Shown here: positions 1 through 36,743 of the stretch, one piece after another
Numbering within the stretch: the first letter of the stretch is position 1
Layout of the letters: the number at the start of each line of letters is the position of its first letter
DNA from: Thermoplasmatales archaeon
GTDB lineage: Archaea > Thermoplasmatota > Penumbrarchaeia > Penumbrarchaeales > Penumbrarchaeaceae
Assembly: GCA_030595715.1 (NCBI GenBank)
Contig: JAUVCN010000016.1
Location: 1-36,743 of the forward strand
DNA length: 36,743 nucleotides
Direction of reading: 5' to 3'
Made by a program: the position numbers and the translations under genes
Notes under the pieces: generated by a model
The model's input: only the letters and a program-made list of their open reading frames with translations
Told to the model about the DNA's origin: nothing
The model's database searches: none

Positions 1-2
1 AT

Positions 3-1070
3 GGGGACCGGGTGGTATGGACCGACTTTAGGAACGGGAGCGACAATACTGACATCTACATGTACGATCTGCTATCAAAGACGGAGAAGCAGATAACCTT
101 CGATACATCCAACCAGAAATATCCCGTTATATTCGATGATATCATAGTATGGCAGGACTATCGTATGGGAAACTGGGACATCTTCATGATGGACCTCAAA
201 GACGGAGTTCCTATACAGGTTACCACGGACACTTTCGATCAGGTGTACCCGGACGTCTATGGAGATATCATCGTATGGGAGGACCACAGACAGGAAGTAG
301 CACAATCATATAACGAGCTGAATATCTTCATGACGTTCATAGACCAGGACAACGACGGCATCTATGACTGGGACGATCCTCAACCCACGATACAGCATAT
401 CCCTCTGGAGAGTATGGAATACAAGATGGACATGCTGATGGTCCAGCTCAAACTCACAGAGGGAAATCTAACATCCAGGATCCAGACCCTCAGAACCGAA
501 ATGGCCGCAAGTTTCGATGATATCAAAGAGGAGATCATGGGGCAGGTCGAGGATGGGGTCGATGAGATACTTGCCGACCTTGATGCACACAACAACACAC
601 TGTGGGGAACGAACAACACGATACATATGGAGTTCATGGCATTGAAAGATGACCTTGTCTCGCTCAGGGAGAACCTCACAACATCAAAGGAGGAAGAGAT
701 GGACCTTCTGTCAAGCTACATGGAAACCCTTGAGGAACTCATTGTTCAGGTGAGGGCGTCAATTGAACTGGCGATCTCAGAATTGGCTTCGGACCTGGAA
801 GTGGATATGAACGCGTCCGCTTCGAACTTCTCATTGAAGCTTGATGAGATCCAGACCTCTCTGGAAGAACTTCAAAGACTGGATGGCATAGTGACCGATC
901 TTGAAAACATATCAAAAGATATCGAAAATGTAGAAAAAGATGTGGAAGATGAGGTTTTCGGCCTCTTCGAGATACTCACCTTCATCCTGCTCGGAGCAAT
1001 ACTGTTCCTTGTGCTTTTGGGCCTATTCGGAAGGAGGGCCCCGAAAAAGAGCGGTTATTATGAAGAATAG
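3..1070 (+). CDS. Membrane-anchored beta-propeller / coiled-coil surface protein, C-terminal part (partial at window edge)
   Basis: The reading frame is open to the left edge, so the true start lies outside; the GTG at 12 is internal to a repeat. The first ~100 residues hold three copies of a propeller blade motif of the form D-I-I-V-W-x-D-x-R followed by D-I-Y/F-M-x-D-L, as in TolB/WD40-like repeats of archaeal and bacterial surface proteins. A D-Q-D-N-D-G-I-Y-D segment resembles a calcium-binding loop. Then come ~200 residues of predicted coiled coil (heptad-like L/I/M spacing, rich in E, D, S, N) and one C-terminal hydrophobic helix followed by a short basic tail (GRRAPKK). This predicts an extracellular protein anchored at its C-terminus. 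The number of blades, signal peptide and ligand cannot be seen. Function unknown; it could be a sugar- or protein-binding envelope protein. Confidence 0.75.
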   Translation, partial: GDRVVWTDFRNGSDNTDIYMYDLLSKTEKQITFDTSNQKYPVIFDDIIVWQDYRMGNWDIFMMDLKDGVPIQVTTDTFDQVYPDVYGDIIVWEDHRQEVAQSYNELNIFMTFIDQDNDGIYDWDDPQPTIQHIPLESMEYKMDMLMVQLKLTEGNLTSRIQTLRTEMAASFDDIKEEIMGQVEDGVDEILADLDAHNNTLWGTNNTIHMEFMALKDDLVSLRENLTTSKEEEMDLLSSYMETLEELIVQVRASIELAISELASDLEVDMNASASNFSLKLDEIQTSLEELQRLDGIVTDLENISKDIENVEKDVEDEVFGLFEILTFILLGAILFLVLLGLFGRRAPKKSGYYEE

Positions 1071-1150
1071 ATGGACGGATCCTTTAATTGAACCCGCCCC
1101 CTCCTCCTTTCAAGGAAAAAGACAAATCACAATACCCCCATTCTCCGGCA

Positions 1151-1372
1151 ATGCTCGGGACCTTCGATCTGATATTGAATATATTATTGCTCCTTGTTGG
1201 AATATCGACTGTAATATGGGGGTTGTATGGATTGGTCTATCGATACGTTGTGTCCAAGAAGCATGGCATCCGTTACCTGGACGTCGAGATGTCGATAAAA
1301 TATCAGGTCCTTTTCTGGATACTTATCATTCCATTGTTCATCCTGCAAACAATTAAGTTGTTCTTCAGATGA
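1151..1372 (+). CDS. Small two-helix membrane protein
   Basis: A 73-aa protein from the ATG at 1151 has two hydrophobic segments (about residues 5-30 and 50-70) separated by a short basic loop (VSKKHG), and ends in a hydrophobic/basic tail. A longer form from TTG at 1088 would add a proline-rich head with little support. It lies 80 nt after the surface-protein gene on the same strand. No recognisable family and only a weak ribosome site, so it may be a real small membrane protein or a chance hydrophobic ORF. Confidence 0.4.
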   Translation: MLGTFDLILNILLLLVGISTVIWGLYGLVYRYVVSKKHGIRYLDVEMSIKYQVLFWILIIPLFILQTIKLFFR

Positions 1373-1506
1373 TCATTGAGACAAACTCCGCTTGTTCTTC
1401 ATCAATAATATAAAACAACATTGGGTATTGTTATCTGAAAATAGGCTCATCCGGAATGAATTCAGATATTATTCCTTCGATAGGATCGGTAAAAATTTTA
1501 GTGGGA

Positions 1507-3357
1507 TCAGGGTCTCGAGAACTTCCCTTTCTCCTTTTTGAACCTTTTATCTCCACCTTTCCCATCCGATCTCATCTGGTCCTCATTGGCCTTCATTACA
1601 AGGGGCTGCTTTCCCTTCAAGGACCTTCTGAAGAACTTCAGGATGGATTTTGCTTCCTTTGCGGGAACGGTGATGAAGGTGAATTCCTCCCCGATATCGA
1701 TATTGCTGATCTTATCCGGATGGGTGCCGGCTTTTCTATTGATAAGCTCCTCGATCCTTCCCTTGTTCATCTTTTCCTTCTTTCCCATTGCGATGAACAA
1801 TCTGGTCGTCCTGTTCTTTCCATGTAAGTGAACCTCCTCACGACCGGATTCTTTCCTCCGATCTCCTTCCCTCTCCCGGGTCTTTCCATGGGGCCGTCCC
1901 TCCTCACGACCAGGTTGTTTCCTTCGATCTCCCCCTCTATCCCATGTCTTTCCATGGGAATGCCCCTCCTCACGACCTGGTTCTTTCCTCTGATCGGTAA
2001 CGTTCCTGTCATCCCTTTTCCAATCGGGAACACCTTTCTCCCAGCTTTTCCTTTTATCCCTTCCAGTGACCTCTTCAAGGTCCTTTCCAAAAGAATATTT
2101 CAAAAGAGCGGTGATAAGGTCCTCTCCGCTGCCTTCCTCCAACATCTCCTTTGCCCATTGCCGATATCCCTCTGTCTCTTTTTGAGAAAGCATCCTGTCG
2201 ATATCGCTCTCGACCCTCTTCTTTCTGATATCGACGATCTCCTGTTTTTGCGGGACCTTCTGTTTTACAATATTCGCTTGGGTGAACTTCTGGATGAACT
2301 TCATTTTCCTGAACTCGGATGAGGTAACGAAGGTTATTGCAGTGCCTTTCTTTCCGGCTCTACCCGTCCTTCCGATCCTGTGGACATAGGATTCCGGGTT
2401 CTGTGGGATGGAATAATTGATGACATGTGTTAGGTTGCCGACATCGATGCCTCTGGCCGCAACATCGGTTGCCACCAGAATGTCGATCCTCCTGTCCCTG
2501 AACTTGCCAAGGATCTTCTCCCTGAGAGGTTGGGATATGTCCCCATGGAGGTTGTCTGCCTTCATTCCCTTCTCCATCAATTTCGTGGCGAGCTCATCCA
2601 CATCCGCCTTTGTCTTGCAGAATATGATGCCGTAGAAATCGGTCTCTATCTCCAGGATCCTTGTCAGGGCTTCGAGTTTGTCCTTCCGGCTGACCTCGAA
2701 ATAGATCTGTTCCGTCAGATCCGTGGTCAACTGGGGTTCGGACCTGACATGGGTATACTTCCCCATGTATCTCTCTGCAAGTTTCTTGATCCGTTTTGGC
2801 ATCGTTGCAGAGAAAAGCAGAACTCTCTTTTCATCGGGTGTTTCTTTCAGGACCTCTTCGATGTCCTCGATGAATCCCATATTCAGCATCTCATCCGCCT
2901 CATCCAGGATGAAATACTCGATCTTATCAAGGGTCAGTGTTCCCCTCCTGATATGATCAAGGGTCCTTCCAGGGGTTCCCACGACGATGTGGACACCCCT
3001 CTTCAATTTCTTGAACTGGATATCGATGAACTGCCCACCGTAGATGGCAGCCGTTCTGACGTTGGAAGTGCCTTTTAAGGATTCTATCTCCTCGCAGACC
3101 TGGATCACCAGCTCCCGTGTCGGGGCCAGGATTATGGCCTTGATCTCTCTTTTATTGGGATCCAGTTTCTCTATCAGGGGCAGGGCAAATACTGCGGTCT
3201 TTCCTGTTCCTGTCTGAGCCTGGGCGATGATGTCGACCTTGTTCTCTAGAAGGAGGGGTATGGCCAAGGCCTGGATCTCCGTGGGGGTTTTGAATCCCTT
3301 CTTTTCCAGGGTAGCCAGTGTCTTTTCTGACAGTCCCAGTGACCTGAAATCTTTCAT
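1507..3357 (-). CDS. deaD: DEAD-box ATP-dependent RNA helicase with DbpA-like RNA-binding tail
   Basis: A 616-aa cytosolic RNA-unwinding enzyme. Superfamily 2 motifs are intact: Q-motif region at the N-terminus (residues 5-28), motif I AQTGTGKT at 47-54, PTRELV near 69, TPGR near 118, DEAD at 152-155, SAT at 183-185, and HRIGRTGRAG at 326-335. After the two RecA-like lobes there is a helical stretch, then a hydrophilic linker (440-515) with three tandem 22-residue repeats rich in R, E, G and H. A fold resembling the DbpA RNA-binding domain follows (about 517-591), then a basic tail. The architecture matches the bacterial CsdA/DbpA type and is seen in some archaea. Likely roles are RNA remodelling, ribosome assembly or mRNA decay. 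It is monocistronic: its TATA box lies about 30 nt upstream, implying a very short leader. Confidence 0.95.
   Translation of the reverse strand: MKDFRSLGLSEKTLATLEKKGFKTPTEIQALAIPLLLENKVDIIAQAQTGTGKTAVFALPLIEKLDPNKREIKAIILAPTRELVIQVCEEIESLKGTSNVRTAAIYGGQFIDIQFKKLKRGVHIVVGTPGRTLDHIRRGTLTLDKIEYFILDEADEMLNMGFIEDIEEVLKETPDEKRVLLFSATMPKRIKKLAERYMGKYTHVRSEPQLTTDLTEQIYFEVSRKDKLEALTRILEIETDFYGIIFCKTKADVDELATKLMEKGMKADNLHGDISQPLREKILGKFRDRRIDILVATDVAARGIDVGNLTHVINYSIPQNPESYVHRIGRTGRAGKKGTAITFVTSSEFRKMKFIQKFTQANIVKQKVPQKQEIVDIRKKRVESDIDRMLSQKETEGYRQWAKEMLEEGSGEDLITALLKYSFGKDLEEVTGRDKRKSWEKGVPDWKRDDRNVTDQRKEPGREEGHSHGKTWDRGGDRRKQPGREEGRPHGKTREREGDRRKESGREEVHLHGKNRTTRLFIAMGKKEKMNKGRIEELINRKAGTHPDKISNIDIGEEFTFITVPAKEAKSILKFFRRSLKGKQPLVMKANEDQMRSDGKGGDKRFKKEKGKFSRP
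1813..1986 (-). repeat. 66-bp in-frame tandem repeat inside the DEAD-box helicase
   Basis: The 11-mer TCCTCACGACC recurs on the plus strand at 1835, 1901 and 1967, exactly 66 bp apart, within longer similar blocks. It encodes three copies (the last partial) of a 22-residue unit of the form K-x-x-G-R-E-E-x-x-x-H-G-K between the helicase core and the DbpA-like domain. Copies differ by several substitutions, so this is an ageing expansion that keeps the frame. Confidence 0.9.
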
Positions 3358-3386
3358 GGCGCTCTAGAGCGGAGACACCAGGAACT

Positions 3387-3400
3387 ACTATATATCCTTT
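3387..3400 (-). promoter_or_regulatory. TATA box of the DEAD-box helicase gene
   Basis: On the minus strand an AAAGGATATATAGT element lies centred ~34 nt before the ATG at 3357. With transcription starting ~25 nt downstream of an archaeal TATA box, the leader would be about 10 nt. This agrees with the absence of a Shine-Dalgarno sequence before the start. Confidence 0.6.
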
Positions 3401-3408
3401 GCACAGTT

Positions 3409-4395
3409 TCATTCTCTTTTTCCGATCTTTTTCTTCTTATCGCCCTTCTTTGTGCTCTTAACGATCACAATTATCATGACGATGACAATTGCCACGGGAA
3501 GCAGTGTTGTCATCAATGAGATGCACAGGACCGCTCCTATCATCGAAAAGAGGAAAACCTCGGATTCAAGGCCTCTGTTCACTTCGAATATGATCTCATA
3601 TTCTCCTTCCCCCCAGATGTCCAGATAGACAGATTCATCATTTCCTCCGTAATTGTAGATCCGAACCGATGTGGTCTCCGACTCATCTTTCTCATCCAGT
3701 TTGATATCGACGGATGAATATCGGGAGTAATCGTTCAGACTCGCATATATGGTGCCATCTCCATCATCTGTCCTCTTGACCGTTGCTTTCACCGTACAAT
3801 CACTGGCAACGTTGATGTAGAAACTGTCCACATCCTCGTAATCCTGATGGTCATAGGTAACCTTGAACACCTTGCCCGATAGTTTCTTCCCTTCAGAGAC
3901 CAGCATGGGGGACTCTTCGGACCCTGGTGCATCTTCGGGATCGTCCATATCATGATATTTGATATTGATGGAATACTCCCCTCGTCCCGTTACGATCAGG
4001 AAGAAATGGTCCGCAGGTCCATGATTCACCAGGATGCCGCGTGTTACCTCGCCTGCTACATCTACACTCGGGGAACTGTAGTGACTCAGGTATATGGATT
4101 CCCGATCGGAACCGAATGTTTTCAGATAGATGTCACCTGAACCGGTATCGGTCTTCTTCAATGAGAAGAAAACAATGGAATTCACGGGTATGTTGACCCT
4201 GAACATATCCTCGTCATTTGAAGAATAGGATGATCCTGAATCCAGTCTACCTGTTGTGTTCCCTTCACCGATAACGTTCGGATCGTCCATGGAGTCGTTC
4301 GGTTCCTCCTCGCCGTCAACGACCGAAATGAAGGATGCCATGAACACGATCATAACAAGGATGACCGTTGCCTTTTTGATGTTTCTCCCATCCAT
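3409..4395 (-). CDS. Secreted/membrane-anchored protein with two PPC-like domains
   Basis: 328 aa. The N-terminus is a signal peptide (basic NIKK, then hydrophobic VILVMIVFMASFISVV, cleavage near VDG). Two beta-rich modules follow: the first (~30-150) opens with E-E-P-N-D-S, typical of pre-peptidase C-terminal (PPC) domains, has a D-x-D-x-F-x-V core and ends in G-E-Y-S-I-N-I; the second (~165-265) has the same outline and ends in G-E-Y-E-I-I-F. A C-terminal hydrophobic helix (~275-312) and a lysine-rich tail (TKKGDKKKK) anchor it with most of the protein outside the cell. PPC domains usually accompany secreted peptidases, but no protease domain is present, so it is an envelope protein of unknown role. 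Confidence 0.75.
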   Translation of the reverse strand: MDGRNIKKATVILVMIVFMASFISVVDGEEEPNDSMDDPNVIGEGNTTGRLDSGSSYSSNDEDMFRVNIPVNSIVFFSLKKTDTGSGDIYLKTFGSDRESIYLSHYSSPSVDVAGEVTRGILVNHGPADHFFLIVTGRGEYSINIKYHDMDDPEDAPGSEESPMLVSEGKKLSGKVFKVTYDHQDYEDVDSFYINVASDCTVKATVKRTDDGDGTIYASLNDYSRYSSVDIKLDEKDESETTSVRIYNYGGNDESVYLDIWGEGEYEIIFEVNRGLESEVFLFSMIGAVLCISLMTTLLPVAIVIVMIIVIVKSTKKGDKKKKIGKRE

Positions 4396-4462
4396 TTGAT
4401 CTCCCTGTATGAATATGCAGTATCAGCTATATTGCAATTACCGTGGATATATGTACGAACAT

Positions 4463-4474
4463 CCTAAATATATT
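4463..4474 (+). promoter_or_regulatory. TATA box giving a leaderless transcript for the 68-aa membrane protein
   Basis: CCTAAATATATT is centred about 25 nt upstream of the ATG at 4494, the distance expected if transcription starts at the start codon itself. No ribosome-binding site precedes that ATG, which fits leaderless translation. Confidence 0.5.
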
Positions 4475-4493
4475 CACAATGTTCTATTGCCAG

Positions 4494-4700
4494 ATGAACA
4501 GGAAGCTGACTACATGGGGAATTGCACTACTGGTCCTGTCCATTTTGATGCCTGTCCTGTTCTTCCTGTTATCTTTGATCAGCTGGGAACTTGTTGAAGG
4601 CCTTCTGGGTGGGATCGACTGGTTCCTGTGTATGGGCGTATCCACTCTGGTCTTCCTGGGGGGCCTTTTTCTCCTAGTGATCGGTCTCCGAACAGACTAG
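4494..4700 (+). CDS. Small two-helix membrane protein
   Basis: 68 aa from the ATG at 4494, which is placed by the leaderless TATA geometry; an upstream in-frame ATG at 4443 would add 17 poor residues. There are two hydrophobic helices (about residues 5-28 and 42-64) with a short loop containing E-G-L-L-G-G-I-D-W, and a terminal R-T-D. The gene is divergent from the PPC-like protein and convergent with the copper operon (stops 4 nt apart). No family recognised. Confidence 0.5.
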   Translation: MNRKLTTWGIALLVLSILMPVLFFLLSLISWELVEGLLGGIDWFLCMGVSTLVFLGGLFLLVIGLRTD

Positions 4701-4703
4701 TTA

Positions 4704-4823
4704 TCATCTCGGGGTCCTCTTTGTAACCCTCACGAGAAGGAATACGATCATAATTGTGATCAGGACCATGACCGTTATCATTGAGATGGTGAAAGATATC
4801 ATTGAAATGTACGGAGGAGCCAT
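4704..4823 (-). CDS. 39-aa single-helix membrane peptide at the end of the copper operon
   Basis: The ATG overlaps the stop of the YHS gene (TGATG, one shared base). The product begins MAPPYIS, continues as an uninterrupted run of I, V, L, M, F and T, about 25 residues long, and ends with the basic tail RVTKRTPR: a one-pass membrane peptide with its C-terminus probably cytosolic. The overlap with the preceding stop suggests translational coupling. It is too short for usual gene finders. It could be a small partner of the neighbouring Cu+-ATPase, as small one-helix subunits are known for other membrane complexes, but that is inference. Confidence 0.5.
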   Translation of the reverse strand: MAPPYISMISFTISMITVMVLITIMIVFLLVRVTKRTPR

Positions 4824-4984
4824 CACATTTTAATGAGCGGTCCATCGCTTTTCAGATACTTCTCCTGGTCCTTTTCGAACATGTATCTGCACCCTGGTGC
4901 GCAAAAGTAATACTTTTTCCCTCCATATTCACTGGTCCATTTTGCATTCTTCGGGTCCACCTTCATCTTGCATACCGGATCAAT
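4823..4984 (-). CDS. YHS-domain metal-binding protein (probable copper chaperone), non-canonical start
   Basis: Read directly from the minus strand. The frame encodes I-D-P-V-C-K-M-K-V-D-P, then Y-G-G-K-K-Y-Y-F-C-A-P-G-C-R and F-E-K-D-Q-E-K-Y-L, a textbook YHS domain with metal-ligand cysteines C-x2-M and C-x3-C. It is 53 aa if it starts at ATT 4984. No ATG, GTG or TTG lies in frame between the upstream stop and the domain's own first motif; the next ATG (in C-K-M) would cut off the D-P-V-C. A strong Shine-Dalgarno-like GGAGTTGAT (8 of 9 bases of the archaeal consensus GGAGGTGAT) overlaps the copA stop and sits 3 nt before ATC 4990 and 9 nt before ATT 4984. YHS proteins commonly sit next to or are fused to CopA and bind copper. 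Alternatives: frameshifted fusion with CopA, or a sequencing error. Confidence 0.7.
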   Translation of the reverse strand: MDPVCKMKVDPKNAKWTSEYGGKKYYFCAPGCRYMFEKDQEKYLKSDGPLIKM

Positions 4985-4993
4985 TTTGATCTT

Positions 4994-5002
4994 ATCAACT
5001 CC
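4994..5002 (-). promoter_or_regulatory. Strong ribosome-binding site overlapping the copA stop
   Basis: GGAGTTGAT on the minus strand matches the archaeal 16S anti-Shine-Dalgarno complement at 8 of 9 positions. It contains the copA TGA, so it can only serve the next frame downstream, the YHS gene. It is the main evidence that this frame is translated despite lacking a usual start codon. Confidence 0.6.
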
Positions 5003-7478
5003 TGGTGTCTGGTGTATATCTTTTCAACATCAACGATAATGTCACAACTGTCACCGAGCTCATGGCCATCGCAAGTCCTGCGAATTCGGGTCTGAGATCG
5101 ATCCCCCATGGATGGAGGGTTCCCGCTGCTACCGGGATCAGGATCGTATTGTAGGCAAAGGCCCAGAATATGTTCTGTTTGATCCTTTTCATCACCTTTC
5201 TCGAAAGCAGTATACCTGCAAGGCCGTCCATAGGGTCGTCCTTGACAAGGACGATATCCCCACTTTCCATTGCTATGTCGGTACCTCCTCCCATGGCGAT
5301 GCCCACATCCGCCTGGGCCAGGGCGGGAGCATCATTTATGCCGTCTCCCATGAAGGCAACCTTCCTTCCCTTTTTCTGAAGCTCCATCACCTTTTTCGAT
5401 TTGTCACCGGGGAGGACCTCCGCCATTACATTATCTATCCCGACCTGTCCTGCCACAACGTTTGCACTACGTTCATTGTCGCCCGTGATCATGTGAACTT
5501 CGAATCCCATTCTTTTCATCCGGGAGATGGCTTCCCTGGAACTGTCCTTGATCCTGTCCGATATTCCGAATCCTCCCTTGATCTCATCATCAATGGATAC
5601 CATGGATATCGTCATCCCCTTTCTCTCACTCTTTGTGATCCATTCCGTCATTCGTTTTGGGATCTTGATGCCATTCTCGTCGAAGGATCGAGAGCTTGCG
5701 ACGATAACATTCCTTCCTTCCACTATCCCCTTGATGCCTCTGCCTTCGATGGCCTCCACCTCATCCGCTCTCCGGATATCCAGGCTTGATGCCCTGTCAA
5801 GTATGGCACTGGCAAGTGGATGTTCGGATCCTTTCTCCACAGCCGATGCCAGCTGCAGAAGTTCCTTTTCTTCGATATCAATGGTGATGATGTCATTGAC
5901 CTCCGGTCTTCCCACTGTGATCGTCCCTGTCTTGTCCATGACGACGGTATCGATCGAACCTGACCTCTGCAGGGCTTCACCGTTCTTGATAAGAATACCG
6001 AGTTCCGCCCCTCTTCCTATACCTACCGTTACAGCAGTGGGAGTTGCAAGTCCCAGTGCGCACGGGCAGGCTATGACCAGGATGGAAACAAGTCGTGTGA
6101 AAGAAAAAAGCAATGATCCGTCTAGAAGCAGATACCAGACGATGAATGAGACCACCGCCACAGTGAGAACCACCGGAATGAAGAAAGAGACCACACGGTC
6201 TGCTATCCTCTGTATCTCCGGTCTTGAACCCTGGGCCTCTTCCACGGAGCGAATTATCTGGGACAGGAGCGTGTCCTTTCCCACGCCCGTGGCCTCGATG
6301 TCGAGCACACCTTTTCCGTTCACGGTGCCGCCTATCACCTCGTCCCCCTTGGTCCTCTTGACCGGGACTGGTTCTCCTGTTATCATGGATGCATCCACGA
6401 AGGATGACCCCTTTTTCACAACACCATCAACGGGAAGTCTTTCACCGGGACGGACCAATAGGACATCACCTCTCTTCACCTCTTCGATATCCACTTCCAC
6501 CTCGCCCTTATCGGTGATCAGTATCGCCTTGTTCGGCCTGAGCCCCATCAGTTTCTTGATAGCAGTGTTCGTCTTTCCCTTGGCTCTGGCCTCAAGGAAC
6601 CTTCCAAGGGTCAGGAAACCCGCAAGCATCAAAACGGTATCATAGAACATGAAATCAGATGTCAGAATGATCTCGAATGTTCCCAACACGGATGAGATGT
6701 AGGCAGCCCCCATCCCCATGGAGTACATTACGTCCATGTTGAGGTTGCGATGTTTCAGATTCTTGAATGCGGCAAGGAAAATGGGATAGCTTACAAAGAA
6801 GAAGAAGGGGGTTGTGATGATAAAGAGCGTCATTCCCATATCAAAAGGGAACATAACCCCCGACCACATCAGGGCCATCAGTGGGATGCCGAGGCCAAGG
6901 CCGATGAACACACGGAAGAGTTTTTTCTTCTGGTCCTGCTTGTGTATCCTTTCCTCTTCTTCCTTTGAAAGCTCCTCCTCCTTTCCAATGTACTTGTAAC
7001 CTATCCCCTCTATCACGGATCTGATGTCCTTGACGGTCACAAGGGATGGATTGTAGGTGATTGATGCTTTTTCGCTGGTGAGGTCGACCTTTGCCTCCAT
7101 CACTCCTTCAAGTTCGCTCAGACCGGTCTCGATCGCCTGTGAGCACATGACGCAGGTCATGCCACCGATCTTCACCTTCACAGTAGGATAGAATGTTCCA
7201 TATCCAAGGTCCTTGATGGCACCATCAACTTCTTTCAGGCCGATCAGGTCCCTGTCATAGGTGACCCTGGCCGTCTCGGTTCCGAGATTTACCGAAACAT
7301 CCTTGACACCTTCGAGATCCTTCAGGACATCGGTCACCGCCTGTGAACAAATGGCACAGGTCATTCCGGTGACCTTGATATCTGCTGTGGGATCTTTCAA
7401 CAACATACCTTCTATTACGTTGATGTGCAGAGGAGTGGTGGTTAAAGTGAAATTCCCTTCACATATCAGGGTGATCAT
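4995..7478 (-). CDS. copA: Cu+-exporting P1B-type ATPase with two N-terminal HMA domains
   Basis: ATP-driven efflux of cuprous ion across the cytoplasmic membrane. From the ATG at 7478 it is 827 aa. Two heavy-metal domains carry GMTCAIC (Cys 41 and 44) and GMTCVMC (Cys 109 and 112). Eight membrane helices are expected; the actuator has TGE at 367-369, the metal-transport helix has CPC at 471-473, the phosphorylation site is DKTGT at 515-519, the nucleotide domain has SEHP at 551-554, and [10 protein letters not shown] is present. YN in the seventh helix and M-S-S in the eighth complete the Cu+ signature (P1B-1). The chosen start overlaps the bcp stop as ATGA; the ATG at 7406 (803 aa, starting just before the first HMA domain) is a close alternative and would leave a short gap holding an inverted repeat. 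First gene of a YHS/small-peptide tail. Confidence 0.96.
7447..7462. repeat. Inverted repeat near the copA start
   Basis: GTGAA-ATTCCC-TTCAC forms 5-bp arms with a 6-bp spacer between the bcp stop and the alternative copA start at 7406. The 5-6-5 layout is what a dimeric regulator would bind, but it lies inside copA if the start is 7478. It may be chance. Confidence 0.3.
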
Positions 7479-7948
7479 TTCAAATTCTTCAGAGAAACCA
7501 GAACTTCTGCGGCGTGTCCCTTGACCTTGACCTTTCTCCATTCCTTCCTGATGACGCCGTCCGGGTCGATCAGGAATGTGGACCTTTCCACTCCCATGAA
7601 CTCCCTTCCATACCTCTTCTTCACCTTCCAGGCCCCGAAACCCTGTAAAGCTTCTTTTTCGAGATCTGAAAGCAATGTGAGTTCCAGTTCATGTGTTCCT
7701 GTGAAGTTCTGGTGGCTCCTTTCGGAATCGGGGCTCACACCGATTATCCTTGCTTCCTCATTTTTGAAATCTGTGACCATACAGGTGAAATCCTTTGCCT
7801 CGATGGTACATCCGGAGGTGTTGTCCTTTGGATAAAAATAGAGGACGGTCCAGCTTCCATGGAGGTCCTTCGAACAGACCTCCTTACCTTCTTGGTCCTT
7901 CAAACAGAATGAAGGGGCCTTCATACCGGTCATATCTATATCTGCCAT
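7475..7948 (-). CDS. bcp: Peroxiredoxin of the Bcp/PrxQ family
   Basis: 157 aa thiol peroxidase reducing hydrogen and organic peroxides. The thioredoxin fold is recognised from the [12 protein letters not shown] motif, with peroxidatic Cys 47. In most PrxQ proteins the resolving Cys is five residues later (C-T-x-E-A-C); here that position is Lys 52, while another Cys sits at 56. Further cysteines are at 15 and 25. The later [13 protein letters not shown] motif with its conserved Arg is intact. ATG 7948 is preceded by GGAG at good spacing; a GTG at 7963 would add five residues. It precedes copA with an ATGA overlap, so peroxide defence and copper export are co-expressed, which makes sense because copper promotes oxidative damage. 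Confidence 0.93.
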
Positions 7949-8012
7949 GGTATCTTTCTCCACTTTCAGATAACTACGGACATTAATGGTTATTCCCCAA
8001 ACATATGAGGTA

Positions 8013-8567
8013 TCATTCCCTTTGCTGGGGTATGGGGGGGATGAATTCCTTCAATCTATCCACGTTCGGATTGACCTTTCCCCACCTGATGAGGGAGAAT
8101 GCGACATCGATTATCTCGGGTCTGTCCTCGAGATACCTGTCATATTCGAGTCTGATGGAATCATAATACTTCCTTGCCGTCATCCTGTTCGGTGCCGAAA
8201 ATATTACCAGTAGATCGTACTTTCCGTTCAGGTAATAGGTGTCCATCAGCCTGATGTTGAGCTCGCCCGGTGCATTTGTAAGATGTCTCTTGATCAGCAA
8301 TTTTGCCTGGTCGGTCGTGAGAGGTTTCAATTTGATCAGAAGTATGAATGATTTCCAGTCTATGACATTCTCATCCACAACTGCAGTGTATCCCCAGATG
8401 GCTTCCATGTCCTCGAGCTTTCTCTTTTCCCTCCAGACCTTCTGCCTGTAGGAACCGCAGCTCTTTGCGATCTCTTCGAGGCTTCTTGTCGGGTCCTTTA
8501 ACAGTTCGTTAAGGATCTTCTGCCCTTTGAAAACAGTTGTTATTGTTTCCCTCTCTTTCTGAGACAT
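8013..8567 (-). CDS. Lrp/AsnC-like transcriptional regulator
   Basis: 184 aa. The N-terminal ~60 residues form a helix-turn-helix (I-L-N-E-L-L-K-D-P-T-R-S-L-E-E-I-A-K-S-C, then Y-R-Q-K-V-W-R-E-K-R-K-L-E as recognition helix), followed by the I-x-G-Y-T-A-V-V strand typical of Lrp proteins. The rest resembles a RAM-type ligand/oligomerisation domain (F-I-L-L-I-K-L, then Y-D-L-L-V-I-F-S-A, ending with a beta strand near D-V-A-F-S-L-I). It lies 64 nt upstream of bcp on the same strand and could regulate or be co-transcribed with bcp-copA. The effector is unknown. Confidence 0.8.
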   Translation of the reverse strand: MSQKERETITTVFKGQKILNELLKDPTRSLEEIAKSCGSYRQKVWREKRKLEDMEAIWGYTAVVDENVIDWKSFILLIKLKPLTTDQAKLLIKRHLTNAPGELNIRLMDTYYLNGKYDLLVIFSAPNRMTARKYYDSIRLEYDRYLEDRPEIIDVAFSLIRWGKVNPNVDRLKEFIPPIPQQRE

Positions 8568-8914
8568 GAAATCAACCTACTGGTCGATTGTGGTATGTAA
8601 CTTAATGTTTACGGTGAAAAAGTGGACGTCTGTAACTACTTTCGATCGATATTGTTACCTCGCCTTTCTTCTTACAATTCAATATCACCATCTTCGATAA
8701 AATGGCTGATCATCGACAGGTCCTCTTTCAACTCCTTTTTTAAATCATTTTCTATCGATCAGGTTCTTTCCTTTTCTTGAAATGTAGAATTCCCATCATA
8801 ATATTATTCTTGTCACTTTTCTACAAAGATTTAAACAATAGAACACCACTATCGAAAAATATCACGGTGGGGGCAGTTGTTAATACTCTCACCGAAGAGA
8901 AATGAGGGATGCAG
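8568..8914. other. Intergenic region between divergent Lrp-like and PRC-barrel genes
   Basis: About 350 nt without a convincing gene, AT-rich with several T runs. It holds the Lrp-gene promoter at its left end and, on the plus strand, a TATA-like TTTAAACA at 8830-8837 that would start a ~55-nt leader for the PRC-barrel gene. A small inverted repeat CGGTG (8865-8869) / CACCG (8890-8894) lies in that leader. No RNA gene or repeat family was recognised in the middle portion. Confidence 0.5.
8830..8837 (+). promoter_or_regulatory. Probable TATA box of the PRC-barrel gene
   Basis: TTTAAACA preceded by a purine-rich AAAGA element resembling a BRE. Transcription would start near 8858, giving a leader of ~55 nt before ATG 8915. 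Confidence 0.4.
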
Positions 8915-9265
8915 ATGCTGACCGAGATAACCCATCTGGAAGGACTTGAAGTGATCACGGACAAGGGACTCTCCCTTGGGTATGTAGAGGATGTAATCGT
9001 TGACCTGGACAACGGAGAGGTATATGAGCTCCTGGTCTCCGAGACCAACGATGAACTGGTGGAAGACGGCGCAAGTGTCGGTGTCCCCTACAGATGGATC
9101 CAGTCCATCTCCAGAGTGGTCCTTCTGAAGCACTTCCCCGGAAAGATCAAGAGAAAGGAACAGTTCGAGATCCCCTCCATATCACAGGATGGAAAGAGAA
9201 GGAAGCTCAGAGTGGTCAAGAAGGACCACGGTGATGGTGGCGTGGAGCGTATCGGCTGGAGATAG
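8915..9265 (+). CDS. PRC-barrel domain protein
   Basis: 116 aa from the ATG at 8915, which has GAGGG six nt upstream; the ATG at 8909 directly abuts that site and is less likely. The first ~80 residues match a PRC-barrel: L-E-G-L-E-V-I-T-D-K-G-L-S-L-G-Y-V-E-D-V-I-V-D followed by G-E-V-Y-E-L-L-V. A basic C-terminal extension (~85-116) is rich in K and R. PRC-barrels occur in RNA-processing factors (RimM) and photosynthetic proteins, and as free-standing archaeal proteins of unknown role. It is 11 nt upstream of the mini winged-helix gene, probably one transcript. Confidence 0.8.
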   Translation: MLTEITHLEGLEVITDKGLSLGYVEDVIVDLDNGEVYELLVSETNDELVEDGASVGVPYRWIQSISRVVLLKHFPGKIKRKEQFEIPSISQDGKRRKLRVVKKDHGDGGVERIGWR

Positions 9266-9276
9266 GCGGGTTGTAG

Positions 9277-9495
9277 ATGGCCTTCAAGGACCTTACATCG
9301 ACCGAACAAAAGGTCTACGAGTACATAAGGGACAATGATTTTGGGGACTATCCGTGGGTCACAGCACAGGCCGCCCGTGTTCTTGGTATGACCGAAGAGG
9401 ATGTATACAAGGCTCTGTCCGAACTTACCAAGAAGGTTCGGGACAACGTATGGATATTCTATGATTCTGGGAACCTTCATATCGTTGCCGACTGA
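9277..9495 (+). CDS. Small winged-helix-like protein
   Basis: 72 aa. The sequence reads as a minimal winged helix: helix 1 (STEQKVYEYIRDN), a short linker, helix 2 (TAQAARVLG), recognition helix (EEDVYKALSELTKK), then two strands (NVWIFYD, NLHIVAD). Start ATG 9277 has a weak GGCGGG upstream. It follows the PRC-barrel gene closely and ends 3 nt from the convergent histidine-kinase stop. Likely a nucleic-acid-binding protein; its target is unknown. Confidence 0.65.
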   Translation: MAFKDLTSTEQKVYEYIRDNDFGDYPWVTAQAARVLGMTEEDVYKALSELTKKVRDNVWIFYDSGNLHIVAD

Positions 9496-9497
9496 TC

Positions 9498-11285
9498 TCA
9501 AACAGCTTCACTCAGGATCATGTGTAGCTCCGTTCCTCCCTTGATCCTTTCCAACCAGACCAGACCGTTGTAATTGCTGACTATCCTCTTCACCAGATAC
9601 AGTCCAAGCATCTGAGATCCCCATTCCGTGGAGGCTGGCCTTTCCAGCAATGCTTCCAGCATACTCTCGGGAATGCTGCCGCCATCGTCCTTGAAGGTGA
9701 TATGGACCGGGGAAGGGATCAGATTCGCTTTTGAATGGTCCCGTTTCACATGGATCCATATGCTCATGTCCTTCTTTTTTGAATGTGCCACGGCATTATC
9801 AAGGATCCTGATGATGGCTTCTTCGATCAGGTCATCTGCCATAACATGCAACTCGGTACCCTCTCGACCGATCTTGATCTTCTCATGCTCAGGGTCAACT
9901 TTCCATTTTGAGATGGAATTCATGAAAGCTCCTTCAAGGTCGACAGCTTCAGATCCCGTATTTGGTCTGGAAAGCGACATCACCTTGACATCCTTGATGA
10001 TGGAAGAGCTCTTCTTCACTTCGGAAAGTGCTCTTTTCACATAATCCTTCTTTTTTACTTCAGGGATACTATCCATATCCAAAAGTTCAAGATATCCTAG
10101 GATGCCGGCATTGGCATTGTGCATGTCATGGATCATCAGATCATTGTACAACATCAGTTCTTCCATGGCATCAGCCAATTTCTCGGACTGATCGCGCAGT
10201 GTTCCTTCGAGTTTCTTGGTCTTTGTGACATCCTGACCAACCATCAGGATAAAGGAGACCTCTCCTTCATTGTTGAATATAACGCTGTTTTCCAGTAGTA
10301 TGGTGATCACCCTTCCGGAAGAGGCCCGGACCTTGCTCTCATATTGGGTCCTGAATCCAGTGCCGATGTTCCATTGGAACACTTCCAGTCTTCCCTTTTC
10401 GGCATCATGGTCCACCAGGTAATCGAACCAGATGGTTCCCTCCACTTCCGAGGGGTCATATCCAAGTGCCCTTTTGGCACCCGAGTTGAAGATGTTGATC
10501 TTCCCTTCCATGTCGATACCGATAATGATGGCATTGGAATTTTCGATGAGATCGTCTCCGATACCTTTCAGGACAGATCCGTTGGGACCTGCACTCTCGA
10601 TCGGTGTGATATCCATCCATATTTCCATCACCTGTGTGGTATCGTTGCCATGGTGGATCGGTACCACGATAACATCGAACTTTCTCTCCCCATCCTTCAT
10701 CGGGACCGACACTTCAAGGGTTCCTCTTTGCCCCTCCGTCAATGCCTGCATCAGCAGGCCTTTGAGTTCCTTTCTGGGGTATTTAACCGGGTCCTTCCGT
10801 TTGGATACGAGTGATATCTGTTCATCGGTAGCCGAGTTCTGAAAGAGAGGCTCCAATCTCTTGTTCAGGATGGCGACCGGGAACGGGAGATCCTCAAGTG
10901 CGCTTCTCGGGACCGATCTGATGCCTGATCCATTCTCCTTCATGATGAAACTACATATGATACGCTTTATTGCACCCTTGGTCTTCAAGGAAGATCCGAT
11001 CAGAAACAGATATCCTTCCTCGTTCTTCCAGGTGATATTGATCATCTTCGGTTCTTCCATCCCTTCGGACCTCACAAGGTCGAGGAGTAGAGGTATGTCG
11101 GACGGACCGACCATATCGAAGATAAGCTCTCCCACGATCAGTGATCCATCCATCCCAACCAACCTGGTGAACTCTCTGTTCACGGCCTCCACCCTTCCCT
11201 CCTCGTTGATGATGATCATACCGGTGGGCAGGTCCTCAATGGAATCCAGTCTCTTGCTTGTGGAAGCCTTGGCCTCTTCACTCAA
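9498..11285 (-). CDS. Cytosolic multi-PAS sensor histidine kinase
   Basis: 595 aa with no membrane segment, so a soluble sensor. There are three PAS-like domains: about 10-115, 120-235 and 240-360, the last the clearest (A-I-I-I-G-I-D-M-E-G-K-I-N-I-F-N-S-G-A, ending in M-V-G-Q-D-V-T-K). A helical region carries the candidate phospho-acceptor His 386 in M-I-H-D-M-H-N. The ATPase domain has an N box around Asn 497 (RILDNAVAHS), a G1 box D-D-G-G-S at ~533 and a short G-S-Q-M-L-G-L G2 box. It begins with TTG at 11285 behind a strong AAGGAGG. No response regulator is adjacent. Archaeal kinases of this layout often act with unlinked or absent regulators; signal unknown. Confidence 0.9.
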   Translation of the reverse strand: MSEEAKASTSKRLDSIEDLPTGMIIINEEGRVEAVNREFTRLVGMDGSLIVGELIFDMVGPSDIPLLLDLVRSEGMEEPKMINITWKNEEGYLFLIGSSLKTKGAIKRIICSFIMKENGSGIRSVPRSALEDLPFPVAILNKRLEPLFQNSATDEQISLVSKRKDPVKYPRKELKGLLMQALTEGQRGTLEVSVPMKDGERKFDVIVVPIHHGNDTTQVMEIWMDITPIESAGPNGSVLKGIGDDLIENSNAIIIGIDMEGKINIFNSGAKRALGYDPSEVEGTIWFDYLVDHDAEKGRLEVFQWNIGTGFRTQYESKVRASSGRVITILLENSVIFNNEGEVSFILMVGQDVTKTKKLEGTLRDQSEKLADAMEELMLYNDLMIHDMHNANAGILGYLELLDMDSIPEVKKKDYVKRALSEVKKSSSIIKDVKVMSLSRPNTGSEAVDLEGAFMNSISKWKVDPEHEKIKIGREGTELHVMADDLIEEAIIRILDNAVAHSKKKDMSIWIHVKRDHSKANLIPSPVHITFKDDGGSIPESMLEALLERPASTEWGSQMLGLYLVKRIVSNYNGLVWLERIKGGTELHMILSEAV

Positions 11286-11437
11286 TGAGGGATCCTCCTT
11301 TTCACAGACATCAAGGATGTCGAAGGTGTAACCAGAGGGAGATTATTTAAAGGTAATTCCATGCCAATGAGATTGTGAGAACAAGTTTCGGTCCACTCTC
11401 TGGAAATGATAAAGTAATACCGAAAGGATGTACCTCC

Positions 11438-12961
11438 ATGGCAGATTCCCCCCATGAAGGTGCCTATATTTCCTGGACCGAGAAATATCGCCCCGGAAGG
11501 TTGGATCATCTGACCGGACACATCAACGTGATCCGGCAGTTGAGGTCCTGGGCATCTGCCTGGAAGGATGGAAAACCTCCGAAGAAGAAGGCCCTGATCC
11601 TCGAGGGGGATGCAGGGATAGGCAAGACAACCGCCGCAATGGCGCTTGCCAATGAGTTCGGTTGGGATGTTGTAGAGCTGAACGCCTCCGATGCGAGGAA
11701 CCTTGAATCGATAAGGAAGATCGTAACAAGAGGAGCGATGTCCCGGGACATTACCGATGTTGACGGTTTTTCCGGAAGGTCCCCCATGAAGCTGAAAATG
11801 ATACTTCTCGATGAGGCCGACAATCTTTACGAGAGGGGCGCTTCTGTTGCTGAGGGTCCGGATGTAGGGGACAGAGGGGGGAAGCGTGCCATTATTGAAT
11901 TGATCAAATTGACGAAACATCCGGTCATACTTATTGTGAACAATCTTTATGGGCTCACATCAGGTGCGGGTTCATCATTGAATTTCACATGTGAGAAGAT
12001 ACGTTTCAGGAAACTCTCTCCAGCTTCCATCGCAAAGAGATTGCGGCAGATCTGTGAAAGTGAAGGTGTGATGTATACCGATGATGTGATCATGGCCATC
12101 GCTGAGAGATCAGGTGGTGATATGAGGTCCGCTGTTTCCGACCTGCAGATCATCTCCACGGGAAAGCAGAGGATCCGGGTGGTTGACCTCGATGTTCTGG
12201 GATACCGTGACACGAAAGAGAACATCTTCAAGGTCTTAGAGAAGGTTTTCAATGCAAGATCGCTAAAAGCTTCCCGGGCAGCGCTCAGGGATATGGATGA
12301 GGACATCAATACACTGATGCTCTGGATGGCGGAGAATGTCCCGGTGGAGATGGGCCATCCGGCCGATCTTGATAGAGCATATGCCGTTCTTTCGAGAGCG
12401 GATGTTTATCTTGGCAGGGTCCGAAGGAAACAGAACTACAAGCTCTGGTCATATGCAAAGGATACGATCGCAACCTTGCCGATCTCAAAGCATTTTCCTC
12501 AAAGAGGGGGTGGCAGGTACAATTTCCCATCATATCTGAAGTCCATGTCAAGGACCAAGGATTCCAGGGCCAGATTGAAGGAGACAGCTCGTGAACTGGG
12601 TAAATTGACACACACGTCCATAAGATATCAGAAAGAGGATGCCCTCCAGAGGATGGGTCTTCTATGTCTGAGGGATCCTGAATTCGCATCACATCTACTA
12701 TCCAGAACGAGCCTTGGAAAGGATCATCTCAAGCTTCTTACCCGTGGGAAACTCAACGAGAAGGAGATGAGGTCCATAATCGAAGGAGCCGAATCGATCC
12801 GATCAACCTCGACGGCCCCCCGGGAGATCGGAGGAGGTCTGGCCTCCTTCATCAATGAAGAAGAGGAAAAGGACACGGTCAAGGTCGACATCGCTCCCGA
12901 ACCTGAAGAGAAGGAGGAAAAGGAAAAAGCGCCTCATCAGGCGAGCCTTTTCGAGTTCTAG
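11438..12961 (+). CDS. rfcL: Replication factor C large subunit (clamp loader)
   Basis: 507 aa AAA+ ATPase that with the small subunit opens and loads the PCNA ring at primer-template junctions. W-T-E-K-Y-R-P near the N-terminus is the RFC box; Walker A is GDAGIGKT at 57-64; Walker B is M-I-L-L-D-E-A-D-N; a sensor R-S-G-G-D-M-R-S follows. The C-terminal collar domain is followed by an acidic, K/E-rich linker. The last seven residues, QASLFEF, are a canonical PIP box binding PCNA. The start at 11438 gives the family N-terminus; the upstream in-frame extension (from 11375) is not conserved-looking. Divergent from the histidine kinase. Confidence 0.95.
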   Translation: MADSPHEGAYISWTEKYRPGRLDHLTGHINVIRQLRSWASAWKDGKPPKKKALILEGDAGIGKTTAAMALANEFGWDVVELNASDARNLESIRKIVTRGAMSRDITDVDGFSGRSPMKLKMILLDEADNLYERGASVAEGPDVGDRGGKRAIIELIKLTKHPVILIVNNLYGLTSGAGSSLNFTCEKIRFRKLSPASIAKRLRQICESEGVMYTDDVIMAIAERSGGDMRSAVSDLQIISTGKQRIRVVDLDVLGYRDTKENIFKVLEKVFNARSLKASRAALRDMDEDINTLMLWMAENVPVEMGHPADLDRAYAVLSRADVYLGRVRRKQNYKLWSYAKDTIATLPISKHFPQRGGGRYNFPSYLKSMSRTKDSRARLKETARELGKLTHTSIRYQKEDALQRMGLLCLRDPEFASHLLSRTSLGKDHLKLLTRGKLNEKEMRSIIEGAESIRSTSTAPREIGGGLASFINEEEEKDTVKVDIAPEPEEKEEKEKAPHQASLFEF

Positions 12962-12978
12962 ACGATTAATATTTTCAT

Positions 12979-12999
12979 CTCGAGCATTCAAAGCTCAAG
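12979..12999 (+). terminator. Possible terminator after rfcL
   Basis: A 7-bp stem with one mismatch (CTCGAGC / GCTCAAG, loop ATTCAAA), followed a few bases later by a T-rich stretch. It lies 18 nt after the rfcL stop. Archaeal termination depends mainly on T-runs, so the stem itself may be incidental. Confidence 0.3.
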
Positions 13000-13141
13000 G
13001 GTCGTAACTTTTCCTTAGCAGGGCCTTGTGTCCAATTTCCAGTCCCAAGATGAGTGAAGGATCGAGCATCTGTCCATTTCAATATCAGAATAACAAACCT
13101 ACATTGTAAACAATAAATATGGAGAATAATGAAAGCATATT

Positions 13142-13149
13142 TTTATACT
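13142..13149 (+). promoter_or_regulatory. TATA box of the 1311-aa surface protein gene
   Basis: TTTATACT is centred ~32 nt before the ATG at 13177, giving a predicted leader of only a few nt. No Shine-Dalgarno motif is seen before the start, consistent with (near-)leaderless expression. Confidence 0.55.
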
Positions 13150-13176
13150 ATCCTTACAACTTGAAAGAATTGCACT

Positions 13177-16100
13177 ATGATATCTAAAGAAAATCCTCAA
13201 CGTATAAGAATCTCGATCCTCATATCGATCGCCCTGCTGATCCTAGTGGCATCTCCCATGAGTTCCGTTTACGGGAATGAGATCAAGGATGATAGTTCAT
13301 CTTTCGATCCGGAAACTTCCCAGGAGGCGGATGATCGGATCGGACCGTGTCCCAATTCTCGCTCTTCAACATCGGATACGGGGCCTACGGTCCATATCGA
13401 GGATCTCTCTGATGGATCGGGCATTGCATATCTGAATGGAACCGTTCTCGATCGAGGTTGCATCGTCAATGATCTTGAGGCACCGGAACAGGTTCATGGG
13501 ATCACTTCGAAAGATCTCATCCCCCTATGTCACGTTCACCCGGACAGGACCTTGATCACCAACGACTCCTCGATCTTTCTCATCTATTCCATCTCGGAGG
13601 GAGCAAATATCAACCTTATGATAAAGAATTCTTCGAACAGAGGAGAGAACTGGTCAGAGCCAATACTGGTTTGGAAGGGTAAGTGTGATATCATCAGAGC
13701 TTCCCTCGCGATCTGGAATGGCAGTCTCTTTGTATTCTTCTCACCTCATGATCAATCGAATCCGAGCAAGAACGACCTCTTCGTCCAACATTCACCATTG
13801 GATAACATCATGGAGCTTGTGAACAGCGACCGCGTGGAGATCAAGAGTGGGTTACTATCCGATTTCGAGGCAGTAAGTATTGGCGGCTCATTGTGTCTGT
13901 TCGTGAGTGATACGAACCAGATGAGATGCACTCTATATCGGTTCGATGGAGATGACTGGTCGAGTGGTTCCGAGATCCTGCAAAACGGCCATTGTGATTC
14001 CTTTTCCATTCTAACATTGGAGAACGGGACCGGGACCTCCTTGTATATATTCTATATCAACGGGATCGAAATAAACAGATCATCAAATGATCTGACATTG
14101 ATGTCAAGGTCATCTCACGATGGTGGGCTTTCCTTCACCCCTTCAATAAATATTACCTACATACATGAAAACAGTTCCGAAGTCCAGGCAGTTGCCATCG
14201 ACGATCGGATCGCAGTTCTTTTCAATATACCCGGAGAAGACCGTATCCATTGTTCAATGTCTTCTGATAACGGAATAAACTGGACGAACCAGATCATCGA
14301 GCTCGACCATGAAGGACTCAATTCCTCCTATGGGGGAATAGATAGATTCGTTGCTTCCTATCATGGCGGTAGGTTGTTCATAACATTCCTTACAGCTTCA
14401 TCCGAACTATATTACAGCTGCTCAATCGACGAGGAGAACCCTCTGGACCTGAGCATGAGGCCATTGGATGTCAACGAGAGCGTCATAGATCATCCTTCGA
14501 TATCAAGCATTGATGATATCGTGCTCTATTGCAGATCTGACATTGATAAGCATTCGATCAGCTTGAAACGGATCGGGGCCTATATGGAAACCGGCTCCCT
14601 GGAATTGAACGCGGTATCTTCCCCAATACTTCGATGTTGGGAGGATGTGGGGATAAACGCCAATATACCGAACGGATCGGAGGTCATGATCAGGATCATT
14701 GATTCCGAGAACAGGTCCAGATCCTTTCCTGATGAAGGATGGTCGAACCTTTCGACATTCCAGGGTGATCGGATCCATGGTGAATACTACGATCACGTGA
14801 TCGAATTGAATGAAAGTTGGATGGGATCAGACCCTCCTCGATCATTGTCATTGAGTTTTGTTCTGACCGGAAGCGGAAGCGTCACTCCAATGATCGATGA
14901 TGTTGCGATAAACTACTCGACCTCATTTCCTTACGATGAGGACCTATCCACTCTTCTTCATATCAGGGAGACCGACGCGTCATTCGAACCCGGATACCTC
15001 AACATGACAAGCGGGTCCAACATTCAATATTTCATCACGGAACCGTTGGTGAAGGAATCCGGCCCCTGGCCTGATCTACTCTCATTTTGTATAGATGGGA
15101 TAGGAAGCGGCAACGATGTCTATGTCGGCCTGATGGATCCGATATCAGGAGACCCGATAACAGGATTCTCCACCATGGATTGTGTTCTGAGATACGGGTT
15201 CATTTGCGAGAAGATGTATATCCCTTTCTGGAACGGTTCGGGACTTGCGGAGCTCCCCGAAGAGGTTCAGGCGATCGAGATACTGGTCGTTATGGTATCC
15301 GATCACATGACCGGGAATATTTCTGTCAGGGGGATAAAAACCCTGAACGATCCACGGAATGGCCTGATCGAAGGGTCAATGGATCATGGAACAATGATAA
15401 GAAGGACAGAGGAATTGCAAATAGAAGCTTCCCTCACGGAAGAGGTCCAGAGCTCACAGGACCTGATCGTTGGTCTGGCATCATCCGGACCCGAGGGCCA
15501 GCTCCTTCCCGTTTCATCGATCATCGGTAATGGGTTCCATGATGACACGTGGAACTGGACTGTCAAGATCCCGGTAGATTGTGAGTTGGGCGCTTGGTCT
15601 TTCATTGTAACAATATCCAATATGTCATCGAATTTTGAAATTTCCATATTCAATATTGGTACACTAATGGTGATCAATAATGTCCCATCACCTCCGACGA
15701 TCGAGTTCCAGATAAAGGAACCTGGAACATTGGATGACCTCTTGATTTCGGTTGTCGATGTTGGTTTGGATATCGAAACACCAACCGAAGAATTGGTCTA
15801 CACCTATGAATGGTTGGTGGACGGGGTTCCCGACATGAAGATCGAGAACACCACTTCTCTCATCTCCACCATCGATCATGATCTTACGGCAGAGGATCAG
15901 ATATGGAGCGTTCTTGTCAGCTGTAATGATGGTATCGATCGAAGTATGGTGGTCGATCGGACGATCAAGATATCGAACACTGGGCCCCGGGTACTCGATG
16001 GTATCCCAAGAACGATCAATATCCTGGAAGACACTTCCGGAAGAGAACTGGACCCGACCGTTCTCTTTGAAGATCCCGATGAGGATCAACTTTACTATAA

Positions 16101-17112
16101 CATCATCCCTGGACCCTTCCTGAATATTTCGATAGCAGGGGGCAAAGAGCTGTTGGTCCCCGATCCGGATTGGAATGGCATCACTGAAGTGGTCATCGAG
16201 GCATCCGACGAGGTCTCAACAGTGAACGTGACCATCGCGATCGAGGTCGGACATGTCAACGATCCGCCGGAAGATGTGAAGATAATCACCCCGGAGAACA
16301 ATACCTCCGGGAACATATCCTTCAAATGGAATTTTTCCGGAAGGTTCACAGATAGGGATGAGGCATACGGGCAGGAGATATCATGTTACTGGGATATCGA
16401 TGGAAAGAAGGTAGGGGAAGGTCCGGATATCAGCGGCATCATGATCTTACCGGGGATCCACAACATTTCCTTCATAGTTACCGATGAAGATGGTTCATCG
16501 GCGAATGATATGATAATGATAAATGTTTTTGATAATGTCAGTAAAGATAAGGAGATCAATGACGGAAACGATACATTGGATACTGACGGAAATGATACAA
16601 TGGATACTGACGGAAACATCACCGATCAAGAGATCGATGAGGACGATCCCTCCGGAGAGGTCACTGCTGTCTTTTTCGTTTTCATCTTCGGTCTGATAAT
16701 CATAGTGGTCGTGGGGTCTTTGTTGATAATCAGGACCAACAACGAAAATGACAGGTACAAGGGATTCACGGCAGCACCGATATCAGATGAGAAAGGGTCT
16801 GATGAGGATGAAGATCTTGATAGTGTCTCTCATAACATATCATGTCAGTTGCACCTTCCTTCGGCTGAAAAACAGAGAAACAAGAAGGATGGCAGGATGA
16901 ACTTCTTCAGATCCGACAACTGGCGAAAGGAGAAGAAGGTCAATACATGCATAACCCAGAACGGTCAGATCATTGAGGATAAGAGATCTCTCTCCGACAG
17001 GGGTTTCTATCCATATTCCTTCCGGAGGAGCAATGAGATCGATCGTGTAGAGCCTCTTGATGATCGTAAATCTTTCTACATCCGGCCCGAGTTCCCCTAT
17101 CAGGGAAGATGA
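13177..17112 (+). CDS. Large secreted, C-terminally anchored surface protein with Asp-box repeats and cadherin/Ig-like domains
   Basis: 1311 aa. The signal peptide (ISILISIALLILVASPM, cleavage near VYG) is followed by a sialidase-like propeller with Asp-box turns S-S-N-R-G-E-N-W, S-H-D-G-G-L-S-F and S-S-D-N-G-I-N-W. No catalytic sialidase residues were identified. A beta-sandwich region follows, then modules resembling cadherin/Ig-like repeats (D-P-D-E-D-Q-L-Y; W-D-I-D-G-K-K-V; I-V-T-D-E-D-G). Many N-x-S/T sequons suit archaeal N-glycosylation. A D/G/N/T-rich linker with short repeats, a membrane helix (V-F-F-V-F-I-F-G-L-I-I-I-V-V-V) and a ~120-residue basic cytosolic tail end the protein. 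It probably binds surface polymers or serves as an S-layer-associated protein. The long cytosolic tail is unusual. Confidence 0.8.
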   Translation: MISKENPQRIRISILISIALLILVASPMSSVYGNEIKDDSSSFDPETSQEADDRIGPCPNSRSSTSDTGPTVHIEDLSDGSGIAYLNGTVLDRGCIVNDLEAPEQVHGITSKDLIPLCHVHPDRTLITNDSSIFLIYSISEGANINLMIKNSSNRGENWSEPILVWKGKCDIIRASLAIWNGSLFVFFSPHDQSNPSKNDLFVQHSPLDNIMELVNSDRVEIKSGLLSDFEAVSIGGSLCLFVSDTNQMRCTLYRFDGDDWSSGSEILQNGHCDSFSILTLENGTGTSLYIFYINGIEINRSSNDLTLMSRSSHDGGLSFTPSINITYIHENSSEVQAVAIDDRIAVLFNIPGEDRIHCSMSSDNGINWTNQIIELDHEGLNSSYGGIDRFVASYHGGRLFITFLTASSELYYSCSIDEENPLDLSMRPLDVNESVIDHPSISSIDDIVLYCRSDIDKHSISLKRIGAYMETGSLELNAVSSPILRCWEDVGINANIPNGSEVMIRIIDSENRSRSFPDEGWSNLSTFQGDRIHGEYYDHVIELNESWMGSDPPRSLSLSFVLTGSGSVTPMIDDVAINYSTSFPYDEDLSTLLHIRETDASFEPGYLNMTSGSNIQYFITEPLVKESGPWPDLLSFCIDGIGSGNDVYVGLMDPISGDPITGFSTMDCVLRYGFICEKMYIPFWNGSGLAELPEEVQAIEILVVMVSDHMTGNISVRGIKTLNDPRNGLIEGSMDHGTMIRRTEELQIEASLTEEVQSSQDLIVGLASSGPEGQLLPVSSIIGNGFHDDTWNWTVKIPVDCELGAWSFIVTISNMSSNFEISIFNIGTLMVINNVPSPPTIEFQIKEPGTLDDLLISVVDVGLDIETPTEELVYTYEWLVDGVPDMKIENTTSLISTIDHDLTAEDQIWSVLVSCNDGIDRSMVVDRTIKISNTGPRVLDGIPRTINILEDTSGRELDPTVLFEDPDEDQLYYNIIPGPFLNISIAGGKELLVPDPDWNGITEVVIEASDEVSTVNVTIAIEVGHVNDPPEDVKIITPENNTSGNISFKWNFSGRFTDRDEAYGQEISCYWDIDGKKVGEGPDISGIMILPGIHNISFIVTDEDGSSANDMIMINVFDNVSKDKEINDGNDTLDTDGNDTMDTDGNITDQEIDEDDPSGEVTAVFFVFIFGLIIIVVVGSLLIIRTNNENDRYKGFTAAPISDEKGSDEDEDLDSVSHNISCQLHLPSAEKQRNKKDGRMNFFRSDNWRKEKKVNTCITQNGQIIEDKRSLSDRGFYPYSFRRSNEIDRVEPLDDRKSFYIRPEFPYQGR
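16558..16620 (+). repeat. 24-bp tandem repeat encoding a D-G-N-D-T linker
   Basis: Units of 24 bp (GACGGAAAYGATACAWTGGA followed by TACT), two full and one partial copies, encode D-G-N-D-T-x-D-T repeats just outside the membrane helix of the large surface protein. The copies carry sequons and acidic residues, forming a flexible stalk. Confidence 0.75.
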
Positions 17113-17138
17113 TCGACATCTCCGGATAGGATACCTGT

Positions 17139-18545
17139 TCAGATCTCTTTTCCAGTCCAGCAGTATAGACAGAGATCATCCTTCGGAAGTCCGATAGCGT
17201 CAACCATGTCCTCCAACCTCTGGTATTGGAGGGTATCGAGTCCCAGGTCCCTTGCGATCCAGTCCACCATTTTCTTGTAATTCTCACTACCCGGGTCCAG
17301 ATACTCATCGATCTCGTTATCTTCAAGGTCCCTGCCTTCCAGATCCATGATGGCACGCCTCGCAACAAGCTCGGTCTTGTTTCTGGTAGAGAGCATGTAT
17401 CTGCATGGGAACATCAATGGGGGGCAGGCCGGGCGGACGTGCACTTCCTTCGCTCCCGCCTCCCTCAATTTGTTGACAGTGAAATTCTTCAACTGTGTAC
17501 CCCTGACTATCGAATCCTCGCAGAGGATGATCCTGTTACCCTTGATCGTTGCTTCGTTCGGGATCAGCTTCATCTGGGCCACCCTGTCCCTTTCTTCCTG
17601 GGTCAGCGGAGTGTAGCTTCTTCCGTAGCCGGGGGTATATTTCATAAGGACCCTTCGAAACGGTATTCCAGCTTCCATTGCATACCCGATGGCGTGGGCC
17701 GTTCCGGAGTCCGGAACCCCGGCTGCAAGGTCCGCTTCTACATTGTCACGCTTTGCAAGGTATCTTCCGGAGTTCTCCCGTACGATCTCTGTGTTGATCC
17801 CTTCGTAATTGGCGCACGGGAACCCCGTATAGATCCATAGGAAGGCACATATCTTTCTCTCTCCGTTCGTGCCTGTGATGATGTTCGGTCCGTCATCCGT
17901 TATCTTGACTATCTCTCCCGGTTCAATATATTTGAAGATCTCGAAACCCAGATTCGTCAAGGAACTGCTCTCGCTGGCCACCACCCATTCTTTTCCCTTC
18001 ACACCCAAAACGAGGGGGCTGATCCCTTTTCTATCCCTGGCGGCGAATATCCCATCCGGGGTCATGATCAATATTGTGGCAGATCCTTCGATCATATCCC
18101 ACATGGACCTGATCCCATCTTCTATCGTGTCTTTCTTGTTCATCAGGTTTGCAACCAGGTCCGCCTGGTTGATCTCGCCGTGATAGACCTCTGCGAAGTT
18201 CGTCCCCTCGTCTATCAATACTTTTTTTATATCCTCCTTGTTGACGATGAGCCCGTTCATACAGATCGCGAACGGTCCGAACTTTGAAACAAAGGTTAGA
18301 GGCTGCGGGTCCTTATCGGATATCGCCCCAATTGCAATACTCGTTTTGATCCCCTCGATCTCGTCATGGAATTTTGATTTGAACTGGGAATTCGAGATAT
18401 CATGGATCTTTTTGATGGTGTCACCGTTCTCATCGATGTAGGCGATACCCCCGTATTTCGTCCCCAGATGGCTGTGATAATCCGTTCCGTAGAACAATGT
18501 ATGCAAGGCTCTATCTCTAATTACCGTACCGAAAAGACCTGTCAT
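17139..18545 (-). CDS. PurF-like amidophosphoribosyltransferase homologue with Thr replacing the glutaminase Cys
   Basis: 468 aa from the ATG at 18545. The N-terminus reads M-T-G-L-F-G where classical PurF has M-C-G-(I/V)-F/V-G, so the Cys nucleophile that releases ammonia from glutamine is missing. The phosphoribosyltransferase half is intact: PRPP loop EDSIVRGTQ at 343-351 and A-A-G-V-P-D-S-G. Cysteines at 233/244, 374/381, 459 and 462 (CPPLMFPC, CLYC) suggest an iron-sulfur cluster like that of Bacillus PurF. From memory, a PurF-like family in clostridia and Bacteroidetes with Gly at this position shares the F-Y-G-T-D-Y-H-S-H-L-G-T segment. An upstream in-frame ATG at 18671 would add 42 residues rich in CGN arginine codons unlike the body, so it was not chosen. 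No purine genes are nearby. It may use free ammonia or an N-terminal Thr. Confidence 0.85.
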   Translation of the reverse strand: MTGLFGTVIRDRALHTLFYGTDYHSHLGTKYGGIAYIDENGDTIKKIHDISNSQFKSKFHDEIEGIKTSIAIGAISDKDPQPLTFVSKFGPFAICMNGLIVNKEDIKKVLIDEGTNFAEVYHGEINQADLVANLMNKKDTIEDGIRSMWDMIEGSATILIMTPDGIFAARDRKGISPLVLGVKGKEWVVASESSSLTNLGFEIFKYIEPGEIVKITDDGPNIITGTNGERKICAFLWIYTGFPCANYEGINTEIVRENSGRYLAKRDNVEADLAAGVPDSGTAHAIGYAMEAGIPFRRVLMKYTPGYGRSYTPLTQEERDRVAQMKLIPNEATIKGNRIILCEDSIVRGTQLKNFTVNKLREAGAKEVHVRPACPPLMFPCRYMLSTRNKTELVARRAIMDLEGRDLEDNEIDEYLDPGSENYKKMVDWIARDLGLDTLQYQRLEDMVDAIGLPKDDLCLYCWTGKEI

Positions 18546-18732
18546 GGAATCCAACCCATTCGGGCAACGCATCTTGAATAGATTAGTGTTTCCCGGGGCC
18601 GATCGAATGTGTATGCGATCCCACTCGTGATCCACCTTTACATGCACGGTCATCCGGGGTTCGATATTCATCTTTGGGGATGAGCATTGACAACACTACA
18701 TATTCGAGAAGTGAAATGGCGAACCTTCTCGA

Positions 18733-20037
18733 TCAGAGTTCGATGTCATCCATCGGCTGATCATCGTCGAGTTCTTCCGGGCGGAAGGTGGGCGCTCCCT
18801 TCTTGTTCTTTCTCTTGAAGATACGGAACTCCGCATCTTCTATCTCATCAACATCGTCCTCCTCCTCGATGACCTTTTTCTCCCTCTCTACCTTCCATCT
18901 CTGACGTCTCTTGGCATCCATCTCCTTCCATGCGGTCTTCTGGGAAGCACGTTCCTTTTTCCTGATATCGGGTGATAGTAACTTCACTCTGCGGTTCCAG
19001 AGCCTTCCACGATATCTCGAGTACATAACAAGACCTGCAAGTGCCAGTATCACGATCACGACGATACTGCTGTTGTTCTGGACCATATTTCCAATATTAC
19101 CCAATTTGAACCATTCGATATTCACCTTTGGGATCTTCAAGAAGAATTGTTGTGAAATGTTCTGTTCAGGTGAATATCCAAGAGATATGAACATCTCGTA
19201 CTCTCCCGGTTTATTTTCCCTATCCCAGTGAAGCTCTCTGGTCATGTTGACAGAGTTCATGAGCGATGACATATCCATATTTGGTATGATCACCCTGTCA
19301 AGGGTCAATTCTGTGTGGAGTTTGGTCCAAGGGACCATGAATGCATCCTTGTATTCCAGGACCACATGATGTGGGCCCATATGGATAGTGTGAATCTGTA
19401 GCGCATTGGATCCAAAGGTGAATCCTGATTTATATGTGGTGGAACCGAACTTCACCATTGCACCTCCGCCATTGCATTTTGCGGTGATCCTCAGTGCAAG
19501 TGATGTCCCGGGCTCGATCGTAGTATCATTTCCAGGCGGGAAGGATCCCGTCACCGTGACAAGTGTATCCGTTCCCTCGGTGATCCTGACACCCCCTATG
19601 AAAAGGTCCAAGAGAACCTCGTTTCCCCTCATGATCTCGAACCTGAAGTCGGAAGAGGGGGAACCCCCCTCCGAACCTTCCGGTTTGTATGTATATATAT
19701 TGACCTCGGCCAGACCGCCGAGATTGATCTTCTGTTTCAATGGTTGGGTATACCACGTTCCAACGGTCTTCCAGTATGTATGACCGACCGGAAGGAGATT
19801 GAGGCCACGAAACCCATCCTTTATGAAACCGTTGGGGATGGATATTGCTTGATATTCATCAGTGGCTGGTAAGAGGGGATCCAATTCCATCCCCTCGGCA
19901 AAGTAAAGGCTCATCATATTGAGTTCAAGGGGTCCTGCGACCTGCCCCTTTACGTCCCCGGTCACAGGAAGTTCTCCTGCGATCAGAATGATGGCCATGG
20001 TCATAAGAACTATGGATGCTGCTCTTTGGAACTTCAT
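18733..20037 (-). CDS. Secreted, single-pass membrane protein with long charged cytosolic tail
   Basis: 434 aa from ATG 20037, which has AAGGAGTGG upstream; an earlier ATG at 20100 is less likely. The signal peptide (AASIVLMTMAIILIAGELP) precedes ~300 residues of beta-rich extracellular sequence. This includes a segment resembling a jelly-roll (G-G-L-A-E-V-N-I-Y-T-Y through L-A-L-R-I-T-A-K-C). A transmembrane helix (S-S-I-V-V-I-V-I-L-A-L-A-G-L-V-M-Y) leads to a ~100-residue cytosolic tail: first strongly basic (K/R-rich, with W residues), then strongly acidic (I-E-E-E-D-D-V-D-E-I-E-D-A-E) and again D/E-rich at the end. No family recognised. It is divergent from the RNase P gene. Confidence 0.7.
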   Translation of the reverse strand: MKFQRAASIVLMTMAIILIAGELPVTGDVKGQVAGPLELNMMSLYFAEGMELDPLLPATDEYQAISIPNGFIKDGFRGLNLLPVGHTYWKTVGTWYTQPLKQKINLGGLAEVNIYTYKPEGSEGGSPSSDFRFEIMRGNEVLLDLFIGGVRITEGTDTLVTVTGSFPPGNDTTIEPGTSLALRITAKCNGGGAMVKFGSTTYKSGFTFGSNALQIHTIHMGPHHVVLEYKDAFMVPWTKLHTELTLDRVIIPNMDMSSLMNSVNMTRELHWDRENKPGEYEMFISLGYSPEQNISQQFFLKIPKVNIEWFKLGNIGNMVQNNSSIVVIVILALAGLVMYSRYRGRLWNRRVKLLSPDIRKKERASQKTAWKEMDAKRRQRWKVEREKKVIEEEDDVDEIEDAEFRIFKRKNKKGAPTFRPEELDDDQPMDDIEL

Positions 20038-20216
20038 GTGGGCCACTCCTTGTAGATCCCCTAAGATCGGCATTGGGGATCGTATCAGATATCTATACAA
20101 ATATCCCCGAGCGGGATATAAACTTTACCTCTTCAGGTTATGCCGGGTATTTTAGGTTTCTGGGATTCTCCTCTAATCCAAGGGACCGAAACCGATTAAT
20201 CCCTGAAATCATTGGT
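20038..20216. promoter_or_regulatory. Divergent promoter region, secreted protein and RNase P subunit
   Basis: About 180 nt between the two starts. A plus-strand TATAAACT at 20117-20124 would yield a ~75-nt leader for the RNase P gene; a weaker GATTAAT near 20194 would give a nearly leaderless mRNA. On the minus strand, AAGTTTATATCC and a following GATATTTGTATAG are candidate TATA boxes for the secreted protein. Which is used cannot be told from sequence. Confidence 0.4.
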
Positions 20217-20582
20217 ATGGGCATGGTCCACGAGAACAGAAGACGCTACATCGTTGTTCATATCCTATCCCCTGCAGCCGTGGGGAAAGGTCTTCTCATC
20301 AAATTGACAAGGGATAGGACAAGGGACCTTGATGAGGACGATTTCAACAGGATCAAACCATGGTTCGTCTATCATCATAACGATTGGGCGATAATCAGGA
20401 CCGGGCACAGAGGTTCAGATGATCTGATAGACATCTTGAACTCATTGGATGGAGTTCCATTGAGGGAGGGTGAGTTCCACTTGAGGGTCGTTGGAACATC
20501 GGGAACATTGAGGGGCGCTTTCTTCAAACATATACCGGAAAAGGCCAGGGAAGGTCATCATTACCGGCAGGAGAGGAAGTGA
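20217..20582 (+). CDS. rnp2: RNase P protein component 2 (Pop5/Rpp14 family)
   Basis: 121 aa from ATG 20217 (or 119 from 20223). It is a protein cofactor of archaeal RNase P, which matures tRNA 5' ends. Features: N-terminal R-R-R-Y-I-V-V-H-I-L strand, then P-W-F-V-Y-H-H-N-D-W-A-I-I-R-T-G-H-R strand-turn region, a helix, and the C-terminal G-T-S-G-T-L-R-G-A motif characteristic of Pop5. Its location directly before the proteasome alpha gene is the usual archaeal context and supports the call. The longer upstream in-frame extension (to 20016) overlaps the divergent gene and promoter and is not real. Confidence 0.88.
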   Translation: MGMVHENRRRYIVVHILSPAAVGKGLLIKLTRDRTRDLDEDDFNRIKPWFVYHHNDWAIIRTGHRGSDDLIDILNSLDGVPLREGEFHLRVVGTSGTLRGAFFKHIPEKAREGHHYRQERK

Positions 20583-20635
20583 AGGATAGGATGGGATAAA
20601 TTGTTCTTTGAACAGTTGTCCATTAGCCCAATAAG

Positions 20636-20642
20636 TATATAA
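20636..20642 (+). promoter_or_regulatory. TATA box of the psmA transcript
   Basis: TATATAA, with transcription expected to start near 20663 and a leader of ~60 nt before ATG 20723. Confidence 0.55.
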
Positions 20643-20672
20643 TTCATTAAGAAACTCCGCGTAAGTTGACCC

Positions 20673-20697
20673 AGGGCCGGACCATTAGACTGGCCCT
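20673..20697 (+). promoter_or_regulatory. Hairpin in the psmA leader
   Basis: AGGGCC (20673-20678) pairs with GGCCCT (20692-20697) across a 13-nt loop, inside the predicted 5' UTR and 26 nt before the psmA start codon. The stem does not cover the GGAGG ribosome site. Its role, if any, is unknown. Confidence 0.4.
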
Positions 20698-20722
20698 ATT
20701 GATCGAGTAGGAGGTTATGACG

Positions 20723-21442
20723 ATGCAGCCGGGAAATATGGCATACGACAGAGCGATAACCGTTTTCTCTCCAGATGGCAGACTGTTCCAGGTGGAATAT
20801 GCGAGGGAGGCAGTGAAAAGGGGGACCACCACGGTAGGTTTGAAGTTCAAAGACGGAGCGATCCTGATCATAGACAAGAGGATTTCATCCCCTCTCATCG
20901 AACCGTCCTCCATTGAGAAGATATTCAAGATCGATGATCTGATCGGCTGCGCCACATCAGGGCTTGTGGCAGATGCAAGGGTCCTGGTCGATAGGGCCCG
21001 TGTGGAATCCCAGATCAACAAGATCACTTACAGCGAGAAGATCCCGGTGGATGTCCTTGTGAAGAAGATCTGCGACTTCAAACAGAACTACACCCAGTAC
21101 GGTGGAGTGAGGCCCTTCGGGACCGCTCTTCTGATCGCGGGTATTGATGAAAAGGGCGTCCATCTCTACGAAACCGATCCATCCGGTGCAATGATGTCCT
21201 ACAAGGCGGGATCCATAGGCTCAGGCCGTTCAGTTGTCATGGAGATCTTCGAGGACAAATACAAGGAGAACATGGGCCAGGACCAGGCGATCAAGTTGGG
21301 CCTCGAAGCCGTACTTGGTGCCGCTGATGAAGCAAGCTTGAACACCTTCGCTGTGGAGATCGGTCTCGTGAGCAAGAAGGAATCGTTCAAGAAGATGGAA
21401 CAAGAGAAGGTTGCCAAGTTTGTGAAAGAACTTAACAAATGA
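20723..21442 (+). CDS. psmA: Proteasome alpha subunit
   Basis: 239 aa, forming the outer gate rings of the 20S proteasome. The N-terminus [20 protein letters not shown] followed by [11 protein letters not shown] is the proteasome alpha signature and closely resembles the Thermoplasma protein as I recall it. The conserved T-S-G-L-V-A-D-A-R and Y-G-G-V-R-P-F-G segments are present. The start at 20723 has GGAGG eight nt upstream; the ATG two codons earlier (20717) is too close to it. It shares the ATGA junction region with SBDS. The catalytic beta subunit is not in the window. Confidence 0.97.
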
Positions 21443-21456
21443 TAGGAGTTATTGAT

Positions 21457-22155
21457 ATGGTATCCCTGGACGATGCGGTCATTGCTAGACTAGATCGGGA
21501 TGGGGAGCGGTTCGAGATATATGTCGACCCCGACCTGGCACACGATTTTCGTGAGAAGGAGGATAAGCCAGATATATCGGAGATAATGGCAGTGGAAGAT
21601 ATCTTTCTTGACGCTCACAAGGGTGATCGGGCCCCTTCGGACCTGTTGAACAAGGTGTTCAAGACAACAGACCTTGATGAAATAGTTTCAATGATCCTGG
21701 AAAAGGGAGAGATACAGCTCACAACGGAACAGAGAAAGAGGATGCAGGAAGAAAAGAGGAAGAAGATCGTGGCACTTCTATCAAGGAACTGCATCAACCC
21801 AACCACAAAATCCCCTCACCCTCCCGGCAGGATAGATATGGCCCTCAATGAGGCAAAGTTCAACATAGATCCTTTCAAGAACCCGGAAGCACAGATGACC
21901 GAAGCCCTCAAGGCTCTCCGGCCTGTGATACCTATCAGGATGGAAATGGCCCAGATCGCAGTCAAGACCAGTGCAGGCCACTATGGCAAACTGGTCGGAG
22001 AGGTCAGGGGATTCGGCAAGGTATTGAAAGAGGAGTGGACGAAATCCGGTGAGTGGTTATGTCTTGTCGAGATCCCTGCGGGCCTCCAGATCGAGTTCTT
22101 TGATATGGTAAACTCCAGGACACATGGTGAGGCCGAGACCAAGTTGCTGAATTAG
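21457..22155 (+). CDS. sdo1: Ribosome maturation protein SBDS (Sdo1)
   Basis: 232 aa. With elongation factor 2-like GTPases the family releases aIF6 from nascent 50S subunits. The N-terminus M-V-S-L-D-D-A-V-I-A-R-L is typical, followed by the FYSH domain, a helical middle (D-K-P-D-I-S-E-I-M-A-V-E-D-I-F) with N-P-T-T-K-S-P-H-P-P containing the family hallmark, and a ferredoxin-like C-terminal domain. GGAG eight nt before ATG 21457 fixes the start; the in-frame ATG at 21439 that overlaps the psmA stop is less likely. In many archaea exosome genes follow; here L37ae follows instead. Confidence 0.95.
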   Translation: MVSLDDAVIARLDRDGERFEIYVDPDLAHDFREKEDKPDISEIMAVEDIFLDAHKGDRAPSDLLNKVFKTTDLDEIVSMILEKGEIQLTTEQRKRMQEEKRKKIVALLSRNCINPTTKSPHPPGRIDMALNEAKFNIDPFKNPEAQMTEALKALRPVIPIRMEMAQIAVKTSAGHYGKLVGEVRGFGKVLKEEWTKSGEWLCLVEIPAGLQIEFFDMVNSRTHGEAETKLLN

Positions 22156-22180
22156 TCCTGGCCTGTCAATTTGCGTAACA

Positions 22181-22193
22181 TATATATATAAAA
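22181..22193 (+). promoter_or_regulatory. Strong TATA box between SBDS and L37ae
   Basis: An uninterrupted TATATATATAAAA run gives the L37ae-rpoP-pcc1 group its own promoter. Transcription is expected near 22212-22218, so the leader is ~30-35 nt. Confidence 0.6.
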
Positions 22194-22229
22194 ATCCTAT
22201 GCTAGTGCTCCCCAAGGGTGTTTGACCCC

Positions 22230-22242
22230 GGTCAGGAGGACC
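22230..22242 (+). promoter_or_regulatory. Hairpin presenting the L37ae ribosome-binding site in its loop
   Basis: GGTC (22230-22233) and GACC (22239-22242) can pair around the loop AGGAG, so the GGAGG site (22235-22239) lies across the loop and stem, seven nt before ATG 22247. A 4-bp GGGT/ACCC stem lies just upstream. Such a compact structure could modulate L37ae translation, but short stems arise by chance. Confidence 0.35.
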
Positions 22243-22246
22243 TGAG

Positions 22247-22507
22247 ATGAGTAGAAGAACCAAGAAGGTCGGTAGTTCGGGAAGATTTGGTCCAAGGTAC
22301 GGACTGAGCGTCAAGAAGCAGATACGCTCCATCGATACGAACAAGCACAACAGATACATCTGCCCGAAATGTACCAAGAAGAATGTAAAGAGGGTATCTG
22401 CCGGCATCTGGGAATGCAGGTCCTGTTCCCTGAAGTTCATTGGTGGAGCCTACTCCCCAAAGACCGGGAAGTTCAAGACACTGGAAAATCGTCTAACGAG
22501 GTTGTAA
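22247..22507 (+). CDS. rpl37ae: 50S ribosomal protein L37ae (eL43)
   Basis: 86 aa zinc-ribbon protein of the large ribosomal subunit. Basic N-terminus (S-R-R-T-K-K-V-G) with the family G-R-F-G-P-R-Y-G-L-S-V-K-K segment, then zinc ligands C-P-K-C (~39-42) and C-R-S-C (~57-60), and the F-x-G-G-A-Y motif. Strong GGAGG seven nt before the start. It is followed one base after its stop by rpoP. Confidence 0.95.
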   Translation: MSRRTKKVGSSGRFGPRYGLSVKKQIRSIDTNKHNRYICPKCTKKNVKRVSAGIWECRSCSLKFIGGAYSPKTGKFKTLENRLTRL

Positions 22508-22508
22508 G

Positions 22509-22646
22509 ATGTATCGTTGTGGCAGATGTGGAGAGAAATTGGTGACAGAGTTCAGTCCCATCGGTATTCAGTGCTCCAAATGCGGTTACAAGATTTTCTA
22601 CAAAGAGAGACCCAACAGGAAGAAGGTCGTTCTCTCTATCAAGTAA
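22509..22646 (+). CDS. rpoP: DNA-directed RNA polymerase subunit P (Rpo12)
   Basis: 45 aa zinc-binding RNA polymerase subunit, read directly because it is short. M-Y-R-C-G-R-C-G-E-K carries the first C-x2-C pair and I-Q-C-S-K-C-G-Y-K the second, giving a zinc ribbon; the C-terminal R-P-N-R-K-K-V-V tail is basic. The length matches archaeal Rpo12. It begins one nt after the L37ae stop and ends seven nt before pcc1, the conserved archaeal order. Confidence 0.95.
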   Translation: MYRCGRCGEKLVTEFSPIGIQCSKCGYKIFYKERPNRKKVVLSIK

Positions 22647-22653
22647 GGAGACG

Positions 22654-22902
22654 ATGGCCTTGCAGGCCGTTATTGAACTCTGGGTGGACCTTCCGGACAA
22701 TGTTCGGGACAGCATTTCGAGGGCCATGGAGGTAGAATCCATTTCCGCACCGGAAGGTGGTGTGGTCATTGTCGATTCCGGTAATGTTGATCATTCACCT
22801 TGGTTGAAGATGATATCATCCGATCTATCCACCATCAGGGCCATGTTGAATTCATATACGGGGCTGCTTTCAGCAGCCATGGCAGTATCCCTCGATGAGT
22901 GA
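22654..22902 (+). CDS. pcc1: KEOPS complex subunit Pcc1
   Basis: 82 aa. Pcc1 is the dimerising subunit of KEOPS, which makes t6A37 in tRNA together with Kae1, Bud32 and Cgi121. The sequence has the CTAG/PCC1 pattern: a beta strand, an S-I-S-x-A-M-E-V-E helix, V-V-I-V-D-S-G and a C-terminal helix with I-R-A-M-L-N-S-Y-T-G-L-L, typical of Pcc1. Gene position between rpoP and prefoldin beta is the conserved archaeal location. GGAG lies six nt before the ATG. Confidence 0.9.
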   Translation: MALQAVIELWVDLPDNVRDSISRAMEVESISAPEGGVVIVDSGNVDHSPWLKMISSDLSTIRAMLNSYTGLLSAAMAVSLDE

Positions 22903-22949
22903 AAATCTATATATTGACCGTTGCGATAGGCACGAAAAGGTGGTCCCAC

Positions 22950-23294
22950 ATGGCATACCAGTTCCCGAAAGAGTTACAGGAGAAGATATCCAACTTCGAA
23001 CAGCTCAAACAGCAGCTTCAGATACTATTATCCCAGAAGGGTGAGATGGAGGCCAGGAAGAAGGAGATGGACTCCTCGATCGAAGCTCTCGAGAAACAGA
23101 AGGACGGAGAGATCTACAGGAGGATCGGAGATCTTCTGCTGAAGGTATCCGACAAGGATTCCCTTCTGAATGAACTCAAGGAAGATTCCGAGACCCTTGA
23201 AGTGAGGTTGAACTCTTTCAGCTCACAGGAGAAGACCCTCAAGGAGATGTACGAGAAGCTGGGGGCCGAGATCAACGAATCCTTAAAGGGATGA
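22950..23294 (+). CDS. pfdB: Prefoldin beta subunit
   Basis: 114 aa coiled-coil chaperone subunit that passes unfolded proteins to the thermosome. The whole chain is helical with a central turn (G-D-L-L-L-K, about 63-75) typical of prefoldin beta; the N-terminus opens with P-K-E-L-Q-E-K-I-S-N-F-E-Q-L-K-Q-Q-L-Q. ATG 22950 has GGTGGT five nt upstream; in-frame codons back to 22899 overlap pcc1 and are not family-like. A TATA-like CTATATATT at 22908-22916 might give internal initiation. Confidence 0.9.
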   Translation: MAYQFPKELQEKISNFEQLKQQLQILLSQKGEMEARKKEMDSSIEALEKQKDGEIYRRIGDLLLKVSDKDSLLNELKEDSETLEVRLNSFSSQEKTLKEMYEKLGAEINESLKG

Positions 23295-24478
23295 GGATGA
23301 CCTCCAACATCGGCATGAGGCCCGCACTCTCTCAGGTGGGATGGACCTTCGGGCGCGGGTATCTGCCTTTTCCAAAGGACCGTTCCAGGTTATGGAAGAT
23401 AGTATCAGATATAATTGACCGATCGGACGATAACGTGATGGTCCTTGCCCATCATAATGCCGACCTTGATGCGGTTGCAACATCTCTTGTTCTCAAATGG
23501 ACCTTTCCATGGGTGAGATTGGGAGCGTTCAGATCGATCTCACATCCCGGAAAGAAGCTGTTGAACCATTTCAATATCGAAATGGAACTGGACCCTGACC
23601 TTGATGATGTATCATTGGTGATCGTTGTCGATTCCTCATCACCCATTCAGGTAATGGAGAGGGATATCTCCGATTGGCCGGACCTTCATGTGATAGACCA
23701 TCATCCGGACCATTCTCATTGGAACGACAGCGCATATATCGATGATTCCAAGGGAGCCTGCGTCGAGATCGCGCTTCAAATGGCCATGTTGACAGGATCA
23801 CCCTTGACAAATGATATGGCCACGGCATCCCTCGCAGGTATAATCGCAGACACTGGTAAGTTCAGGTTCACCCGTCCCGTGGACCTCGAAGTGTCATCCT
23901 TCCTCCTTGGCGGATCTGATATCTCGATGGAGGATGTTCTCATGATAATCGAAGGTGACGAATACTTCGATGTATCCAAGAAAGTGGCCCAGCTGAAGGC
24001 CATGAAAAGGATACAGTACAGGAAGATCGGAGATCAGGTGATCGCCATTTCCAGGGTGAATTCTTTTGAGGCTGCGGCCTGCAGGGTATTGCTCGTTGCC
24101 GGAGCCGATGTTGCCTTTGTCGCAGCAGAGAAGAAAGATGATCTGAGGGTTTCCTCCAGGGCAAAACCCCATATCCTGAAGATGGGGGTCCATCTGGGCC
24201 ATTTCATGGAAAAGGTCGGCAACATGACGGGTGCCCAGGGCGGTGGCCATGATGGGGCCGCAGGGATCAATGGCAAGGGAAGGGCGGATCGAACGCTTCA
24301 GGTCTGCATGGATGAGATGTCCACCCTCTTGTCAGAGAAGCTGGGTGTGGATATGAAGAAACACTCCAGAAACAGGGGACGCGGAAGAGGTAGGAACGGA
24401 AGTACAGGTTATCAGGAACGTTCGATATCAAATAGAAAAGAGATCATTGAGGATCGGGCTTCCGGGCAGGATAAGTGA
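23291..24478 (+). CDS. DHH/DHHA1-family phosphoesterase
   Basis: 395 aa manganese-dependent phosphoesterase of the RecJ/NrnA superfamily. Metal motifs: H-H-N-A-D-L-D-A (~54-61), V-V-D-S-S near 114, and D-H-H (V-I-D-H-H-P-D-H) near 136-138; the DHHA1 domain ends in the substrate-binding G-G-G-H-D-G-A-A-G motif (~317-325). The tail is basic with R-G-R-G-R repeats, suggesting nucleic-acid binding. The start overlaps the prefoldin stop (ATGA). Related archaeal proteins act on nucleotides or short RNA/DNA; the exact substrate here is unknown. Its 3' end overlaps the convergent riboflavin kinase gene. Confidence 0.88.
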   Translation: MRMTSNIGMRPALSQVGWTFGRGYLPFPKDRSRLWKIVSDIIDRSDDNVMVLAHHNADLDAVATSLVLKWTFPWVRLGAFRSISHPGKKLLNHFNIEMELDPDLDDVSLVIVVDSSSPIQVMERDISDWPDLHVIDHHPDHSHWNDSAYIDDSKGACVEIALQMAMLTGSPLTNDMATASLAGIIADTGKFRFTRPVDLEVSSFLLGGSDISMEDVLMIIEGDEYFDVSKKVAQLKAMKRIQYRKIGDQVIAISRVNSFEAAACRVLLVAGADVAFVAAEKKDDLRVSSRAKPHILKMGVHLGHFMEKVGNMTGAQGGGHDGAAGINGKGRADRTLQVCMDEMSTLLSEKLGVDMKKHSRNRGRGRGRNGSTGYQERSISNRKEIIEDRASGQDK

Positions 24479-25118
24479 TCGATACGGTCACCCGGTCACC
24501 ATCCTCCAGCATAAGTTCATCCCTCAGTTTGACATCAGATACCACCTCGATGGTGTCGTTGTGCAAGGTCCTGTTCGGGACCATGACCACGCTTTTTATT
24601 TCGTTGACACTGCACGGATAACAGAGACAGGCTCCGAACGTTCTCTCTCCCGATCTGAACCCCTCCACTTTGATACCGGGTCCCTTTCTGAGAAGGTCAA
24701 GTAGGGGAACGTACGGTCTTGAGAGTAATATGTTCAATGTTCCTGGGAATGGGTCAATGTGGAATTGTTCTTTGATCTGGTCGATGTAACCCTGTTGTGA
24801 AAGATAGTAGGCTCCTTCCCCCAGGCCGCAAGATATCTTTCCCACTGCTTCTATCTCACGTCCGGTTCCGAACAGGGACCCGAGCTCATTGTACATCCCC
24901 ATCAACAGCTCCACTCCGTCATTGGTGATCCTGAGGCTCGTTCCAGCTCTTTTTAAACTCCTTTCCACCAGACCTTTGGAGCTTAATTTCTTCAGATAGA
25001 TGGATGCCGATTGCTGAGAGGTCCCGATCTCCTCTCCCAGGGAACTGGTCGTTATCGTGATGTAATGCTCCATGGCCCCCATCCTGGCAAGTTTCAACAG
25101 CAGGATCCTTTCATCCAT
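24444..25118 (-). CDS. ribK: CTP-dependent riboflavin kinase with N-terminal winged helix
   Basis: 224 aa archaeal enzyme phosphorylating riboflavin to FMN using CTP. Residues 1-90 are a winged helix (E-E-I-G-T-S-Q-Q-S-A-S-I-Y-L-K-K-L recognition region); residues ~95-220 are the kinase barrel, with the G-L-G-E-G-A-Y-Y-L-S motif at ~98-107 and F-P-G-T-L-N-I near 143. A G-E-R-T-F-G-A-C-L-C-Y-P-C segment follows. The fused DNA-binding domain is known in many archaeal homologues and suggests the protein may also act as a regulator. Last gene of the L10e-Pth2-DUF99 group; it begins one nt after DUF99 ends. Confidence 0.9.
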   Translation of the reverse strand: MDERILLLKLARMGAMEHYITITTSSLGEEIGTSQQSASIYLKKLSSKGLVERSLKRAGTSLRITNDGVELLMGMYNELGSLFGTGREIEAVGKISCGLGEGAYYLSQQGYIDQIKEQFHIDPFPGTLNILLSRPYVPLLDLLRKGPGIKVEGFRSGERTFGACLCYPCSVNEIKSVVMVPNRTLHNDTIEVVSDVKLRDELMLEDGDRVTVSITYPARKPDPQ

Positions 25119-25119
25119 C

Positions 25120-25713
25120 TCAATTCACCTCTGACGATCGATCAAGCGAGTGCGCGATCATGTGGGAGATCCTGATCGGTTCAGGTGTTCTTCCACGTAC
25201 TGTGGCCTTTCTTACCAACCATTCGGCCTTCTCCTGGGTGATCCCCTCACATCTTATAAAACAGGGTCCATCTTTCAGATCGACCTCTTTCGGTTCATAT
25301 CTGGTGATCATTGAAAGGCGCTCTTCCCAATCCTGAAAGGTCCCTTTCAGCGCCTCTGCGATGGAATGGGTTTTTGGCTCCTTATCAGAACAGGTGATAA
25401 TGGGAACTCCGGTCCTTTCATGAAGATCCAACATGTCCAGAACATTGAACCCGGCAAGACAGGCCCCATCTGATAGAATGGCCCTGATCTGTGGAAGATG
25501 ACCGCTTGCCTTCAACATATCGTATACACATTCCGATGAGTCCGAACCGTCTGTCCCGACGTCAGAGATCAGCACCCCTTCCACATATCCGTCCAATCTC
25601 ATGATGGTTATGACGATCGGTGTTCTATCGGATCCCCGGATATATCTGCCATCATCCACCCCGGCCACCCGAACTTGATCCTTCAATGGCCATCCCGACA
25701 TCTTCCACCTCAT
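25120..25713 (-). CDS. DUF99 family protein (endonuclease V-like fold)
   Basis: 197 aa. V-A-G-V-D-D-G-R-Y at the N-terminus and D-G-A-C-L-A-G-F-N-V-L-D in the middle match archaeal DUF99 proteins, whose fold is related to endonuclease V; no catalytic activity is established. The start overlaps the Pth2 stop (ATGA) and the stop abuts the riboflavin kinase start, so it belongs to that operon. The acidic residues at D-D and D-G could bind a metal by analogy, which is inference. Confidence 0.85.
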   Translation of the reverse strand: MRWKMSGWPLKDQVRVAGVDDGRYIRGSDRTPIVITIMRLDGYVEGVLISDVGTDGSDSSECVYDMLKASGHLPQIRAILSDGACLAGFNVLDMLDLHERTGVPIITCSDKEPKTHSIAEALKGTFQDWEERLSMITRYEPKEVDLKDGPCFIRCEGITQEKAEWLVRKATVRGRTPEPIRISHMIAHSLDRSSEVN

Positions 25714-26081
25714 ACCAACGTTAAGGACCCTGTTACCTTGTTCACCTCGGGTGATGGGCCAGGTCCGATCCCGAGGCAGGTCACGGTCCCCGGTTCCACC
25801 TCGGTCTTACCCGCATCCTGCACTATTGATGTGGATAGGCCCAACCCTTCAGCAACGTTCTTCAACTCATACAGGTCCTTCAGGGAACCTCCCTTGACAA
25901 CGACCTTCTTCTGTCCTTCCTTGTACCACGCTTTGAACCACCGCTCATGGTCCTTCTTGGTAGAAAAAGCACAATTGACCGCTGCATGGGCCACCTGGAC
26001 GGCCATCTTTCCAGGTGAGAGTTTGATATCCGTCCTGATCGCAATGACCATCTTGTTCATGAATTCCTCTTTCGCCATCAT
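25710..26081 (-). CDS. pth2: Peptidyl-tRNA hydrolase (Pth2 type)
   Basis: 123 aa enzyme that cleaves peptidyl-tRNA to rescue tRNA from aborted translation. The hallmark K-L-S-P-G-K-M-A-V-Q-V-A-H-A-A helix with catalytic His is present, with R-T-D before it, G-L-S-T-S-I-V-Q-D-A-G-K-T-E in the middle, and T-C-L-G-I-G-P-G-P near the end. Length and order fit archaeal Pth2. It lies one nt downstream of the small basic protein and overlaps DUF99 by ATGA. Confidence 0.95.
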   Translation of the reverse strand: MMAKEEFMNKMVIAIRTDIKLSPGKMAVQVAHAAVNCAFSTKKDHERWFKAWYKEGQKKVVVKGGSLKDLYELKNVAEGLGLSTSIVQDAGKTEVEPGTVTCLGIGPGPSPEVNKVTGSLTLV

Positions 26082-26082
26082 A

Positions 26083-26370
26083 TCACACCTGTAATGGGTC
26101 GAGTTCCTTGTCCTTCCATTTCTGACCCTTCTTCCTTGCTTTCTTCCAGTCTATCTTCTTCACGATACGCAAGATATTGTCTTCCAGCTTAAATGAATTA
26201 AGAGGTACCTTGAGAAATACACTTCCATCCTTGAGAACGATCTCTTTCCCTTCAACTCCGATCGTCTCCCCCTTCACTTTGTCATGTTCGTCCTTGACAA
26301 AGAGAGAGAGATACTCGTCCTTTGGATCTTCCAAAGACTGTTTCCCAATGGTCTTTTTCCCCCGTGCCAT
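26083..26370 (-). CDS. Conserved-looking small basic protein
   Basis: 95 aa, basic at both ends (M-A-R-G-K-K; a K/R-rich D-W-K-K-A-R-K-K-G-Q-K-W-K tail) with a beta-rich middle (G-V-E-G-K-E-I-V-L-K-D-G-S-V-F-L-K-V-P) that looks like a small barrel. Position between L10e and Pth2 in a translation operon, plus its basic nature, suggests RNA or ribosome binding. I do not recognise a named family. The start ATG 26370 has a GGAG-containing stretch upstream. Confidence 0.75.
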   Translation of the reverse strand: MARGKKTIGKQSLEDPKDEYLSLFVKDEHDKVKGETIGVEGKEIVLKDGSVFLKVPLNSFKLEDNILRIVKKIDWKKARKKGQKWKDKELDPLQV

Positions 26371-26406
26371 GGAGGTGGAGTTGATTCTCCGGATAAAATC
26401 GTTTCC

Positions 26407-26907
26407 TTACTCGGCCTTAACGATGTAGACAGGTGAGGGAAGTTTCTGTGAGGCCTTCCTGAGAGCGATCTTTGCATGTATCTCCATGGGCTCGTTCACC
26501 TCGAGCGTGATGACCTGCTGACCGGTCTTGACCCTTGCAGCGGTTCCCACGTTCTTTCCGAATGATTTTCTCATTCCCTGTGAGACCCTATCTGCTCCGG
26601 CTCCTGTTGCCTGCTTGTTCTCCCTGAGAATGTGATGGGGATATACCCTGATCACCAGTCTATAGTTCTGAGTACCTGCCATCTTGGAGATGTACTTGTT
26701 TGCAGCGATACGAGCTGCCTCAAGGGCTGTGTGTCTAATGTGGCACTGCTCCTTGACGATCAGATGATAGATAGAAGGGAATGATAACTGCCTGTTACCG
26801 CTTACGAACTGCTGTATCCTGGGTGCTGGAATACCACCGGTATACTCCTTCCTTGTGAATGGTCGTCCCCTTAACTGGCGGTACATCCTGTTGGGCTTTC
26901 TGGCCAT
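26407..26907 (-). CDS. rpl10e: 50S ribosomal protein L10e (uL16)
   Basis: 166 aa core protein of the large subunit near the peptidyl-transferase centre. The N-terminus M-A-R-K-P-N-R-M-Y-R, then R-P-F-T-R-K-E-Y-x-G-G-I-P, and later Q-N-Y-R-L-V-I-R-V-Y-P-H-H-I-L-R-E-N-K are characteristic of archaeal/eukaryotic L10e. GGAGG lies before the start. First gene of the minus-strand group leading to Pth2 and riboflavin kinase, with a 36-nt gap to the next gene. Confidence 0.97.
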   Translation of the reverse strand: MARKPNRMYRQLRGRPFTRKEYTGGIPAPRIQQFVSGNRQLSFPSIYHLIVKEQCHIRHTALEAARIAANKYISKMAGTQNYRLVIRVYPHHILRENKQATGAGADRVSQGMRKSFGKNVGTAARVKTGQQVITLEVNEPMEIHAKIALRKASQKLPSPVYIVKAE

Positions 26908-26926
26908 CTCGTTCGCCTCCGTTTTT

Positions 26927-26942
26927 GGTAGATAATACTACC
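26927..26942 (-). promoter_or_regulatory. Perfect hairpin in the L10e leader
   Basis: GGTAG-ATAATA-CTACC, a 5-bp perfect inverted repeat, lies in the predicted 5' UTR of the L10e mRNA, ending a few nt before its GGAGG site. Ribosomal-protein leaders are often targets of feedback control, but no specific ligand is implied here. Confidence 0.4.
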
Positions 26943-26969
26943 TGGTGCCGCCCACTATTATAGAGGTCA

Positions 26970-26977
26970 TATTTAAG
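26970..26977 (-). promoter_or_regulatory. TATA box of the L10e operon
   Basis: On the minus strand CCTTAAATATG lies ~65 nt before the L10e ATG; transcription would start near 26948, giving a ~40-nt leader that contains the hairpin and ribosome site. Confidence 0.55.
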
Positions 26978-27082
26978 GATAGCCCAACAAGGATGCGAGG
27001 ATCATCGGGAGATATGGTCCATTTCCCCCGATAATGAGGTGCGCATCCACCCCATTGTCTGGCAATCTCGCTTCCAGCCCAT

Positions 27083-27090
27083 TTAAATAT
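27083..27090 (+). promoter_or_regulatory. TATA box giving a leaderless pdaD transcript
   Basis: TTTAAATA is centred 25 nt upstream of ATG 27111 and no ribosome site precedes the start codon. The spacing predicts transcription starting at or next to the ATG. Confidence 0.6.
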
Positions 27091-27110
27091 GTGCGGATTC
27101 TTGTGTTTGC

Positions 27111-27671
27111 ATGAACGATATTACGGGTCTCAGGCCGAAGAGACTTTTCCTGACCACCGGTATAGGAAGGCATCGAGAAAAGCTGGCCAGCTTCGAACTT
27201 GCCCTCAGGGATGCCGGGATCGAGAGATATAATCTGGTCACCGTATCATCCATCTATCCCCCCGGAGCAAGGATAATGGATAAAGAGGATGGATTGAAAG
27301 ATCTTCAGCCCGGGCAGATAGTTTTTTGTGTCATGAGCAAGGCCGAATCGAACGAACCCGGAAGAAGGATCGCTGCATCCATAGGAGTTGCGATCCCCCA
27401 GAGGGAGGAATCCTATGGGTATCTCTCCGAGCATCATTCATACGGGCAGCAGGCAAAGGATGCGGGAGATTATGCAGAGGACCTGGCCGCAGAGATGCTG
27501 GCTTCCACCCTGGGGATCAAATTTGACGTGGATTCCAACTACGATGAAAAGAGGGACATCTTCAAGATGGATGGAAGGATAGTAAATACCCAGAACGTCA
27601 CATCCTATACCCAGGTCGAAGATAACGGAAGATGGACAACTGCTCTTTCAGCTGCGGTTTTCGTCCCCTGA
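27111..27671 (+). CDS. pdaD: Pyruvoyl-dependent arginine decarboxylase
   Basis: 186 aa. It converts arginine to agmatine, the first step of archaeal polyamine synthesis. The proenzyme self-cleaves at a Ser-Ser pair, here S46-S47 within L-V-T-V-S-S-I-Y-P-P-G-A, leaving a pyruvoyl group on the new N-terminus. The conserved late segment Y-G-Y-L-S-E-H-H is intact. Slightly longer than the ~165-aa Methanocaldococcus enzyme. It is followed nine nt later by deoxyhypusine synthase, consistent with a shared polyamine pathway. Confidence 0.93.
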   Translation: MNDITGLRPKRLFLTTGIGRHREKLASFELALRDAGIERYNLVTVSSIYPPGARIMDKEDGLKDLQPGQIVFCVMSKAESNEPGRRIAASIGVAIPQREESYGYLSEHHSYGQQAKDAGDYAEDLAAEMLASTLGIKFDVDSNYDEKRDIFKMDGRIVNTQNVTSYTQVEDNGRWTTALSAAVFVP

Positions 27672-27680
27672 GGTGATCCG

Positions 27681-28745
27681 ATGAAAGATGAAAGACCCAC
27701 TCGTGATGAACTTCTCAAAACCCCGATCAAGATGATAGATCTTTCAAAGAAAATAACCATCGGTGACCTACTTGATCAGTTCTCGGGAACCTCATTTCAG
27801 GCTCGGAGGCTCTCCCAGTGTGTTGATATCTACCGGAAGATGACAGATGAGGATGGGTCCCATACAGTTTTCATGGGGCTTGCCGGATCTGCCATCGCCG
27901 CAGGCCTAAGGAATGTGATCACCGATCTGATAAGGGTCGGCCTGGTCGATGTGATAGCAACCACAGGTGCGGTCGTCTATCAGGATTACTACCAGGCGAT
28001 GGGGTATCATCATTATCGTGGTAATGTGGATTCGGATGACGTTCTTCTTCATGAATACATGATCGACAGGATCCATGACACGTATGTGGACGAGGAAAAG
28101 TTCCGGGAGACCGATGTATCCATCGGGAAGTTAATGGAGTCACTTGGAAGCGGAAGATATTCCACCAGGGAGCTCATGGCCATCCTTGGGGAGCGATGCA
28201 CCAAGGACAGGGGTTCTATCCTGGGAGCCGCCTTCGAGGAAGGTGTGCCCATCTATTGTCCGGCCATAGCGGATTCTTCTATAGGAATTGGCCTTGCAAC
28301 CTCGTACAAGAGACAGAGGGATGAGGGTGCCAAGGACGAGGATATCTTCATCCTCGATACCATCAGGGATAACTACGAGATGGCGCAGATAATGCATTCA
28401 TCGAAGGCAACGGGAGCGGTATATCTTGGCGGCGGCGTTCCAAAGAACTACATCAACGATGCTGTTGTCATGGCCGATATGCTCTATGGTGACCAGGATG
28501 GCCACGAATACGCATTTCAGATCACCATGGACAGACCGGAGTGGGGCGGTCTTTCCGGATCTACCCTCGGTGAGGCGCAATCCTGGGGAAAGATAGATCC
28601 CGGGGCAACCCATCAGATGGTCAATGTAGAACTGTCAGTATCCCTCCCTCTGATCGCAGGGGCCCTTCTTGAAGGAAGGGCATGGAAGAAGAGGAATGCC
28701 CCGTCGCTGACCTGGGGTGGAGACAAATTGGACCATGGCCAGTAA
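27681..28745 (+). CDS. dys: Deoxyhypusine synthase
   Basis: 354 aa NAD-dependent enzyme that moves an aminobutyl group (from spermidine; agmatine in some archaea) to a lysine of aIF5A, the first step of hypusine formation. The active-site lysine is Lys 255 in G-G-G-V-P-K-N-Y-I-N, and the C-terminal L-S-G-S-T-L-G-E-A-Q-S-W-G-K-I block that binds NAD and amine is intact. M-G-L-A-G-S-A-I-A-A-G-L and T-T-G-A mark the Rossmann-like core. A near-perfect GAGGTGATC precedes the ATG. Co-transcribed with pdaD. Confidence 0.95.
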   Translation: MKDERPTRDELLKTPIKMIDLSKKITIGDLLDQFSGTSFQARRLSQCVDIYRKMTDEDGSHTVFMGLAGSAIAAGLRNVITDLIRVGLVDVIATTGAVVYQDYYQAMGYHHYRGNVDSDDVLLHEYMIDRIHDTYVDEEKFRETDVSIGKLMESLGSGRYSTRELMAILGERCTKDRGSILGAAFEEGVPIYCPAIADSSIGIGLATSYKRQRDEGAKDEDIFILDTIRDNYEMAQIMHSSKATGAVYLGGGVPKNYINDAVVMADMLYGDQDGHEYAFQITMDRPEWGGLSGSTLGEAQSWGKIDPGATHQMVNVELSVSLPLIAGALLEGRAWKKRNAPSLTWGGDKLDHGQ

Positions 28746-28819
28746 CATGGATGCCCATGTTTGCAAAATAATAATCATTATAAAGGAGTAGTAGTTTAAC
28801 CACCTCCCCTGAACCTACC

Positions 28820-28843
28820 TATATAAATATTAGTAGTATATAG
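28820..28843 (+). promoter_or_regulatory. Two tandem TATA boxes before rpo7
   Basis: TATATAAATA (28820-28829) and GTATATAG (28836-28843) lie 15 nt apart and could start transcripts near 28850 and 28865, i.e. leaders of ~30 and ~15 nt. The AAGGAG site 11 nt before ATG 28881 lies within the longer leader. Confidence 0.5.
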
Positions 28844-28880
28844 ACGGCGGGAATACCTTAGAAATAAGGAGTGGCCATCG

Positions 28881-29474
28881 ATGTATAAGATGATAGAACG
28901 TGAAGACGTCATCCGCATACCTCCGCATTACCTTGGACAGGACCTTGAAGTGGTAGCAGATTATCTGACGAGAAAGAATTTCGAAGGTAGGATGGACCAC
29001 CTGAATAGGCTCGTAATAGAGGCTACAGATGTCGAGAAGATCGGCGAAGGAAGGATCGTCCATGGTGACGGTGCTATCTTTCAGAGGGTAACATTCAAGG
29101 CATTGGTTTTCCAGCCGTTGCTCCACGAGGTAATTGAAGGGAACGTGGTGGAGATCCTGAAATTCGGTGCCTTTGTAAGATTCGGGCCCCTGGACGGACT
29201 CGTTCACATCTCCCAGGTCATGGACGACCATATCGATGTCGACCTTGGCAATATGAGGCTTGTTGGAAAGGATTCCAAGAGGGACCTCAGGGTTGGAGAT
29301 CAGGTAAGGGCAAGGATCGTATCCATGTCCATGAACGAGAGATCACCCAGGGAATCCAGGATAGGTCTCACGATGAGGCAGGCTGGACTTGGCAAGGTCG
29401 ATTGGCTCAACGAAGAGTACAAGGAAAGGCATCATATCCCGGAAGAACCTGATAAGAAGAAGAGCAAGAAGTGA
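28881..29474 (+). CDS. rpo7: DNA-directed RNA polymerase subunit E' (Rpo7)
   Basis: 197 aa; with Rpo4 it forms the RNA polymerase stalk that binds emerging RNA. The N-terminal tip domain begins M-Y-K-M-I-E-R-E-D-V-I-R-I-P-P, typical of Rpo7. The C-terminal half is an S1/OB fold: V-I-E-G-N-V-V-E-I-L-K-F-G-A-F-V-R-F-G-P-L-D-G-L-V-H-I-S-Q. A lysine-rich tail ends it. AAGGAG upstream. Overlaps or abuts spt4, first gene of the conserved rpo7-spt4-DPCK-S24e-S27ae operon. Confidence 0.96.
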   Translation: MYKMIEREDVIRIPPHYLGQDLEVVADYLTRKNFEGRMDHLNRLVIEATDVEKIGEGRIVHGDGAIFQRVTFKALVFQPLLHEVIEGNVVEILKFGAFVRFGPLDGLVHISQVMDDHIDVDLGNMRLVGKDSKRDLRVGDQVRARIVSMSMNERSPRESRIGLTMRQAGLGKVDWLNEEYKERHHIPEEPDKKKSKK

Positions 29475-29479
29475 TATCC

Positions 29480-29656
29480 ATGCTGGCGTGCAAGAAGTGT
29501 ATGTTCCTGACGGACCAGGAAAAATGTCCCCTTTGCGATGGTGAACTCTCCAAGGAATGGCAGGGAATGATTGTGGTCCTTGACTGGGAAACCTCAGAGG
29601 TTGCCGCTCATATGGAGATCAGGGCAAATGGAAAATATGCCTTGAAGGTCAGGTGA
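29480..29656 (+). CDS. spt4: Transcription elongation factor Spt4 (RpoE'')
   Basis: 58 aa zinc-finger factor that pairs with Spt5 to keep RNA polymerase clamped during elongation. Zinc ligands appear as C-K-K-C (residues 4-7) and C-P-L-C (~16-19), with the later G-M-I-V-V-L-D and A-N-G-K-Y-A-L-K-V-R typical of Spt4. ATG 29480 is preferred; a GTG at 29471 overlapping the rpo7 stop would add three residues. Confidence 0.95.
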   Translation: MLACKKCMFLTDQEKCPLCDGELSKEWQGMIVVLDWETSEVAAHMEIRANGKYALKVR

Positions 29657-29664
29657 AATTACAG

Positions 29665-30183
29665 ATGATATTCAAGCTCACAGATTACCTCCGGGTGGTC
29701 TTGAAGGACCCTTTGGGACAACTGGTTCCCAACGAGGAGAGGACGAAGTCCAGGCTGGACCAGCTCATCTCCTTGCCTCTGGTCGTTGTGGGCGATGTAT
29801 CAGCTACTGTGATGTCGAAGATGGGATATGTCCCGGCTCTGATCCTTGTTGACAATCACACGAAGAGGGGTAAGGAGATACCGACGTTGATAGTGTCCCC
29901 CACCCGGATCATCAAAGTGGTGAACCCCGCCGGAATGCTTGGAGGGGAACTCTTTGAGGCCATGGAGGAAGCTATCAGGGCGATCGAGATCGGCGAGGTG
30001 GATGGGACGATCCTGATAGAAGTGGAAGGAGAAGAAGACCTCTCGACCCTTGCTGCAATAAAATTACTACCTGAAGGTTCAACCGTTGTCTACGGTCAGC
30101 CAGATGCTGGCCTGGTCGTGGTCAATGTGGATGACGAAATAAAGAAAAGAATCAATGAGATGCTCCAGGAGATGGAGGTTTGA
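29665..30183 (+). CDS. GTP-dependent dephospho-CoA kinase (DUF359)
   Basis: 172 aa. It phosphorylates dephospho-CoA to CoA with GTP, the archaeal replacement for CoaE (family DUF359, established in Thermococcus). Conserved pieces: V-V-G-D-V-S-A-T-V-M, V-D-N-H-T-K-R-G-K-E, N-P-A-G-M-L-G-G-E-L-F-E-A, V-E-G-E-E-D-L, and Y-G-Q-P-D-A-G-L-V-V-V. ATG 29665 has CAGGTGA eight nt upstream; a GTG at 29653, overlapping the spt4 stop, is an alternative. Its place before S24e is conserved in archaea. Confidence 0.9.
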   Translation: MIFKLTDYLRVVLKDPLGQLVPNEERTKSRLDQLISLPLVVVGDVSATVMSKMGYVPALILVDNHTKRGKEIPTLIVSPTRIIKVVNPAGMLGGELFEAMEEAIRAIEIGEVDGTILIEVEGEEDLSTLAAIKLLPEGSTVVYGQPDAGLVVVNVDDEIKKRINEMLQEMEV

Positions 30184-30187
30184 TCCC

Positions 30188-30499
30188 ATGGATATAGAAA
30201 TTTTAGAAAAACACGATAACCTCCTTCTGGAAAGGACCGAGGTAAGGCTGCTTGCAAAGCACCCCAAGGAAGCCACACCAAAGAGGAAGGAGCTGAAGGA
30301 AGCAATTACCGAGGCCCTTGGGATCTCCAAGGAGACCATTGTCATTGACGTGGTAGAATCCGAGTTCGGTAAGGGAGAGACAAAGATCTATGCAAAGGTC
30401 TACAATAAGGTGGAAATTGCAAGGAAGATCGAGAACGATCACATCCTCAAGAGGAACAGCCTCTATGAGGGGAAGAAGAAGAAGGAAGAAGGTTCCTGA
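30188..30499 (+). CDS. rps24e: 30S ribosomal protein S24e
   Basis: 103 aa small-subunit protein. [19 protein letters not shown], then [11 protein letters not shown] and [12 protein letters not shown] are typical. GGAGG lies nine nt before the ATG, inside the end of the kinase gene. Acidic/basic tail K-K-K-K-E-E-G-S. Confidence 0.96.
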
Positions 30500-30509
30500 G
30501 GTGATTGTG

Positions 30510-30662
30510 ATGAGGAATAACGAACTTTACGATATCAAGGATGAGAAGCTGGAAAGGAAGAGGAAGAACTGCCCGAAATGTGAGGGCGCATTCCTTGCCA
30601 GGCACTCCGATAGACTCCACTGTGGAAGATGCGGATATACCGAATTCCTGAACAAGGAGTAA
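30510..30662 (+). CDS. rps27ae: 30S ribosomal protein S27ae
   Basis: 50 aa zinc protein of the small subunit. Ligands are C-P-K-C (~21-24) and C-G-R-C (~39-42) with G-Y-T-E-F at the end. The ATG at 30510 follows a near-perfect GAGGTGAT; the longer in-frame start at 30390 lies within S24e and is not real. In many archaea kae1-bud32 comes next; here a defence island follows. Confidence 0.94.
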
Positions 30663-30726
30663 ACCACATCTTCTTGGTGAGAATACTTTCAGCATATGCG
30701 CCCTCCCCAGGGGTAATTTTTATTTA

Positions 30727-30736
30727 GTTTATAGTG
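30727..30736 (+). promoter_or_regulatory. TATA box giving a leaderless darG transcript, behind a T-run
   Basis: GTTTATAGTG is centred ~26 nt upstream of ATG 30758, with no ribosome site before that ATG. The TTTTT run at 30718-30722, after the ribosomal-protein operon, may terminate S27ae transcription and insulate the island. Confidence 0.5.
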
Positions 30737-30757
30737 GAAGTACTAGATGGGGTACTG

Positions 30758-31666
30758 ATGATAATCTACATGGACGGTAACATCTTCAATACTCCTGCAA
30801 AGGCGTATGTGAATACGGTCAATACACAGGGAGTAATGGGGAAGGGTATTGCCAAGGTATTCAAAGAGATGTATCCAAAGATGTTCAAGGAATACCAGAT
30901 CAAATGTGAAAATGGAGAATTGGACATCGGAAAGCTTTGGTCCTATCATGCTAAAGATAAAATTGTTATTAATTTCCCCACAAAAGAACATTGGAGAAGA
31001 CCCTCAAAGGTAGATTATATTGAAGCAGGATTATTGGACTTCTCGAAGAAATTTGCGATTTGGGGTTTAGAATCTGTAGCTTTCCCACCACTAGGGTGTG
31101 GAAATGGCGGATTGGATTTTGAAACCCAAGTAAAACCATTAATGGAAAAATATTTACAACCTTTACCGATCAATATATTGGTCTACCCCTATAAGGGAAA
31201 GGATGATGATCCGGAACATTTTAATATTGAGAAGATGAAAGATTGGTTGAGATCCGAACCCGCTTCAATGCCTTTCAGTGAAGTTTGGGATGATCTGATC
31301 AATCAGATAATTAAACACCCCAATATCCGTTCTTCAACGAGGGATTCAATTTTATCTTATCATGATTCTGATATAGAATCAGAAAAAAATATCATAATGA
31401 AAAATGGGAGGGTTACTCAAATTTATTTTGAAGATCTTAGAGTGATATGGAACGCGATGAGAGAGAATGGTTTCTTATTGTCAAAGGATTTTCCATATTC
31501 ATTACTCCATGTGAAAGAGGAAATAGTTCATCTATTCACATTGTTGGATTATGTTTTACCGTTTGAAGGGACCGTATCAGTAAAGGGGAATATTCTCTCA
31601 GAGAAAGGGTTCAAAATAAAATCCGAGGTGATAAGTCCTCAACTAAATCTCTATTCTTTTGCGTGA
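30758..31666 (+). CDS. darG: DarG-like antitoxin: macrodomain ADP-ribosyl hydrolase
   Basis: 302 aa. The N-terminal ~165 residues form a macrodomain of the TARG1/DarG type: G-N-I-F, V-N-T-V-N-T-Q-G-V-M-G-K-G-I-A (ADP-ribose loop), the catalytic-lysine segment I-N-F-P-T-K-E-H-W-R-R-P (Lys 76), and F-P-P-L-G-C-G-N-G-G-L-D-F. Such enzymes remove ADP-ribose that DarT adds to DNA bases. The C-terminal ~130 residues are a separate domain (E-V-W-D-D-L-I-N-Q-I-I onwards), corresponding to the DarG part that in known systems binds and neutralises DarT directly. ATG 30758 fits leaderless geometry; GTG 30734 would add eight residues. The gene is visibly AT-rich with ATT/TTA/AAA codons, unlike the operon upstream. 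darT follows after six nt. Confidence 0.88.
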   Translation: MIIYMDGNIFNTPAKAYVNTVNTQGVMGKGIAKVFKEMYPKMFKEYQIKCENGELDIGKLWSYHAKDKIVINFPTKEHWRRPSKVDYIEAGLLDFSKKFAIWGLESVAFPPLGCGNGGLDFETQVKPLMEKYLQPLPINILVYPYKGKDDDPEHFNIEKMKDWLRSEPASMPFSEVWDDLINQIIKHPNIRSSTRDSILSYHDSDIESEKNIIMKNGRVTQIYFEDLRVIWNAMRENGFLLSKDFPYSLLHVKEEIVHLFTLLDYVLPFEGTVSVKGNILSEKGFKIKSEVISPQLNLYSFA

Positions 31667-31672
31667 TATAAC

Positions 31673-32602
31673 ATGATGGTTGATGTTGTAAATCCATATG
31701 GGAAACTCAACAAGTTAAGAGAGCAATATCCTTATGCATCTTTTTTCCATCATTTTACAGATATCAAGAATATTCAAAGTATACTTGAACATGGGAATTT
31801 ATACTCACGAATCAAATGTGAAGAACTGAGGATTCCGATATCTGATTCAGCTTCTCATCAGATCATTGACGATACTGAAACATATAAAAAGGAGTTTGTA
31901 AGGCTAAATTTTCGTCCACTAACTCCAATGCAATATCATATTGAAGGTTTTGTGCCAGTGGGTCGTAGATGGAAGGATGCACATTGTCCAATTCCCGTAT
32001 TCCTTCTTTTTGATTCCATGTCCTTGTTAAAAAAGATAGAGATCCAGTTCTCAGAGGGCAATTTTGCAGCTCCAGGATCCAAACCTGTTGAGAAAAGACA
32101 TTTTGAAGATTTACCCTTTGAGGAAATTTATTCAACAGGTCTTTTTCATAGTTCTGCCCCCTCGGAGAAATTTCATAGACAAGCGGAGGTTCTATTCAAA
32201 GATTCATTGCCCTTGACCTCCTTGAAATATATCGTCTGTCGATCCAGGGCTGAGCATCGGATGCTTCAATACAAGTTACAGCAAAATGGATTGGAGGAGT
32301 GGTCAAGTAAGGTATTACTGTCACCTACCATGAAATTGTTTTATTCTCAAAGGTTATTTGTAAAAGAGGTTTTTCTTGCAGATAATTATGCCTATATTTC
32401 ATTCAATACATCTTTGACCAAGCATCGAGTTTCATTTAGAATTGAGAATACTATTACTTCAGAAGTATACATTGATTCTTTTAATTATTCCAGAGATAGT
32501 ATCGTTGAAATTAAGAATAGTTTCTTTCATATGGGTGATTTTCATATAGTTATTGAGATTGATGGAATCAATGCATATGAATCCGAAATTAAAATTAATT
32601 AA
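31673..32602 (+). CDS. darT: DarT-like DNA ADP-ribosyltransferase toxin with extra C-terminal domain
   Basis: 309 aa. The N-terminal ~210 residues match the DarT (DUF4433) fold: F-F-H-H-F-T-D-I-K-N-I-Q-S-I-L-E-H-G (residues 24-41, NAD pocket), L-N-F-R-P-L-T-P-M-Q-Y (~78-88), and H-R-Q-A-E-V-L-F with the expected catalytic Glu 172. Known DarT enzymes attach ADP-ribose from NAD to bases in single-stranded DNA and stall replication, countered by DarG. The PR-x-PM motif of classical DarT is changed here (R-P-L-T-P-M). Typical DarT is ~210 aa; this one carries ~100 more residues predicted to be beta-rich (V-S-F-R-I-E-N-T-I through F-H-I-V-I-E-I-D-G). AT-rich like darG. Its stop overlaps the convergent metallopeptidase stop. 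A recognised but divergent member; target base unknown. Confidence 0.8.
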   Translation: MMVDVVNPYGKLNKLREQYPYASFFHHFTDIKNIQSILEHGNLYSRIKCEELRIPISDSASHQIIDDTETYKKEFVRLNFRPLTPMQYHIEGFVPVGRRWKDAHCPIPVFLLFDSMSLLKKIEIQFSEGNFAAPGSKPVEKRHFEDLPFEEIYSTGLFHSSAPSEKFHRQAEVLFKDSLPLTSLKYIVCRSRAEHRMLQYKLQQNGLEEWSSKVLLSPTMKLFYSQRLFVKEVFLADNYAYISFNTSLTKHRVSFRIENTITSEVYIDSFNYSRDSIVEIKNSFFHMGDFHIVIEIDGINAYESEIKIN

Positions 32603-33309
32603 ACCATTTCAATACTTTCAAGATAATTCTTACTTTTTTTCCATTCAGGTAATATAATGTTAAGTAAATCATAGTATTTTTGCTGATGATTCGGAACCTT
32701 CAGATGAACCAATTCATGAAAGATGACATACTCGATACAGTAGGGAGGGGTCCTTATCAACTCTAGATTGAGATGGATCCTGTTCTTGTTGTGGATACAG
32801 CTTCCCCACCTTCTCTTCATCCTCTTGATCTTCATCTCCGGACGCTTAATACCGTGCTTCTTAACGATCTTCATGGTGTTGTCGAGTATCTGGTTGAATT
32901 TCATCTCTGCATGTTCCGTGTACCAGTTATACAGGAGTTCTTCAATGATCTCTGATGATGGATCCGGAGTATGGATCTCGATGAACCCCCCTTTCAATTT
33001 TACCCGGTATTCTTCTGAAGCTATGATCTTCAAACGATATTGTTTCCCCAGGTATCGATGTGTCTCTCCGGAAACATATCTTTTTTTCAAACCCTCTTTT
33101 GGATATTGTTGGAAGTGGACCTTCTTTTTAATGATCCACCGTCCTCTCTTCGAGACGACCTCAAGGATCTTATTGATGTCAAGATCTATCGGAGCCCTGA
33201 CTTCGACACTACCGTCCGGCTTTACCCTTGTTTCCAGGGTCTTTCTTTTCGATCGGACCAATTTGAAAGGGATTTTTTGATGCCCATAGGTGATCTCATA
33301 AGTTTTCAT
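32599..33309 (-). CDS. YgjP/DUF45-type zinc metallopeptidase linked to type I restriction
   Basis: 236 aa. H-E-L-V-H (Zn ligands plus catalytic Glu) followed by the third ligand in P-N-H-Q-Q-K-Y-Y, and the family segment K-R-R-W-G-S-C, place it in the DUF45 (SprT/WLM-like) group. The N-terminal ~90 residues have R-S-K-R-K-T-L-E-T-R-V-K-P-D-G and G-R-W-I-I-K-K-K typical of the family. It overlaps the hsdR stop by ATGA and so is translated together with the restriction subunit; DUF45 genes are often beside type I systems. Its role (possibly proteolytic control of the restriction enzyme) is not established. Confidence 0.88.
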   Translation of the reverse strand: MKTYEITYGHQKIPFKLVRSKRKTLETRVKPDGSVEVRAPIDLDINKILEVVSKRGRWIIKKKVHFQQYPKEGLKKRYVSGETHRYLGKQYRLKIIASEEYRVKLKGGFIEIHTPDPSSEIIEELLYNWYTEHAEMKFNQILDNTMKIVKKHGIKRPEMKIKRMKRRWGSCIHNKNRIHLNLELIRTPPYCIEYVIFHELVHLKVPNHQQKYYDLLNIILPEWKKSKNYLESIEMV

Positions 33310-36300
33310 GAAGCGTACCTTCTCCTTGCGATATCCATGATCTTTTCCAGTATCATATCCACATCACCATAATCGAGATGGAGATCTTCCTTGTCAAACA
33401 GGTAATCCGAGATCTCCATCTTCATCTTGTTCTGGATATCATCTTTTTTTTGCCAATCGACAACCTTGTTGTCCCTGATGATGTCATCGATGGCAATAGC
33501 CAGAATTGCCGAGAGATCTTTCACCGGCTGAATTACCTTGTCTGTATTCTTCGGGTCGGATAGTATGCTGAGGGTAACTCCAAAGAAGGCTTTGGCAATA
33601 TCATTTCCTTCGAGTATCTCCGGTTCGCCCTCATCCTTTCTGTTGACAATATGGGTCATGATGTCATTTGCTCTCCGGAAGTATTCGTTCTCGTCGATCC
33701 TCTTCTGCCTGTAATCATCTATTGCGTCTTTGATCAGGTCAGAGAACTTCTTGTAGAAAGCCGGGTCTTCTTCCCACTTATCCTGTATTGTCTTTTGAGT
33801 CCTGTGAGCTATCGTATCGGCCTGTGATCCTTTACCTCTAAGCTTTGCCAATTCTTCTTCGAACTTTTCCTTATCGAAGATGTTGACCTCTTCCGTGATT
33901 ATTTCCACGCTGTCAGAGGTGACGTAGGTGTCCAGAAGTTTCTTGATCTTTGGCTCGTATTCGCCGATATCCACAACCTCGGCGTACCTTTTTCTTACCG
34001 AGGCTCTCAGCTTCTGGAAGAACTTGAGGTCTTCCTTGTACCTCTTGATAGCGGTTGGGTCCACATCATCAAAGAACTTCGGAGTTGAAAGAGCTATTGA
34101 TAATGTCCTGGAGAAAATGGAGAGTCTTTCATAGAACGTGTCCCTGATCTCCTGGTCCGCAAGGAGAAGCTCGTATTCCTCCTCGTCCCTTCTGTTCTTT
34201 ATCGTTCTGAACACATCCCATAGGTCCGAATGTCTCTGGGGGAGGTTCCTGATCTCTTCCATTACATTTGTCAATGTGTTTTCGAGGTCCTTTTCGTCGA
34301 ACTCTTCGAGAGCGGAGTAGGTTGTCAGTGCCTTGTCCAGCTCTCCAAGGATGCCGGCGTAGTCTATGATATATCCGTAATCCTTGCCGTCGTTGATCCT
34401 GTTCACTCTTGCTATGGCTTGCAGGAGTGTGTGCTCCTTCATTGGTTTGGCAAGGTAGAGTATCGTGTTATTTGGAGCATCGAAACCTGTGAGAAGCTTG
34501 TCCACGACTATCAGAAGTTCCGGAGTTTCTCCGAACTTGAAATCGTTGACGACAGATTCATTGTAATCTTCCTCGTTCCTGAACCTCTCCATCATCTTCT
34601 TCCAGAAGACCTGGACCTGATCATCGATCTCATCCAGAGGATCCTCGTGACCTTCCCTTGTGTCCGGAGATGATATGACAACCTCGGATTCCACAGCTCC
34701 GAATTCATCCAGATATTCTTTGTATTTCAAAGCGGCTGCTTTTGATGGTGTTGCTACCTGTGCCTTGAACTTGGTACCTTTCCACGCTTTTCTGTAATGT
34801 TCGCTGATGTCGAAAGCTATCATGTGGATCTTCTGGTCCGAAGAGTTCAATTGTGATATTCGGGAGTACTTCTTCTTCAGATCTGTCTTCTGTTCGTCTG
34901 TAAGCCCCGCTGTGACCATTTCGAACCAGTTGTCGATTGCGATCTTATCCACCTTTTGAGGGACGTGACGGCCTTCATAAAGGAGGGGTACGACCGCCTT
35001 GTCCTTTACTGCCTGGTCTATGGTGTACTTGTCGATGAACCCTCCAAATCGTTCTGCGGTTGACTTGTCCTTCTTCATCAGTGGAGTTCCCGTGAAACCT
35101 ATGTAGCAGGCATTTGGCAGGACAAGTTTCATCCTTGCATGCGATTCTCCGTACTGGGACCTGTGGCTCTCGTCTACGAGAACGAATATATTGGGGTCTT
35201 CGATCTTGACGGATCTTTTATTCAGTGCGGAGACGAACTTGTCTATGACCGAGGTGATGACCATTGTTTTGTTACCCTCCAGCTGTTTGAACAGGTCCTC
35301 TCCCGTCTTTGCTTTGTGGGGCTCCATTCCGCAGTAATGGAATGTATCCTTGATCTGCTTGTCAAGGTTTATTCGGTCGGTGACGATGACGACCCTCACA
35401 TTTGGGATGTCCTTAGCCATTGCCAGAGCCTTTGAGAGCCAGACCATCGTCAGTGATTTACCCGAACCCTGAGTATGCCAGATGACACCTCCATTTCTCC
35501 TGTTGGAATCCTGGAAGGTTCGAACTCTCTTCAGGGTCTTGTTCACCGCAAAATACTGCTGGTACCTGCAGATCTTCTTCTCTCCCTTGTCGAAGATGAT
35601 GAACTTTCTTGTCAGCTCCAGAAGTCTATCTTTTCTCAGTAGAGAATGAAGTGTCCTGTCCTGTTCGGTTATCTGCCTTTTCTCATTCTCAATATGGTCG
35701 AAGTATTGTCTTACGTAGCTATATCTCTCCGAGAACAGCCTGTTCTTTGTCTCGTCGGAGAGAGGTTGATTGACAAGTCTTTCAATATCCATATCTTTAT
35801 CCGGATGTTCCTTCCATACGGACCAGAACTTCGCTTTGGTCGTTGCCGTTGCATATTTTCCCTCGTTCTTGGATATCCCGATAAGGATCTGTGAATAGAT
35901 GAACAATCTCTGTATCTCGTTCTTTTTCTGGTTTCGTATATTTTGTGAAACGGCCTGATCGATGGAATCCTTCTCATCCGGCCTCTTGCATTCGATAACA
36001 ACGAGAGGGATCCCGTTAACGAAAGCAACGATATCGGGTCTTCTGTGCCCCTTGCCATCATCGGTCTCGACCTCGAATTCCTCTGTTACCTGGAAGGTAT
36101 TGTTATCGATATTATCCCAGTCGATGAACCTCATCGTGTAGCTTCTGATATTGTTCTTGATATTTTCCTCGAAGCTCTTTCCGAGGCAGAGAAGATCGTA
36201 GATATGCTCATTGGTCCTGGCCACATTATCTATCATCACATCATCGATTGCCTTCACGGCATTGGTGATGTTCCTGTTCGAAAACGGATACTGCTCCCCC

Positions 36301-36488
36301 AGGTATTCTATATCATTGATCTCCCGGAGCTTCCTTTCAAGAACAGAAGTAAGCACCACTTTCCCCTTCTTCCCCCCACGAAGAGAAAGAGCCTCTTCCG
36401 GTGATATATACTGATACCCCATATTGATCATAAGCTGTAGCGCCGGTATCTGCGAGATATGATCCTCTTTGAACGATGGTATTTCCAT
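33306..36488 (-). CDS. hsdR: Type I restriction enzyme R subunit
   Basis: 1060 aa motor and nuclease subunit of an HsdRMS enzyme, which translocates DNA and cuts it when the recognition site is unmethylated. The endonuclease domain carries R-R-P-D-I-V-A-F-V-N-G and V-V-I-E-C-K (Asp 152, Glu 166, Lys 168). The helicase has Walker A TQGSGKS at 339-345, D-E-S-H at 439-442, G-F-T-G-T-P motif III and later S-F2 motifs such as R-V-N-R. The C-terminus is helical. A GGAGGGAGGAG site lies directly upstream of the ATG; the gene starts 12 nt after hsdS. hsdM must lie beyond the window. Confidence 0.96.
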   Translation of the reverse strand: MEIPSFKEDHISQIPALQLMINMGYQYISPEEALSLRGGKKGKVVLTSVLERKLREINDIEYLGEQYPFSNRNITNAVKAIDDVMIDNVARTNEHIYDLLCLGKSFEENIKNNIRSYTMRFIDWDNIDNNTFQVTEEFEVETDDGKGHRRPDIVAFVNGIPLVVIECKRPDEKDSIDQAVSQNIRNQKKNEIQRLFIYSQILIGISKNEGKYATATTKAKFWSVWKEHPDKDMDIERLVNQPLSDETKNRLFSERYSYVRQYFDHIENEKRQITEQDRTLHSLLRKDRLLELTRKFIIFDKGEKKICRYQQYFAVNKTLKRVRTFQDSNRRNGGVIWHTQGSGKSLTMVWLSKALAMAKDIPNVRVVIVTDRINLDKQIKDTFHYCGMEPHKAKTGEDLFKQLEGNKTMVITSVIDKFVSALNKRSVKIEDPNIFVLVDESHRSQYGESHARMKLVLPNACYIGFTGTPLMKKDKSTAERFGGFIDKYTIDQAVKDKAVVPLLYEGRHVPQKVDKIAIDNWFEMVTAGLTDEQKTDLKKKYSRISQLNSSDQKIHMIAFDISEHYRKAWKGTKFKAQVATPSKAAALKYKEYLDEFGAVESEVVISSPDTREGHEDPLDEIDDQVQVFWKKMMERFRNEEDYNESVVNDFKFGETPELLIVVDKLLTGFDAPNNTILYLAKPMKEHTLLQAIARVNRINDGKDYGYIIDYAGILGELDKALTTYSALEEFDEKDLENTLTNVMEEIRNLPQRHSDLWDVFRTIKNRRDEEEYELLLADQEIRDTFYERLSIFSRTLSIALSTPKFFDDVDPTAIKRYKEDLKFFQKLRASVRKRYAEVVDIGEYEPKIKKLLDTYVTSDSVEIITEEVNIFDKEKFEEELAKLRGKGSQADTIAHRTQKTIQDKWEEDPAFYKKFSDLIKDAIDDYRQKRIDENEYFRRANDIMTHIVNRKDEGEPEILEGNDIAKAFFGVTLSILSDPKNTDKVIQPVKDLSAILAIAIDDIIRDNKVVDWQKKDDIQNKMKMEISDYLFDKEDLHLDYGDVDMILEKIMDIARRRYAS

Positions 36489-36500
36489 TCTCCTCCCTCC

Positions 36501-36743
36501 TCATGTTTCCTCGATCTTGACCCTTGTCTTCCCAGTAAGTAACTGCTGCATCAGGCCCTTTTTCTGTTCTTTCATGACATCTTTTTGGTCTTGTATCTTT
36601 TCAATCTCTTCATCAAGGTTTGAAAGAGTTAATGCAATCTTCTTTTGCTCTTTAAGTTCCGTAAATGCAATTTTAATGCATGATATTGTTGATGCACTTA
36701 GACTTGGAACTCCTGATGCCTCATTATAAGTTCTCCAAGGAAT
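36501..36743 (-). CDS. hsdS: Type I restriction specificity subunit, C-terminal end (partial)
   Basis: The last 80 residues, read from the minus strand to the window edge. They begin I-P-W-R-T-Y-N-E, contain a hydrophobic P-S-L-S-A-S-T-I-S-C-I-K-I segment as at the end of a target-recognition domain, and finish with a coiled coil (I-A-L-T-L-S-N-L-D-E-E-I-E-K-I) and the very typical K-G-L-M-Q-Q-L-L-T-G-K-T-R-V-K. This is the HsdS C-terminus that sets the spacing of the two recognition domains. It precedes hsdR in the same operon; the missing part and the recognition sequence cannot be inferred. Confidence 0.9.
   Translation of the reverse strand: MPWRTYNEASGVPSLSASTISCIKIAFTELKEQKKIALTLSNLDEEIEKIQDQKDVMKEQKKGLMQQLLTGKTRVKIEET

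Follow-up and report, generated by a model that had tools for sequence, protein, structure and literature searches.

Gene order around the emptied slot

In the archaeal locus analysed here, the ribosome assembly gene SBDS is followed directly by the L37ae gene, where relatives carry the exosome genes rrp4, rrp41 and rrp42. Were these genes lost, moved or simply missed, and if lost, what took over their work? The window (the whole stretch of 36,743 nucleotides) is contig C197 of draft genome G000 (3.07 Mb in 197 contigs, completeness 95.6%, contamination 1.85%). Its + strand displayed the order Pop5-like, psmA, SBDS, a 91-nt gap, L37ae, rpoP, pcc1-like, prefoldin beta and a DHH protein (Table 1), and the gap was devoid of any exosome gene (rrp4, rrp41 or rrp42). 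The first-pass annotation had described these flanks as being in the expected order with three exosome genes missing between SBDS and L37ae, a description confirmed by profile matches and by synteny with the sister genus. In G001 and G004, which together with G006 represent this sister genus g2, the order was pop5-psmA-SBDS-rrp4-rrp41-rrp42-L37ae-rpoP-pcc1, i.e. three genes fill exactly the slot of the window. Profile scores in G001 were above cut-off for Rrp41 (326.7 versus 318.7) and below it for Rrp4 (183.5 versus 200) and Rrp42 (240.7 versus 280).

The exosome cluster was also found between SBDS and L37ae in G009, which forms family f2 together with G008 (the window's own family being f1), and in the distant genome G028. 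SBDS and L37ae were adjacent without exosome genes in G002, G003, G005, G007 and G011, and in G010 L37ae and its downstream genes were present with no SBDS found beside them. Since the contig is continuous through the slot, and since this slot is filled in G001 and G004 and empty in five relatives, it does not correspond to an assembly break.

Table 1. Features of the window around the emptied exosome slot
Feature	Positions	Strand	Evidence
Pop5-like ORF	ends 20582	+	PF01900 22.1 bits, just below cut-off 23
psmA, proteasome alpha subunit (upstream flank)	20717-21442	+	TIGR03633 343 bits, cut-off 287
SBDS ribosome assembly factor (left edge of missing cluster)	21439-22155	+	TIGR00291 281.6 bits, cut-off 126.6
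91-nt spacer, now putative L37ae promoter and leader	22156-22246	+	synteny with G001 and G004; spacer alignment
TATA-like box ATATATATATAAAA	about 22180-22193	+	54-67 nt upstream of the L37ae ATG; aligned with TATAAATAA
L37ae ribosomal protein (right edge)	22247-22507	+	TIGR00280 112.6 bits, cut-off 95.8
rpoP, RNA polymerase subunit P	22509-22646	+	NF001605 43.1 bits, below cut-off 63; PF03604 27.9 bits, cut-off 24
pcc1-like KEOPS subunit	22654-22902	+	NF011470 20.4 bits, below cut-off 27; no Pfam match; mainly position
Prefoldin beta subunit	22950-23294	+	TIGR02338 85.3 bits, cut-off 73
DHH protein	23291-24478	+	

The 91-nt gap had initially been read as carrying a fresh TATA box, the new promoter marking the scar of the missing genes. 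Gap and TATA-like box are indeed there. The freshness is not, as the spacer alignment placed the window's ATATATATATAAAA opposite TATAAATAA, which is present inside the rrp42-L37ae spacer of exosome-bearing G001, G004 and G006 and which also precedes L37ae in G002, G003, G005 and G007. A fresh promoter as scar was hence discarded. The box occupies an ancestral position rather than marking a deletion, its promoter function being predicted, and the deletion took out rrp4-rrp41-rrp42 while leaving this pre-existing putative L37ae promoter in place.

Exosome genes in the rest of the genome

Four matches to PF01138 (RNase PH family) were recorded in G000: two came from a PNPase on contig C61, and the others from an RNase PH (C177) and a partial PNPase (C57), one each. 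No Rrp41 was detected in the genome (the highest TIGR02065 score was 95 bits, cut-off 319, with only PNPase and RNase PH matching), nor was any Rrp42, for which PF01138 and TIGR02065 returned the same two kinds of protein. Likewise, Rrp4 and Csl4 gave only weak matches in G000, both inside the PNPase tail (24.6 and 23.4 bits, respectively). DnaG, on the other hand, was kept (NF003108, 528 bits, cut-off 300). The genome-wide search for Rrp4, Rrp41, Rrp42, Csl4 and DnaG that had been proposed from the window thus found the last and none of the first four. Of the two outcomes then envisaged, loss was upheld and relocation was not, given that the four proteins were missing from a 95.6%-complete genome; displacement of the genes to another part of G000 was ruled out by these same searches. 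The exosome of G000 is lost, not relocated.

A bacterial-type PNPase

Instead, G000 encodes an intact bacterial-type PNPase of 742 residues on C61 (L005:7446-9674), a candidate replacement that the first-pass annotation had not foreseen. TIGR03591 matched it over its whole length (residues 10-711, 827 bits, cut-off 525). PF01138 was found in two stretches, followed by a KH domain (PF00013, 576-633) and an S1 domain (PF00575, 640-708); the region between the PH domains, where an all-helical linker is expected in a PNPase, was present and aligned, without any Pfam linker model at E ≤ 0.001. The best matches among solved structures were PNPases. In a comparison with the E. coli enzyme, 17 of 19 active-site positions agreed, among them every one of the 14 from R93 on, and R93, R97, R398, R399, H403, the SSS motif, D486, D492 and K494 (E. 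coli numbering) were conserved. The two differences concern F78, replaced by L, and R79, replaced by K, the latter residue also occurring in Bacillus and in two Patescibacteria rows.

The neighbourhood of the gene is shared with relatives. A form III RuBisCO gene (L005:5374-6669, TIGR03326 554 bits, cut-off 497) is separated from pnp by a single ORF of 167 aa in G000, and an ABC transporter gene follows pnp on C61. In G002 and G003, pnp was likewise flanked by a form III RuBisCO gene (529 and 549 bits, same cut-off) and a LolD-like ABC gene. Genomes of g2 displayed different pnp neighbours from those in G000, G002 and G003, and in G010 pnp occurred on one contig with archaeal-type L13 and S9. 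GC content was 0.481 for C61 versus 0.475 for the window. As to the partial PNPase of C57, this contig (L006) matched one from G006 at 99.8% identity along 6213 nt and was judged, on that ground, to be a contaminant from a sister-genus archaeon, so that a second PNPase of G000 was dismissed.

Distribution of PNPase and exosome

The class was represented by 12 genomes and the phylum (Thermoplasmatota) by 389, of which 203 were classed as good; all are drafts, many with hundreds of contigs. Within the class, DnaG was universal (12/12), PNPase exceeded the cut-off in nine genomes and Rrp41 in five. Rrp4 matches of at least 144 bits were restricted to these five exosome-bearing genomes, and Csl4 was above cut-off in three of the 12, all of them among the five. 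Every combination was encountered: PNPase without exosome in six genomes (G000, G002, G003, G007, G010 and G011), both in three (G001, G004 and G006), and exosome without PNPase in G008 (80% complete) and G009 (54% complete), where PNPase was lost, never gained or missed. Neither was detected in G005, which is 69% complete.

At the phylum level, PNPase was found in 11 of the 389 genomes, always above cut-off, namely the nine of the class plus G028 and G320, both of which kept Rrp41. Nearly all sampled relatives of G000 carry the exosome: Rrp41 was detected at E ≤ 1e-50 in 362 of 389 genomes (299 above the curated cut-off) and in 196 of the 203 good ones. Of the seven good genomes lacking it, four have PNPase (G000, G002, G003 and G010) and three are without it (G073, G146 and G228); other members of the genera of G073 and G146 (g60 and g63) carry Rrp41. 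Rrp41 was thus missing from four of six good genomes with PNPase versus three of 197 without (Fisher p 7e-6, a value that overstates independence since the relatives are few and clustered). PNPases were also noticed in assemblies that bear the label Methanomassiliicoccales (UBA147 among them) or Euryarchaeota S2_100 (L058, L063, L064 and L066).

Origin of the archaeal PNPases

When genome contigs were scanned for PNPase loci, the best 80 loci comprised 12 archaeal and 68 bacterial ones. The archaeal loci among them (59-72% identity) belonged to Thermoplasmatota, Methanomassiliicoccales and one assembly labelled 'Euryarchaeota'; archaeal copies overall were 57-72% identical to the C61 PNPase. 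The bacterial loci were 44-51% identical and were assigned to Patescibacteria groups (56), to 'bacterium' only (11) and to Planctomycetota (1). The last one (L082) fell inside the Patescibacteria rows of the tree described below; it is perhaps mis-binned or represents another transfer.

A tree of 57 rows was built from 13 archaeal sequences, 33 of the 68 bacterial loci and 11 of 42 plasmid-collection records, the bacterial sample being chosen by similarity. All 13 archaeal PNPases formed one clade (100/100) inside Patescibacteria-type rows, and a Patescibacteria-type clade excluding the archaea was rejected (AU p 0.0003). Together, these sequence relationships indicate that pnp was apparently acquired once from a Patescibacteria-like donor. 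The stem of the archaeal clade is long (0.48 changes per column). Patescibacteria often live attached to other cells.

Number of losses

Marker trees placed the exosome-only family f2 (G008 and G009) as sister to f1, with G010 and G011 outside. A single clade of all exosome-less genomes was rejected with eleven markers not including DnaG (AU p 2e-8), after removal of the long-branched G010 (AU p 2e-6) and after addition of DnaG and PNPase (AU p 5e-20). DnaG was left out of the first set because a passage of PMC4227792 calls it unsuitable as a phylogenetic marker. As one shared loss is rejected, the exosome was lost at least two times, provided that f2 never regained it. Within f1, two losses were favoured (83/87) and one was not rejected (AU p 0.30, 0.11 and 0.25).

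The Rrp41 of g2 deserves separate mention. In a tree of 33 sequences and 239 columns, with nine of 30 inner branches open, it occupied a very long branch (1.47), far longer than those of other Rrp41 rows, and grouped with f2 Rrp41 in none of 200 bootstrap trees. The aligned acidic Rrp41 residues (ED...D) were kept in the three g2 genomes (the G001 protein being L039:5134-5946). Either fast evolution under relaxed constraint beside PNPase or a foreign origin may account for this branch, and the location of the cluster in the shared SBDS-L37ae slot favours the former.

Other nucleases and DnaG

RNase R or RNase J had been put forward as possible compensation. RNase J did not bear this out: TIGR00649 was above cut-off in none of the 12 class genomes (divergent homologues below cut-off could escape), a search in which the Haloferax and Methanocaldococcus controls matched, and RNase J was set aside as a replacement. 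RNase R fared better in part, an RNB (RNase R-like) protein being present in four of the 12 (G000, G003, G005 and G007), confined to the window's genus and g4; with just these four, it was rejected as a general replacement. The RNB domain of G000 scored 314 bits, and the RNase R model gave 378 and 370 bits in the two proteins scanned versus a cut-off of 598. These divergent RNase R-like proteins of about 900 aa are encoded at L267:406-3117 (G000, contig C138) and L266:373-3072 (G005).

A bacterial-type RNase PH was encountered in G000 (L007:12623-13351 on C177, TIGR01966 313 bits) and in G010 (338 bits), while G005 holds part of one. A third RNase PH-family gene occurs in several further genomes of the phylum. 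Part of the RNA decay could fall to RNase PH or to the RNase R-like protein. In exosome-less G002 and G011, however, neither an RNB protein nor an RNase PH-family gene besides PNPase was found. Among the surveyed nucleases, PNPase was the only one common to all six class genomes that lack the exosome, leaving aside G005 (69% complete).

DnaG was also inspected for traces of exosome loss. Identity of its C-terminal domain to that of exosome-bearing G008 was 59% in G000 and 58% in G002, close to the value for exosome-bearing G004 (59%), so that in these two exosome-less genomes erosion of this domain does not mark the loss. Lower values were recorded for G010 (L247, 41%) and G011 (L239, 36%), which may reflect either erosion or the greater distance of these genomes.

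Interpretation

Our preferred reading, to which we assign a probability of roughly 0.8, is that the exosome was deleted and its function most likely taken over by a PNPase acquired once from a Patescibacteria-like donor, with at least two losses thereafter. An ancestor would have gained pnp and both machines would have coexisted, as they still do in g2, G028 and G320, before the exosome disappeared on at least two occasions. In G000, the rrp4-rrp41-rrp42 block would have been deleted from between SBDS and the existing L37ae promoter. PNPase would most likely degrade RNA phosphorolytically in the 3'-5' direction and might also add 3' tails, its single chain offering two RNase PH domains in place of Rrp42 and Rrp41 and a KH-S1 tail that substitutes for the Rrp4/Csl4 cap. 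The absences, the intact pnp with conserved active-site residues, the archaeal clade within Patescibacteria and the repeated loss (barring a regain) come directly from the computations; that PNPase is expressed and active, and is the reason why the exosome became dispensable, we infer from sequence.

Other explanations concern the assembly itself. Exosome genes missed by a draft of 197 contigs and 95.6% completeness, or relocated, are hardly credible: the slot was assembled and is empty within a single contig, it is empty in five other assemblies as well, and Rrp4, Rrp41, Rrp42 and Csl4 are all missing even though in G004 and G006 Csl4 and the cluster are found on different contigs. Rrp41 was moreover absent from five of the six class genomes with completeness of at least 90%. 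Bacterial contamination as the source of the C61 PNPase might be suspected from passages of PMC5416783 and PMC8836086 describing PNPase as absent from archaea, and from the one foreign contig (C57) that G000 does hold. We regard it as extremely improbable, because the complete pnp shares C61 with a form III RuBisCO at the GC content of the genome, the same RuBisCO and LolD-like ABC neighbours recur in G002 and G003, and the pnp contig of G010 bears archaeal-type L13 and S9. In addition, the archaeal copies are 57-72% identical to the C61 protein and form one clade, PNPase branching within f1 resembles the marker tree, and C57, the sole foreign contig found, comes from a sister archaeon.

The remaining alternatives accept the absences and differ as to their meaning. 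PNPase might be a bystander, the exosome having been replaced by RNase PH and an RNase R-like hydrolase. Both enzymes exist in G000, the RNB-domain protein also in G003, G005 and G007 and RNase PH also in G010 (with the G005 fragment), and there is a precedent in that RNase R was once hypothesised, according to a passage of PMC10470531, to be the sole exoribonuclease of Haloferax volcanii. Yet the lack of both in exosome-less G002 and G011, the fact that, of the surveyed nucleases, PNPase alone is present in all six genomes, and RNase R scores under cut-off make this replacement unlikely. Alternatively, g2 might have lost the exosome and regained it from elsewhere, in which case it would be no surviving intermediate and fewer losses would be needed. 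The long g2 Rrp41 branch, apart from f2, is what such a history would produce, but its placement is unsure given the branch length, the short alignment and the open inner branches, and the slot that holds the g2 cluster also holds that of f2 member G009 and of distant G028. Furthermore, f2 separates f1 from G010 and G011, so that the count would drop below two losses only with a regain in f2 as well. We consider a regain in g2 very unlikely.

Beyond replacement by PNPase as such, we lean towards a broader scenario in which a single Patescibacteria to Thermoplasmatota transfer displaced the exosome at least twice, g2 representing the surviving stage with both machines and a fast-evolving Rrp41, and DnaG being maybe retained as an RNA-binding partner. 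If true, two homologous RNA-decay rings, one bacterial and one archaeal, would have been exchanged in nature. These genomes include living representatives with the exosome alone, with both machines and with PNPase alone, which makes it testable whether the exosome has functions beyond the reach of PNPase and what DnaG does after exosome loss.

Comparison with known systems

The PNPase of G000 resembles bacterial and organellar PNPases (TIGR03591) in its two RNase PH domains, its KH and S1 domains and its conserved active-site residues. It differs from them by its archaeal host genome, which also encodes an archaeal DnaG and a form III RuBisCO, and by L/K at the positions of F78/R79. Patescibacteria PNPases (Magasanikbacteria, Uhrbacteria and Falkowbacteria) were the closest non-archaeal ones among the matches listed (44-51% identity) and enclose the archaeal clade, although they belong to bacterial hosts and the archaeal clade is set off from them by its stem of 0.48. 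The Thermoplasmatota PNPases contradict the stated absence of this enzyme from archaea in PMC5416783 and PMC8836086, as far as the relevant passages go, and the matching open-licence PubMed Central papers, judged mainly from titles and abstract openings, offered no described archaeal PNPase.

With respect to the archaeal exosome (Rrp41-Rrp42-Rrp4/Csl4-DnaG), a passage of PMC5416783 treats PNPase as the equivalent phosphorolytic complex in both structure and function, and DnaG is present in G000, in contrast to Rrp41, Rrp42, Rrp4 and Csl4, which were not found there. A parallel is offered by exosome-less Halobacteria and some methanogens, which, in the passages concerned of PMC4227792 and PMC10470531, likewise lack the exosome core and retain DnaG. 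For those archaea, there are proposals or reports of RNase R, aRNase J or RecJ3/4-aRNase J, whereas G000, with no RNase J above cut-off, carries a PNPase.
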